From Craspedostauros australis (lineage: Eukaryota > Bacillariophyta > Bacillariophyceae > Mastogloiales > Achnanthaceae), in the NCBI GenBank assembly GCA_026770025.1, contig JAMXDE010000019.1, positions 1,240,001 to 1,304,000 on the forward strand: a DNA stretch of 64,000 bases. Reading direction: 5' to 3'. Positions 1 through 64,000 of this stretch are shown here, in pieces (positions within the stretch are counted from its first letter, which is position 1; every line of letters begins with the position of its first letter). The translations under genes and the position numbers were made by a program. Below the pieces are notes generated by a model. The model made no database searches. It had not been told where the DNA came from and saw only the letters and a list, made by a program, of their open reading frames with translations.

Positions 1-3000
1 CATGCTTTTGATCCTTGCTCGGAGGCATAATCTCGATGCGATGTCTTGGATTGCCACTTCTGCGATCAGATGCGAGAACGGACAGCAACCTTGCGCCTTC
101 GGGCAGCTGCTTCAACAGAGGGCGTCTCCAGCTGGATGCCTCGATGTCGTAGCACGTGGCTTGCATGTTCTTGTCCTTGGAGGTGTACTCGATCGGCTTC
201 ACTGGCACATCCTCGAACACGATGCTCATCTGCGCCTGCCTCGATTGCCTGTGTTTGCTTGTGAAGGCCGCGGTTTGGAGTATATCGATGAAATCGATAT
301 TTTGGATTTCGGACACGACACCTTGGAGAGAGATGCGGAAGGGGTGATTCTTGCTATCTTTCGCCTTCTTCTTTGCGTTTTGAGATGCTGGGTCGAAACT
401 CCATGTCAAAGACGCTTCGGTGGCATGATTGGCGAGGAAGTCTCGCAGCAGTGCAGTCGCGAACAGCAAGTCCACTTCGTCATCACTGTCATAATCGTGC
501 ATGTAGAGGCCCTCGGGCTCTTTGCATGTGATCTTTGTGATGATCCGAGTGGAAGTCCTGTCCCCATCCTTCGCCTTCGATTCTTCATCGAATTCCTGGA
601 CGTTCCACTTTCCGCACTTGCGTTCTCCAACTCCTCGCACTTTACCTTGATTCTGCGTTGCGTGCAAGGTTGAGGTTTTGAAGCCCAACGTGGCATCGTT
701 CAGTTTAGACTCAAAGTCCTCGAGAAAGCGCTTGTACGCCTCATCTTGTCCAGGTGCGGAGCATCTGTACAAGTATACAGCGGATGGCGCCAAGACAAAG
801 ACGGTCTGGATGTTACATTCCAGCGCGTAGCTGAGGATGCGCGCTTCGAACGTCGGCCAAAACCCAGACCTCATCTGGTTGGATGAGATACTGCCATTTT
901 GCGTGACGTTGCCGTCCCTGCGCAGTTTGAAGGGATGGCGTTTCGACAATACTTTGCTCATCAGCTCGTTATTGATGACGTCTCCACGAAGGGTGAACGT
1001 GACGGTGCCATCAGTCTGGGGCTTGAGGTCGGTCGTTGGGCACTCGATCATGGTCTCGGCGAAGACCCAGGCCTGCAGCACGCGCAGGAGCGTGATCTTG
1101 GCGTGCGGCATGAGCACGGGTGGCGCCTGCAGCTGGAGTCGTTCCTCATTGATACCCAGGAAGTTGGCAGTGCGTTTCACCAAGCTCGAATGGGTCGCGG
1201 CAAGCTGCTTCATACGCTGCGCCTGCACCGAGAACGTGTTGCACCAGGCGTGCTTGTTGCGTGCCATGTTGAAGTCCCACATGAGGTTCATCAATCCGAA
1301 CGGATCCGAACAAAGGTTGGCATCGAAGTGGGATTTGGCGACGTACGACTTCATGGTGATATGGTTGAAATCGTCCGGTTCCATGTAGAGCGCGTTGGCC
1401 ATGCGGAAGGGTGTTTTGACGCCGGACATGGCGGCGACCATCGCGACGGCCTCCGCCGCGACACCAAATTGAATACCCAGCCCGATCAACGATCCGAGGG
1501 AGAGATCGACGCCGGCATGCGAGACGAACATGCCGAGTCTCGTGATTTCGGCATCGTCGTTCGGTTCGGTCAAAAAGTCCCACTTGTGCAAGCTCTGGAA
1601 GGATCGTTCGATGGTCCCGATGTCGGGCGGTTCTATGCAACCTTGCAGGACTGGCGTGATCTCTTCCTGCAGCATCTCCTTCAGCATGAGGATGACGGAA
1701 TCCAATGGAATTCGGACCATCTCGCCTGCCTCGAATGCATCAAAGTACTGTTCGAATGCCTTTCTGGTGTAAAGGCGATAGACGTTGCCCGGCCGCACGC
1801 GCCCGGTGCGTCCCGCACGCTGCGTGGCACTGGCCTTTGAGATCCAACATGATGTGAGCATCTGGCGATGGCTGTTGGCATTGTACACAATCTGCTTGCA
1901 CAGTCCCAGGCAGATGACGTGGTCGACGTCGGGGAGCGTGACGGAGGATTCGGCCGCATTGGTCGCAATGACGATCTTGACTTCCTTCTTGTTCTCTGGT
2001 GCCTTGAAGGCCAGCATCTGATCCTCGAAGGGGATGTCGGAATGGATGGGGTAGCACACGAAGTCGCGTCCCGTGATGTGCAGATCCTCGATCTCCTCCG
2101 TGATGGCGACGATGTCTCCCATGCCCGGCACGAAAATGAGGACGGAAGAACCTGGCTTGCCCACGATGGCAGCGAGTTGGGCCGCCAAGACGTATCGGCG
2201 CGTCATGCCCTGGGCGTTGGGAGGGTTTTTGCATTTCTGCTTCTCGCACTCCTGTACGATGGTGTCGGTGGCCTTCTTGGATGCGTTCGTCAAGCCGCCG
2301 ATGCGCGCAATATCCTCGATGAAGTGCTCCTTGATGGGATGACGACGCACGCCGACATGGATGGGCGGGTTGGCAATATTGAAGTACTCCTGGTACATGG
2401 AGGCCGCGATGGTGGCGGACATGAGGACGAGACGGATGGTCTTGTTCGTCGTCATGAGACGACGGCACAAGAGACAGAGGATGTCCGTATCGACCGATCG
2501 CTCATGCACCTCGTCGATGATGAGATGGGAGCAGTCTTTGAACTTCTCGGGATGATTGGCCAGAAGACGCGTGAGGTATCCCGTCGTGACGAACCACGCG
2601 CGCGTCTTCTTGGTTTCGTACTCACGGACGCCATGCCCCATGCGCAACGCAAAGGCGTCCTTGAATTCCGGCTCGCAGTCGCGCACGCGCTCGACGAGGG
2701 ATTTGGCCGCGATACGGCGTGGTTGCGATATGAAGAGCTTAATGTTGGGCAGATCGGCATCTGGCGGTGGCGCACGCAGCAGCATGATGGGCAGGCGGCT
2801 AGATTTGCCACATCCCGTCTCGCCATGGATGATAGTGATACGGTTGTCGCGGATGTGATCCACGATCTCTGTCTCGTGGGCATCGATGGGCAGGACGAAG
2901 CTTTTCTTCTCCCCGGCGGCTGGCGTTGGTTCTTCTTGCTCTTCCTCCTCATACTCTTCCTCCTCGAATTGCGTCTGAATTGCTGCCGCTGCCGCTTCTT

Positions 3001-4804
3001 CCTTTCTGAGTCGCAGCTGCACCATGGCCGCGAAGAAGGCATTGTGATCAAAGATGGTGTGCGGCGGCGACACGACGGCCAGGACGGCATTCTGTCGCAG
3101 CCTGGTGGCTGCCATGATGCAGGATTCAATGAGACACGCGGCCTGCAGGTCCTCCACTGCGGGCGGGGTATTGAGGTCGCCGGGACTCTTGTCTTGCTGC
3201 TGAAACACCTTGAGATGGCCTTGCGTGATGAGAGCCGGGCGACCATGATGTCCATCGATGTTGTTGTCGATGTAGGATTGCAGGGCTCGGACGATCGGCG
3301 CAATCAAGGATGCGTCGGAGGCTTCGGCCGCCAGGAGATCGCCGGGAAAGTTGGGCGGAAATCCGACATGGATTCCATCATGTTCCATATCGTCATCGAG
3401 GCTGTTATCATCATCATCATCATCATCATCAAGAGTATTGCCTTCAACAGACTCAATTGGAAACTCGGACAGATCGTGCAGGTCGTACCACGCCTCAACG
3501 AAGCGCATGGCGGCGAGGAGCTCGTCGCTGCCGCTCAAGGCGATCATGGGACGCACGGAAAAGGAGGACTCTTGCTGTTGCAAGAAGTCAATAGGACTGG
3601 CGTAGTCCTTCTTGGAAAATACTTTGTCTCGCAGACCGTCCATGTAGTCGTTTCCCGCGAGGTATGCCAAGTCGATCATGTGGTGCTCGTCGGAGAGCTG
3701 CAGGACCTCCGTGGCGAGGATGGAACGTTCGAAGACGCAGGCGGAGATCTGGCGGCGCGGTTTGTTGTTGTTGTTGTTGTTGGATGCGGGCGCACTGCCA
3801 CCAAAGAAACCAAAGCCACCCCTGGTCTCGGTTGTGGCGGAGGCGGCCGTTGGCATGGGCATGAAGGGCGTGACGGCGATGGTATCCATGGGAACGTACT
3901 GAATTCCCTTGAAGAAGAAGAAATCCGAATCCTGCCCCACGACGTAGGCCGTGGGATCGTTGTGCGCCATCTGCGCGAGATACAGATCGGCCTCCTCTTC
4001 CGACACGACCTGCTCCACCCTGGACTGGCGCAACGCATGGCGCACCTGCGTCGTCGTCATGCGCGCTCGCGGCAACTCTGACTTCCAGCACGCGCAGAGG
4101 CACGTCGTCGTCTTGGCGGCCTTGGGCACGGCGCCGTGCTGGCAGTAATGATGCAACGCAGACCATTCGTCGTCGATGTACGTTTTGCGCTTGTCCATCG
4201 TGGCATCCTTCTGCGGCCGCCGCAACGGTCCGTCCCACACGACCTTGACGGTGATGCCGCATTGCTGCACGAGGATGTCAGCGAACTCCCGCACGACGTC
4301 GTCGACGATGTGCATGGGCAGCATGGGCGGCAGCAGCCGGTTGATCTGGGCCGTCGTCATGTGCTTGAGCGCCTTCGTCGTGAGGCAGCTGCCGTCGCTG
4401 ACGATCCTGCCCAGCTTGGGGTCGTCCTTCAGCACCTGCTGCACGTAACGGGCGTACGCGACGGCCTCCAGGTAGAACGAGAGGCCGTTGCCGTCGATCC
4501 AGAACGTGGATCCCGGCGGGATGCTTCGTTCGCTGGGCAGCGCGTCTGTTGCGGCTGCGTCTGTTGCTGCTTCAGCGGTGGACTCTGCGGGAGCTTGCGC
4601 AGGAATGGGCTTCATGAAACTCAGCAGCATCTGACCGAAGCCGGTGCCTTTGGCGTCAGCATGCGCATGATCAGGCGATGGTGACGAGGATGGGTTCGAG
4701 GACGCCTTGGAGCGGAAGATGTCCGTCGAACAGCCACAATTCGTGGAGGTGCTGTGCAGCCACCCGCTGAGCTTCAGCAATCCTGTGATGCCGCGGACGC
4801 CCAT
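1..4804 (-). CDS. Asteroid/FEN-like nuclease fused to DExH-box RNA helicase (3' end beyond window)
   Basis: One frame stays open from the ATG at 4804 to the window edge, about 1,601 codons without a stop or intron. The start MGVRGITGLL matches the FEN/XPG/Asteroid N-terminus. Acidic positions of that nuclease fold follow: DGNG near residue 104, WDG near 190, EEEAD near 270, QDSDF near 292 and AGNDY near 384. An eight-residue Asp run near 459 and a Glu-rich stretch near 610 form a linker. The helicase half has GETGCGKS (Walker A, 661), SQPRR, DEVHERS (764), SAT, and QRAGRTGR (995), followed by an HA2-like region. By family knowledge, the first half should cut structured nucleic acid and the second should unwind RNA or RNP using ATP. 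I know no described protein with this pairing. The C-terminal end is not visible. Confidence 0.9.
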   Translation of the reverse strand, partial: MGVRGITGLLKLSGWLHSTSTNCGCSTDIFRSKASSNPSSSPSPDHAHADAKGTGFGQMLLSFMKPIPAQAPAESTAEAATDAAATDALPSERSIPPGSTFWIDGNGLSFYLEAVAYARYVQQVLKDDPKLGRIVSDGSCLTTKALKHMTTAQINRLLPPMLPMHIVDDVVREFADILVQQCGITVKVVWDGPLRRPQKDATMDKRKTYIDDEWSALHHYCQHGAVPKAAKTTTCLCACWKSELPRARMTTTQVRHALRQSRVEQVVSEEEADLYLAQMAHNDPTAYVVGQDSDFFFFKGIQYVPMDTIAVTPFMPMPTAASATTETRGGFGFFGGSAPASNNNNNNKPRRQISACVFERSILATEVLQLSDEHHMIDLAYLAGNDYMDGLRDKVFSKKDYASPIDFLQQQESSFSVRPMIALSGSDELLAAMRFVEAWYDLHDLSEFPIESVEGNTLDDDDDDDDNSLDDDMEHDGIHVGFPPNFPGDLLAAEASDASLIAPIVRALQSYIDNNIDGHHGRPALITQGHLKVFQQQDKSPGDLNTPPAVEDLQAACLIESCIMAATRLRQNAVLAVVSPPHTIFDHNAFFAAMVQLRLRKEEAAAAAIQTQFEEEEYEEEEQEEPTPAAGEKKSFVLPIDAHETEIVDHIRDNRITIIHGETGCGKSSRLPIMLLRAPPPDADLPNIKLFISQPRRIAAKSLVERVRDCEPEFKDAFALRMGHGVREYETKKTRAWFVTTGYLTRLLANHPEKFKDCSHLIIDEVHERSVDTDILCLLCRRLMTTNKTIRLVLMSATIAASMYQEYFNIANPPIHVGVRRHPIKEHFIEDIARIGGLTNASKKATDTIVQECEKQKCKNPPNAQGMTRRYVLAAQLAAIVGKPGSSVLIFVPGMGDIVAITEEIEDLHITGRDFVCYPIHSDIPFEDQMLAFKAPENKKEVKIVIATNAAESSVTLPDVDHVICLGLCKQIVYNANSHRQMLTSCWISKASATQRAGRTGRVRPGNVYRLYTRKAFEQYFDAFEAGEMVRIPLDSVILMLKEMLQEEITPVLQGCIEPPDIGTIERSFQSLHKWDFLTEPNDDAEITRLGMFVSHAGVDLSLGSLIGLGIQFGVAAEAVAMVAAMSGVKTPFRMANALYMEPDDFNHITMKSYVAKSHFDANLCSDPFGLMNLMWDFNMARNKHAWCNTFSVQAQRMKQLAATHSSLVKRTANFLGINEERLQLQAPPVLMPHAKITLLRVLQAWVFAETMIECPTTDLKPQTDGTVTFTLRGDVINNELMSKVLSKRHPFKLRRDGNVTQNGSISSNQMRSGFWPTFEARILSYALECNIQTVFVLAPSAVYLYRCSAPGQDEAYKRFLEDFESKLNDATLGFKTSTLHATQNQGKVRGVGERKCGKWNVQEFDEESKAKDGDRTSTRIITKITCKEPEGLYMHDYDSDDEVDLLFATALLRDFLANHATEASLTWSFDPASQNAKKKAKDSKNHPFRISLQGVVSEIQNIDFIDILQTAAFTSKHRQSRQAQMSIVFEDVPVKPIEYTSKDKNMQATCYDIEASSWRRPLLKQLPEGARLLSVLASDRRSGNPRHRIEIMPPSKDQKH

Positions 4805-4877
4805 TGTGGTGCCTCGCTTCTTTTCTTCTTCTTCCCTTGCTTGTTTGCTTGTTTGCCCTGTGTTGTGAGAAGTATAG

Positions 4878-5649
4878 TATTATATGATATCCATAATGAT
4901 TTTGGCCTGGTACTGGCCTACGCAGCTTGCGTCCGGACGCAAATTGGAGGTGCAGTTTGCGTCCCCACGCAAATTGGGCCAATTTGCGTCCGGACGCAAG
5001 CGGCGACTCAAAGGACTAGCCCAAATACGCTTTACGAGAAGCCGTTTTTTTTTCAAACCCTTTTTCGCTGGCCATCTCGACTCACGACATGACTCATGTC
5101 TTACATCGATAATAATCGCTGCAGTTGTGGTAATTGAACAAACAATAATCATGATTCGTGTCCCACCCTCCTTGTTGTGTTACGCCGTTGCCAGGATTTT
5201 GGTGTTGTTGTCAGGATCGTGGTGGATGACATCAAAATCAAAAAGTAAAAGATTATTACCTCAGATCCCATGACGTCGAGAAAGAAAGACAGGCGCACGG
5301 AAAGGAACCCCTGAGACATGACCAATGACGCCGTGCTGTATCGTGGGCTTTTTTTTTTGGAAATCGCCAAATAAATGCGTTACTCGAAGGAGTCAGAAAA
5401 AAAAACAACCCACTTTCGGGTTTCGGAGCGAAATCGGTTTTTTTTTTCTGCAACACGGGACATCGTGGAGGAACATGGGACTTAAGTAGTACAAGTGGTA
5501 TTTTCGGCGAGCTTGCATTTGCGTCCCCACGCAAATTGGCCCAATTTGCGTCCGGACGCAAACTGAGCGTTCAATTTGCGTCCGGACGCAAGCTACGTAG
5601 AGAATGCGTCCGGACGCAAGAAAAACGTCATTATGGATATGGTATAATA
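4878..5649. repeat. Palindrome-rich fold-back-like element
   Basis: Two blocks (about 4928-5003 and 5516-5622) hold the perfect 16-bp palindrome TTGCGTCCGGACGCAA four times, plus one 14-bp version near 5605. The variant TTGCGTCCCCACGCAA occurs once in each block. Neighbouring units are joined by ATTGG/CCAAT, so they can form larger hairpins. The outer edges (4878-4900 and 5627-5649) are inverted copies of each other around ATATCCATAATGA. I found no clear target duplication. This may be a non-autonomous fold-back transposon. It may instead be a regulatory array, because it starts about 75 bp upstream of the helicase ATG. Confidence 0.7.
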
Positions 5650-6289
5650 TGATATTATTATATATTCCAGAATACGATCTATTGTACTCCATCAGTGCGA
5701 CTATGAGACAATCGATTGTCTCCCAACCAGCAAGCAGCAAGATGACATGGGGATGGAAAGAAGATACGGAGTGGCCATCTCGATCTTTCATTCGCTCTTC
5801 TGCCAACATCGCGACAACATGCGGAGATGTCGGGAGGAGTTTCGGCAAGCCACCGCATTCTCAGTCGTGTGTTGGCACATCGCTTTCCATTTCTTCCGAT
5901 TTTTCGCCTTCGTAGAAACCGTACTGAATGAAAGAACATGTTTCCGACAAAATCTGCGAAGAGAACAGGTGCTCGCAATCGTGCACTTTGTGATTATCGA
6001 CTCGTGCGAGTAACATACAAGAACTGGCATCTTCGATCCATTCGATCAAATGGTCAACAATGGCGAAGTTTCGAGAGGTTTCTCTCCTTCTTTCTTGCTG
6101 GTGTTGATCGTACCGAATGGGGGACGCTGTATCAACACAGGCAACTCTTTTCATCGCGAGCGAGAGTCATTCCAGCGTCGATCGTCACCCAGCTTCAGCT
6201 CATAAAGTATAATACAATTCGATCAGATACGATCTGCCACACCATACATCACATTACACAACACAGCAGCAGCAGCAACGACAACAACC
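5650..6289. other. Intergenic, upstream of FkbM gene copy 1
   Basis: No supported gene. The last 30 bases before the ATG are CAG/CAA-rich (cagcagcagcaacgacaacaacc), a leader shared with the second FkbM copy and resembling the one before 14740. Confidence 0.5.
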
Positions 6290-7435
6290 ATGGCGAAGCT
6301 CCGCAAAGGCCACAAGACGGCAGCAAGGCGCAAGAAGCGTGACAATGACAACGCCGACGCTGCTTCGCCCGTGGATGCGGATGACGCGCACCCATCCTCA
6401 CCACGCAATTCGAGACTTCTGCAGTTAAGGGACTTCTTGCGATTTGCCTTGCTGGGGATCTGCCTCGGAACTGTGGTGCGTCAAGTCTTCTCGGTTGTCG
6501 AGAAATCGGGTGCACCAACGACGGTCAAGCCACATGAGGTGGGGCAGGTCAGTCAAGCAGGGCGGGCCAAGCATTTCATGTTCGGGACGTTCGGACATGT
6601 GAGACGCAAGAAGAAGGAACGGGAGGCGGGTGCCGAGCAAGCGGATGGCGCAGCAACAAACCTTGTCACAACTGCTGCACCTCCGGGCCCATTCCAACCG
6701 TACGATTGCACGCCGGCCATCAATTCTGTGCAAGTCCCATTCAGTCGAATTACCATCGATCTGCCATACACCACCAAACTCGACTTCGACTTCGCCGCAG
6801 ACTACACCCGTCCAAGCCATGACATCAACATGTACGGCACACATCACGCCTCCAGCATCGGCGCCATGGACTCCATCTTGCAAGCCGCCAAAGGCAAGTC
6901 CACCTACGTCTTCGTCGACGTCGGTTCCGATATGGGATGGTACTCGGCCTGCGCTGCACACTTTGGCATTCAGTCCTACTCCTTTGACTTGAGCGATCAC
7001 AGCAACAACCTCTTCTGTCGCACCATCGATTTCAACAAGGAGAGATGGCAGGCCAACGTGCCCGTTATCTACTCCCATATCATTGACGGCGCGGACCACT
7101 CGTTGGACGCCTTCGCCACGCATCAAGGCTGGATGCCAGAGGGTCCCGACATTCTGTTGCAAGTCGATACGGATGGCAATGACAAGGAAATTTGGGATGG
7201 TGCCAAGCAGCTCGTACAGTCACAGCGCGTCAAGCATATCTTTTGGAATATGATGCCGAAGATGGAAGCGACCGTCCAGATGCTTGTCGATAACGGCTAT
7301 CAGCTGCATGCGCAGGGTCGAGACAGAGGGTTGGATGTGATCTTTAACACGCCGCTGGATGCTGTTGTGTACGGTAGTCAGGTGCGCACGCCGAGATTGA
7401 CGTGGTGGGTGCACAGTTCGGCGCAACCTTTGTGA
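6290..7435 (+). CDS. Membrane-anchored FkbM-type methyltransferase, copy 1
   Basis: This encodes 381 residues. A Lys/Arg-rich N-terminus (1-50) precedes one hydrophobic helix (about 46-66, FLRFALLGICLGTVVRQVF), suggesting a type II anchor in the secretory pathway. A basic linker follows. The catalytic-like domain contains FVDVGSDMGWYSACAA (SAM-binding glycine loop, about 205-220), a SYSFDLSD strand, and ILLQVDTDGND, which matches the K-I-D-x-E-G region of FkbM methyltransferases. Members of that family usually O-methylate glycans or small molecules; the substrate here is unknown. A second copy lies at 41815 with nearly identical central sequence. Homology continues about 70 bp past the stop, so the duplication is at DNA level. 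Confidence 0.75.
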   Translation: MAKLRKGHKTAARRKKRDNDNADAASPVDADDAHPSSPRNSRLLQLRDFLRFALLGICLGTVVRQVFSVVEKSGAPTTVKPHEVGQVSQAGRAKHFMFGTFGHVRRKKKEREAGAEQADGAATNLVTTAAPPGPFQPYDCTPAINSVQVPFSRITIDLPYTTKLDFDFAADYTRPSHDINMYGTHHASSIGAMDSILQAAKGKSTYVFVDVGSDMGWYSACAAHFGIQSYSFDLSDHSNNLFCRTIDFNKERWQANVPVIYSHIIDGADHSLDAFATHQGWMPEGPDILLQVDTDGNDKEIWDGAKQLVQSQRVKHIFWNMMPKMEATVQMLVDNGYQLHAQGRDRGLDVIFNTPLDAVVYGSQVRTPRLTWWVHSSAQPL

Positions 7436-7729
7436 CGAGACCGTGCTGACTCTGGTCAGTAGAGTGGCACCATGATTGTCTTTTGCAACAGTGAAGACAT
7501 TTGTACACAGCCAAAATAATAATAACGCACTGACTATCCCTTGCTCACAAGGTTGCCTCGAAGGCTTTAAAGTCGCCTGCATACGGCGAGCCAAGATGGC
7601 CGACCGCGCAAGAACGACTGCAATAAGGATCTCACTTCCCCATCTTCCACAGTTTGCCATCGCTGTGGGTCACATAGAACATACCGCACTGGGCATCCGA
7701 TTCCGTATCCGTCGTGAACTTCACTTGAA

Positions 7730-8206
7730 TCATGCATTCTCGCGTCTCCTCCTCGCTCTCTTGCGCGCCGCCTCCTGAGACTTGGACCTGCGTCCGTGCT
7801 TCCTCATCGGCCTCCTCCTGGTACGGTTAGCCACCCCTTGCGCCCCTTGCTGTCTCGCTACACCCTCCACGTGCGATGCCTCACTGCCTGCTCCAGCTCG
7901 CCTCACCTGGCTGGCTGCCGCTCCGAACCTTGCTGCTGCGACATGCCTTACCCAAGCAAGCTGCTCCTCAACTGTCATTTGCTTGACGCGCGCCTCGGAT
8001 GTATTCGTCATCAGCCCTTTGTCTTGTCATAACAGCCCACTGCTGCCTTGCCGCCACTCCCTCACCACTTCCTCACTTGGTTGTCGAACCCTCACTGTCT
8101 GCTTGGCCCACAACTCATCCTCGTACAGTGCCTGATTCCTGGGCTGCCACGCCGCCCATCGCACCTCCCACAACCCTTGGATGGCCTTGCCAACCCAGCC
8201 CTTGGC
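7730..8206 (-). pseudogene. Decayed retroelement C-terminal fragment
   Basis: One frame read from 8206 down to 7730 is interrupted by an in-frame TGA at about 8027. The first part carries LWEVRWAAWQPRNQALYED, similar to a Trp/Arg/Asn-rich region I associate with the C-terminal part of diatom reverse-transcriptase ORFs. The second part is Arg/Ala-rich and ends in a strongly basic tail. No RT catalytic motif is visible, so the assignment rests on that single region. It ends exactly where an LTR fragment begins (8207). Confidence 0.35.
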
Positions 8207-8249
8207 TGTTGGCAAGTTACGTGATTGGAAGCCTACGATCGTGGAAGAC
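8207..8249 (+). repeat. Inverted 43-bp end of the solo-LTR family
   Basis: The sequence starts TGTTGGCAAGTTACGTGATT and is the reverse complement of the terminal bases of the adjacent LTR (9018-9060), with only about two differences. It matches the first 43 bases of that LTR family in the opposite orientation. The adjoining LTR is therefore flanked by a perfect-looking inverted repeat. Confidence 0.75.
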
Positions 8250-9060
8250 TGGCGAGATGTACATGTGAGTATATGTCAAGATGTACGTGTATATGTGCAT
8301 CGTTCACCCGTTATTCTCTCATACGCACATGGACGGTATAACTACATTCGTGTCAATAGTATGCTGTGATTTGTCAACATCACAGTGGAAATGGAACACA
8401 CGAAAATGGCAAGATTTCTGGAGGAAATTTGCAATCAACGATTTCTGAGAGAATCAGGAACATCGTCCGTCCATCCATCAACGGAAATGTATGGTATCGA
8501 GCGAAACTTGATGTACCTCCAAACTAAACCCCAGATGATGATATCATCTGACAGACTACTGCATCACCAATGGAACATGACATCTGGAGAGCAGAAGGAC
8601 GCCTACTGACATCAACAGGATGTCATCGTGTCACCACGTTGACATCTGTCTCCATGTCAGGAGCAGAAGGTAAAGATCTGATGACTGAAGGGCATCGAGA
8701 TCATGGATACAGAAGGTGAACTTCAAATGGCAAGTACTCATGGAGTAGGAGCCAGTAGTGAACAAACGAAGTATTGAATGCAGAGTGCGCATCGAACAAG
8801 AAGTATCGTGTAGCACGAGTACACGATATTGAGAGAGAGAGATAGAGAATATGAGGAACAGCAAGAGAGCATCTCGCACACCGACTCATAGTTGGAGACT
8901 GAACCTACAAGACAGGACAAACGCGCCAAGAGTATCGGGCAACAGAACGGGCATACACCGAGAGGATCAGAGTAGCCAAGTAATGAAATAGCAAACGAAC
9001 GACTATCAACCAATACCATCTTCCACGATCGTAGACTTCCAATCACGAAACTTGCCAACA
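8250..9060 (-). mobile_element. Solo LTR, family A, copy 1
   Basis: This 811-bp unit, read on the minus strand, begins TGTTGGCAAGTTTCGTGATT and ends CATGTACATCTCGCCA. It is homologous over its whole length to 18949-19749 and 22039-22833. The TG...CA ends and about 800-bp size fit an LTR. Its upstream side in minus orientation interrupts a gag reading frame; its other side is a 43-bp inverted piece of the same LTR, so no simple target duplication exists. A TC-rich tract lies in the middle. Apparent open frames inside it are not credible genes. Confidence 0.75.
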
Positions 9061-10250
9061 ATGATTCCATGCTCATCGATGAGGTTGTAGGCCCTGCCTT
9101 TGATGTTGATTGTGAACGTTGGCCACCAGTTTGAAAGGGTTGCTCGATTGTGCAGTTCATTGAGGAATACGTGGATGGATTGCGACTCAACTCCGAATTC
9201 GTGTTGGGGTGGTTCGATGGCCTTGTTGTAGATGCTGACATCTCTCTTACGTTCCCAGTTGAGTGGCATGCTGTGCAACCTCGCTGGGGAGAGTGCGAAT
9301 GAGTTGGTGCGACGTCTTTGGGCAGGTGGTTCATTGTCAAAGTTGTCATCATCTTGGTTGACGTCTTCGTTGTCATCATCGCCCTTGTCGTCCTCATCGC
9401 CCTCATTGCCATCATCATCATTTCCATCGTCTCCTCCTCCATCTCCGTTTCCTTCATTCCGGGCAGGGTTGTTGACATGTTCTGCTGCTTGAGGTGGAGC
9501 GTTGCCTGTTTGATTGGCGGTGTCTGGATTGACTCCATCAATATTAATAGAGCTAAACTAGTAACCATCTTAGTGAGAGAGACTACGAATCATCTGACTC
9601 GCCAGTACTCCAGTAGGTCGAACGGACACTTCGCCGGCCCCCACGTTTGGGGACAGATCCAGAACATTGAAGCAGATCTTTGGAACCCTGTCAAGGAACC
9701 AGAAGGGTTCCGATAACCAAGCCACTGACACCCATCATCGCCAAAACGCCGGCACATGGAAACAGTGCCCCAGCAACGCACATCATCGCCCCTTGTCTCT
9801 CACGGAACTCAGCCAAGGGATCTTGACCCATGGTACTTGTGCTACACGACCCATACACACAGTCACTCAGGACACCACAGGAGATCCTCCCTGCAGGGAA
9901 GAACTTTAGCACTAATCTCATAATCCGCACGTTTCTTCACCATCTACCAGTATTCTCAATTGACTACTTGTGGAACAGAAGACTCTCGTTCGGACCCGCT
10001 TGTCAATCAAGCCTCTGCCCTACAGCTAAAGAACAGCCAACAAGACAACAGCCATTATGTTTGGGCTCTATTAAATATTGCCCTCGTTGTTGTCAAGGTC
10101 CTCATCGATGGCATCTTGACCGTCATTTTCGTTGGCTTTGCTCATTTTGTTGCGCTTGGACCGATCTGATTTGCGTGCTGTCGCTACGTTGGCGGCGTTG
10201 CGGGCCTCAGCTGTTGTGCGGTCTCCTGGGCGTCGGACTTGGGTGGTCAT
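9061..10250 (-). pseudogene. Copia-type gag fragment, split by a short element and truncated by an LTR
   Basis: The frame starts at the ATG at 10250 (MTTQVRRPGDRTTAEA). It runs to LDNNEGNI at 10074, is interrupted by the short element at 9545-10073, and resumes in the same frame as DGVNPDTANQ at 9539. An Asp/Asn/Gly-rich acidic stretch follows. Next comes a folded region with RDVSIYNKAIEP, EFGVESQSIHVFLNELHN and TFTINIKGRAYNLIDEHGII, where the LTR at 9060 cuts it off. The domain resembles gag of diatom copia-like elements. Protease and polymerase parts are absent on the far side of the LTR. The reading is strong; the family name is inference. Confidence 0.65.
9545..10073 (+). mobile_element. 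529-bp non-autonomous element, copy A (TSD AATAT)
   Basis: The ends are inverted: TAATAGAGCTAAAC at the left and, reverse-complemented, TAATAGAGCCCAAAC at the right. It is flanked by AATAT at 9540-9544 and 10074-10078. Removing the element and one AATAT rejoins the gag frame exactly. It is nearly identical to 10908-11435. A 5-bp duplication with short terminal inversions could mean a MITE, or a solo LTR with non-canonical ends like those of the large copia here. Confidence 0.85.
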
Positions 10251-10907
10251 GGTCGATGTTGGACTCAGTGTGATGGCTTGTCACTGCGATGTTGTTCGAC
10301 GGGTTGTCGATTGGTTCGCTTTTGGAGCACTTGTTGGTTTTGTGAGTAATTGCGCTGCATTTGCGCAGAGGAAGCGTGTTGTTATCCAGCAGTAGATTCG
10401 ACTGATTTGGAAGAGGATACTGCCTGGCTCTGCAAACTATTAGTAACTCAGAGAGGTGGTTTGCAACTAAGAGACTAACAAAATGATAATCAGATGATGC
10501 ATGGATTGTACATCATTGATTTGATTGTGCATGGTGTGTGCATCGTTGATTTGATCGTGCGAAATTTGTGTATCGATGAGTTGACCTGCGTTCGGTTCTT
10601 CTTGATTCCCAAAGTAATCGTGCATCCGTGTTTTGATATCATTGGTTGACGGGATTTCAAATAAACCAATCAGGCTTCTGCTCCTGGATCCGCTGAGTTG
10701 ACGTTCAACTAAGAACCGACTACTTTCCTTCTGGAGTGTCCTGTGTCGTTGCTTGAAATTGCTATTGACACGCAATTATCCAAACCCGACAACGGCCAGA
10801 CCTTTCTTTGTTCTCTCCTCTTTCAGTCACGAACCACTCCCGATTCTCATGCTACGGTCCATCTAAGCCAACCAACGCATGTGGGAACTATATGCTCCTC
10901 AGATCTT
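10251..10907. other. Non-coding sequence with short GATTTGAT/GTGCAT repeats
   Basis: This is the region upstream of the gag start, so it could hold leader or LTR sequence of that element; I could not place an LTR boundary. Around 10490-10590 short motifs (GATTTGATTGTGCAT-like) recur several times. No supported gene. Confidence 0.4.
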
Positions 10908-11435
10908 AATAGAGCTAAACTAGTACCCACCTTAGAGAGAGAGACTACGAATCATCTGACCCATCAGCATTCCAGTAGATCGAATGAATACTTCACCGCC
11001 CCCCACGTTTGGGGACAGATCCAGAACATTGAAGCAGATCTTTGGAACCCTGTCAAGGAACCAGAAGGGTTCCGATAACCAAGCCACTGACACCCACCAT
11101 CGCCAAAACGCCGGCACATGGAAACAGTGCCCCAGCAACGCACATCATTGCCCCTTGTCTCTCACGGAACTCAGCCAAGGGATCTTGACCCATGGTACTT
11201 GGGCTACACGACCCATACACACAGTCACTCAGGACACCACAGGAGATCCTCCCTGCAGGGAAGAACTTTAGCACTAATCTCATAATCCGCACGTTTCTTC
11301 ACCATCTACCAGTATTCTCAATTGACTACTTGTGGAACAGAAGACTCTCGTTCGGACCCGCTTGTCAATCAAGCCTCTGCCCTACAGCTAAAGAACAGCC
11401 AACAAGACAACAGCCATTACGTTTGGGCTCTATTA
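10908..11435 (+). mobile_element. 528-bp non-autonomous element, copy B (TSD GATCT)
   Basis: It has the same termini as the copy at 9545 and near-identical interior sequence. It is flanked by GATCT at 10903-10907 and 11436-11440, a perfect 5-bp target duplication. Few differences from copy A imply recent activity of the family. Confidence 0.85.
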
Positions 11436-11850
11436 GATCTTACTAAACGGGCTTCACTCGGATTCCCTTTTACTGCCACGATGTCTGCTGGCTACGCCAG
11501 CTTCATCATGAACAATCCAAACTGCTTCAACATCAGCAATGGAATCCTGACACAAGTCCAGGCTACTGACTCCGGCTGCATAGCTTCCATCGCTTCAACA
11601 CCTGCTGAAGCTGCAAGACCTCCTGCATGACTTCGCCCGCAATCAAGAGGAGAAGGGATAAAGAGGAAAGTACAGTCTCTTCTCAGCACTGAACCATGAA
11701 GATCAGTGCAGAGCCGTGCCAACACAATGAATATCGCTTCTTCGTCCTGCCCACTACAACTCTAACTCATAATAAAAACCGTTCAGATTAGTACAAACAC
11801 TTCTACTCTATTCATTGTTACAAGCTCCTACAGTAAACAATATTCAAGCC
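11436..11850. other. No gene seen
   Basis: Short frames only. The sequence flanks the target duplication of the element to its left and the kinase-like pseudogene to its right. Confidence 0.4.
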
Positions 11851-13376
11851 CAGTGAACTGCATCAATCGGACTTCATCTGAAGCCGGCAGTCCACAAGGC
11901 ATCCTCCGGTTCGTCTGCAAAGGCACACGAATTCCAACTCGCTGTGAAGAATGATGTTGCCTGGGGCGTTAGGCTAGGATTCCATTTGTTTCTGACCCTC
12001 AGACACCATACAATCCCACAAACGGGTGAACATCGTATCATTGCGAAATTGATCTTGCAGAACATCGGCAAGGGGATCAATGCTTCGGATGCCACAAGCC
12101 ATGTCTGCGATATCCGAAATCCCCGATTCATCGACTACGCCATGAGGGTGAGATCGTACGATGTGGAGGCTAATTTCTACGGCCGTGGATTTGCGTCAGG
12201 CAAGCCTTGTCCCGCCAGAGCAGCATCACGTGCGGGATTGGCCATTCCAACACTGCTGGCGATCGTGCTCACGCCGACGGACTAGCAGCAATACCGAAGA
12301 CATCCACGGCGACCGGCACCAACAATGGTAGCCAAGGAAGCAAGAGCCCATCGGATATAACCTTTGCAGGAGTATGCTTCATCATGTGTGATCTGCAAAC
12401 CACGCACCCAGTCCATCCAGATGTTCTATCCATCCCGCAAGCCAAATCCGCCCTAGCTTGGCTGGCCAAGTTCCACGCCAGGTTCTGGGAAGCCCCAAAG
12501 CTGACGAACGAATGGCCCGGCCAACTGGTGTGGGAGGAGGGGACGTTCTGAGCCGTACAGTACCGTCTCAAGCAGCAGTACTTCCCGAACACATACGCCA
12601 ATGATTTCGAGTCCGCATGGAATCGAACGTTGCGATGGATGGCGGCACAGCGCAAGCTTCCGGAAGCAGTTCATCTGTGCTCGAGAGAATCAATCCGTCT
12701 GTTCGGACGTCGCTTGAAGCGCGTCATACCTGTCATCTTTGAGGAGCTGCACCCTGCCCAATCAGCATCATCGATCTATACCAACCTCTCTCCAGTGGTA
12801 TACAACGCAGCAGCAGCAGCCGCCGCAAAAGGCGAGCGCAAGGACAAGTGCGACAGTAACCACGGCTTCCGGAGACCGCGCAGTTATGTAACATTGGTGC
12901 ATGGCGACTTCAAGGCCGCCAACATGTTCTTCGTGCCAGGCGTGGATGGAGACGATGCGTGCAACGATTCCGATTCCTGTGCAGTCTGCGATTTGCAATT
13001 CACAGGTCCCAGACTCGGCGTGTGCGATGTTGCCTACTTGCTATTCCCGGACCCGAGGGTCTCGTATCTCGATGTCGAGCACGAATTGCTCTGTTGGTAC
13101 TACGACAAACTGCAGAGCCAATGGATCGCCATGGACAAGGGATGCGATTTAGGCGAGACCTATCCGCGAGCACTGATGGAATGGCATTATCGTTTGGCGC
13201 AGATGGAATTCCTGGGGTACATGTTCACGAAGGGATGGGTTGCATCGTCCGCAAACGATGTCGAACTATTGCAAAGGTTGGATGAGTTGTTGTGCAAGCT
13301 GGATGGAGGAGAGTTGCTGGGAAGCAGCAACGAATACGCTCAGGCACTGGCGACTGCATTAGTATCCTTCCGATGA
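11850..13376 (+). pseudogene. CHK/aminoglycoside-phosphotransferase-like kinase, disrupted
   Basis: The C-terminal half is clear. LVHGDFKAANMFF (catalytic-loop Asp and Asn) and CDLQFTGPRLGVCDVAYLLF (metal-binding Asp, DLQ) mark the CHK/APH kinase-like fold, followed by a helical tail ending in ALATALVSFR. Upstream, HPDVLSIPQAKSALAWLAKF and CFIMCDLQ fit the N-lobe. An in-frame TGA at 12549-12551 interrupts GTF*AVQYRL, where TGG (Trp) would fit. Farther upstream the reading moves to another frame (open to 12285), which carries RIIAKLILQN and VEANFYGRGFA. No ATG is in place before that part. A multi-exon gene with one true stop is an alternative, but the nonsense codon lies inside conserved sequence. 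Confidence 0.65.
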
Positions 13377-14690
13377 TGTCCCAAGGAGTGGAGCAAGCTG
13401 GTATTGGATTGAGCAGGAGCACAGTGTGGCTGTGGTTGTAATCATGTTCCATTATTTACCCCCGCTTGATGCAGGGGGCACTGCCTTTGCTTGTGCCAAT
13501 GTTCGTGCACAGGGTGTGCCCGAGTTGGCAAAACAGCACGAGCATGTGTGCTCTCCCTGCAGTATGCATACTATTGCAATACGAGCCCATGTGAATTGTA
13601 CCAAGTGTCTGGTTGGATCATTCTTTGCCGACGACAGCGTCCGAGGCTACAGTGGCAGATTCCACCTTCATGAGGATTGTTCAGAATGCGGGTTGGATCG
13701 CGCCGCACCATTTTGTACTCTATCATGCTTCGATCTCACACTTCACTTTGATCGGCTGTATCGGAGTGTTCCAATGGAGCACCGGCGCAGTGTCTGCCTG
13801 GTTTCATTGTTGTCGTTGCGTCCTCAGCCTGCCAGTATCCAATGGTCTCCAGGGAGAGAGCCCTCAACAATAGATGGTACTATGACTACTTCATTGATCG
13901 ATAGGTGTTGTTGCAATGAGAGAGGATCCTGCTTCGTGGACGGAACCGCAGGTGTCTTCCACTTTGGGAATAAGAACGTTGCGGAACACGAGCAGAACGT
14001 CGGGAACATGAACGGAACGCAAGTTTTCGGCGTTCTGTCCTCCTTGGCCAACAGGAGAAGGCCCAAGCCGAACCCAGAATGCTCGTCGATCCTGGTGACA
14101 CCATGGATTTATCCTTGCGAAGGAACAAGCGCGGGCAAAACGTGGAGGGTCGCCAAGGGACCATTCCCCGGTTAGCTCTTTCGTGGAGTTGTTCCACGAG
14201 GTGAAGGGCGGGCCACGAAGCCCAAGTGAACATCATCAATCGAAGACCCGCACAGAGAGAGCAAGTCCCGTTCGCAACAGACATCACCAAAAAACGATTC
14301 ATGACCTCAAATATCTGTTGTCACTGGAGCACGCTTGTGCAGGATCTTGTCATGTCTGCTCAGACAGTGGGGCTGGAGTCATCTTCCGTTGTTCACAGAG
14401 CGCTGAGCAAAAATGGCGAGGCGAAATGAAATGAGCGCCACAATGTCCCGCGTCCTACTGTGGCTTCGCCGTTGTTGCCACCTCCACGAAGTCGAAAGTT
14501 TCCGAGGTTTTTGGATCGCCCGCACCCCACTGCTTACTTTGGCGAGGATGCTGTGGCTAAACACACCCAAACAACAGCAGGGCATGATACAGATAGCATG
14601 AGATGAGTTTTTTTCCCTTCGAGCGATTCCTTGCCATCACCCACAAAATCGAGAACAGACCAAGCCAACTTGACTCAAGGCCAAAGCGCA
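13377..14690. other. No supported gene
   Basis: An open frame of about 249 codons exists at 13426-14175 (+). It has no recognisable domain, an irregular composition and a competing open frame on the other strand. I leave it unannotated. Confidence 0.35.
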
Positions 14691-14739
14691 CACACAACAA
14701 GCAACAACAAGCAACAACAAGCAACAACAACACGCAACC
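14691..14739 (+). promoter_or_regulatory. CAA-rich 5' leader
   Basis: Tandem CAACAAG units run up to the ATG at 14740. Similar CAA/CAG-rich leaders precede both FkbM genes. Such unstructured leaders commonly favour ribosome scanning; a role here is inference. Confidence 0.5.
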
Positions 14740-17031
14740 ATGCCACCCATGAAGAAAGACATCCTCGCTCTCGTCATCGCACAGAGCATCATCTGCAATG
14801 GCGTCGATGCCGTGCTCGACACGAGCGGTCGTACCAAGGTCGCCACCGATCTCAACATCGATGTCGACATCAACGCTCTTCAAGCGAAGTTCGCCAAGCT
14901 GGCAGCTGAGCACAAGGCCAAAATCTTGGCGTTCAACTCCGCACACGGCGACAACACCAAGATCGCAGCACAAGACACTGAGGACAAGGTGAACATGCTC
15001 CTCTCTGACACCTCCTCCATGCCCAACATCGACCATCTTGTTCCCAACTTCAAGGAAGCCAGCACTAAGACAGAGGCCAATACCAAGACAAGCAACTTCC
15101 ATCGTCGACGTGCCACCTCTTCCACCAACACCAAGAGCGAGGACAAGAACAAGCTTGAGCGCAAGCTTGAGCACAAGTTCACCGATCTTGGCCGTCTTCA
15201 AGGCGCCACTGGTGATGTCGAGAAGGGCGCGTTGCTTGCGTCCATCGCAGAACTTCATCCTGAGAAGACGGTCGAAATCCTCAATGTTCACAACCGCCAG
15301 CTCAAGTCCCCCAAGTCTGAGAAATCGTCATCAAAGGGAGCCAAGTCTGAGAAGTCTTCCAAGTCCAACAAGGCATTCAAGTCCTGCTTCACTGGAACGG
15401 CCGAAGATGTCACCGCGAAGTGTGCAGACGAGGAGGCTAATTGCTGTCAAGCACCAGACAATGAGATAGCTCCCGCGTGTGTGTGGGGCAGCGACCGACA
15501 CGTGACGGTGTGCCCCAACTCCTGCAATGACAATTACTCTTGCGCATTCAGTCCCAACGAGACAACGGCCATCACGATTGCTCCCTATGCTTGCAACGGT
15601 GTGGAAGCCTGTGCTGACATAGAGATATCAATTCCTTCTTACGCTTGCAATGGCCTCAGCAGTTGCACACGCAACACCGGTAAAGTCAATGAGCATTCTT
15701 GCAACGGCTACGGTAGTTGCTTCGACAACTCAGGCGATATCTCCGCATTCTCATGCATCGGGGAGGCTTCGTGTTACCAGAATGGGGGGGACATTAGTGA
15801 AAATTCTTGCACCACAGACGGAGCATGTTTCCTCAACCGAGGCGACGTCAAGGAAAACGCGTGCGTGGGATATATTGCTTGCGCCCAGAACGAAGGAGAT
15901 ATCGCAAACGGAAGTTGTGTCGGTGAAGCTCCGTGCGCCCGAAACACTGGTAGCGTCGCCGCGGGGTCCTGCGGAGGTGAAGATGCGTGCATCCAAAACA
16001 CTGGTCCCATCAGCATGGGATCCTGCATTGGAAGGCGTGCATGCGACAAGCAGACTGGTAGCGTCGCCGCGGGGTCCTGCCACGGTGAAAATGCGTGCAT
16101 CCAAAACACTGGTCCCATCAGCATGGGATCCTGCATTGGAAGGCGTGCGTGCGGTGTGCAGACTGGTAGCGTCGCCGCGGGGTCCTGCCACGGTGAAAAT
16201 GCGTGCATCCAAAACACTGGTGCCATCAGCACGGGATCTTGCATTGGACCCACTACGTGTGCCATCAACAGAGGCGTGATTGCTGCAAACTCCTGCCTCG
16301 GCAACTTAACTTGCGCCGGGAACGCTGGCGACATCGGCCAGGACTCCTGCGAAGGTGAAATTTCCTGCTTCCAAAACACTGGTACTATCAGCATGGGATC
16401 CTGTGTTGGACCTTCTGCGTGCGCCATTAACACAGGCATGATCGCTGCATACTCCTGCCGTGGCAACTCAACTTGTAGCCAGAACGCTGGCGACATCGGC
16501 CAGGACTCCTGCCAAGGCCCATTCGCCTGCATCGGCAACGAGGCCGACGTGGGCACCGGGTCGTGCTACGACTTCGCAGCATGCTACCGCAACGCCGGAA
16601 TGGTAGGGGACGGAGCCTGCCGTGGCGACTCAACTTGCGACGGGAACGCTGGCGCCATCGGCCAGGACTCCTGCCAAGGTCCAATCGCCTGCTATGGCAA
16701 CCAGGCCGACGTGGGCATCGGGTCGTGCTACGACTTCGCAGCATGCGGCTTCAACACCGGAATGGTAGGGGACGGAGCCTGCCGTGGCAACTCAACTTGC
16801 GCCGGGAACGTTGGCGCCATCGGCCAGGACTCCTGCCAAGGCCCATTCGCCTGCTATGGCAACCAGGCCGACGTTGGCATGGGGTCGTGCTACGAAAACA
16901 GAGCATGCGGCTTCAACACCGGAATGGTAGGGGACGGAGCCTGCCTCGGCAATTTCTCGTGTTTCAGCAACTCTTACGTCATCCCCGATGGAGAGTGCAT
17001 CGGTGTTGGAGCGTGCGGTGTGGTGCCATGA
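14740..17031 (+). CDS. Secreted protein with about 25 tandem 18-residue Cys-rich repeats
   Basis: This encodes 763 residues. The N-terminus has a hydrophobic stretch (about 7-25) that may be a signal peptide. An acidic/Lys-rich region (30-215) and an SKSEKSSSKG-type segment follow. From about residue 280 to the end the chain is a tandem array with an 18-residue period and the pattern [SA]C-x-G-x-x-x-C-x-x-N-x-G-x-[IV]-x-x-x. The two Cys are six apart and an Asn-x-Gly turn is conserved. Regular short repeats with paired Cys suggest a disulfide-bonded solenoid, perhaps a beta-helix, in the wall or outside the cell. At DNA level the 54-bp unit is well preserved in parts (15950-16230), pointing to recent unit duplication. 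Similar repeats exist in diatom proteins of unknown function. Confidence 0.8.
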   Translation: MPPMKKDILALVIAQSIICNGVDAVLDTSGRTKVATDLNIDVDINALQAKFAKLAAEHKAKILAFNSAHGDNTKIAAQDTEDKVNMLLSDTSSMPNIDHLVPNFKEASTKTEANTKTSNFHRRRATSSTNTKSEDKNKLERKLEHKFTDLGRLQGATGDVEKGALLASIAELHPEKTVEILNVHNRQLKSPKSEKSSSKGAKSEKSSKSNKAFKSCFTGTAEDVTAKCADEEANCCQAPDNEIAPACVWGSDRHVTVCPNSCNDNYSCAFSPNETTAITIAPYACNGVEACADIEISIPSYACNGLSSCTRNTGKVNEHSCNGYGSCFDNSGDISAFSCIGEASCYQNGGDISENSCTTDGACFLNRGDVKENACVGYIACAQNEGDIANGSCVGEAPCARNTGSVAAGSCGGEDACIQNTGPISMGSCIGRRACDKQTGSVAAGSCHGENACIQNTGPISMGSCIGRRACGVQTGSVAAGSCHGENACIQNTGAISTGSCIGPTTCAINRGVIAANSCLGNLTCAGNAGDIGQDSCEGEISCFQNTGTISMGSCVGPSACAINTGMIAAYSCRGNSTCSQNAGDIGQDSCQGPFACIGNEADVGTGSCYDFAACYRNAGMVGDGACRGDSTCDGNAGAIGQDSCQGPIACYGNQADVGIGSCYDFAACGFNTGMVGDGACRGNSTCAGNVGAIGQDSCQGPFACYGNQADVGMGSCYENRACGFNTGMVGDGACLGNFSCFSNSYVIPDGECIGVGACGVVP

Positions 17032-17760
17032 ACAATCTCCACATTCGATGTCGATGTTCATCGTCGTCCCTGTTTCTGAAGAGCAAGAAAAAGCAATTGC
17101 AGAGTAAATCAATCGAATATATGACCAATTGGCACTCGGAAGGTCGACTAACCACTACTGTCCGAAAGCGCAAGTATCAACACATGTGCAGTTGTGGAGT
17201 ATGTGTCTACGTCCTTCCCCCCACAATAACACCACACTAAGCCTAGCAAAATGTAGCCTTGCAGAGTACAGGTCAGGCTTCAATTCCACTTTCCTCCTTC
17301 TTCTTCGTATCCTCTTTGCCTGTCAGTATTGCTCCGTCTGGAGAAATCATCTGTGATGATCGGGAGACGATACGGGATGTGTTGTGTGTGTGATGATTGT
17401 GGGATAATGTGGTATCCGAGAATCACATGCGGGACTCAACTGGTATCCAAGACACGAATCGATCGACTCGAAGGTATCCGAGAGTCAGACATGTGACACG
17501 ATCGTATCCGAGACTGAGAAGGATCCCAGAAGCATAGCTCTACCGCCCCGCACAGTATACTACTTCAAATCGGATCCTGGAAGAGAGGCATGATTGGTTC
17601 AAGCGGTCCCGCCTACCAATGACACGGATGCACGATACATTCAAACCAAAAGAGGAGAAACTTCAGATAGCAACGCGAATGCCAAGCAACTCAATGAAGC
17701 AACATCCATACATAATTACACTCACAATTAGCAGCACAGTTACAATGCATTCCTAAGTTG
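17032..17760. other. Intergenic with repeated GTATCCGAGA motif
   Basis: No gene seen. Between about 17410 and 17515 the motif GTATCC(G/A)AGA recurs four times at irregular spacing, in a stretch rich in short inverted pieces. Confidence 0.4.
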
Positions 17761-17916
17761 CTAGTTGTCACCAGAGCCAAGCAGCGTCCTCGTCCAAACC
17801 AGGCGAGTCCACTGCTGGGAAACAACAATGATGTTATTGTGATTATCTCCGACCGTGCAGAGGCTGTGAACATGGGATTTGCTGCCGCACCGTCTGTCAT
17901 GGGACCGGATACCAAC

Positions 17917-17949
<33 letters not shown>

Positions 17950-18948
17950 CTGGCAAAGCCAGCGGAAAGCTACATATCCGGGATGTGGCGTCTGCGTGCG
18001 TAAAAGGGCACAAGTCGACCCATAATGAGGTCGATGTGCCGAAAATACAGAGCCACAGGTGTCTGTTTCGTGCAAAATGTCGGATGCATTCAAGTCTGAT
18101 GCGACTTCTGGGTATGTCAGGAGATCTCTCTCCACCCAATCGAGGACCGCGAACTCTCGGATCGCTATGTGGCGCGAATTCCGGGTAGGCTGGCTGGCGC
18201 TGGCCATCAGCCGAGCACTGCGATTGTCCTCGAAGATCATAGTCGCATACTGTTGCTTCACTCCAACTTCATCGAGAATGGACCGAAGCCACAAGGCCAT
18301 GCGGCCAGCATCGCTGGCAGCAACGAATTCGGCCTCAGTGCTGCTGAGCAAAACAGTGGGTTGCACCCGCGTCTTCCACGCAACGGCGGCGCCTCCAAGC
18401 ATGTAGATGATGCTAGTGGCCGATCGTTGATGCCGAATGTCGACTCCCCAATCCGCATCAGTGTACCCATACAGAGTGGAAGCATCGAGTTGCTGAACGC
18501 CAGTGACATCATGAATGGCATCGTCTGCAGGGGATAGCCCGACAGGATGTGGTGCTTGGGGTAGACCCACGAGCGGTCGGACGTGCCAATATGTCACACC
18601 ATGGTCACGCGTGCCAGCAACATACCGCATGAGGTACTTCACCCCTTTGAAGTGTAGAGCAGCAGGGTTGGTGGAGAACTGCAAGAGCTTGACGACGGGG
18701 AACGAGATGTCTGGCCGACACGATATCATGGCCCAAATCAACTTGCCAATGGCTTGCCGATAACCAAATTTGAATTGGCTCGCCACTCGTTGGCGTTTGT
18801 CATCGTCACCCAGTAGTTCAGCCTTGTCCAAACTCTTAACGTATGAATTGTTGGACCTCATGGGCAGCCGTTGAGTGGTCTTGAAGTTTTGCCACTGATA
18901 TCTCTCCAGCATCTTGTCAACGTAGGATGTGCAATGCACCTTGACAAA
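17761..18948 (-). pseudogene. Copia pol fragment: end of RT plus RNase H
   Basis: The frame reads from the LTR boundary at 18948. It carries TSYVDKMLERYQW, GYRQAIGKLIWAMISCRPDI, ALHFKGVKYLMRYVAGT, LYGYTDADWGVD, LLSSTEAEFVAAS and IFEDNRSARLMA. These are the C-terminal part of a Ty1/copia reverse transcriptase and its RNase H (D, E, D residues present). The fragment has no RT active site, integrase or protease. A C/G homopolymer (17918-17948) lies in the tail and the frame beyond it is probably not original. It is cut at its 5' side by the LTR at 18949. Confidence 0.85.
17918..17948. repeat. 31-bp cytosine homopolymer
   Basis: An uninterrupted run of C on the plus strand (G on the strand of the copia fragment). 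The exact length may be affected by sequencing. Confidence 0.8.
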
Positions 18949-19749
18949 TGACGAGATGTACATGTGAGTATATGTCGAGATGTACGTGTATATGTGCATC
19001 GTTCACCCGTTATTCTCTCATACGCACTTGGACGGTATAACTACATTCGTGTCGATAGTATACTGTGATTCGTCAGAATTACAGCGGAAATGGAACACAC
19101 GAAAAAGAGCAAGATTTCTGGAGGAAATTTGCAATCAACAATTTCTGAGAGAATCAGGAACATCGTCTGTCCATCCATCAATGGTACCAAGAGAATCTCG
19201 AGGTACTTCCCAACTAAACCTCAGATGACGATATCATCTGACAGACTACTGCATCACCAATGGAACGTGACATCTGGAGAGCAGAAGGACGCCTACTGAC
19301 GTTGACAGGATGTCATCGTGTCACCACGTCGACATCTGTCTCCAAGTCAGAGCAGGAGGCGAAAATCTGATGACTGAAGGGCATCGAGATCATGGATACG
19401 GGAGATGAACTTCAAATGGCAAGTACTCATGGAGTAGGAACCAGTAGTGAATGAACGGAGTGTCGAATGTGGAGTACGCATCGAACACGGAGCATGACAT
19501 AGCATGAAGCACATGATGCTGAGACAGAGAGAGAGAGAATACAGAGAAGAGCGAGAGAGCATCTCGCATACCGACTCATAGTCGGAGACTGAATCTACGA
19601 AACAACTTGAAGCGCCGAGAGCATCGGGCAAGAGAACGGGCGTACACCGAGAGGATCGAAATGCCAACGTAATGAAATAGTAAACAAACGACTATCAACC
19701 AACACCATCTTCCGCGATCGTAGGCTTCCGTGAGCGGAACTTGCCAACA
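18949..19749 (-). mobile_element. Solo LTR, family A, copy 2
   Basis: This 801-bp unit, read on the minus strand, starts TGTTGGCAAGTTCCGCTCAC and ends CATGTACATCTCGTCA. It is homologous throughout to copies 1 and 3. The six bases on its two sides do not match (ACCATT before, TTTGTC after, minus strand). Gag sequence lies before it and pol sequence after it, so it sits at a junction of two different element parts. Confidence 0.8.
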
Positions 19750-20901
19750 AATGGTACCTGTGCCAAAATTGGTCCTTGGTCAGGTATGCCATGTCATTTC
19801 CAAGAAGGTGGGCATAAAATTGGTGTTTCACCACCTGGAAGGATGCTGCATCGCTCGTGAACTTGACAGAGTCTGGGATAGGACGTCGTTTTGTCAGCTT
19901 GGCTTGTGCAGTTGGTGGCTCATTGTGGGTGGCTCCTCGATGGGGTGCGTACCCGGCTGCGTGTTGCCCGCGGTGGGTGTTCGGGCCCGTGATGTGTGGG
20001 TCGGGTCCTCTGGGGTCTCCATTGGGGCCGGTTTGGTTGTATCCATGCGCGGGTGGCCTTGGCAGGTACCCGGGATTTGGGTTTCCGACGGGGATTAAGG
20101 CTCCTTGGGGTGCTGGGAAACTTCCAATTCCATGGGGAACATGGCCCATGGGGACGGGGATTCCGATGGGTGGAAATCCTCCTGGATGGGTTTTGTGGTA
20201 CACCGGATGCAGTGGGCCAAGAGGGAAGAGGTTTCCCATGTCAGGGGGGTACCTGTAGGGATTGCCGCTGTTACATCCCTGGTTACCTGGTGGTTCATAG
20301 TGCTCTCGGTGCGGGTGGCCTGTCCCATGGTTCGTGCCTGGGTTGACGGTTGGATTTCGGTTCACAGGTTCGTGTCCGCCGTCGCCGCGGTAGTTGCCTG
20401 TGCCGCGCGGGGTCGGGTTGTCCGCAGTGCCGCGGTAGTTTTACGGGTTCCGATTGCATGATGGTCGGTTCCCATTACCCTCCGGGTAGTTCATCCAGGG
20501 TACGTCGGTACCTCCTGGGCCTCTGGTGGCTGCTTCGGGGGCAAAGGCTACTGCCTTGGCGCCAGGTGGGTTGCAATCATATCTACCAATCATCTCTGGG
20601 TCCACGTTGGGGAACAGTCTGTTCCTTCCTTCTGGTCCACAGTCGACGGCTGTTCCAGCAATGTTGTTGCTACTGGGGTATCGGTTGTTGTCAGTGCCTT
20701 GGCCGGTACCTTCGTTGGTGGGGGTGGTACCACGAGTGGTGGTGGCCGATGGGGACATGTTTGGTGATCCCTGCTTGGCGATGCTGGAGAGTTGGGTTTC
20801 ATTTGGAAATTGGGCAGAGTACGGTCTGGGGTGTTTCCGCCAATCATGAGGGAGAACCTGGAAGGGGTGCCTGTTGGAAATCCGGGGTGGTGATGATAGT
20901 A
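19750..20901 (-). pseudogene. Copia-type gag fragment, Pro/Gly/Asn-rich, cut by an LTR
   Basis: Reading downward from about 20901, the frame gives FQVLPHDWRKHPRPYSAQF, SIAKQGSPNMSPS and a long Asn/Pro/Gly-rich low-complexity region. It ends in KFTSDAASFQVVKHQFYAHL and AYLTKDQFWHRYH at the LTR (19749). One TAA at 20441-20443 interrupts it; CAA (Gln) would fit. The last part looks folded and resembles the N-terminal part of a gag. Whether it belonged to the same element as the pol fragment beyond the LTR cannot be told. Confidence 0.55.
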
Positions 20902-21603
20902 GAAAGCTAATCGTTTGTTAGAATCTACTTCTCTGAACTTTGAGCTCTTCATTGCTCTCAACTTCAAAGTTCGATCTCCTCCTGAGATCACCATGGGTCC
21001 CTCTGTTGGCCTAGCATGCATCCATCTTGCATTCATCGCAAATTCATCATGGACATGCATGCACCATCGAGTACCCCATATCCGTGCACACAAGCACGTT
21101 GTCCTCTGCTGATTGTTTCGTTGCCTTAGACATCGCCGAGTCGCAGGCATCACACAGATCGGTTCATTCGATCAGATCACGGCCTCCCATTCATCACAGG
21201 AACACCATGGATGAGGTCTCTCTCAGCTCCTCATCATCACACATCTCCGATCATCTCCGATGCTTCTCCTGTCGTTTCTCCGATCACTTCACCGGCTTCC
21301 TGGAGGTTCCTCGTCACTGGTCCGTTCACAGGCCATCTCACACTTCATGACGTTGGCCTTCCTCCAGTACTCTTTTTTCATTGGTTGCGACATGGGGGCC
21401 ATAGTCGCGTGTATCGTGATGTTGGTCACGATTCCAACATCCTTGCCCCCTGCGACATACACGTGTGATTCGCATTCCTGCATTGAGGTCACGAACGCCA
21501 AAGTACGGTTCGCATTCGGCACGTGTCATTCTCCATCACAAAACACATGCAGCTCACATTTTTTCTGTCACAAAGATCCAAAGGTGGTAGTTGCGGTAAT
21601 GTA
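20902..21603. other. Unassigned sequence between two gag fragments
   Basis: No supported gene. On the minus strand 21289-21530 has open frames with scattered Cys and His, but none gives a clean zinc-knuckle pattern. It may be decayed downstream gag or leader sequence. Confidence 0.3.
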
Positions 21604-23225
21604 TCATATCATGACATTCGACTCCTTACTCCTGGGAGGTGCGGCAATTCGGTGTTTCAGAACACCCGATTCCTGACAGGTGCCTCTTGGGCTGCTGTCG
21701 TTGTCGCGTCCAGTTCTGTGGGTAGATGCTTCTGACCCAGTGGAGATGCTGGTCGCGGTTGTGTTGGAGAGTGACTTCTTGTGTTCCACGATGGCATTCA
21801 ACCATGTGGCGCTGTGGTCGCATTTGCCGCATCTCTTGAAATAGTTAAAGTCGTTCATGGTCTTGATGGTGGTTGTTGCGTCAGCGAACATCTTGTCGAG
21901 GGTTTGTCCGAGGGTGGATTCATTGTCAGCTTCGATGGATTCGACCCATTCACCGATATGGTAGATGAAGAGTCCCATCTCAAAGTTCCTTGTAACGTCG
22001 TCTGGGTCCTCGAAGTTGACCATGATTGACCCTGGGGTTGTTGGCAAGTTCCGCTCACAGTAACCTACGATCGTGGAAGATGGTGATGGTTGCTAGTCGT
22101 CTGTTTGCTATTTCATTACTTGGCTACTCCGATCCTCTTGGTGTACGCCCGTTCTCTTGCCCGATGCTCTCGGCGCTTCAATCTGTTTTGTAGATTCGGT
22201 CTCCGACTATGAGTCGGTACGCGAGATCCTCTCTCGCTCCTCTCTGTATTCTCTCTCTCTCTCTCTCTCACCATCGTGTGCTCGTGCTACACGATACTCC
22301 GTGTTCGATGCGTACTCCGCATTCGACACTCCGTTCATTCAGTACTGGCTTCTACTCCATGAGTACTTACCATTTGAAGTTCACCTTCAGTATCCATGAT
22401 CTTCATGGGTCATCTGATCTTTGCCTCCTGCTCTGACTTGGAGACAGATGTCAACGTGGTGACATGTTGACATCCTGTCGACGTCAGTAGTTGTCCTTCT
22501 GCTCTCCAGATGTCACGTTCCATTGGTGATGCAGTAGCCTGTCAGATGATATTGTCATCTGAGGTTTAGTTGGGAAGTACCTCGAGATTCTCTTGGTACC
22601 ATTGATGCATGGACGGACGATCTTCTGATTCTCCCAGAAATCGTTATTTGCAAATTTCCTCCAGAAATCTTGCCCCTTTTTGTGTGTTCCATTTCTGCTG
22701 TAATTCTGACGAATCACAGTATACTATCTACACGAGTGTAGTTATACCGTCCAAGTGCGTATGAGAGAATAGTGGGTGAACGATGCACATATACACGTAC
22801 ATCTTGACGTATACTCACATGTACATCTCGACATGGGGTCATGTCGGTGGTCCCTTCATGGATGATACCCACCAGTTGGGAGATGGTATTCTTTTCTGCA
22901 ATGGCCTTGGGTAGGAAGAGGTCGAAGATCGTGGCGGTTTCGATGCTGATCCCGAATGCCTCCTTGAGTTCCGTGAATGCGTCCCAGGTGGTCTTGTGGA
23001 CGTGGCGCACGATTTTGGTTTCATAGGTCCTTTCCTTCCCATCCCATGCATCTATGATGATGGGATGTCGGAAGGTGACCTCGACGAAGCTGTCTCCGAT
23101 CTCCGTGAAGGAGAATGACGATGGCCCAGCTGTTGAGTTGCCTGGCGCACCATCAAGGATGGCGGAGAGGCTTGGGCCCTTTGGGTCCGCAAGGATGGTT
23201 CTGACAGCTCGGTTAGGGTACTAGC
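21604..23225 (-). pseudogene. Copia-type gag, 5'-truncated, split by an antisense LTR
   Basis: The frame opens at about 23225 (RAVRTILADPKG). It continues through FTEIGDSFVEVTFRHPIIID, KTTWDAFTELKEAFGISIET and SQLVGIIHEGTTDMTP. It is interrupted by the LTR at 22039-22833 and resumes GSIMVNFEDPDDVTRNFEMG down to CGKCDHSATWLNAIV and a polar tail ending at 21604. Removing the LTR with one copy of its 6-bp duplication joins the two halves in frame. The fold resembles diatom copia gag. No start codon is present because the left part is missing. Confidence 0.65.
22039..22833 (+). mobile_element. Solo LTR, family A, copy 3 (TSD TGGGGT)
   Basis: This 795-bp unit starts TGTTGGCAAGTTCCGCTCAC and ends CATGTACATCTCGACA. 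It is flanked by TGGGGT at 22033-22038 and 22834-22839. It defines the family ends as TG...CA and lies antisense to the gag it interrupts. It is the cleanest insertion of the three copies. Confidence 0.9.
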
Positions 23226-23702
23226 TCAAACTAGTATTCCCATTAGTCACGTTAAGATTTAGTCTAGTTGGTCAACTGTCCAACTGCTCAGAATGTTTGA
23301 GCGGGATTGAAGCGTCACTCGATGTCGGTGGGGTCCCACCCTCAAATCGTGCTCTACTTAAGACGATGTCGCGTGTCCGCTGAATTTGGGTTTGGGCGAT
23401 CGTGCCATCCCACGCCACTTATGGGCGTGACATGACCTGTCCTGAACGGACAATCGGGTCAAACCGTTGGATGAACCTTGTTCCCCCAAATTGATCGGCA
23501 GAGAGTGAACAACAAACTCACTCTCCGACTGTCACGAAATTGATGTCTCCTCTTGGAAATGTCAACATCAACACCACGATGATTGCACGTACGGAGACTC
23601 AATGCTCCACTATGTTACTACTAATAGAGATGATGCAGATCCGACTATCCCTTAATGGACCAGCCATAAAGGATCTGTCAGATCCATTATAAAGCCTCCG
23701 TG
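23226..23702. other. Unassigned, between gag fragment and piggyBac end
   Basis: No gene seen. The first bases (CTAGCTCAAACTAGTATTCCC) loosely resemble one end of the 528-bp element family, but I could not define a second end. Confidence 0.3.
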
Positions 23703-23750
23703 TTAAATTTCTACGGCTTTTTCCTACCATGCCCTACGTATGAAAACTAG
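23703..23750 (-). repeat. Downstream end of the piggyBac element (TTAA site)
   Basis: TTAA at 23703-23706 is followed by a stretch whose part CCTACCATGCCCTACGTATG matches, in reverse complement, the end next to TTAA at 37119-37122 beside the decayed transposase. TTAA is the standard piggyBac target. I could not identify the matching end upstream of the gene. Confidence 0.55.
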
Positions 23751-23776
23751 TTCTGTACCTGTCTCTAAACTGGATT

Positions 23777-26257
23777 TTAGACTGTAATGGTCAGTTCACT
23801 TTCGTCGGAGTTGATTGTACTCTCATCATCCTTCCCATGAAATACATTCCAGTGCAGCTTACAGACATGGATTCCACACACACTGCACATCCTTCTGACT
23901 CTGCTTGGTTCATGTGCTGGCCTGCCTTCGAGCTTTGCTTTTGCTTTAAGATAAGAACAGTATCTGCAAGTCTTCTGGCTTCCGTCCCTGCTGATGATCT
24001 CCTTGTGATCTTCGAATCTCCCCTCCAGCCTCGATCTGGGCAGCTTTGGAGAGCAGGGGCTCATCCGATTCCTTGTTCGAATGGTGTGTGGGACTCTCTG
24101 GTGGCTTGCCCTTGTTGCCATCAAATCTGCTTCATTCCCTTTGCGGACCAGAGCCTCAATCATCTCGATCATGAATGCCTTGCTCCCCAATCGATCTTGC
24201 TCTCTTGCCAGGTGACTGAATGCAATCCAAGTATTGACGCGCATGATGTCGAACAAGTGGAACATGAGGGGCATCCATACTCTCCGAGCCCTCAAGTCAG
24301 GGCGATAGTATGCGATGAGTTGGTCGCATTTGTCAACTCCAAGCATCCAATGATTGTAGTCATCAATCATCTTCGGAATTCGGATGTGTGCAGAGTACTT
24401 GCTCCCCCAGACCATCTCCAAGTGCCCTGCATTCACCTTGTTCTTTCTTGGCTTGTGACGATTGCAAAGGACTGACTCGTTCCCATGGTGCACCGTACTG
24501 ACCATCAACACCACATTGTTGTCAATCCACCTGGCCACCACGTACTGATTGTTCTCAATCCAGACATAGAGTGAGTTGAAGCGCATGTCCTCAACCTCCT
24601 TCACCTCTGTGCTGGGGAATCCATTCCTCCTCCTCGCAGTGCCAACAACTCCGATGCCCATCTCTCTTGACTTCGCCATGACTGTCTTGGTTGTGAAGAG
24701 GTTGTCCATTGCAACAACATGGTGATTCGTTGGGTCCAATGTCTTCATGAGCTCCTCCACAGTGTTGTTGATTTTTGTTGTTGTGTCCAGACGTCCTGCA
24801 GGCAGTACATGATATCCAAATCCAGTCTTCGAGCAGCACAGAGCATAGAATTTGTACCCCTCTTTGATGGGTTTCTGCTTCATCCGAGTGGTCTGCCTGG
24901 ACCTGCCCTTGAATCTCACCATCATCTCATCAATTGCACAGACAAAGCCTGGCTTGATGCAGATACTCTTTGACACCTGGTTGACGTGGTCAAGCAGTGG
25001 TTGGATCTTGTGATACCAGCTTCTGTTGGTGTCAACAATTGGTGTAGGAGGAGTGGGGGGCTGTGTGTGCAGGGTTTGGTTGCTGCCTGTGCATGTGGAG
25101 CTGCTCAAAGTTGCAGACCGACTTGACGGAGAGCAGCTGCTGGCCGTTACACTCATGAGAGATTCATATCGGCTCTGGATGAGATCGTCTTCGCTGTCAC
25201 TGATATCCTCATCTTCCGAGTCAGTGGCATTGGTTGTATCAGAAGCAACTGCATTCCTCACAGCTGAGAAGTGAATGTGGTTCCACACAACTTCATATCT
25301 TGCTCGTGTCATGTACTTTGTGAGCAGGTGGGATGGTACACCAATGGACGGGGCGCGCCAATAATCCCGCTTGGCTGGTGCCTTGAAGACTCCCATGTAG
25401 TAGTAGATTGCAAGGAAGAGGTAGATCTCCTTCACTGAAACAAAGCTGGCCGTGGATCCACTGTTGAAGATATGGTTGTTGGTGTGGACTTGCATGGACT
25501 TGATGAGTTGCCGTGAGAAGTAAACCTCCAGGATGGTATCAACTGATGGGTTGAAACCTCCAACTGACCGGAAGAGTGGCTTGTGGGAACTGATGGGGAG
25601 TGGTGCATAGGCAACATTGTTGTCGGCTCCATGCACAGGAATGGCTGTGCCATTCACAGCAGTTGCTCCATTGTTGCTGGCCGTGCCGTTGCTGCTGGCT
25701 GTGCCATTGTTGCTGGCTGTGCCATTGTTGCTGGCCGTGCCATCATTGCTGGCCGTGCCATTGTTGCTGGCCGTGCCATTGCTGCTGGCCGTGCCATTGT
25801 TGCTGGCTGCGCCATTGTTGCTGGCCGTGCCATTGCTGCTGGCTGTGCCATTGTTGCTGGCCGCGCCATCATTGCTGGCCGTGCCATCGTTGCTGTTGTT
25901 GGTTGCAATCGGGCCACTCCTCTCGTTTTTTCTTCCGCACCTCAACGCAAGTTTGCGTTTGAGGCGCTCGATAATGCGACTGCTGCGCCTGTTGCTTTCA
26001 ATTATGCTTGCAGTGGTGGTACCAGCCACACTGATGCAGGCACTGTTGCCATTGCATACTCTCTTGCTGCTTGCAATTGGTGCTCCTGCGGAACGGTCTC
26101 CCGTCACTCCATTGGTAGCATGAAGGGATTTTCTCCGATTGCTGTTGAGGAATACCACGAAGGGTTTGGCACAATTGTAGCTTGCCGCGCCATTGGAAGA
26201 AGGCTTGGATGCTTTGGCACGCTTGGATGTGGGAGAAGCCGGAGATGATGCAGGCAT
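23777..26257 (-). CDS. piggyBac-family transposase (open reading frame)
   Basis: This encodes 826 residues from the ATG at 26257; the frame opens farther upstream without an ATG. A disordered Ser/Asn-rich N-terminus contains a (NNGTAS)n array (25660-25900). The DDE_Tnp_1_7 core has the three catalytic Asp: CAIDEMMVRFKG (443), VVAMDNLFTT (518) and LGVDKCDQLIAYYRPD (642). The C-terminus is a Cys/His zinc ribbon, CRYCSYLKAK...MCSVCGIHVCKLHWNVFH, typical of the family. The enzyme would cut and paste an element at TTAA. All catalytic residues and the zinc ligands are present, so it could be active. A decayed relative lies at 35245-37015. Confidence 0.93.
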   Translation of the reverse strand: MPASSPASPTSKRAKASKPSSNGAASYNCAKPFVVFLNSNRRKSLHATNGVTGDRSAGAPIASSKRVCNGNSACISVAGTTTASIIESNRRSSRIIERLKRKLALRCGRKNERSGPIATNNSNDGTASNDGAASNNGTASSNGTASNNGAASNNGTASSNGTASNNGTASNDGTASNNGTASNNGTASSNGTASNNGATAVNGTAIPVHGADNNVAYAPLPISSHKPLFRSVGGFNPSVDTILEVYFSRQLIKSMQVHTNNHIFNSGSTASFVSVKEIYLFLAIYYYMGVFKAPAKRDYWRAPSIGVPSHLLTKYMTRARYEVVWNHIHFSAVRNAVASDTTNATDSEDEDISDSEDDLIQSRYESLMSVTASSCSPSSRSATLSSSTCTGSNQTLHTQPPTPPTPIVDTNRSWYHKIQPLLDHVNQVSKSICIKPGFVCAIDEMMVRFKGRSRQTTRMKQKPIKEGYKFYALCCSKTGFGYHVLPAGRLDTTTKINNTVEELMKTLDPTNHHVVAMDNLFTTKTVMAKSREMGIGVVGTARRRNGFPSTEVKEVEDMRFNSLYVWIENNQYVVARWIDNNVVLMVSTVHHGNESVLCNRHKPRKNKVNAGHLEMVWGSKYSAHIRIPKMIDDYNHWMLGVDKCDQLIAYYRPDLRARRVWMPLMFHLFDIMRVNTWIAFSHLAREQDRLGSKAFMIEMIEALVRKGNEADLMATRASHQRVPHTIRTRNRMSPCSPKLPRSRLEGRFEDHKEIISRDGSQKTCRYCSYLKAKAKLEGRPAHEPSRVRRMCSVCGIHVCKLHWNVFHGKDDESTINSDESELTITV
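25663..25895. repeat. 18-bp coding minisatellite
   Basis: About 12-13 tandem units of a sequence like TTGCTGGCCGTGCCATTG (plus strand) lie within the transposase N-terminus, encoding Asn/Gly/Thr/Ala/Ser repeats on the minus strand. The frame is maintained across all units. Confidence 0.85.
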
Positions 26258-27133
26258 GGCCGCGGGTGCATGAGATCGGCTGTGCTTGTGTTGTGATGGG
26301 CGATCGATGATGTGGAATGGTTGGAATTGCGATTGCAATTTTGTGATCACCAATCGCGATGATCTCTTCGACGGTGAGAAGAAACAATCAAAGAGATTGC
26401 GCACAACAAAGAATGATCCATGAGCGATGGGCCACGGAGATCATCAGCGAAGCAATGTGCTGGGAGGCATCCATGGAGCTGTATGAACACGCATGCCAAG
26501 TGATGCATGCGAAAACGGCGATCGAGTTGAGAGATGTGAGAGATGTGAGCACCGAAAAAATCATTGAAGTGTCGCGAAAATCAGCGATGATGGCCTCGCT
26601 GATGAGTTTTCCCATCAGTCCCGTCGCCGAAAAAACGATTCACGAGTACTTCGGAGGACGATGGCAACCCGACCGCAGTAAGAAGACCCCTGATTCAGGA
26701 AGATCAGAAGAAGCGCCAACTCCCAAGGATTCCGTTGGTACAAGAAAAGTGGAGGGGTACATGTAAAAGTTGCGGTCAAAAACGGAATGGGGTGAGAATG
26801 AAATTTATATTGGATCGAAGTAATCCCCTAGGTCATGAAGGGATAATGGATGCTGCACATCACATGCTCACAATCCTTTTGAAAGTCTCATTTGGATTCG
26901 TTACAGCTTTAAAGACTAAGACACATTCACACACACAAACTCACCAACCTACTGCACTACCACAGATTGATCACCCTTCGGCGTTCAGTAATTTCACCTT
27001 GTTTTCATTATTGTTGTATCATAGGGTCTCCTGGGTTCCTCTTGGGAGGTGCCCTGTTGGAGAGCTGGAGGTGGTTGGTGACAGTCATCTTGTAGAGGTC
27101 TAAGAGCTTGACAATCTTTTGTGACTGTTAATC
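26258..27133. other. Upstream of piggyBac gene, no gene seen
   Basis: It contains the likely promoter and 5' end of the piggyBac element. Several TTAA sites occur (for example 27128-27131), but none has the expected inverted terminal sequence. Confidence 0.3.
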
Positions 27134-27537
27134 TAATAGAGCCCAAACATAATGGATGTGGTCTTTGTTAGCTTTGTTGTTAGCTTTGGGCAGAGGCTTG
27201 ATTGGCAAGCAGTCCAAACAAGAGTCTTCTTATCACAAGTAGGCAATTGAGAATACTGATGATGGGTGAAGAAATGTGCATGTCCTGTGGGGTGCCATCC
27301 TCATGGCCTTTAGTCTTGTTCATGCATTGGCGTTTTGGCAAGGCGGAAGGATTGGCGGCTGGGTTATTGGAACCCTTCAATTTGCTTGACATGGGTTGCC
27401 AAAGATCTGCTTCAATGATCTTGATCAGTAGCCAAACGTAGGTGGAGAACACTTGGGGGTTTGGGCTGACTGACGGACCATAGGTTGGGGAACTCATAAA
27501 TGTGATCACTGGAGTGACTACTAGTTTTGCTGTATTA
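27134..27537 (-). mobile_element. Diverged copy C of the 528-bp element family
   Basis: The left end TAATAGAGCCCAAACATAATGG and right end (CTAGTTTTGCTGTATTA) match the family termini, in inverted orientation relative to copies A and B. The interior is alignable but shortened to 404 bp and diverged. No target duplication is visible. Confidence 0.65.
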
Positions 27538-28097
27538 GAGCCAGCCACAGGATAGTGCTGAACTTGCGCAGCCTTGCGCCATCCATCCCACAAGAACCAT
27601 TGGGTGGGTATCTACTCGAAGACCACCAGGCACAGCTGCAGGGCGTCGCAGAGTGGAATGCCCTTCTCCCACCATCTTGTGTCCAAAGAAGTCCCTGTTG
27701 AAATGGTTGTTGTGTGTCGTTTGTGTGTGCCACTCTCTCTGGTGTCACCTCCCCCTTGTTACTCATTTGCAAGTGCGAGCTCATGAATGATCGAATGCCG
27801 TTGTGGCCGATCCTCGCAGTTGGCATTGCCGTCACAACTCATCCACAAGTGTTGTACCTATGCAAGACAACAGAGACATTGCATTAGCACCGGTTGTCTC
27901 CGCGATGTTGATTTGACGCGATTTGTTTCGCGGTCTTTGTTCTTGCGATCTTTTCCGATAGGATTCGATCATTGGTGAATACACGCACTCGCGTACGGAC
28001 GTTGTGTTAGATGATCAAAATTGTCAACTCTCTGTCTGTCCATCTCTCTGCGGGCCACGTATTTGCAAACTGCCCCGATGTCACAACACAAGATGCA
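27538..28097. other. Flank left of the large copia insertion
   Basis: No supported gene. Confidence 0.3.
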
Positions 28098-28102
28098 GGT
28101 GT

Positions 28103-28647
28103 AGTTGGGACAGACTTGGTCCGGGATCCACTCGGGACTCAATCGTCCGCGTTGCGTACACGGTACCTGGTATCCGAACCCGATACTGCCATGAAAGGCT
28201 ACCGCGCGCATGGTGTATAGTTGAACCACAATCCATGCTCTGCTCGTCCTCCAGCTCATGCAACTGCGCCACCTGTTCAGCTAACCATCTTGCAAATCCT
28301 GCAGGCATCTTGAAGCATATCCATACCCGTGGATCAAGTACTGCTCTACGGATGGGGCTACTGAACAGCTGAGTATGCGCAGAACCACCACGACATGTTG
28401 CTGTACAACACAAACGGCTCAAGCACGACAGCATGAACCCTGCCCTTTTACTCGATCGTCCTGTCAACAGTAAGCTTAACACATAAAAAGCAAGCAATCA
28501 GAAACAATCTTCACAGCTTACTTCCAAGTCTACTACAGTTTTCACCACCATCTGACACGGCCTTGTTCTCAACATCAAACGGCGTCAAAGCCGGTTGAAG
28601 GACGGATCATCCTCCTGACAACGTGCAGAAGACACGGAATACTAACT
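28103..28647 (+). repeat. 5' LTR of the copia element
   Basis: It has AGTT...AACT termini instead of the usual TG...CA. The bases just after it (TGGTAGCTGCGAG, overlapping the last T) begin with TGG as a tRNA primer-binding site would. The primer tRNA is not identified. Confidence 0.88.
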
Positions 28648-29003
28648 GGTAGCTGCGAGTGGTTATCGCTTACATCCACCTTCCTCACTCTCAAAGAGAC
28701 TTCCTCAAGCGCGCAGACCGCTGTGTCCAACGACACTGAGCCCAAAGGCTCCAAGCCTCTCAGGACCAACGACCCTGACTAGCAATCTATGAAGTTAGCC
28801 CGAAGGCAACTCATCAAACCAAGCCCTTGCTAAGCAAGTGCACCCAACCAACACCTGCAAAACCAGGTGTACGTCTCAAGAGCACCCCTGCCAATACCTC
28901 CGTGCACACCTTCACCATCGAAGGGGGGGAAGAGCAACCAAGCCCGAGACAATCGTCGACACCAAGCGAAGCCCAACGACTTCGACACCTCCGCCACCTC
29001 ACC

Positions 29004-32000
29004 ATGAGCAACCAAGGAGAAGACACGAGCATCAGCAGCGAAGAACGCCGACTGGAGGCTTTCGTGGAGCGGCTCAACCAACAAGCCGCTCAAGCCCTTC
29101 GAGATCTCAACGAATCACGAATCTCGCGAGGAGCTACCCCCATCCCAGCTCAGCAAGGGGGCCAAACGGCCACCGGGCAAGAAGAGGGCGGCGTCGCCCA
29201 AGGCAACACCGGGGATGCCAGCGACCCACCGAATCTTGGTGAAACCGAGGGAACCGCTAGACGCGAAGGCAACGTCGACAACCAAACTGGATCCACTGGA
29301 GGTGGCTTCCCTTTTGAAGCCGACGAAGACCCCATCGGACCTGAAACCACGTACGTAGCGTACGAAAGCGAAGACAAGCCAGAGAAACCCATCATGGGTG
29401 GTCTCACCAAGGCTGGTCGTCACTGGGTGCCCTGGACAGGAGGGAAGCCGAACGTCGAATGGACAGGCCTCGCTGAAGACGCAGCCCTGTCCTACGACAG
29501 CTCCCAACAGCAGCGCGTCCTCCACAACGGCTCCGACTCCCAGAATCAACCGGAGCGAGAGAAAGGCATCCGCCCACGCTTCCGGATTGGAGACAACCGC
29601 CAGCGCATGCTGCGCCTCCTCAAGGACCACATGTCCACTGCAGGTCTCATCTCGATGACCTACATGAGGAGCAACGAACACCCCAACGAAATGGTGTGCG
29701 TCCTTGACGCTCCAGGCAGCACCACCATCAGCCAAGCCACCGACCACCACGACGTCTATCGCCACTTGTGGGATCGATACGACAAGCAGAACAACGCATC
29801 TGCCGCTCGATTCCTCCGCGACAGCCTTGACCCCGACCTCGAAGACCGCTTGATGAACCGCATCAAGCCAAAGTACCAACAAGACTTCAATGTGATCTTC
29901 ACCGAACTCATCAAGAGTATCACTTCAAGCTCGCTAGACAAGTACGCACGGCTCCAAGAGAAGGTCAGAAAGACCACGCCCCAGAAGTTCCAGGGAGAGA
30001 ACATCCAAGCCATGGCTGACGCTCTCCGCATCATGTGCAAGGAACTTCAAGACGCCGACCAGTTCGAGATCTCGCTCCTCCGTACCATGACAGATAACTT
30101 CTTCATGGCAGGAGGAAGAACCACGTCAGGAGAACGATACCGTCATCGAATCCTTGACATCAGCGATCGACTCAGACGACTGATCGAAGACAAGTCCCTC
30201 AAGACCTACGAGCGAGCGGAGCCCCACCTGCTCCGTGCGGACCTCACCTGGATGGACATTTGCAGCGTGGCTGAGGATGCTTATCTTGACGAGCTCCAGG
30301 GAAACTCCTGGCATGCCAACAGGCACTCCCGTGACCGCAACACCCCTCGCATGCATGCAAATCACTCCTCAACTACAAAGGAAGCTCGTCTTCTGGAACA
30401 GAACAAAGGAGGCAAACGCATGAACGCCAAGGGCAAGCAGGCCACCAAGAAAACACAACAAAAGAAGGACCTGTGGATCACATCTCCCCCACGGAAGGGT
30501 GAGCCACAACAGAAGCTCATGAACGACAAGACCTTCCACTGGTGCGCGAAGTGCCGCCACTGGCGCATCTCCCACGGCACTGCCGGCCACATCGACGATT
30601 TCAAGCACAAACCAAACAGTCCACAGCTCGAAATCGACCATGCAGCATGGACCTGCCTTTCCGCTGAAGCCCACGCAAACGAACGCTCCTGGTGGACCGC
30701 CGTGTGGAACGTGTTCACCGCCTTCGAAACCATCAACATCGTCACCGGCACTTTTCTCCTCCTTTGTGCAGCACAAGTCGCTCTACTCGGCATCGAGTGC
30801 GGATGGCACGTGATGAGCATCATGATGTGGATGACAACAGCCGTTGTGCTATTCGCCCTTCACACCAACGTTCCACGCCAGTACCAGCCAACTCCAATGC
30901 GAACCATCCGCCAGATCAACACATGGAGGAAGAAGCAAAAGAAGTCCAATAGAGCTAGCCAAAGCTTCTATCACTACCCGGCAACACCCTCGAACGATCT
31001 CTACGACTCTCTGTTCGGGAACAACGACTTCAAACGTTTTCTCCTTCACAAGCGCACCAACGCCAAACGCCACGTCCCACGTCACGCCCCATGTGCGAAC
31101 CACCAAAACAAAACTCGCCATGTTCGCCGGTTCCGAAAACACCAAAACTCCTGTCGCGCGCGAAACAAAACGAATCCCGCTCATCCACCAAACCGGTACA
31201 CGAAACATCATTGCGACATCGACCACTTAAGGACTTCCACTCGCTCCATGCGTACGTCTCACACAGACCCAAGTGAACGCGCAGGTACCAACTTACTGAC
31301 CAGCGCCTACCACACCCTCGCTACAACCTTCGGTTTCCAACATGCTTTCGCCGCACCCCACAAGGTGGAAGGAATCATCCCTCAAGACGGCTCCTTCGAC
31401 GTGGTGTGGGACACCGGCGCCTCCATCTGCGTGACCAACGATATCAACGATTTCGTAGGTGCTACCTCGGCACCAACCTCACCAACCTTCCTCAATGGAT
31501 TTCTTCGACGCACCAAGGTAAAGACGAAAGGAAGAGTGGAATGGTCCATACTCGACATCAGCGGCAGCCCTCGATCCTTATCCCTTCCAGCCTTCTATGC
31601 GCCGGAGTCCTCAGTCAAGCTCATCAGCACCGCATGCCTCCTCAATGAGTACAAAGGGGAAAACATTGTCGTTGAAGCAAACAACATCCAGCTGAGCGGC
31701 ATCCCTGGAAACGACGAACGAGGTCCCATCATCGCCCACAACAAGAAATCGAACAACCTCCCGACTTCACGTGCATACCGCACTGGCGACCTCACCGAAC
31801 TCCCAGCGGCGCTCACCACAACTGTTACTTCCGTGGCAGAACAGAACCAAAACCTGACCCAACCGCAAAAGGAGCTGCTCAAGTGGCACTATCGACTCGG
31901 GCACCTCTCCTTCAGACGAGTGCAGTTCTTGCTCCGATCCGGCGCCCTCATCAACACTGAGGCATCACGGAAGATTCAAACAGCCGCTGCCCGCGTACGA

Positions 32001-33230
32001 GAATGCCCGCTGTGTGCGGCCTGCCAATTTGGCAAACAGCATCGCAGAACGACACCAGGTACAACACAACACGCCGTCCAAGACCAACAGGGAGTGATCA
32101 AAACGGATCACCTCTTCCCGGGTCAGCAAGTCTCCGTGGACCACTTCGTGGGACGCACCTTGGGCCGCCTCTTCACAGAAAGAGGCAAGTCCGATGCGTC
32201 GGAGATGTACAAGGGTGGCGCAATGTTTGTGGACCACGCATCTGGCTACATACACGTGGAGCCAGTCGCATCCCTCACGACCCACGCTACGTTGGAAGCC
32301 AAGGAACGCTTCGAGTCCATGTGCCGCGATGTGGGTGTGCCCGTGCGCTCGTACCTCTCGGACAACGCCACCACCTTTACATCGCCAGATTACACCGAAC
32401 ACCTCAAACGGTTTCATCAAGTGCACCGTTTTGCTGGAGTCGGCGCTCACCATCACAACGGAGTGGCCGAGCGCAGCATCCGCACGATCATCTCTATGGC
32501 ACGAACCATGATGATGCATCAAAGCATTCATTGGCCTACGATGTTCGATGCCCAACACTGGCCCATGGCCGTCGTCCATGCCGCTTACGTACACAACCGC
32601 GTACCAAGTGCAGCAACAGGACTCACGCCTTTGGATATTCTCTCGCGCACGCGCATGCCCCTGAAACAGCTACACAACCTACATGTGTGGGGCAGCCCCG
32701 TCTACGTCTTGAACAAGGCGCTCGGCGACGGCCGCAAGATACCAAGATGGGAACCACGTGGGGAGCGCTATGTAAACATGGGACTCTCCGCTCGCCACGC
32801 ATCCACGGTTCCGCTGGTCCTCTCGCCGAGGACAGGATCAATCACACCACAATTTCACGTTGTGTTTGACGATTGGTTTGCGACGATAGCGACTGATTTG
32901 GCTGACCTCCCAGACTACAATTCAACGGAATGGACGCACATGTTCGGTGATACCACTTATCAAATACCGTTTGACGACGACGACATTATTGCTATGGAAG
33001 AGCGGGACATCGAGCGAGAGGATGAAGCCGACCATCAACGATTCCTCCCCTCACACGATGATGACCCGCCGCCGCAGCTGTTGCCAAAAACGCAAAACAC
33101 GAGAACCCCCGATTGTAAGACCCCGTTCAGGGTACGATCGTACGATCCTGCCGATTTTTTATCGGACAACATTACTTTATTAGCACACGGTGTAGCGTGT
33201 TTTCGAATAGGCTTAGATATATTTAGCTAG
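29004..33230 (+). CDS. Copia ORF1: gag, aspartic protease, integrase
   Basis: 1,408 residues from the first ATG (MSNQGEDTS); the frame is open upstream without an ATG. Residues about 1-500 are gag, with a Cys/His stretch WCAKCRHWRISHGTAGH near 510. Two hydrophobic segments near 562-619 are unusual in a gag. Protease: VVWDTGAS with Asp at about 803. Integrase: WHYRLGH...CPLCAACQFGK zinc-binding part (about 961 on), then catalytic Asp in VDHFVG, Asp in LSDNATT and Glu in NGVAERS, the last two separated by 35 residues (DD35E). The last roughly 36 residues are encoded by the inserted element (from 33119); the original frame would have ended at TGA directly after ...TPDCK. It makes the virus-like particle and integration machinery. 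Confidence 0.92.
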   Translation: MSNQGEDTSISSEERRLEAFVERLNQQAAQALRDLNESRISRGATPIPAQQGGQTATGQEEGGVAQGNTGDASDPPNLGETEGTARREGNVDNQTGSTGGGFPFEADEDPIGPETTYVAYESEDKPEKPIMGGLTKAGRHWVPWTGGKPNVEWTGLAEDAALSYDSSQQQRVLHNGSDSQNQPEREKGIRPRFRIGDNRQRMLRLLKDHMSTAGLISMTYMRSNEHPNEMVCVLDAPGSTTISQATDHHDVYRHLWDRYDKQNNASAARFLRDSLDPDLEDRLMNRIKPKYQQDFNVIFTELIKSITSSSLDKYARLQEKVRKTTPQKFQGENIQAMADALRIMCKELQDADQFEISLLRTMTDNFFMAGGRTTSGERYRHRILDISDRLRRLIEDKSLKTYERAEPHLLRADLTWMDICSVAEDAYLDELQGNSWHANRHSRDRNTPRMHANHSSTTKEARLLEQNKGGKRMNAKGKQATKKTQQKKDLWITSPPRKGEPQQKLMNDKTFHWCAKCRHWRISHGTAGHIDDFKHKPNSPQLEIDHAAWTCLSAEAHANERSWWTAVWNVFTAFETINIVTGTFLLLCAAQVALLGIECGWHVMSIMMWMTTAVVLFALHTNVPRQYQPTPMRTIRQINTWRKKQKKSNRASQSFYHYPATPSNDLYDSLFGNNDFKRFLLHKRTNAKRHVPRHAPCANHQNKTRHVRRFRKHQNSCRARNKTNPAHPPNRYTKHHCDIDHLRTSTRSMRTSHTDPSERAGTNLLTSAYHTLATTFGFQHAFAAPHKVEGIIPQDGSFDVVWDTGASICVTNDINDFVGATSAPTSPTFLNGFLRRTKVKTKGRVEWSILDISGSPRSLSLPAFYAPESSVKLISTACLLNEYKGENIVVEANNIQLSGIPGNDERGPIIAHNKKSNNLPTSRAYRTGDLTELPAALTTTVTSVAEQNQNLTQPQKELLKWHYRLGHLSFRRVQFLLRSGALINTEASRKIQTAAARVRECPLCAACQFGKQHRRTTPGTTQHAVQDQQGVIKTDHLFPGQQVSVDHFVGRTLGRLFTERGKSDASEMYKGGAMFVDHASGYIHVEPVASLTTHATLEAKERFESMCRDVGVPVRSYLSDNATTFTSPDYTEHLKRFHQVHRFAGVGAHHHNGVAERSIRTIISMARTMMMHQSIHWPTMFDAQHWPMAVVHAAYVHNRVPSAATGLTPLDILSRTRMPLKQLHNLHVWGSPVYVLNKALGDGRKIPRWEPRGERYVNMGLSARHASTVPLVLSPRTGSITPQFHVVFDDWFATIATDLADLPDYNSTEWTHMFGDTTYQIPFDDDDIIAMEERDIEREDEADHQRFLPSHDDDPPPQLLPKTQNTRTPDCKTPFRVRSYDPADFLSDNITLLAHGVACFRIGLDIFS
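33119..33161 (+). repeat. Left terminal inverted repeat of nested element
   Basis: It pairs with 37655-37697 on the opposite strand. It also supplies the altered 3' end of copia ORF1. Confidence 0.8.
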
Positions 33231-35244
33231 CTTCTACGACACAAATACCTGGCTGACTTGTCCTCGTCGTGGACGAAAATGATGACGTCATTGACGGTCG
33301 ATGTCAGACTGCGATGGCATCGAACGGTGTGGATGGCGATGTTTTGGCAGATTCGGCGCCGCGTTGATTCCTCGCGTCGTTTTGGGTTTGGCTTGGTGAG
33401 GGGTTGCCTCCTTTGTTCGTGTTGTGTCATGGAGCACGGCGATGGTGGTGGCATCCCTACACGTCCACTTCCACGTCCACAACAATAGCAACACTTGCGA
33501 ATACTACACAACATAATAATATATATTGTAATACAATATGGTGGAATGGAGCACAGTGACTTCTCCTTTGGTCTGCAAAATAGAATTTGATTTAACACTT
33601 GTTATAGCATTGTTTGTAAAAACAAAGTCCTGCGAAACCTGCTTTGCTTCCCATGGACATGAGACAACATGGTCATCTACTGAGCTGTTGGCATGGTGCA
33701 GAAAGAGACTGGTGGCGGAAGTGTTGTTTTCCGTGTTGCTTCTTGTGTTGTGATTTGAGTGCGTGCAGGTTCATTGACACCGAAACAAAAAGCCAAGAGG
33801 AGAACAGATGAACAACAGACAGAAGCCAATGCTGGCTGTTAGAAATGACTAGCAGAGAGGAGGTCCAAACACGTGGGCAGGGAATAGACCTGAAGTGAGG
33901 ACAAGGCTGTACTATCCGTTCATGACCTAGACAATATAATACATCGTTTCTTGTTTTCAGTTTCAGTTCTTTTCATTTTTGACAACAACATCTGTGAACA
34001 ATACCACTTTCTTTACATCTTTCGAAAGCTGTTGAGCACAGCTTTCCAATGAATATGTCTAAGTTTTATGTTTCTTACTGCCATCTTATTGCTAATCAAG
34101 CCTGAAGTACTTGTGACTTAGTTCTGCACCATGGAACTGAAGTGAAACTGTTCGGCAAGGCTCAAACTGTGAGGCTGGCAACGTCAAATCCGTTTTTTCC
34201 ACATCACACTCGCTGAAACTGCTGTTGTACTTTGCTTTCAGCAATTCCTTGCTTTCCTCTTCCAAGGTTGTCATCTCCTCTTGTGTCCTTTACATCTTTA
34301 TCACCTCCTTCCTTCAAGCATGCATGGGTGTGGCAACATCATCACTTGTGATGTTCATCTTCATTTTGTCTTGGCTTTGCAACATCGCACCTTCCGCAAA
34401 CTCAAACAATCATGGAGCTCACAATTTCATCGCACTCACAAAAATCATCATAGTTGCACGATCACTGCACACATACTACCATGGTGCCATCTCCAAAACA
34501 CACACCCAAGCCACCACTGCACCCTCAATCTTCCAGCCCCCACAAGGAAGCAACAGCAACACCCGAATTGCATCCTGCTTCCAATCCTCCACAATTCCAA
34601 GCAGAGAGCATGCTTGCATATGACATTGGTCACCCATACATTGTATTTGTCCACGAGTCTCTCATGTCTCCAATGAACAATGACAGCAAAGATCGAACAG
34701 CACATCTGCCACCAATGCCCACCTACTGTGATTTCTTGGAGAGTGGTCCACCCAACAGCCCACCAATCCATGAGGTAGTGTCAACAGGGATGTGTGGTCT
34801 TCCTACAACAGCTCATCAAATCTACCCCAGCAGACTTCTCCATCTGACCACACCAATTCCATGAGCCAACAATGCACAGCGCCTTCCTCCAGGTTGAGCA
34901 ACAGCAGCATTGAACGCAACTGCTCAACATGGGTCAAGCCAACTATTCGCCACATGGATCAATCAGCAATGGCAACGCACTTTGCCTCAGCCAGGAGAGA
35001 TCCTTCATTCAGTGTCAGTCCAGTTCTGTTTGGATCAAGCATCAGCAAGCAGCCCAACCAAGTTTGCCAGCCCATCTCTGTTGCAATCAACCATTGATAG
35101 AAGCGCAGATGACAATGCATCTGCTGCATCTGCTCCCCAAGGGGCTGGATCTGCATCTCAACATCATCCAGGGAACCACATATAACATCAACATGAGACA
35201 AAGCCAGCACTTCAGTATGTGCCACTACCTGTGAGTGCACGCAA
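33231..35244. other. Interior of nested element, left part
   Basis: AT-rich, no supported gene. Frames at 34454-35240 (+) are Pro/Ser/His/Gln-rich and could be the decayed disordered N-terminus of the transposase that becomes recognisable at 35245. Confidence 0.35.
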
Positions 35245-37015
35245 CTGCGCGTTCAGCCCATCCGCAATGTGGAAATGAACATTGACACTATCCTAGAAAT
35301 CTTCTTTCCAGTTTCACTACTGGAGAAGATCCAATTCCACACCAACAGCCATCTTTGCAACATCAAATCGATGGCAACTGCCATCACTGCCCCTGAGCTG
35401 TACATCTTCTTTTCCATGGACTACTAAATGGGATTCTTCTGAGTTCCAGCAAAAATTGACTACTGGAGAGCTGCCTGGATCTCTGTTCCAACTCATCTAC
35501 TCATGACATACATGTCCAGAGCAAGATATGAAATGGTATGGAAGCATATGTACTTCACTGCATTGCCAACCTTGGACAAAGTGTCTGAATTGTCAGTGGA
35601 GACTGCAGCTGAACCACCAGAAGCTGAGGATGCCATGAGCCCCATGGACTTTGTTCCAGCTTGGGAACTGAATGCATCAGGAGTGTCAGAAGGGTTGCCA
35701 CCAGAATCTGAGGAGCATGCTGCTGGTAGCCCACAGATCCCAAGCAGGGAGGCAAGAGCATCCACACTATCACAACGGAAACCATCCTCCAACTATCATC
35801 CAGCAATACAAATGGATTGTTCGTGGTATGCCAAGGTTCAGCCCCTTCTCATTCACACCAACAGTGTGTCGAAGCGGCTGTGTCTGAAACCTGGCTATGC
35901 TTGCGCCATAGATGAGATGATGGTTCAATTCAAGGGAAGATCTGCACAGATGCATCGCATGCAGCAGAAGCCAATCAAGGAAGGCTACAAATTCTATTCC
36001 CTTTGTTGCTCAGCCTCGGGGTTCATGTTCCATGTGCTGCCATCGGGGCGCCTGGACAAAACCACCAGGATCAACAACACCATCACAGAGCTGCTTGCCA
36101 AACTCAATCCTGCTGACAAGCATGTTGTCGCCATGGACAATCAATTCACTACAAAGACTGTCATTGAGAAGTTGAGGGAGATGGGAGTGGGCATTGTGGG
36201 AACTGCAAGGAATTGTTGTGGATTCCCTCCCAAGGAAATGAAGGACATCGAAGATGATTGCTTCAACTCTCTGTACATCTGGACAGAGAGTGACAAGTAT
36301 GTCATTACTTGATGGGTGGATAGCAATGTGGTGCTCATGGTGAGTACAGTCCACTATGCAAATGAGACAGTCGCAAAGAATTGACATTGACCACAACAGA
36401 CCACAACGAACAAGAACCATCTGAAGACTGTCTGGGGTGATGACTGGAATGCTGCAAACAGGATCTCAAAAATGATCGATGACTACAATCATTGGATGGG
36501 AGGGGTGGATCGGTGTGATCAGCTTATCGCATACTATCAACCAAATCTGCGGTGTTGAAGGGTATGGATGCCAATCATGTTTCACCTACTTGACATACTG
36601 AGGGTGAACTCATGGATCACACACAGTCACCTTGTGGAGGAGGAGGATTGAATGGATCACAAATCATATGGCTTGGCAATGGTGGAAGCACTGGTGTTGA
36701 AAGTGAGGACCTGCAAAGTCCGTGGCACAAGGAGGGCAAGGAGAATCCCAAAGGAGATAAGAACAAGGATAAGGATGAACAATAATCAACCAGTGTTGAG
36801 CAAGGATAGGTTCATGGGTGTGTATAAAGACCACAGACAGATAATCAACAAAGATGGAAAGCAACGACTTTGCCAATATTGCTGCTACTTGAAGGCCACA
36901 AAAACATTACTGGCCTAGAAGAAAACACTCCCAAGAGGGTCAAACGGATCTGCAGCTTGTGTAGAGTCCATGTCTGCAAAGACCATTGGGTTATATACCA
37001 TGGAAGGTGATGAAG
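35245..37015 (+). pseudogene. Decayed piggyBac transposase
   Basis: It aligns by eye with the intact enzyme at 23777. IDTILEIFFPVSLLEK, PAKIDYWRAAWISVPTHLL, YACAIDEMMVQFKGRS (first Asp), VVAMDNQFTTKTVI (second Asp) and MGGVDRCDQLIAYYQPN (third Asp) are present. Near its end a zinc ribbon reads CQYCCYLKAT then, in another frame, ICSLCRVHVCKDHW. Stops interrupt it at about 35425, 35440, 36310, 36381, 36556 and 36647, plus at least one frameshift near 36915. Two of the stops replace Arg codons of the intact copy (CGA to TGA). The longest remaining open part is 35503-36312. It cannot encode a working enzyme. Confidence 0.88.
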
Positions 37016-37084
37016 TATGGTAAAACAAAAATTCAGTGGTTCCTGACGATAGCACTAGTAAACAATGGTGCCAGTTTAGTTTTC

Positions 37085-37122
37085 ACGTAGGCCGTGGTAG
37101 GACAAACGCGTTCAAAAATTAA
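37085..37122 (+). repeat. Right end of the decayed piggyBac copy (TTAA)
   Basis: Reverse-complemented from TTAA at 37119-37122, it contains TGTCCTACCACGGCCTACGT, matching the equivalent end at 23703-23750. Confidence 0.55.
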
Positions 37123-37847
37123 CACGGTGTCGAGATATACGATATAATAGTAGAATTATCACTGGGCGATGAAGGGATAGAGTGTGCATATGGAGGGAAG
37201 GCAGTGTGTGCTGCTTGAGACATGGACGAAGCTCAACGTCCCAGGGCATCAACGGGAGCAGAACCGAGAACAAGGCAGTGTGAAAGTCAAGGCGGGGGTG
37301 AAGATCTGGATTACCCACCAACCCACAACTCTGGATTTCGACCACTGATCCACAGCCCAGATGATGCATCATCATCACCTTGCCTACTGCTACCGCGCAA
37401 TCCTCAACATCTCTTCGCACCCAACCGCCTTGCCCACGCGAAATGTGAGTCTGTCAATCAAGGGCACGACTGGACAGCAAGCTGAAGCACGACTGGTGAT
37501 TCCCAACACAATGTGCCCTTCTGCGTCCGCATGCCTTTCGTTTGTAGTCGTAGATTAATGCGAAAAATATAAACTTTTTAACTATAAGGTCCAGGCGTCT
37601 AATATTTCACACATATACCCTCCACAACATAATAGGATGATAATGGCCCTCAAAGTAAAAATCGGCAAGAATGTACTATCGTATCCTGAATGGGGTCGTA
37701 AGTGAACAAAATTCACCAACTCACATTTTGAGGCAACCCGTGACATCACACACGAAAATCGATGCCACCCCAATCGACCAAGTGCAACCACCTCAGTAAA
37801 TTAGCCGCTCGCCAACAACCATCGATATCAATAAGCCGACGCCAACA
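37123..37847. other. Right part of nested element and copia inter-ORF spacer
   Basis: 37123-37697 has no supported gene. 37698-37847 is original copia sequence. In the frame of ORF2 it is open from the insertion site to a TAA at 37797-37799, then open again to the ATG at 37848. Confidence 0.5.
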
Positions 37848-40844
37848 ATGTCGCTGACAGAGGGAGCCGGAGAAGGTCCACCAAATCACGCTGAACCGTT
37901 GCCGCCAGCAGAGGGAGTCGTCAACGAAAACAGTGACAACAACGTACAACCACCAATCGACTCTCCTCCGACTTCACCGCTGCGCAAACCCATCACCGCA
38001 CCGACAGAGCAACCGACGATTAGAAAGGCAAAACCGCCTCCACTACGCCGCTCTGAACGCATCAACAAGCGCACACCACGAGAACGACGGACCGTCGAGC
38101 GCCTCACCTACGACACGTTGGGTGGAAAAGTGGTTTGGGTCGACGACATCACACAACCATCAAAAACCAGCGCAAACGTAACCACCATCGCGACGAGTGA
38201 ACCCAGCAAAGACCAAGCCATGGAAAACATGAAGCACGCTCTCCAAACCTGTCGTGCGACACTCAGGCAGTACGCTACTCATCAAGATGGCGCAGTAACA
38301 CAGAAGACAAACGCTCTGGTGCGCGACACTGACTCCATGCTCCGAGATCTAGCGACAATCGACACCACAGAATTGACCCGGGAAGAACGGCGCTGGGCGC
38401 AGGGCGACCTCGAGATGGAAAGGATGCTTCGCATCCAACAACTCGAAATCCGAGCCAGAATGCGCAAGGAACAAGAAGAGGCGGCAGCAAGCGGAGGAAC
38501 GCCAACCAACGAGCACCACATCCTCATGATGAGCAACCACTCCGACTCGTCCTCGGAGGACGACGATCCACTTCCAGGCACCACAATGCACCCCATCGAC
38601 ATCAGCCACCTTTGGCCACACCATGTCAACATCACTCGACACATCGGCCAATACTTCGATCATGTAGTGCAATTTCGATTTCCAACGGAAGCCGCAAGGA
38701 GCCAGTGCGTTTACTACGCCATTCGCCGATTCGTCGATGCCGTCGAAGAAATGCTCGAAACAGGCGAATACCACCTCCCCGTCTCATACTTCAGCTTCAT
38801 ACCAAGAACGCAAGGTCAGCGATACACCCTGGAACGGGCCATCGCCGCCATGGAAAATGGCCTACGACCACCGGACGAAGACGAACGGGTGCAGGACTTC
38901 ATGCGACGAGCGGGTTTCGCCTGGCACCTCATTACGCACGACGAGCGTTTTGAAATCGGTATACTGCACCTGCACATCCAACTCGGCGTCGCGCCGGAGG
39001 TACCACCGACAATCATGGCTCCGCCAAGCGAATTCGAACCGGCCGAACACCGTGCTTCAGCTCCGACAAACGCTCACTTTCCACGCCAACATGAGAATGA
39101 CGAGTCCGACGAACACTACGCGTTGGCTGCAACCCTTGAGCACGATGGTGACGACCACATCGACGACCACCGCGCCTTCATCACGTACGACTTGCTCAAC
39201 TTCTTCACGACCGGGGGCGATCTCAGCATCTCGGATCGACACGTCAGCTACAAAGCATCCAAGACCGATCCCGACACCCTCTCCTTCAGCAAGGCGATGA
39301 ACGATGACAACAAACAAGAATGGATGGCAGCCGCACACAAAGAAATTCATTACCTTACCAAAAAGGGAACTTGGATTGAGGTGCCAAAATCCACCACTAC
39401 TGATCGCATCTTCCCTGGCACGTGGGTGTTTCGGCGCAAGCGGATGCCCGACGGCACGGTAAAGAAGTACAAGGGGCGGTGGTGCTGCAGAGGCGACATG
39501 ATGACCGAAACGGAAGCAACTTACGCCCCGGTCGTTGCCTGGTCCTCTGTTCGCGTCTTCCTCATCCTCTCCATTTTGCTTCGCTGGATCACGACATCAA
39601 TCGATTTCTCAAACGCGTTCGTACAAGCCGACATCCATCGTCCGGTATACCTACACCTTCCACGCGGATTCCGATCAACCAACGGACCCGATACATGCCT
39701 CAAGCTGATCAAAAGCCTCTATGGGTTAACTATAGCTCCCAAGCTATGGTACCAACACCTTGTGCGTGCTCTCCTCGCGGAAGGATTTCACGCGTGTGAT
39801 CAAGAACGGTGCCTGTTCATGCGCGATGGGATGATGATCGTCCTCTATGTGGACGATGCCGGCATTGCTTCGCGCACGGAAGAAGAAGCAGACGCATTCA
39901 TTGAGTCCATGCGTAAGCGCGGATTTGATCTCACACAAGAAGGCACCTTCACGGAATTTCTGGGAATATTGCTACACAGAGATCCCAAGAACAACACCAT
40001 CCACCTCAAACAAACCGGCCTCATCAACAAGATCATCGACGCTACAGGCATGCAAGACTGCAAACCCAACGTGACACCCAAAACACAACTTGCCCTTGGA
40101 GCATCGAATGATCAACCCCCAATGAAGGAGGCATGGAACTATCGCTCCGTCGTTGGCATGCTACTCTACTTGACTACGAATACACGCCCCGACCTGGCTT
40201 TCGCCGTCTCTCAAGTGGCGCGATTCAGCAACGACCCTCGCCAACCACACGCAAAGGCAATCAAGATGATAGTGCGCTACCTTCGCCACACCAACACCAT
40301 GGGAACCATCGTGCGTCCGACGGGTCAACTCAACCTGGAATGCTACGTTGATGCCGATTTCGCAGGCCTGTACAAGCGCGAGACCGACGACTCTCCAAAC
40401 GCAGTACGCTCCCGCACAGGGTATGTCATCATCCTCGGTGGCTGTCCACTTGTGTGGAAATCGAAGCTGCAGACAGAAATCGCCTTGTCCACAATGGAAT
40501 CGGAGTACGCCGCGCTGTCTCTCGCTATGCGCGCCCTCATCCCGATGCAACAACTCATCAACGAAGTGAAAGCAACAACCAGCCTCAACCAATCGCTGCA
40601 AACCAACATCCAGTGCACCGTGTTTGAGGATAACGAGGCGTGTATCTCACTGGCAACGAAGCACAAGGTCACGGCACGAACCAAGCATTTCCTAACCAAG
40701 TGGCACTTCTTCTGGCACTGGGTCAAGGAGGGTTTCATCCGGATCCTTCACGTGCCGACACCCCACCAAATTGCCGACATCTTCACCAAAGGCCTCGCGC
40801 GGGACGCGTTTGAGCATCTGCGCCGTATGCTTATGGGGTGGTGA
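37848..40844 (+). CDS. Copia ORF2: reverse transcriptase and RNase H
   Basis: This encodes 998 residues. The first roughly 450 residues are a long polar, partly acidic extension without a recognised domain. The RT domain follows: EWMAAAHKEIHYLTKKGTW, GTWVFRRKRMPDG, YAPVVAWSSVRVFL, SIDFSNAFVQADI (first catalytic Asp), LIKSLYGLTIAPKLWYQHL and MIVLYVDDAGIA (YVDD near residue 666). RNase H: CYVDADFAGLY, LSTMESEYAALS, VFEDNEACISLA and HVPTPHQIADIFTKGL. All catalytic acids are present. It copies the element RNA into DNA. RT being separate from the integrase ORF is unusual for copia, which normally makes one pol polyprotein. If the split is original, a recoding or separate-message mechanism would be needed. 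Confidence 0.93.
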   Translation: MSLTEGAGEGPPNHAEPLPPAEGVVNENSDNNVQPPIDSPPTSPLRKPITAPTEQPTIRKAKPPPLRRSERINKRTPRERRTVERLTYDTLGGKVVWVDDITQPSKTSANVTTIATSEPSKDQAMENMKHALQTCRATLRQYATHQDGAVTQKTNALVRDTDSMLRDLATIDTTELTREERRWAQGDLEMERMLRIQQLEIRARMRKEQEEAAASGGTPTNEHHILMMSNHSDSSSEDDDPLPGTTMHPIDISHLWPHHVNITRHIGQYFDHVVQFRFPTEAARSQCVYYAIRRFVDAVEEMLETGEYHLPVSYFSFIPRTQGQRYTLERAIAAMENGLRPPDEDERVQDFMRRAGFAWHLITHDERFEIGILHLHIQLGVAPEVPPTIMAPPSEFEPAEHRASAPTNAHFPRQHENDESDEHYALAATLEHDGDDHIDDHRAFITYDLLNFFTTGGDLSISDRHVSYKASKTDPDTLSFSKAMNDDNKQEWMAAAHKEIHYLTKKGTWIEVPKSTTTDRIFPGTWVFRRKRMPDGTVKKYKGRWCCRGDMMTETEATYAPVVAWSSVRVFLILSILLRWITTSIDFSNAFVQADIHRPVYLHLPRGFRSTNGPDTCLKLIKSLYGLTIAPKLWYQHLVRALLAEGFHACDQERCLFMRDGMMIVLYVDDAGIASRTEEEADAFIESMRKRGFDLTQEGTFTEFLGILLHRDPKNNTIHLKQTGLINKIIDATGMQDCKPNVTPKTQLALGASNDQPPMKEAWNYRSVVGMLLYLTTNTRPDLAFAVSQVARFSNDPRQPHAKAIKMIVRYLRHTNTMGTIVRPTGQLNLECYVDADFAGLYKRETDDSPNAVRSRTGYVIILGGCPLVWKSKLQTEIALSTMESEYAALSLAMRALIPMQQLINEVKATTSLNQSLQTNIQCTVFEDNEACISLATKHKVTARTKHFLTKWHFFWHWVKEGFIRILHVPTPHQIADIFTKGLARDAFEHLRRMLMGW

Positions 40845-40917
40845 GGGCATCACAAATTGTGAACTGTTGATCGAACGATGGAGGTTTTTACTCCAGGGAC
40901 ATGCTTCGCACTACGCC

Positions 40918-40926
40918 GAGAGGGAG
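40918..40926 (+). promoter_or_regulatory. Polypurine tract
   Basis: GAGAGGGAG lies directly before the 3' LTR, where a copia element needs its plus-strand primer. Confidence 0.7.
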
Positions 40927-41471
40927 AGTTGGGACAGACTTGGTCCGGGATCCACTCGGGACTCAATCGTCCGCGTTGCGTACACGGTACCTGGTATCCG
41001 AACCCGATACTGCCATGAAAGGCTACCGCGCGCATGGTGTATAGTTGAACCACAATCCATGCTCTGCTCGTCCTCCAGCTCATGCAACTGCGCCACCTGT
41101 TCAGCTAACCATCTTGCAAATCCTGCAGGCATCTTGAAGCATATCCATACCCGTGGATCAAGTACTGCTCTACGGATGGGGCTACTGAACAGCTGAGTAT
41201 GCGCAGAACCACCACGACATGTTGCTGTACAACACAAACGGCTCAAGCACGACAGCATGAACCCTGCCCTTTTACTCGATCGTCCTGTCAACAGTAAGCT
41301 TAACACATAAAAAGCAAGCAATCAGAAACAATCTTCACAGCTTACTTCCAAGTCTACTACAGTTTTCACCACCATCTGACACGGCCTCGTTCTCAACATC
41401 AAACGGCGTCAAAGCCGGTTGAAGGACGGATCATCCTCCTGACAACGTGCAGAAGACACGGAATACTAACT
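40927..41471 (+). repeat. 3' LTR of the copia element
   Basis: 545 bp, near-identical to the 5' LTR; one visible difference is T to C at 41383 relative to 28559. Confidence 0.9.
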
Positions 41472-41476
41472 GGTGT

Positions 41477-41814
41477 TGGTCTTGCCTAAAACGTCTAAAT
41501 AACCTCTATTAACGTCTTCGTGTCCTCAGTGGAACTATTGTTGCGTGCTGCGCAGGCACTGCCGTGTGTCGTGTTTTGCGTTCTGGTGGCCACAGTCATT
41601 CCTTGGTGTGTTTGGCCACCTTCACTCCGATACCCACATCCAACAGCACGCACTTGCAAGCACAAACACCAACACTTTCACCCAGCGAAGTACAACTGTA
41701 TTTACCATAATGTAATGAGAGATTGTAATTGAAAGCAAGGCACCACAATAACAGATATTGTTATAATACAAGAGCATCTCGCACAAAACGACAGTAGCAG
41801 CAACGACAACAACC
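41477..41814. other. Intergenic before FkbM copy 2
   Basis: No gene. The final bases share the AGCAGCAACGACAACAACC leader with copy 1. Confidence 0.5.
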
Positions 41815-42942
41815 ATGGCGAAGCTCCGCAAAGGCCACAAGACGGCAACAAGGCGCAAGAAGCGTGCTTCGCCCGTGGATGCGGCTGACGCGCACCCATC
41901 CTCACCACGCAAATCGAGACTTCTGCAGTTGTGGGACTTCTTGCGATTTGCCTTGCTGGGGATCTGCTTCGGAACTGTGATGTGTCGATTCCTCTCGGTT
42001 GCACCAACGATGGTGAAGCCAGACGAGGTGGGGCAGGTCAATGAAGCAGGGCAGGCCAAGCATTCCATCTTCGGGGCGTTCGGACATGTGAGACGCAAGA
42101 AGAAGGAACGGGAGGCGGGTGCCGAGCAAGCGGATGGCGCAGCAACTCCGGCACCAGAAACTTCGGGCTCTCCTGCAACTGCTGCAACTCCAGGCCCATT
42201 CCAACCGTACGATTGCACGCCGGCCATCAATTCTGCGCAAGTCACATTCAATCGAAGGACCATCGATCTGCCATACACCACCAAACTCGACTTCGACTTC
42301 GCCACGGATCACACCCGTCCAAGACATGACATCAACATGTACGGCACACATCACGCCTCCAGCATCGGCGCCATGGAATCCATCTTGCAAGCCGCCAAAG
42401 GCAAGTCCACCTACGTCTTCGTCGACGTCGGTTCCGATATGGGATGGTACTCGGCCTGCGCTGCACACTTTGGCATTCAGTCCTATTCCTTTGACTTGAG
42501 CGATCACAGCAACAACCTCTTCTGTCGCACCATCGATTTCAACAAGGAGAGATGGCAGGCCAACGTGCCCGTTATCTACCCCCATATCATTGACGGCGCG
42601 GACCGCTCGTTGGACGCCTTCGCCACGAAACAAGGCTGGATGTCAGAGGGCCCCGACATTCTGTTGCAAGTCGATACGGGTGGCAATGACAAGGCTATTT
42701 GGGATGGTGCCAAGCAGCTCGTGGAGTCACAGCGCGTCAAGCATATCTTTTGGAATATGAGGCCGAAGACGCAAGCGACCGTCCAGATGCTTGTTGATAA
42801 CGGCTATCAGCTACATGCGCAGGGTGGAGTCCAAGGGTTGGCTGTGATCTTTGACACGCCGCAGAATGCTGTTGTGTACGGCCGTCAGGTGCGCACGCCG
42901 AGATTGACGTGGTGGGTGCACAGTTCGGCGCAACCTTTGTGA
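41815..42942 (+). CDS. Membrane-anchored FkbM-type methyltransferase, copy 2
   Basis: 375 residues with the architecture of the copy at 6290: basic N-terminus, one helix (about 40-60, FLRFALLGICFGTVMCRFLSV), basic linker, then the SAM-binding domain with FVDVGSDMGWYSACAA. The segment from HHASSIGAM to ANVPVIY is almost identical between copies, while both ends of the protein and the linker differ by substitutions and small indels. In the motif after ILLQ this copy reads VDTGGND instead of VDTDGND. That position is near the acidic site of FkbM enzymes, so activity could differ. Homology extends past the stop to about 43013. Confidence 0.75.
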   Translation: MAKLRKGHKTATRRKKRASPVDAADAHPSSPRKSRLLQLWDFLRFALLGICFGTVMCRFLSVAPTMVKPDEVGQVNEAGQAKHSIFGAFGHVRRKKKEREAGAEQADGAATPAPETSGSPATAATPGPFQPYDCTPAINSAQVTFNRRTIDLPYTTKLDFDFATDHTRPRHDINMYGTHHASSIGAMESILQAAKGKSTYVFVDVGSDMGWYSACAAHFGIQSYSFDLSDHSNNLFCRTIDFNKERWQANVPVIYPHIIDGADRSLDAFATKQGWMSEGPDILLQVDTGGNDKAIWDGAKQLVESQRVKHIFWNMRPKTQATVQMLVDNGYQLHAQGGVQGLAVIFDTPQNAVVYGRQVRTPRLTWWVHSSAQPL

Positions 42943-43163
42943 CGAGACCGTGCTGACTTTGGTCAGTAGAGTGGCACCTTGATTGTCTTTTGCAACAGCG
43001 AAGACATTTGTACCCAACAATACATCGCCACACAACAGAGCATCAAGCTGCTGTATCGATAGCTGTAACCACATTACTCTACCCACTTGCGCTCGGTCTT
43101 CATGCGGCGGCATTGAGCACTCTACTACTTTGCTTGATCCACGCATCACGAATTCAATTTAAT

Positions 43164-46151
43164 TCAATTAACTTTACATCCATTCTCATCATCGCAGCAA
43201 TGCGTGCAACATGTGCACTCCACTTCGTTGATGCAATCCGCATAGAGGGACTCCCAGTCGCCAACACACAAGATGTCGTCCAAGGATCCCGTCAAACTCG
43301 TGTCATCCAAATACGCCGACTGCAATGCACCGCGCGTGCGCCATTCGCGCAGCTGCTCTGGCAACGCGCCCGTGATGTCCACGTTGCTGTAGATCGAGAA
43401 CACCTCCATCGATGTCAGATGCTGCATCTGCGTCGGCAGTTCGCCTTGCAACGCGTTGGAATGCAGGTACAGGTGCTGCAGCTGCGTCCATCGTCCCGCC
43501 GCTTGAGGAATGGCGCCGCGCAGTCGGTTGCCGTGCAGATCCAGGTCCACGAGTTCGCGCAGTCGGCCCAGTTGGCTTGGCAACGTGCCGTGCAGGTTGG
43601 CCTGCTCGTTGATGCCGAGGTAGCGCAGGTTCGTCAGTAGGCCGAGTTCGGTGGGGATCGTGCCCGTCAGTTTGTTCTGGTTCCAGTCGATGCTCCATAG
43701 GGATGTCGCATTGCCGACTTCGGTCGGGATGGCGCCAGCGATGGAGTTCTTCAGGAACCAGAAGTACTGAAGGTTTGGCATTGTGAAGATTTGGGTGGGG
43801 ATGGTGCTGTGCAGATTGTTGTCATCGAAATCCAGCTTTTCCAACGACGTGAAGAACGCCAGTTCCGTCGGTATTGTGCCGTTGAGGTCATTGCCGGCTG
43901 TCGAGGGTGAAGCCATGAGCGCGTCGAAACGAAGTGCAGAGAGGAAAGAGTGAATAGAATTAGACAGAGAAGTGCAATAGCCTTGTGAGCCGGAGCGTGA
44001 CGAAAGCAGAATGGAGACACGCAACATTCACAACAGCCGAAGCAGCAACATTGGCACCAAACGCAGAGTATCCCAGCGTGCTCTCTCGAGATCAGAAGTA
44101 GTCCTGCACTCACCCAATTGAATGTGAATGACCTCGTCATCGGTGGGATCACAGATGATTCCGAGGCTCCTATCCATGTCGCCCTCATAAAAGTCGAGAT
44201 TGTTCCATTCACAAATGGACTTCGACGAGGACAAGAATTGAATAGACTTGTCCCAACGATCGCCGTTGGTGGAATGGTAGAGAACGGCCGATGCGTACCG
44301 TTGCAAGGTTTGGGAGATGGGCGCGTTGGTGAAATCGTAAACAACATCGTCGTCAGAAGATAACCACGCCATGGCTTTGTGCTGCGGTGACGATGGTTGC
44401 TGTATCAAGGCGCCATCGTCAGGCGTCAAGGACGGCGATAGCAAGCTGTACAGTTGTATGAAGCGTTCTGTGAAGACAGTGTCTTGTGCTGCGGTGGGTT
44501 CCGTGGTCGCAGATCGTTGTGACATAGTGGGTTCCGTTGTCGCAGATCGCTGTGCCATGGTGGGTGCTGTCGTCGCCGATCGTGGAGACATGGTGGGCGC
44601 CGCCGTCGGCGATGCAACAGGCGCTTGCGCAGCAGCAGACTTCTCCTGGGACTTGGATTGACCACGCTGCGCCACCGCCCACCACCACACACCCAATCCC
44701 AAAAAGATGAACAAGACAACGACCATGATACCGATCCACCACTTGCAACACCGATCCATGCGTCGGTACCATCGCTGCGATTTGGTGGGTTCGTCGGAAC
44801 CCACACTGGGCTCGTTCGTGAAGCTGGATTGCAGACTGTCATGGAAGTTGGGCGTGACGATGCGACGCACGACGGTGGCGTGCATGAGGGGTTCCGTCTT
44901 TGGCAAACGTGTTGCTGGTTGCTGCTGTGGCATGTCATCGCTGGTGGCCTCGAGACCATCTTCGGGCAGACTCTCCTCTTCCTGCTGTGGATTGTCGTCG
45001 GCATCCTCCAAAGTCCCCGTGATGTACCGCAGCATATCGAGCGATGGATACAAGGATGACGACGCCCGACTGCTGAAGCTCCTGCGTCCATGCAGGGAGT
45101 TGTTGGTCGTTGCCATTTCTGAATCGTCGCTGGGCGTCACGGCCGCATATTCCGTTTGCCATGGATGTCGGAAGGATCGCGAGGGTGGTCGCGATGGTAC
45201 GCCGCGTGCGATGTCGAGGCTGTTGGTACTACTTGCAGTGTTGCTGTTGCTGTTGTTGCTGTTGCTGTTGTTGCTGTTGTTGTCCTTGGATTCGGCCAAT
45301 ATCTTGGCCATCTCCTCTTGTTGCCTTGCGCTGATGAAGTCGTGCGTCGTGGGAACGGAAAAGGCACCGGGATGCTGGGCATCCACCTGCGTCGCAACCG
45401 GCAAGGCATCCAACAGCTGCTTCTGCGAATCTGTCTGCTGCTGCATCTCCGCATCGTCCAGCTGCCTCGTGGATCGGTTGTTGGTTTTCGCCGTGCGTTC
45501 CCCACCGGTTCCCTCGCTCGTAGCAAACAGCAACGACGGCGGCGGCTGCACGCTCGTGGTCGAAATGGTCGTGGGAGGCCCCGAAGTGGATGCTTCTCGA
45601 TCCAGCGAAGGCATGCACGGCATCGTGCGCTGTCGATGCATCGAAGACGATGTGGTGTTTGTCGATTGCGGCGTGGAGCAGCTGGAGTTGGCCGGTGAGG
45701 ATTCCTGCAGATAGTGCATGTAGGACGTCATGTTCATGTCGTCGTCGTCGTCGTCGGTGTTGCTCGCATGTCGCGGTGACGACGATGGACTCGAATAGAG
45801 CGAATCCGACAAAGGCAGCTCTTGCGGCTGCGCGATGCTCGGTTTCGAAGGATTGGTGCGCGGCGTGTTCTCGGCCGAGTCGAGTTCTGGCGCAGGTGGC
45901 AGCATGTTGCTTGGCGCAGCGTACGTCGGTTGCGTGTAAGGCTCGCGACCGTACAGAGTCGGCGATGACGCAGATGTCATGGAGGAGATATCGTCGGCTC
46001 GGTGGTGGTTGTGCGAATGAGCGATGGGTGATGATGCATGAGCAGTCGTCGTGTGCGTGGATTGCAACGAGATGGGCGCACGCAGCAAGCTCAGCGGTTC
46101 CTCGTCTCCGTCGTCCGTGAGGCCGCGGATTTGGCGGGATGAGGCGGCCAT
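43164..46151 (-). CDS. Leucine-rich repeat membrane protein, two exons
   Basis: Exon 1 is 46151-44114 and exon 2 is 43897-43164. The intron 44113-43898 (216 bp) has GTGAGT...ACAG ends and joins VIHIQL to AGNDLNGTIP, restoring the LRR frame; total 923 residues. Residues 1-470 are disordered (Ser/Asn/Gln/Asp-rich, with an Asn-Ser run). One helix follows (about 475-498, WWIGIMVVVLFIFLGLGVWW), then four PTMxxRSATT repeats. Next is an LRR cap (LQRYASAVLYHSTNGDRW, CEWNN, GIICDP) and about eight plant-type LRRs (LxxLxLxxNxLxGxIPxxL). A Cys-rich tail has six Cys in CTCCTHCC and nearby. The LRR part is probably outside the cell, as in related diatom proteins. No kinase domain is present. Confidence 0.88.
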
Positions 46152-46667
46152 CACTCTGTTCTTCTGATTTATATTGCTGTGATCGTCACTGTCGTTGTTG
46201 TGCTAGGGAGAGAGTGTGTGTGTGTTCTGCTATTCTACTTGTACTCGCACTCGCATTATATGCATTACAGTTCACTCCGCGGGTGGGGATTTGCCTGTTC
46301 CAACTCCAATTCCATGAGACTGTCTTGGTTGCTTGCTTGCTTTCTTGCTTGCTTTCTTGCTTGGTTGCCTGTCTCTTCCGTGTTGCGCATGTGAACAAAT
46401 GCAACATGACGAACTTCCCACAATGACATGTCTGCAAAGGAAGGCGCGATGGCATTGGGCCTTTTCAACATTTAAGGCAAAACAATGTCACAGGCTTCGT
46501 CCATACCACCCAACTTACTTAAGCGTGCGGAGAATTTACGAAGAAGAAAACTCATTCACGATCTCCTTGTTCATTCATTCATCCTTTAAAGTTACACGTT
46601 GATCCCATCCATGCGTCCGTGTACATGCGATACTCTACCAGTACTATCATCTGCATCTGCATCCACT
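46152..46667. other. Intergenic between LRR gene and secreted Cys-module gene
   Basis: It holds the LRR gene's upstream region with a CTTGCTTGCTTT short tandem repeat (about 46325-46370). No gene seen. Confidence 0.45.
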
Positions 46668-48756
46668 CTAATCCGTGTACCAGTTCCAGAATGAGGTCTC
46701 ATCAGGTCGCGCCTGCCAGCACCACTCGATCTCGACCTCCTCATCGTACTTGGGATGATGGCGTTGTGTCACGCATCGCGACTCGATGCCATCCTGCGTC
46801 AATTCGAACTTATCACCAAGACCCACGCCGCTGCCGGGGTGCGTCTTCCACAGCTGCCTGCCGTTGTTGGCGTTGCAGCCGTCGAGGTGGATGTCGAGGC
46901 CGTCGCGTCGCCAGCATAGATTCGTGTCCTTGAGGCGGATCAGGAATTCATTGTTGTTCTGGAACTCCATGCGGAACTTCCTGGGTCGGCGTTGCTTTTC
47001 GCGGCCGTCGCGGCAGTCGTCGAGGTACATCTTGGTGCCGTCGTAGCAATTGTCGTTGCGGCATCCGATGCACCAGAAGGTCTCGCTGTAGGTCTCCTGC
47101 CAGTAGTATCCGCTCTCCCAGTAAAGGCGGATGGGGTAGTAGTCGAGGGGTGCGCCGCCGTTGCCGTTGCTGGTGCCTCCGTTCGTGGTGGTTGCCTGGG
47201 TTGTGGTGGTGCCGCCCAAGCCTGGAGGAGCGCAGTAGTCGGAGCGGCTGCCGTCCGTTCCCAAACAGCCTGGGATTGGATCGTACTCATCTCTCTCGTA
47301 GCAGACCAAGCCGGTCTTGCAGTCCGCGTTGGTGTCACAATCTGTTCGGTTTCATAAACGGCACAGAACGAAGTAATCAGTCGCAGTTAGATGCAGGTAG
47401 TGTCCAGAGAAGGCAGGAAAGGAAGTGTAAGTGTGAATGCAAATGCAAATGGACAACAGCTTAGATTCATGAGCGCAGCATACCATATCACATTGCAGTG
47501 CGTATATATAATAGTATTCAAGCCAGCAGCAATATCGATTGCAAGAACTCACCTCCTTGGCATTCATCGAAGAGATCAGCTGGGACGGTAGCAAAGAACT
47601 GGTAATGAAGCATGCCTCCGCTGTTGGTTGTGGTGGTTGTCGGTGCACCTGTTGTGGCACCTGTTGTAGCCGCTGTGGTGGCCGCTGTTGTGGCCGCTAC
47701 TGTGGTGGTTGTCGTTGCAGCAGTGGTAGCACCTGTGGTGGCCGCGGTTGTGCCATCCACCACCAGACCAGGCTGAGCGCAGTAGTCCGAGTTACTTCCG
47801 TCGATGCCCAGGCAACCAGGCACGTCGTCTCCGCCATTTCGCTGGTAACATACGAGGTTGCCGATGCAGTGGTCATTGGTGTCGCAGTCTGCAAGCAGTG
47901 AAAATGGTAGAGTGCGCATGGGTAGTTTCAATGCAATGAAATGCAATGCAATGCAATGAAAATGGGTGATGGAATTAGAGGGGTGAGTACTCGCAGGTAA
48001 AGTATGAGTGGCATCCTCGCATTCTCTTCGCATTCCGAAGTTCGAAACTGCGTGATGTTTCATTCCCGCGCCCCAACAAAAGATACAATGCGATACATGG
48101 TGTTCTTCGCGCCAAGATGTGTATCCGACACAAAACACGACGCATTTTCGATCGCGCACCAATGCTCGTGGAACATACGGCGGGTGCAGTGTAGCGTAGT
48201 GTGATGTGGTACCATACGATACGATACCACACCATACCATACACACAGCGTACAGTGCACACACGTGCACATACACAGTATACACATGCACATACACACA
48301 CAAACGAGTACAATGAATCTTACCTCCTTCACACTCTCCCAAATTGCCCGAGTCGTCATTGCGCACGAAGTCGAACTGCAAGGTGGGCCCCGAACCACTG
48401 CCCGTCGTTGGGTTCGAGGTGGTGCTTGGCAGATCCGCCGGATCCACGCAGTAGTCGGAATAGGACATGTCGTTGGCACCGCCGGAGCAGCCTGGCACAT
48501 CGTCGCCGGGATTGCGTTGGTGGCAGACGAGACCAGCGGCGCAGTGGTCGGTGTCGTCGCAATCTCCGTGGCATCGTTGCAAGGGAAGGTCGCTGCCCGT
48601 TGGATCGGACGAGATCACGGTCAGGGATTGCAGGGAGCGTTCCTGGTTGCTGGCAAATCCACGCAGGTTCGTGGCGCGTGCGGCGTCGTCCGTCGCGGTT
48701 GCCGATGTCAAGATGCAGAGCATCACCATCCTCGTGAGGCTGTTGGTGATCTTCAT
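46668..48756 (-). CDS. Secreted protein with three Cys modules and a lectin-like tail, three exons
   Basis: Exons are 48756-48324, 47888-47553 and 47341-46668. Both introns (435 and 211 bp) start GTAAGA or GTGAGT and end CAG. All junctions split a codon after its first base, giving 480 residues. MKITNSLTRMVMLCILTSATA is a signal peptide. Each exon carries one copy of a module: C-x-G-D/D-C-D-x-x-x-x-C-x-x-x-L-V-C-x-x-R ... PGC ... DYC, followed in the first two by a Thr-rich linker. The third exon continues into about 130 residues with DTNLCWRRDGLDIHLDGC and FELTQDGIESRCV, resembling a ricin-B-type beta-trefoil. It is probably a secreted, glycan-binding or wall protein. The same splice phase at each module suggests growth by exon duplication. 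Confidence 0.85.
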
Positions 48757-51700
48757 TGTGGATATTGCTTGTTGTTGTGCTTGGTTGGTTGATTGGTTGG
48801 CAAGAACAGCTTGTTGTTCCTTTCTGTTTGTCTGTCGGCTGCAATCTGAAGCCCGAGTTGAATTATGAGCAGACCAACTTGATGGATGAGGACCGACTTC
48901 AATGAACTGCGTCGACAACTGCGGCTTGTTTGTGTTTGTGCTTCACTTGTGTGACCTGATGGTCAGCTTGATGGCAGTGAATCGAAGTGAAATGTGATGG
49001 AGGGTGACGGAGGGTGATGGAGGATGTCGAAGTGAAATGGAGTGAAGCCACCAAATGAGTTGTAACTGTCGGTCACAGAGTACTATACCCTACTCGCAGC
49101 TGTCACACTCTCTTCTGCTTCTTTCTGTCCCAAGAGAGAGGATGTGAAAAGTGGAGGTTGCGACTACGCTTCCGTTGTCATCAGCAAAAGAAGGAAAGAC
49201 CCTGTGCCTCTTGTGTTGTGTTGAGTTGCTGTTCTGTTCGCTTTTTGGAGAATCGAATGTGGAAGTGCGGAATGGTTTGTGGGGATCGTGGTTTGTTGTT
49301 GTTGCAAGTAAGATGGCGGAGTTGCGGTTTCTGTTTCTGTTGGCGACTCGTCTTGCTCACACGTGATCGTCGTTGCGATTTCTATTTTGGGCCATCTCGC
49401 GTGGACAACACTATTCGCATCGCGGACTGCCGTAACGACGCCACATTCGGCAGCTTCTTGGTTGCACGATTCCAGATGGATGTGCCACACAAGGTGCAGT
49501 TGGCGCGCAATGCCTGGACCAACGGCGAACGATAACGGAAAGATCGCGCTGCTGCTTATGAAAGTTGGCGACACGATTTACAATTCAACGACGAAATAAC
49601 GTTTTGAGATGACTTGTGCCTGTAAAACAAACGGTCGGAATGTCCGCTCGTGTGTCGCTGCGGAAATTGAATCCCCACAAATTGGGTGCAGCTGCGCAAA
49701 TGCGGTGCGCGCACGCGCAATTTTATCGCATTGGAGCCACCATGATCAATGTGCAAGGGCGCCGCAAATGTGGAGGGACATTCTGCTGATACAAACGGGG
49801 AGTTCGGCGACGTGCATGTTTTTAGCAACGGGGATCCTCATCTTCTTTCATGTTGGTCATCCTGTTTTATGGCGATACCTCCATCGCTACTGTCGTGGTT
49901 AGACGACGACACACTCGCCAAGCACCAGAGCAAACAATGAAAGGGAGCGCGATGGTGTTGGCGGCGGTCTTTTGTGTTGTGGCGGGCGGCGCTACATCCG
50001 TGTAAATCACTCGTTTGGATCAACTCAAATGGTGTTGCTGGGACAATCTTGCCAACAAGATGATCACAAAGAGAAGAGATTCATGTGGCGCCAAGCCTAC
50101 ATCGAGCACGATCATTGCTTCTCTCTCTCTCTCTCTCTCCAGAGAGTGTAGAGTATAGTATCAATTCGGGAATCCTCCAACATGTTGCCCGCTTGGTGTT
50201 CACATGTCAAAGCGTGTACCATGAGTTCGTCCTCCATCTGCATTGTTTCTCACCGCAACCATGTCGCATGAGAAAGATCCACGATCTCATCTGCCTTGGT
50301 GCGTCTTTCACAAGCATTGGTGCTGCTCTGCGCTATTTTCGTCACATATCTTCATGTGCTAAAGCGTTCGTTGGCACGATTGCTGCCAAGTGCCGACCCC
50401 TGGCCAAATAATAGTACATGGAGACCAAAAATCGGCGGTGATGTTGCAACTGACACATGGTTGCGGGAACTTTCACGATCTCTCTTGCGCCGCATTTGTG
50501 TGGAATACTATCATTGCTCTGCGAGTAGTTGTACGATACGAAGAGCACAACACTCACACTTGATTCACATACTCAGGCACAAAGCACTCTGTTGATGTTT
50601 CGTCAAGAACGCTGTTGGAAACTTCTTTCTCTTGTGCTAATACTTGCAATTGTCAACGTTGAGTGCTCATCCTTCCCCGCTAGCACAAACAAACACTCTC
50701 AGCTCTTCCTCTTGCCTTCATCGTCGAGTCGTACATCCTGTTCGTCGGTGTTGAGATCGATCCGCGAAGGTTCCAATCCAGCTTGGTTGGGTTCGTTCTT
50801 TGCAGCCTGTGCATCCACCTTGCCACCACGCTGACGTTGCAGATAGGAGGCGGAGGAAGAAGGACGGCGCCCACCATCCTGGTCGGCAACCCATGGCACA
50901 TCACCCATCAGAACAGTTTCGTGCTCGCCAGGAGAGGTGTGAGGTTCTCATCAAGGCAGATCTCACCAAGCAAAACGAATCTATTGTCATTCGTGCATGA
51001 CCCATTCGACCACGCTGACTTGGGTTCCAAAATCCGGACTTGTTGATGTGACCGTTGATGTGCGATTTCTCGTATTTTTGGATCGATTTCGCACACATCG
51101 CAGCACATCAAGTGTGCTGTCCACGATGCCCACGATGTCCATCGTGTCTGGACCCGACGACATCTGGACTTTGCCAAAGCTGTTGCCGTTACCTTCAACA
51201 ACGATACCGGCCACGAAGATATGGAGTGTCCGACGACACAGCCACATGGATGAGGCAGCTATGTAGCCCATGTCCGATTGTGGCAGTTGCTTTTGGCCGT
51301 TGGTTTCTGCGATGAATCATCTCTTGGCACTGATGGAGGTTGGTGATGGCAGTGATGGCAGTGATGGTAATGATGGCGATGATACCGACGGTGATGCTCA
51401 TCCTTCCGTCTTCTTCATCTCGGGTGCTCCCTGCCATCGTTGGCGATGGCATCGAGCTGCGGCATGGCAGCGCCGTGATGTGCCTTTCTTGCAATCATGA
51501 TCGATCACTCTTCTTCGACGGCTCCAGCAACACACAAACTGAAGGCGACCGCACACCGCATCGCATCAGGATAAACAGCAGCCATTGCGTTCGTCGCATC
51601 GTCACAAACGAGCGGTAAGTCGGAACATCTCACCTGCTTGCATCTGCACATGAGTTGATTTTGAATTGGTGCCTGATTGGCATCTGCTTGCTCCTTTGAC

Positions 51701-51818
51701 GATATTGGAAGATGCCACCGACTGATCGACTGATCGATGGATCGTTGTTGAATTTGGACCGTCCACTCATTCACTCACTCAGCTCCATTCCAACTCACTC
51801 TTGGGCATCGTTGCATTC
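48757..51818. other. 3-kb stretch without a confident gene
   Basis: Two weak candidates exist on the minus strand: an open frame at 50987-51271 (HIFVAGIVVEGNGNSFGKVQ...) and one at 50699-50908 (VPWVADQDGGRRPSSSASYL...), which could be exons of one gene. On the plus strand 50595 begins MFRQERCWKLLSLVLILAIV, a possible signal peptide. I could not join any of these convincingly. 48250-48300 (intron of the previous gene) is CA-rich. Confidence 0.3.
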
Positions 51819-54414
51819 ATGCGGCCCATCACCACAATCCCATCATCGAAAGAGATCGAAACAGACCTCAAGCACAGAGAGGCACAGTCAGCATTGCTCG
51901 ACAAGACAACCACAATGTCGGAAGCCATCGACAGCAGCGAAGCCTTCGTGGATGCCTTCGAACAAGACTTGGACGACGGAAGCTACGAGCAAGATGACGG
52001 ATGGGAGCGAACCACAGATGCAGACATCGATACGAACGAAGAAGATGCCGACGATGACATTGATGATGACATTGACGATGATCCAACGTCCGCTCATCCG
52101 TACCCCAAAACAACCACGATCTTTCACAACGACAACACGACGATCGGTTCGTTGACCTTCGATATTGCCGATGACGGAGGTGATGTCATCTACGATGACA
52201 AGACCGCCATGCCCAACGACGTCGGAACGTTCACTGTCATCGAGGAGAACAGCGAAGACCTCCGGGCGTTCGAGACGTCCGACCATCTCGATCAACAACG
52301 TAGCGTCACTTCGCGCAGCACCGGTGGCAGCAAGAGCGACGATGGCACTAGCAGAAGCGGCAACTGCTCTCGTCGGTTCCATCACCGCGACGATCGCCGC
52401 CCACGTGGGAGCAAGATCACAACAAGCTTTCGCGAAGATATCTCGATGCTTGATGAGAAGACGATCCCACCATCCTTCGGTGCCACGGATGGTTCAAACG
52501 GTGATGGTCCGCAATGGATCGTCCGCCAACCACATGCTGTCTTGCAGTAAGTGAAGAACACAAGCAATTGGGAGTGCATGGCATTGTATTGCCACGATGC
52601 ATGCTCTGGGTGATGACAGCGACTGTATTGATCATATCAGTGTCTCCGATTTGCACTGCCTCACATGGAACTCTCACGACCGCCCGTTCTCCTTCACTCA
52701 TTTCTTCTCGCTTCATACCATCGGACCTATTCACTATCCATCGCAAAGATTCGTGGTTGCCGTCACGGGCCTGTTCGGTGTCCTCTGCGCTTCCTACGCA
52801 TGCCTGTCCTGTCAGTTCCTCTCCTTCGAGCCAAGTCAAGACAGCTTCACGACTCTCCTCAACGGCACCAAGCTACCCATCGACCATGATTTCGATCTCG
52901 AACCACCGTTCGATGATGCGATATCTGCCCATGTCGGCCTTTTCCGCTTTCACGTCGTCGAGACCAACGAAGATGGCGGAGTTGCGACACCGTCACAAGA
53001 TCCCTTCGGCGCGACGATCTTCGATGGTGTTTGCGGGGCATATTCGTCACGGGTCTTCCTCATCACCGATCAGCGTATGGTGCTCGTCGCACAGATCGCC
53101 TCCATGCTGGCACCCATGCTTGGGATCTCGGCTCTTTGGTCTCGGTTTTGGTTCTCTGGTTCGGGTTCGAGCTGGAAGTGCTCTTCGTTGGTGTGGTTCC
53201 TGGCCCTTGGGATGCAGGCATCGACGTTCCTCATCATCATTGACTTCTCCAGCGTGTGCTTCGCATCTGATGGGCAATGCAGCCTCGAGACTGGTGGGCA
53301 GTCGGCAGCCTTGGCATGCGGCGCATTTGCAATGGGGCTCGTGCTGACGCTGAGCTGTTCGGACCGATTGGCCGTGGTTCCAATCGACGGCACTACAGCC
53401 GCGGCTGCCAGCGATGGTGGTGGCACCAAAGCGACGGGAAGATCTGCGAATAACCGACTTGTGGTCCATGATGAGCATCACTACCACCATTACCATCATC
53501 ATCACCATCCAGATGACAGCGGTGCCAGCAAGGGAGCGAACACACGCGATGGTAGTCCGAGCAAGTTGCCATACGGCACTTGCGTCGGCATAATCCCAGA
53601 TCTGCACGATGCTGAGTTGGTGCCGGGTGGTATGGATGGTGCTGAAGCTGGCGGTGGCGGCGGTGTACCCAATCCTGGCCATGGCATTGACGAAGATGTA
53701 TGTGACTTGGAAGCACAACGCGCTCATGGAGCAGACCCAATGTCTCCACCCAAATCTGTAGCTTCGTCAAAGGCTGACAGTCACAAAGATATTGATCGTG
53801 ACCATGATCGTGACCATGATCGTGACCATGACCTCATCAACAGTGGTCACATCCGCACCAGTGGCACACCCGACAAACGCCGCTCCAACCGTCGTCAGCT
53901 TTCCATCATTGGGGCTACGGATGATGAGATGGGGATCTTTGAGGATGGCGAAGTTGGCGAAGATTCCTTCCAGGATTCAAAGATGCCCGCGCGTTCCAGT
54001 GGAAGCAGCAGAGGCAAGGCGATCTTTGGTATCTTCCGCCGAAGCAGCAGATCTATCAATGACGGCGATGATATTGTTCGCGATGTCAGTGACAGCCGTG
54101 AACGCAATGGTCGAGACGGAAATGGCGGCGATGATGCTGTCCGCGATGTTGAAAAGGCCAATTCGAGTCCACCCGATGTGCCCAAGGTCGCGAGTCGACG
54201 CACTGCGGGAAGTGATGGTGCCTCCGCCCCCGATGCTTCCGATACTCTCGGAACATGCATGGATGCAGCGACGGCAAAGGGAAACACGGCTGTGGATGCC
54301 AAGGATGCTCCAAGCTGGGGAGCTGTGGCTCGCGAGCTAGGTCGCAAGACTACCCGCATGAACGAGGAGGATGGTCCGTTGCAGCACCCGTCATGGTTGG
54401 GATATGTGCAGTAA
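51819..54414 (+). CDS. Four-helix membrane protein with acidic N-terminus, two exons
   Basis: Exon 1 is 51819-52546 and exon 2 is 52749-54414. The intron (202 bp) has GTAAGT...AAAG ends and joins AVLQ to FVVAVTGLFGVL; total 797 residues. Residues 1-242 are polar and strongly acidic. Four hydrophobic segments follow: FVVAVTGLFGVLCASYACL, MVLVAQIASMLAPMLGISAL, SSLVWFLALGMQASTFLIII and ALACGAFAMGLVLTLS. Between the first two lies a loop of about 90 residues. The C-terminal half is low-complexity: a His run near 53490, a DRDHDRDHD repeat (53795-53830) and many Ser/Asp. I do not recognise the function. The end GYVQ-stop reads CAGTAAGC, itself a possible splice donor, so another exon could follow. 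Confidence 0.7.
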
Positions 54415-54831
54415 GCAAACAACCAAGCGGCAATCAGCAACGTGCCCCTGGTGGTGGTGGGCATTGCCAAGCAAGTATGACAAGTGATTGCCCCGTCCTC
54501 AAATGGATGCAGCATCGTCCTGGCTGCAGCAGAGACAGGTAGCAATAGACACACATGCACATACACAGGCACAGGCACACACACACACGGACACATCCAT
54601 ACATGAAGAACAATGAGGGAACATGCAGCGGATCTGGTGGGGATTCAGATCATTGGTATCCAACCGGAATAAAATGAAATGAACTCAAGCGAAGAACCAG
54701 AGATCGACGACTGGAAGTCAACGCGCAGACCCATGACTCACACAGAACCGTAATTGAAGTAAAAAGGAGCAGAGATTGAAATCATGACATATTTGACGAT
54801 ATTCCACGCACTATCATCCGTACCCATCACA
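54415..54831. other. Intergenic
   Basis: It has a short CACA-rich tract near 54550-54590. A third exon of the gene to the left cannot be excluded. Nothing else seen. Confidence 0.4.
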
Positions 54832-56154
54832 TCACGGCATCCTTGCCATGATCTGTTCTCGAATGCTTTCATTCTTCGTGTCCATCGCAGGGATTCTGCC
54901 CTTTCTGTCCAAAACGCAACCGTTGGCACCACCATCCAACAGCGAATTCACAGCGTCCGGCATTTCCTTGAACGCAGCAAAATGCAAGGGGTACTGCATC
55001 TTGTCGTTGGGAATATCCAAATCGGCGCCCGCTTCGATCAGTAATTTGAGCGCTGCCGTATGTCCCCTGCGCGCGGCACGACACACGGCCGTAGCACCCA
55101 AGTACCCGCGCGCATTGATATCGATGCTGTCACCTTGTTGCAGCAATTGGGCCACGACGTTCTCATGTCCCGCATCGGCGGCCCAAATGAGCGGCGTGTT
55201 GCCCGTGCTATCGGGAGCGTTGTCACCACCGATAAATTCGCCGGCCGCAGCCGCGATTGTCGCAGGCGTTGTGGGTTGCGGGACCGGGTACTTGCGCAAT
55301 TCCGCAATGCCGGAAATCTCAAAGTTCAGATAGAGCTGCCGTGCCAATTTGTAAAAGCGATTGCAGATTGCGTCCGATTCGGTCGTGGCGTCAAGATCCA
55401 ACCAGATCGTGGCGACGCCGGCGGCCTTTCCAAATTGAACGTCGTTGGTGTACGAATCGCCAATCATGACGATCGATGTGGCGTCGAAATTCCATTGCTT
55501 CCGAATGGCATGCATACCGGCAGGATCCGGTTTGGGCGCATACGCGTCATCGCGCGTCACGACGATTTCAAATCGCGGCAGATCGGGGAATTTGTCGTAC
55601 ATGCCATCGACGGAGATCATCGTGTTGCGCGTGATCAAGGCCATCGGGATGTTGTTGTGCGACAGCCATTGCAAGACTTCGGGCACGCCTGGTTGCAGCT
55701 GCAACGTTTGTGTTGCCTCGCGTTCCATGTCCTGGATGATGTCAAATTTGGCTTGGATCTGTTGCGGTGTGAGGTTGGCGGGGTTGTCATTGAGATAGGT
55801 GAGGATGTCGTGGTCTTTGGGAATCTCGCAGCGCGCGTACATGTCGTCGAAGTCCAAGTTGGCGACCGTGAGCGTGCCGTCCATGTCGAAGACGACGCCC
55901 TTCAGTGTGGGACGTTGGTCTTGGTCATCTGTTGTGTTATTAGCCATTGTCGTAGCTGTCGTCGTTGTTGAAGAAGACTCGGTGCTCATGCGCACGAGGA
56001 AGGCACTGTCTTGCGCTGATTGTCGGTGCGATTGCAGGAAGGCGAGAGGAGCCGATGCGGATGCAGCCTTGACCGTGTTCGAGTACTTGGGTGATGATGG
56101 TGATGACGCGAAGCAGCAGAAGGTAACGAACGCCGCGAAGCTGGAGTGTCTCAT
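54832..56154 (-). CDS. HAD-family phosphatase fused to ankyrin repeats, organelle-targeted
   Basis: 440 residues from the ATG at 56154; the frame is open to upstream starts (for example 56301) that would add a basic extension. The N-terminus MRHSSFAAFVTFCCFASS followed by a Ser/Ala-rich stretch with ASASAPLAF looks like a bipartite plastid presequence, though a mitochondrial one is possible. HAD motifs: VVFDMDGTLT (nucleophile Asp 90), ALITRN (motif II), YAPKPDP (Lys of motif III) and MIGDSYTNDVQFGKAAG (motif IV), close to phosphoglycolate-phosphatase-like enzymes. Residues about 320-440 form three or four ankyrin repeats (GNTPLIWAADAGHENVVAQL, GATAVCRAARRGHTAALKLL, QYPLHFAAFK). It probably dephosphorylates a small metabolite, with the ankyrin part binding a partner. 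Confidence 0.88.
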   Translation of the reverse strand: MRHSSFAAFVTFCCFASSPSSPKYSNTVKAASASAPLAFLQSHRQSAQDSAFLVRMSTESSSTTTTATTMANNTTDDQDQRPTLKGVVFDMDGTLTVANLDFDDMYARCEIPKDHDILTYLNDNPANLTPQQIQAKFDIIQDMEREATQTLQLQPGVPEVLQWLSHNNIPMALITRNTMISVDGMYDKFPDLPRFEIVVTRDDAYAPKPDPAGMHAIRKQWNFDATSIVMIGDSYTNDVQFGKAAGVATIWLDLDATTESDAICNRFYKLARQLYLNFEISGIAELRKYPVPQPTTPATIAAAAGEFIGGDNAPDSTGNTPLIWAADAGHENVVAQLLQQGDSIDINARGYLGATAVCRAARRGHTAALKLLIEAGADLDIPNDKMQYPLHFAAFKEMPDAVNSLLDGGANGCVLDRKGRIPAMDTKNESIREQIMARMP

Positions 56155-57128
56155 GCTGTGGTGAATGTGCGATGGATGCAGAGATGGTATCAATCCACGC
56201 TTGTGATGATAAGGGTGGTGACAAGTGTGGTGGCGAGGTTGGAAGGAGAAGGGACTCGAGATGAGAGAGGATGTTGATCTTCTTGTGATGGTTTGCAACA
56301 TCGCGATTGTGGTACGAAGGTGCTTGTCTCTTGCACCAATGTTGTTGATGCTGGCGTTGATGATGATCGAGACCGCGTGGATGACCATCAATAATCCACC
56401 AAAGATCCAAAGAAATGAGAAACGTGATGTGTGCGTTCGTCAGAAATGGAACAAACTCGAACAAGTGTCACGTGCGACGTCATGAATGACGGGTTGAATC
56501 GATTGGATCAAGCGGGTGACAAAGATGACTTTTCGGATAGTTCAGACACGCAAACGGGAACGCCAGACATCATTCATTATCATTGCGACAGGGCAGTGCG
56601 TGAATCAACTCTTCGGCAAGAATGATCCAATAAATAACGGCAAGTAAGAATATCACAAGTGATTGTTCTCGCCAAATAGAGTCCGATAAAATTTGTGAAC
56701 TGTTCGTTACGACCGTTGATGTCACAAATATCCGGATTGCATAAGAATAGAAAGCCCGTTAAAGTTCGTAGAAGGCGTTGTTCTCCACTAACGAACAAGT
56801 CTGATTGGGAACGATGGAATCACCACACACACACTTTTCAGTCACATGAGGGGCTTATGGTTGATGGTTGATCTACCCGAAACGGCGGCGAGCAAGTCCT
56901 GTGTCTGTTTGACACACAAGAGAGAGAAGCGTTCGTGCGTTACAGCCAAGAAGCGATCCGTTGCGTTGAATCTTCTGCGTTGTGCTGAGTGTTCTGTGTT
57001 GTTGGTTGCAAATTCGTGGCAGATCGCGAATGTTTCAAAGAAGATTATGCCATTCATAAATCGTAATCTGTGGATGTTCTCAGAGCGGCAGCTTCTCTCC
57101 TGACAACAAGGACGACGACGCCATCGCC
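56155..57128. other. Intergenic between divergent genes
   Basis: No supported gene. It should hold the promoters of the HAD-ankyrin gene (leftward) and of the motif protein at 57129 (rightward). Confidence 0.45.
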
Positions 57129-58265
57129 ATGCCACCGCACGCATCTCACTTGGAACCAAAGCTGGATCAAGGCGTGTCGGCATCTGCGGCTGCGCCCTCG
57201 AGCAGTTCCAACATGGCGGACTCATCACCTGCGTTCGATGACAATGAGTATAGCAATGAGTATAGCAATGACGACGACAACGAATACAGCGAACACAGCA
57301 CGGATGCGACGGAGACCGATGCTGTGGACTCCGCCGGCCAGGATGACTACGAGACCTGGCTGTCCAAGCTGACGTCCGGTGTCAGTCTGGAGGACAAGGA
57401 AGAGGAGGAACCTTCGGTGGTGGAGACTGCTTGCGATGAATACGATTACCCCGTCACGTATGCCACCACAAGTGAAGACGCTGTCCATGAGGATGCCTTT
57501 TCCACAACTGCGGCAACGACAAGCAACGGCGATCCAGGCAACTCCTTCTCGTCTTCCATGTCCTACACTGACTACCTGTGTCACTATGGCAGTCTGAGTG
57601 AGATGGCAGATGTTGCCAATGCCGTCGATGTTGTGGAGAACAATGATGCCGCACATGATGAGACGTCGGCTACAGCTTCTGCAACTGTGGCTGCTTCCAC
57701 TTCCACTGGTGATTCCAGTACGGCCTCCGCTTCTTCCTCTTCTTCATCATCATCATCCAACAACAACAGCAACAACGGCGCCGGCCAATACAAGAATGCC
57801 ACGCTCGACACGGACGTCGATGCACTCGCAGAACAGGACGCAACGACGCCACCCAAACGCAAATCCGTCCGCTTCGACGCCATCGAGCTCATCGAGATGC
57901 CCATCACGCTGGGCGACAACCCCAGCGTCAGCAAGGGCTGCCCCATCACCGTCGAATGGCAACACCAACGACGACAATCGTGCAACCTCGAGGTCTTTGA
58001 GGAGGTGCGATCGACGATGCGACGTGGCGTCGCGAGTCCCACGGCGCGCAAGCTGTCGTCGAAGAAGCGCCTGCAGCTGCTCCTCAATTCCGGCGTCGAT
58101 CAGCAGGAGATCGCGATGGCGGCCAAGAGCGCCAGCGAGATCAAGCAGCAGCGGCGTGAGAGCTTTCAGATCTACCAGATGCAGCAGACGGCCATGATGA
58201 ATCTCATTTGGATGGCCAATCAGGCCGACGCCAAGGCGGATGCATCAGCTTCAGAAGCGGAATAG
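57129..58265 (+). CDS. Conserved VRFDxIELIE/LGDNPSVS-motif protein
   Basis: 378 residues. The first 240 are acidic and Ser-rich with a long Ser run (about 200-211) and an Asn-rich stretch. The conserved part begins KSVRFDAIELIEMPITLG, then DNPSVSKGCPITVEWQHQ, NLEVFEEVRSTMRRG, and a basic helix with RLQLLLNSGVDQQEIAMAAK. From memory this motif recurs in many diatom proteins of unknown function, always near the C-terminus. No enzyme motif is visible. No signal peptide or membrane helix, so it is probably cytosolic or nuclear. Confidence 0.75.
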   Translation: MPPHASHLEPKLDQGVSASAAAPSSSSNMADSSPAFDDNEYSNEYSNDDDNEYSEHSTDATETDAVDSAGQDDYETWLSKLTSGVSLEDKEEEEPSVVETACDEYDYPVTYATTSEDAVHEDAFSTTAATTSNGDPGNSFSSSMSYTDYLCHYGSLSEMADVANAVDVVENNDAAHDETSATASATVAASTSTGDSSTASASSSSSSSSSNNNSNNGAGQYKNATLDTDVDALAEQDATTPPKRKSVRFDAIELIEMPITLGDNPSVSKGCPITVEWQHQRRQSCNLEVFEEVRSTMRRGVASPTARKLSSKKRLQLLLNSGVDQQEIAMAAKSASEIKQQRRESFQIYQMQQTAMMNLIWMANQADAKADASASEAE

Positions 58266-58650
58266 AGCATTATATAGTTATGACGGAACGCCGTGTGATA
58301 CGGCGGATCTCGTGTGACAGTGCCTATCCGTGCACTTTGGAGACAGATAGAGAAAGTAACATTTTTAATACAGTACAGTTCAGCACATAAAAGCTTTCAT
58401 GTGAACGTGTACGAGTGTGCAGCCTGATGATTGTTGAAAGCGTTTTGCCACATATGCCAGTGCGAGTAGGCACTTCCCAATCCAACGTTTTGCATGCATG
58501 TTTGTAGCAACAACGTTGATGTTACTCTGATGCAGATAGACAGTCGGAGGCTATCCAACACGAGAGAGAGAGAGACACACTTCTCGCTAGAATGTTATCG
58601 TTGTGTCAGCCAACCACACGCTGCGTGTATGTCTTGGTGTGCCTGCGCGC
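58266..58650. other. Intergenic between convergent genes
   Basis: A GAGAGAGAGA tract at about 58563-58573. No gene seen. Confidence 0.45.
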
Positions 58651-59764
58651 TTACTCCATGTTCTTCTTTCCGAAATCCACCAGCACGTATCCGGTTCCGT
58701 TGCGTCCACTCTCCGGTGTGGCGATGCTGAAGTCGTTGTTGAATTCGTAGTCGGGTGCGTCGGCGGGGTAGTTGCCGTCGGGGAAGCACACGCTCAGTGG
58801 CAGCGGAGGGTTGCGCATGAATTTAGAGCCGCCCGGCATGAATGGCACGCAGTACTTGTCAGGGTGGGTGTAGTTGTACAGCTCTTCTTTGCCGGCCTGT
58901 GTATAGTGATTGGTGCCGTGGTTGGTTCAGTTGGGGGAAGTTAAGGTAAAGGAGGTGGAAGGGAGAAACAAGGTGAGATTGGGTTAGATATATAAAGTTC
59001 GTTAGTTACGTATGTACACAGCATAGCATAGCATAGCACAACACGACAGTATCGCAGAGAAGAATAGAGCACACAGAACTGTTGCTTGCGTTGGTCGCAA
59101 CGCTTGTTCGAAGAGCCCCGCCACCAACGTACATTCAACAAGTGCAGAGCTCTGCCAGGATTGGCACCACGTTCGGCATCAAACTTGGCGCGGATCTTCT
59201 CGGCTTCGTCGCAGAAGACGTCACGATCGATGGCCCAGCTGTCCAGCAGCTTCAAGGCATGGCGATACAGCCGCGCGACCTGCTCGTTGAGTATCATTGA
59301 GTATTGGAAAGGGGTGAGAAAGAAAAGAGAGTTGGTGTGGATGAATGCAATAGTTCAGTGGTGACGTGGAGAAGGAAGCATACAGGATGATATGTGAGGT
59401 GCTTTATCGACTAATATGATACAGTGGACAGCTTTGAAAGCCAATTCATCAGCCATCCATCAGAGGCGTGAATAGAGAGTGCGTGCTCTGCCACTGCGAC
59501 TGATGACACCGAAATGAACGAAGCAACACGCAATGATGGTTGATGTAGCTCCGTTCCTCCAGCGCAGACGCTCGCATCCTCCCAACAACAAGACCGCCTG
59601 ACATGGGGACGATACCAACAGCAACATCACAGCCCATGCCCCATCCTATCACAACCACCAGACCGTACCTCCTGCTTGTGGCTCAAAGCTGGCAACCGTT
59701 GTCGCGCCTGATCAGCTGCGGCTTGGAAGGCGTCGTTCAAAACTTGTGGTCGGATGGGTGGCAT
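58651..59764 (-). CDS. NDUFB9: NADH dehydrogenase (complex I) subunit NDUFB9/B22, LYR protein, three exons
   Basis: Exons are 59764-59669, 59279-59133 and 58896-58651. Introns of 389 and 236 bp have GTACG...CAG ends and keep phase zero; total 162 residues. Exon 1 encodes MPPIRPQVLNDAFQAAADQ to SHKQE. Exon 2 starts VARLYRHALKLLDSWAIDRD, the LYR motif with the usual helical region. Exon 3 has YCVPFMPGGSKFMRNPPLPL and CFPDGNYP, matching the C-terminal part of B22 subunits. The protein is an accessory subunit of the membrane arm of mitochondrial complex I, where the LYR fold binds acyl carrier protein. Length fits the family. Each exon alone looks like a minor frame; the splice joins make the match. 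Confidence 0.85.
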
Positions 59765-60293
59765 GGTCAAATCGGTGCAATGCTTTGCGAGTTGTGTCGT
59801 TCCTTCTTGATGTGCAAGATGTGCTTCTTGGCAGGATGATGGCAGCAACAGCGGCAGCGGCGATGAAGCAGTTGGTGTCACCCCCTTGCGCCATGGTCGA
59901 TCCATCCGCGTTGCCGATTCTTGTTGCTGTTGCTCTCTTTCGTTGATTTCGTTTTGTTTCTGTGGTGTAGTCGACTTGATCAAACGTTGTCGATCAAGCC
60001 GACTAATACTCGGAAATGGACAGAAACGAAGAAAAGCGTTTTCTCAAGAACATCGAAATGACGGAATTGAGGGAGAAAGGTGCATTCTGGTGAACGTGCA
60101 GACGTATTATGGGACGGATAATAAACGACGCGTGACTCTGTGACTGTCTCCGTCTCCCTGTTTGTTGGTGCGGCTGGTCTCTCTCGCAGATTGCACTGCT
60201 GAAACCGCTACCAGAACCAACCGAGATCTACCATACCCTACACTACTTCATCTACTGTTCTAAGTTACATGGACATTATGCATTGGTGCTATC
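59765..60293. other. Intergenic
   Basis: Upstream region of the NDUFB9 gene and downstream region of the next gene. No other feature seen. Confidence 0.45.
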
Positions 60294-62006
60294 CTACACA
60301 GCCCGTCCGCGACGCTTGCTCAGCCACCAAATTTGCAGACACGTCGCAGCCTCCTGCCGCTTGTGCTTGCGCGCTGCCGATGAGATGAGTTCTCTCGTCA
60401 TGCGCTGAAAGTCCATGGCGCTGCTGTGCAACAGCGCCTCCTTGACGGCCAGGTGCATCACCATGAATCTGTACTGCTGCTGCTTCTGCTTCTGTTGGCA
60501 CAGCACGGCTGAGGATTGGCGCAGCAGCTGGATGCGCTTCGTGCGGTTGATGGCCTTGAGCTGATGCAGCTGGCGCTGGCTCACTTCTCGCTTCTGTTTG
60601 GGGGACAGCGGCGTGCTGGAGATGGATCGACGCGATGCGCTTTGCATGGATGATGACGATCTCGATGAGGTCGACGAGGATGGCTTGCGCGACACGGTCG
60701 TTCGGGGCGAAGCAAGCGGACTTTCTGGCTGCCGTCGTCGCTGTTCTCCATCGCCATGCGGATTGCGGCTTTGCTGATGCAGCTCTTCGACGCCGCGTGG
60801 TGTTGGAGCGGCGAGCAAGGTTTGGCTCCTGCGGGAGGTTTCCGATGCTTCCGACGTTGGTTTCTTGCGTTTCGACTTCTTCGTTTTGCTCTTGCCCTTC
60901 GTCTTCAGTTTCATTTTCGAAGATACCTTGTTCTTGTTCTTGTTCTTGTCCTTCTTTGAGGATTTGGTTGGCTTGGCCGTTCGGGAGGCTTCGCTGCTGG
61001 CATAGGAAGCATCAGCCAACAGCGCTTTCTTGCTCTTCTTGCTGTTCTTCTTGTTCTTCTTCAACTTGTTTCCATCCTTCGTCTTTACCTTCTTCGCTTT
61101 CTTCTTTGATTGTGCCTCTTGGTTGTGGTCTTCCGCTTGCTTTGTGTCTTTGTTCTCACTCTCGCCATCGCGTTTGTGCTTGTGTTTTGTGAATTCGGTT
61201 GCATTGGATTGTTGTGTGGCGTCGCTTGGCGGAGATGGCGATGGAACGGATGCATGCACAACGGATTCCACTTCGATATCGCTGTCGATACCATCATCAT
61301 CGTCGTCACCCTCACAGCAAGTAAACGGCGGCGCCGCGATGATCAAGGAAGGCGTGCTGTCGTGGAGACTGCGACCATTGCGCGATGGCGATGCCTGTGT
61401 GATGGGTGACAGTGTCGAGAGGGAGGCACCCAAATCCACGCCCCATTGGATAGGCGATTCGACGGAGTACTGAGACAAGGTTTCCTTGAGAAAGAGCCTT
61501 CGGCGACTGCGAATCGACACATCGTTGGATGTCACGGACGCCGCATCGCGTCGCGCATCGCGGACACGATCCTTGAATGGATGGGGTTCGGAACGACCCA
61601 CGTTGAGCGATCGAGTGCGATCAAGGCTCCGATCTTTGGATTTCGCCGCTCTGTTTGGCGAGTTGCGCGTCGTCCGAACGTCCGATTTGCTGCTGTGGCA
61701 GACGGGTTTGTCGTTGGACTTGTGACGACATCGGAAGATGGTCTTGCGGGCGATCGTCGCCGTTGCTTCCCGCAATGCCAGCCTTCTGCTGCTCTTCTTT
61801 GTCGACGGCGACGAGACTGGCGACGTTGGCACGATCGAGGAGGCCGTGGTGGAGAACGTGGCCAAGGAACGTGCGGATTGGGGTTGCTCGCTCTTGTACT
61901 CATCGTCCTGCTCGACTTTGTGCGATGGTGAGGCGCACGACGCAATCATGCCCCATTTGCTGTGGACGTGCACCGACGAGTTCGATTCCGCCACAGAGGT
62001 GGTCAT
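60294..62006 (-). CDS. Lysine/serine-rich basic protein of unknown function
   Basis: 570 residues from the ATG at 62006; the frame extends upstream without an ATG. Most of it is low-complexity: Ser/Arg-rich 50-200, an Asp run near 236, then a very Lys-rich region (about 285-385, KKAKKVKTKDGNKLKKNKKN-type). The C-terminal 120 residues are more regular: QLHQLKAINRTKRIQLLRQS, Gln-rich, then LAVKEALLHSSAMDFQRMTR and a basic end AATCLQIWWLSKRRGRAV with an IQ-like look. Composition suggests a nuclear or nucleic-acid-associated protein. I do not recognise a family. Confidence 0.6.
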   Translation of the reverse strand: MTTSVAESNSSVHVHSKWGMIASCASPSHKVEQDDEYKSEQPQSARSLATFSTTASSIVPTSPVSSPSTKKSSRRLALREATATIARKTIFRCRHKSNDKPVCHSSKSDVRTTRNSPNRAAKSKDRSLDRTRSLNVGRSEPHPFKDRVRDARRDAASVTSNDVSIRSRRRLFLKETLSQYSVESPIQWGVDLGASLSTLSPITQASPSRNGRSLHDSTPSLIIAAPPFTCCEGDDDDDGIDSDIEVESVVHASVPSPSPPSDATQQSNATEFTKHKHKRDGESENKDTKQAEDHNQEAQSKKKAKKVKTKDGNKLKKNKKNSKKSKKALLADASYASSEASRTAKPTKSSKKDKNKNKNKVSSKMKLKTKGKSKTKKSKRKKPTSEASETSRRSQTLLAAPTPRGVEELHQQSRNPHGDGEQRRRQPESPLASPRTTVSRKPSSSTSSRSSSSMQSASRRSISSTPLSPKQKREVSQRQLHQLKAINRTKRIQLLRQSSAVLCQQKQKQQQYRFMVMHLAVKEALLHSSAMDFQRMTRELISSAARKHKRQEAATCLQIWWLSKRRGRAV

Positions 62007-63378
62007 GATGTGAAGAAGTGCCGTTGCTGTTGCTGTGGATTGGTTGGATTGGGAAGATTGTGGGTTGGACGTTGACTTGGACGTTGACTTGGACGCTGGG
62101 TTGAATAGGAGATGGATGCTCTCAGAAGCGTTCGTGGGATCAAGCACACAAGTGCAACGTGATGTGATGTGATGGCGTCTGTGCGAGTGTGGGAGAGCTG
62201 ACTTGAGATGCTGTTTGCGTGGTATGGAATGACCTTTGCGGTATTGAAGCTGCTGCGCTTTGACAGATGCGATGAGGTGGTCGCACGCTCCTGCTCGCTT
62301 CGTCTCTGGATTGGAACTTGGGCCTGGTCTGGGTGCAGTTCTCCCACTTGATAGTCGTAGACGTACTGCACTGGGAGGTCGTCCTCGTGCTTGTGTGGTA
62401 CTGCTATTATGTGATCTCCTGTTCGATCCAATGCTGCACTCCGCTTCGCTTGGGCTTCAATGCTGCTGACGAGCGACCACAACTGCAACTGGAGACAGAG
62501 AGATGGTCTGCTTCTGGTTTGGAGTATTAGATCGGAATAGTACTTGCAGAGGAGTTCGACAGGCGACCAATGGAGATGTGGTTAGTGCGTTTCCGAGCTT
62601 GTGTCGTCAATGCGGTCCATGCAGAGCGGCAGCGGCAACTCGCCAACACGAACGGAACACAACAGATGAGGAGGACGATACGCTCAGCGATGCCTGTTGT
62701 GTCTGCGCGACTTCGCTCGTTGCAGTTGATGTTTGCACCACCAACGCCATCGCAGGAGCCGCGCTTCGTCGTCACCGTTTGCATTCGTTTGATTCCAATC
62801 CAAAATGTCCTTAGTGACTTGGCCGACTTCGGCCCTTCGCTGGTTCTGCAACAATAGATTAACTACTTTCTGTTCGATGTCGTCGTTGGGTCGTGATGGA
62901 ATGTCCTCTATATACGTTGCGTGACCATAGAATGTCCCATGAAAGATCATTCATAATCATATGTGACACAATCCAAGAACCAACAATTAACTCAAGCAAG
63001 ATATCAAAGAGCACGTGATCTCCACATCCGTGAGGCAGACTCCGACGTATTTTGGGGAGTGGAACGGAAGCGGTGACGGCGCTCTCCTCACAAATTGTGC
63101 GAAGAGGCACAGCGCGACTTCGGTGACATCACGAAGTGCGGAACATGGCTCAACACAACACAACACCACGACACAATACTAATACCATCCTAGTACACAC
63201 ATCATACTCCTCCGGTCCAACTCCTCGTCGGATCACATGCAAAGAGGAAATCTTCTACTCTCAGTTCCACGTCCCCACGCCAATGCATCGAGGGACGTCT
63301 GCGAGGCTCCACAATAATGACAGCCGAACTGAAGCTGGCCAGAGTCCTCCGACGATCGTGGCATTGCTCTCCAGAGCG
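62007..63378. other. 1.4 kb without a supported gene
   Basis: Only short frames on both strands. Nothing recognisable. Confidence 0.4.
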
Positions 63379-63600
63379 CTATTTTCCAAGACCGTTGTCG
63401 ATGGACTCAATATTCGTAGTGTACAAGAACCAAGCAACGAGTCCCATGGTCGTAGCTCGCAACCACCAAGGAACAAGCAAAAGCGCGTCTGGGATGATAG
63501 GTGCTTGAGGCACATTCCGCGTTGTCCCTCTGCACAAAAAACTCCGACGCTGCGAAGAATGAGAAGGTTCTGACAAGCGGACGCATGCCAGACGCAACAT
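63379..63600 (-). CDS. Small one-helix protein, possibly mitochondrial
   Basis: 73 residues from the ATG at 63600. The N-terminus MLRLACVRLSEPSHSSQRRS is Arg/Ser-rich without acidic residues until Glu 11, like a mitochondrial presequence. A hydrophobic helix (about 40-60, LLLVPWWLRATTMGLVAWFL) and a short polar end follow. It resembles small respiratory-chain subunits in shape only. No family recognised; chance is possible at this length. Confidence 0.35.
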   Translation of the reverse strand: MLRLACVRLSEPSHSSQRRSFLCRGTTRNVPQAPIIPDALLLVPWWLRATTMGLVAWFLYTTNIESIDNGLGK

Positions 63601-64000
63601 TGTCCCAATTATGTCACATGTCCGTGGTTGTTGGCGTGCTGAGTTGCGCGTTGAGTTGCGTGTTGAGTTGCTCCCATGTTGAATGTGAACGGTGTTGAAG
63701 GTATTCCGTCTGCTGCGGGCAGCTGTGATGGATACGGTATAAACATTGCAACAAACCAACACCGCAAACGCCCTACAGCCTCACATGACTAATTTCTTAC
63801 TGCCTTCCACTCATTTCTGTTTTCATTTCCATTTTCGCATAAATTGCCACTACTTACACTTGCGCTCATACTTACTTGGACACATCATGGACCTGCACAT
63901 CAATGGCGTCCACAGAGGAAATCACTCTGAGCTACAATTCGTTCAGCGAGGCTGCAACTATCCCATCAGAAGTCGGTGGGTTGGAATCATTGCAAAGCTT
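63601..64000. other. Right edge, no gene seen
   Basis: A short GAGTTGCGTGTTGAGTTGC repeat lies at about 63640-63670. The last 110 bases contain an open frame on the plus strand (ATTTG...GLESLQ-like reading) that could be the start of an LRR-type gene continuing past the window, but it is too short to call. Confidence 0.3.

Follow-up and report, generated by a model that had tools for sequence, protein, structure and literature searches.

The locus

We have analyzed a window of 64,000 nucleotides, which is positions 1240001-1304000 of contig C17 in a genome assembly of 74.8 Mb and 90 contigs. At one end of this window lies part of a reverse-strand gene whose product appears to combine a nuclease domain of the FEN/XPG superfamily with a DExH helicase. 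The gene starts at an ATG at position 4804 (MGVRGITGLL), is free of stops within the window and runs on for 2036 bases beyond window base 1, to its end at G000:C17:1237965. On its own contig the ORF is complete (G000:C17:1237965-1244804, 2279 amino acids plus stop) and without a visible intron; the open frame as a whole comprises 2304 codons. The features of the locus are as follows.

2..4804, reverse strand: in-window part of the fusion ORF (residues 1-1601), from the ORF and its coding signal
4484..4501, reverse strand: WIDGNG, residues 102-107 (D104), from the motif position, with the ligand role assigned by eye
3626..4270, reverse strand: putative FEN/XPG-superfamily nuclease core, residues 179-393 (D191, E271, D273, D292, D294, D386), from a profile of the genome's own FEN family
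2885..3457, reverse strand: linker, residues 450-640, with acidic tracts at 459-466 and 614-625, from the sequence and continuous coding signal
2309..2887, reverse strand: helicase RecA1, residues 640-832, with motifs I, Ia, Ib, II (DEVH) and III (SAT), from Pfam, PDB matches and motifs
1796..2161, reverse strand: helicase RecA2, residues 882-1003, with motifs IV, V and VI, from Pfam, PDB matches and motifs
1373..1498, reverse strand: HA2 ratchet-like segment, residues 1103-1144 (E 0.012-0.038, below cut-off)
2..1117, reverse strand: C-terminal region, residues 1230-1601 in the window (to 2279 outside it), with no Pfam or NCBIfam match over cut-off
4887..5640, no strand assigned: MITE-like repeat with inverted arms, a neighbour outside the protein, from repeat analysis

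Reading frame and coding signal

An earlier note on this DNA had proposed that one uninterrupted frame links the two domains, and this proved to be the case. The fusion gene stays open over 6837 bp, far more than chance would allow; in the five remaining frames of this DNA there are 15, 48, 54, 62 and 96 stops. Codon log-odds, with eight other ORFs of this genome as the training set, ranked the frame of the gene first in all 28 windows of 80 codons, the linker included; these windows cover residues 1-2240 and leave the last 39 residues of the protein unscored. Across the linker the own-frame scores are 0.41 (residues 401-480), 0.32 (481-560) and 0.34 (561-640), and in this stretch two of the other frames score negative. 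The motifs named in the earlier note (DGNG, EEEAD, QDSDF, AGNDY, GETGCGKS, DEVH and QRAGRTGR) were all located, in the nuclease part within or at WIDGNG (102-107), SEEEAD (268-273), QDSDF (291-295) and GNDYMDG (384-390), and in the helicase part at GETGCGKS (661-668), DEVH (764-767) and QRAGRTGR (995-1002). Although the linker has acidic low-complexity tracts and the fusion comes so far from one genome only, it is highly improbable that the fusion is only apparent and reflects an assembly join, separate genes or an intron hidden in the frame, given the length of the open frame, the positive in-frame scores through residues 401-640 and a contig of 1.38 Mb; a misassembly is unlikely in particular because a chance join would have to preserve the frame and bring no stops. 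The sequence thus supports the presence of a FEN/XPG-superfamily nuclease domain and a DExH helicase in a single frame.

The nuclease-like domain

The N-terminal domain had been described as FEN/XPG-like, and profile comparisons agree with this. Residues 179-393 match a profile built from five other FEN-family proteins of the same genome with an E-value of 4e-10 in a set of 740 rows; the best of 500 shuffled sequences reached 0.39 and the best other ORF of the window 0.68, and the sole further row below E 0.1 was the same protein as the window ORF. In profile-profile comparison (hhalign) the probability was 90.8% for residues 1-633 and 92.7% for residues 90-440, against at most 2.1% for 100 shuffles and 0.1-0.2% for three pieces from the rest of the fusion protein. 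A Pfam scan of residues 1-633 with E-values up to 10 returned two matches only, both of the same superfamily: XPG_I_2 (PF12813; E 6.8e-4, 19.7 bits against a curated cut-off of 24.2) and XPG_I (E 7.2e-4, 20.4 bits against 24.9). The match of the first 450 residues to XPG/Asteroid profiles that the earlier note had called for exists, but in both cases below the curated cut-off. The fusion locus was absent among the XPG_N matches at E<=1, a genome-wide search with XPG_I_2 gave no match, the fusion locus included (control genomes were silent as well), and phmmer with residues 1-633 against the PDB found, at E-values up to 10, no FEN relative and one beta-glucosidase (E 1.8). Taken together, membership of residues 179-393 in the FEN/XPG superfamily is supported at the level of sequence profiles.

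The domain is divergent and has polar inserts, among them a long one rich in small and polar residues before WIDGNG (residues ~16-95). The acidic residues that had been expected to bind metal are nevertheless in place: all seven positions are acidic (D104, D191, E271, D273, D292, D294 and D386), and we equate them with the seven metal ligands of FEN1 from the profile alignment and the numbering of FEN1. Six of these acids lie within aligned motifs; D104 lies outside the profile match and was placed by eye (MAFFT aligned it otherwise), and we take it to be the first metal ligand, at the position of FEN1 D34. The H2TH segment of FEN1, EXO1 and XPG grips duplex DNA. After GNDY no such segment is recognisable in the fusion protein when aligned by eye, where its row reads DKVFSKKDYAS. 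At this site the genome's own FEN1- and XPG-like proteins have the turn GVG, the GEN1-like protein NVG and a further paralog (L013) RNG, and in every case the turn leads into a helix with Ala or a similar residue; the comparison comprises these four relatives, since the fifth, an EXO1 exon, ends before the site.

Within the superfamily, the domain is likely, if unproven, to be Asteroid-like. It shares with Asteroid and ASTE1 an N-terminal FEN/XPG core, the MG- start, the acidic set and a weak match to XPG_I_2, a domain reported for every protein of one study's insect asteroid cluster (PMC7598268, excerpt). The strings DG...K..T...R and YVPMDTI also look Asteroid-like to us. The label Asteroid, as given in the earlier note, is suggested by the XPG_I_2 match, but the score falls below the family cut-off and is level with that of the general XPG_I. 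Mkt1, ASTE1 and FAM120 have been proposed as one class within Rad2/XPG on the basis of Foldseek comparisons, and Mkt1 is described with a helix-3-turn-helix (both PMC12345631, excerpt). This element is not recognised in the fusion protein, and because Mkt1 itself has it, the lack of the turn does not speak for Mkt1. MKT1_C (PF12246) had no match in the fusion protein or the genome, and the control genomes were silent too. The Asteroid, ASTE1, FAM120 and Mkt1 proteins are described as having a PIN-like domain and a C-terminal half that is long, with no helicase mentioned (PMC12345631, excerpt); the fusion protein differs from them in its DExH helicase.

The helicase and the C-terminal region

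The full DExH core claimed for this gene is borne out. Pfam DEAD (residues 645-801, E 3.7e-10) and Helicase_C (882-1003, E 5.5e-13) both score over their cut-offs, and motifs I to VI are complete and in order in a core that extends over residues 640-1144. HA2_C falls below its cut-off, there is no OB match among those listed, and NCBIfam HrpA/HrpB match far below their cut-offs. The best solved relatives are DHX29 (2.8e-59), RNA helicase A or DHX9 (2.9e-58), Spindle-E (7.8e-57) and DHX36 (1.7e-54). The fusion protein resembles this group in its complete helicase motifs and, more tentatively, in its HA2-like segment, and differs from it in being very divergent and in carrying a nuclease domain. 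Its best PDB score is 204 bits (DHX29; 978 amino acids used), compared with 394 and 371-387 bits for two other, longer DExH frames of the genome (1333 and 1498 amino acids used). In a tree of the genome's own paralogs (9 of 14 rows, five of 500 amino acids or shorter having been dropped) it groups with L051 with support of 89/91, on a long branch of 6.03 changes per column. By these sequence comparisons the helicase is a very divergent DExH protein, and we assign it to none of the named subfamilies (DHX29, DHX36, DHX9, TDRD9). The C-terminal region ends in a Lys/Gln-rich tail; a weak match to DDHD in this region (E 1.4) was rejected as chance.

Related genes and known fusions

Among the 28 matches listed in a search of the protein's own genome, the only full-length one is the fusion locus; the others cover the helicase part. 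Residues 1-633 had one other match in the genome at E-values up to 1, a 53-residue acidic stretch. The genome contains FEN1-, XPG-, GEN1- and EXO1-like genes, the names being our reading of their sequences. A fifth FEN-family gene (L013 1-2355, reverse strand, on G000:C63) has a long acidic, polar tail.

No confirmed relative was found by tblastn in viral contigs (queries P0003, P0002 and residues 255-395), prokaryote genomes (P0002) or phages (P0003). A degenerate FEN pattern picked out 27 viral loci, and none of their 232 ORFs of at least 150 amino acids had a FEN1-like match. These blank searches say little, because few eukaryotes are represented in the collections and searching by pattern was blank even with the genome's own FEN1, though XPG_I is present in four archaeal control genomes. 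The architecture may occur widely and have escaped study.

The earlier note knew of no characterised protein with this pairing. For a FEN/XPG nuclease joined to a DExH helicase this stands, in that our searches of open-licence literature turned up no description; the broader combination of PIN domain and helicase is known from bacterial PhoH2, in which an N-terminal PIN-fold nuclease is fused to the PhoH RNA helicase (PMC7824862, excerpt). The likeness is in this arrangement, but PhoH2 has an SF1-related ATPase (PMC7824862, excerpt) and the protein described here is eukaryotic, 2279 residues long, and joins a FEN/XPG-type nuclease to an SF2 DExH helicase. No PhoH-type ATPase was matched by Pfam in the fusion protein, which has DEAD and Helicase_C instead. 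The PIN domain of PhoH2 is of the short kind. PhoH2 is an analogue of the fusion protein and not a relative. In Dicer, eukaryotes have an SF2 helicase fused to an endonuclease that acts on double-stranded RNA; its nuclease is RNase III and its helicase RIG-I-type, unlike the FEN/XPG-type nuclease and DExH helicase found here. Piwi loci were matched at two and RNase III loci at three sites in the genome, and one locus of each kind has stops inside the match, so that these may contain introns or be broken copies. The genome may thus have a small-RNA pathway. With its own Piwi and RNase III loci the genome lends no support to the fusion protein as a Dicer replacement, a part that it would not have to play.

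Possible functions

The reading that we tentatively prefer, with a probability of roughly 0.4, is that this protein of a nuclease, an acidic linker, a divergent DExH helicase and a basic-tailed C-terminus acts on RNA, which it would unwind and cut. The basic tail and the helicase would bind structured or double-stranded RNA, and the helicase would move along one strand, opening the duplex; characterised DExH enzymes move 3'->5'. The acidic linker, probably flexible, would join this part to the metal-dependent nuclease domain, most likely Asteroid-type, which would cut the exposed strand at the junction of single and double strand. The single frame with its continuous coding signal, the superfamily membership, the seven acids and the full set of helicase motifs favour this reading, as does the coupling of a PIN domain to an RNA helicase in PhoH (PMC7824862, excerpt). 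RNA is suggested by the closest solved relatives of the helicase, which are RNA-type DExH enzymes, and by links to RNA among related nucleases. In one moth, RNAi improved when an XPG-type REase was suppressed (PMC7598268, excerpt); silkworm Asteroid is induced by double-stranded RNA and its knock-down raises virus load (PMC10298989, excerpt); Mkt1 and FAM120A have roles connected with mRNPs or miRNAs (PMC12345631, excerpt). We counted several points against this reading. REase knockout in a second moth brought no improvement of RNAi, so that the moth genetics differ, and REases cluster apart from asteroid proteins (PMC7598268, excerpt); ASTE1 and FAM120B are reported DNA-repair nucleases (PMC12345631, excerpt); and the nuclease matches in Pfam are below cut-off, with no FEN-type match to this locus from the XPG_N, XPG_I_2 genome and PDB searches. 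What the sequence shows is one coding frame, the domain membership and the catalytic motifs; that RNA is the substrate, that either domain is active, that the two are coupled and that the protein has any role in RNA turnover or in defence against repeats or viruses is inferred.

Two other functions are serious rivals to action on RNA by unwinding and cutting. The nuclease-like domain might only bind, as may hold for Mkt1 and FAM120A, so that the protein would be a non-cutting scaffold and a DExH factor of translation or mRNPs. The divergence and polar inserts of the domain are compatible with this, as are the mRNP roles of Mkt1 in the proposed Rad2/XPG class of Mkt1, ASTE1 and FAM120 (PMC12345631, excerpt) and the fact that the helicase is closest to DHX29, a translation factor (PMC5832417, excerpt); the retention of acids at seven of seven positions, for which a dead scaffold has no need, speaks against it, and it seems rather unlikely. 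We consider unlikely, too, a role in DNA repair, in which the helicase would open R-loops, G-quadruplexes or DNA ends and an Asteroid-type domain in the same chain would trim the displaced DNA in the manner of ASTE1. The core does lie within a structure-specific superfamily, nuclease activity and repair roles are reported for ASTE1 and FAM120B (PMC12345631, excerpt), and DHX9 and DHX36, among the closest helicases by sequence, have both DNA and RNA as substrates (PMC5832417, excerpt). However, genes resembling FEN1, XPG, GEN1 and EXO1 are already present in the genome, together with one more FEN-family paralog, and the segment that grips duplex DNA is, by eye, unrecognisable in the fusion protein.

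In its strongest form, the preferred reading of RNA unwinding and cutting makes the protein the representative of a eukaryotic enzyme class that has not been described before, with an Asteroid-type FEN nuclease that is active and a DExH helicase working as a single machine on structured or double-stranded RNA. Such an enzyme would have arisen independently of Dicer and PhoH2, as their analogue, and might be directed against the RNA of transposons or viruses; this we regard as doubtful. Provided that it is active, the fusion protein would join helicase-nuclease machines such as those two as an analogue of FEN type. The substrates of the Asteroid/Mkt1/FAM120 branch are uncertain, and a natural fusion to a DExH helicase is a 'Rosetta-stone' hint that members of this branch work with such helicases.

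Surroundings of the gene

The MITE-like repeat lies 82 bp upstream of the ATG of the fusion gene and possibly touches its promoter. Its arms are inverted, 82 nt long and 89% identical, and it contains the palindrome TTGCGTCCGGACGCAA in four exact copies and one with a single mismatch (0.00 expected). In a hand count, with 40 of 89 candidates scored, no fewer than 35 further copies were nearly full-length, with identities of 86-100%, and the family has therefore probably been active recently. The window has 16 ORFs of at least 330 amino acids; Pfam was run on 10 of these and gave matches for 4, of which 3 are transposon-type. An 826-residue ORF at 23777-26257 (reverse strand) matches the DDE_Tnp_1_7 transposase (E 3e-46), presumably piggyBac-type, and long forward-strand ORFs at 29004-33230 and 37848-40844 carry gag_pre-integrs and RVT_2, as pieces of Ty1/copia-type retroelements. 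A forward-strand ORF of 381 residues (6290-7435) had no Pfam match at E-values up to 0.001 and looks to us like an FkbM-type methyltransferase. The convergent neighbour of the fusion gene (L009 1266-2366, forward strand) resembles, in our reading, a plant-type GDP-mannose 3,5-epimerase, and a 763-residue ORF at 14740-17031 (forward strand) matches the uncharacterised domain DUF7640 in six stretches.
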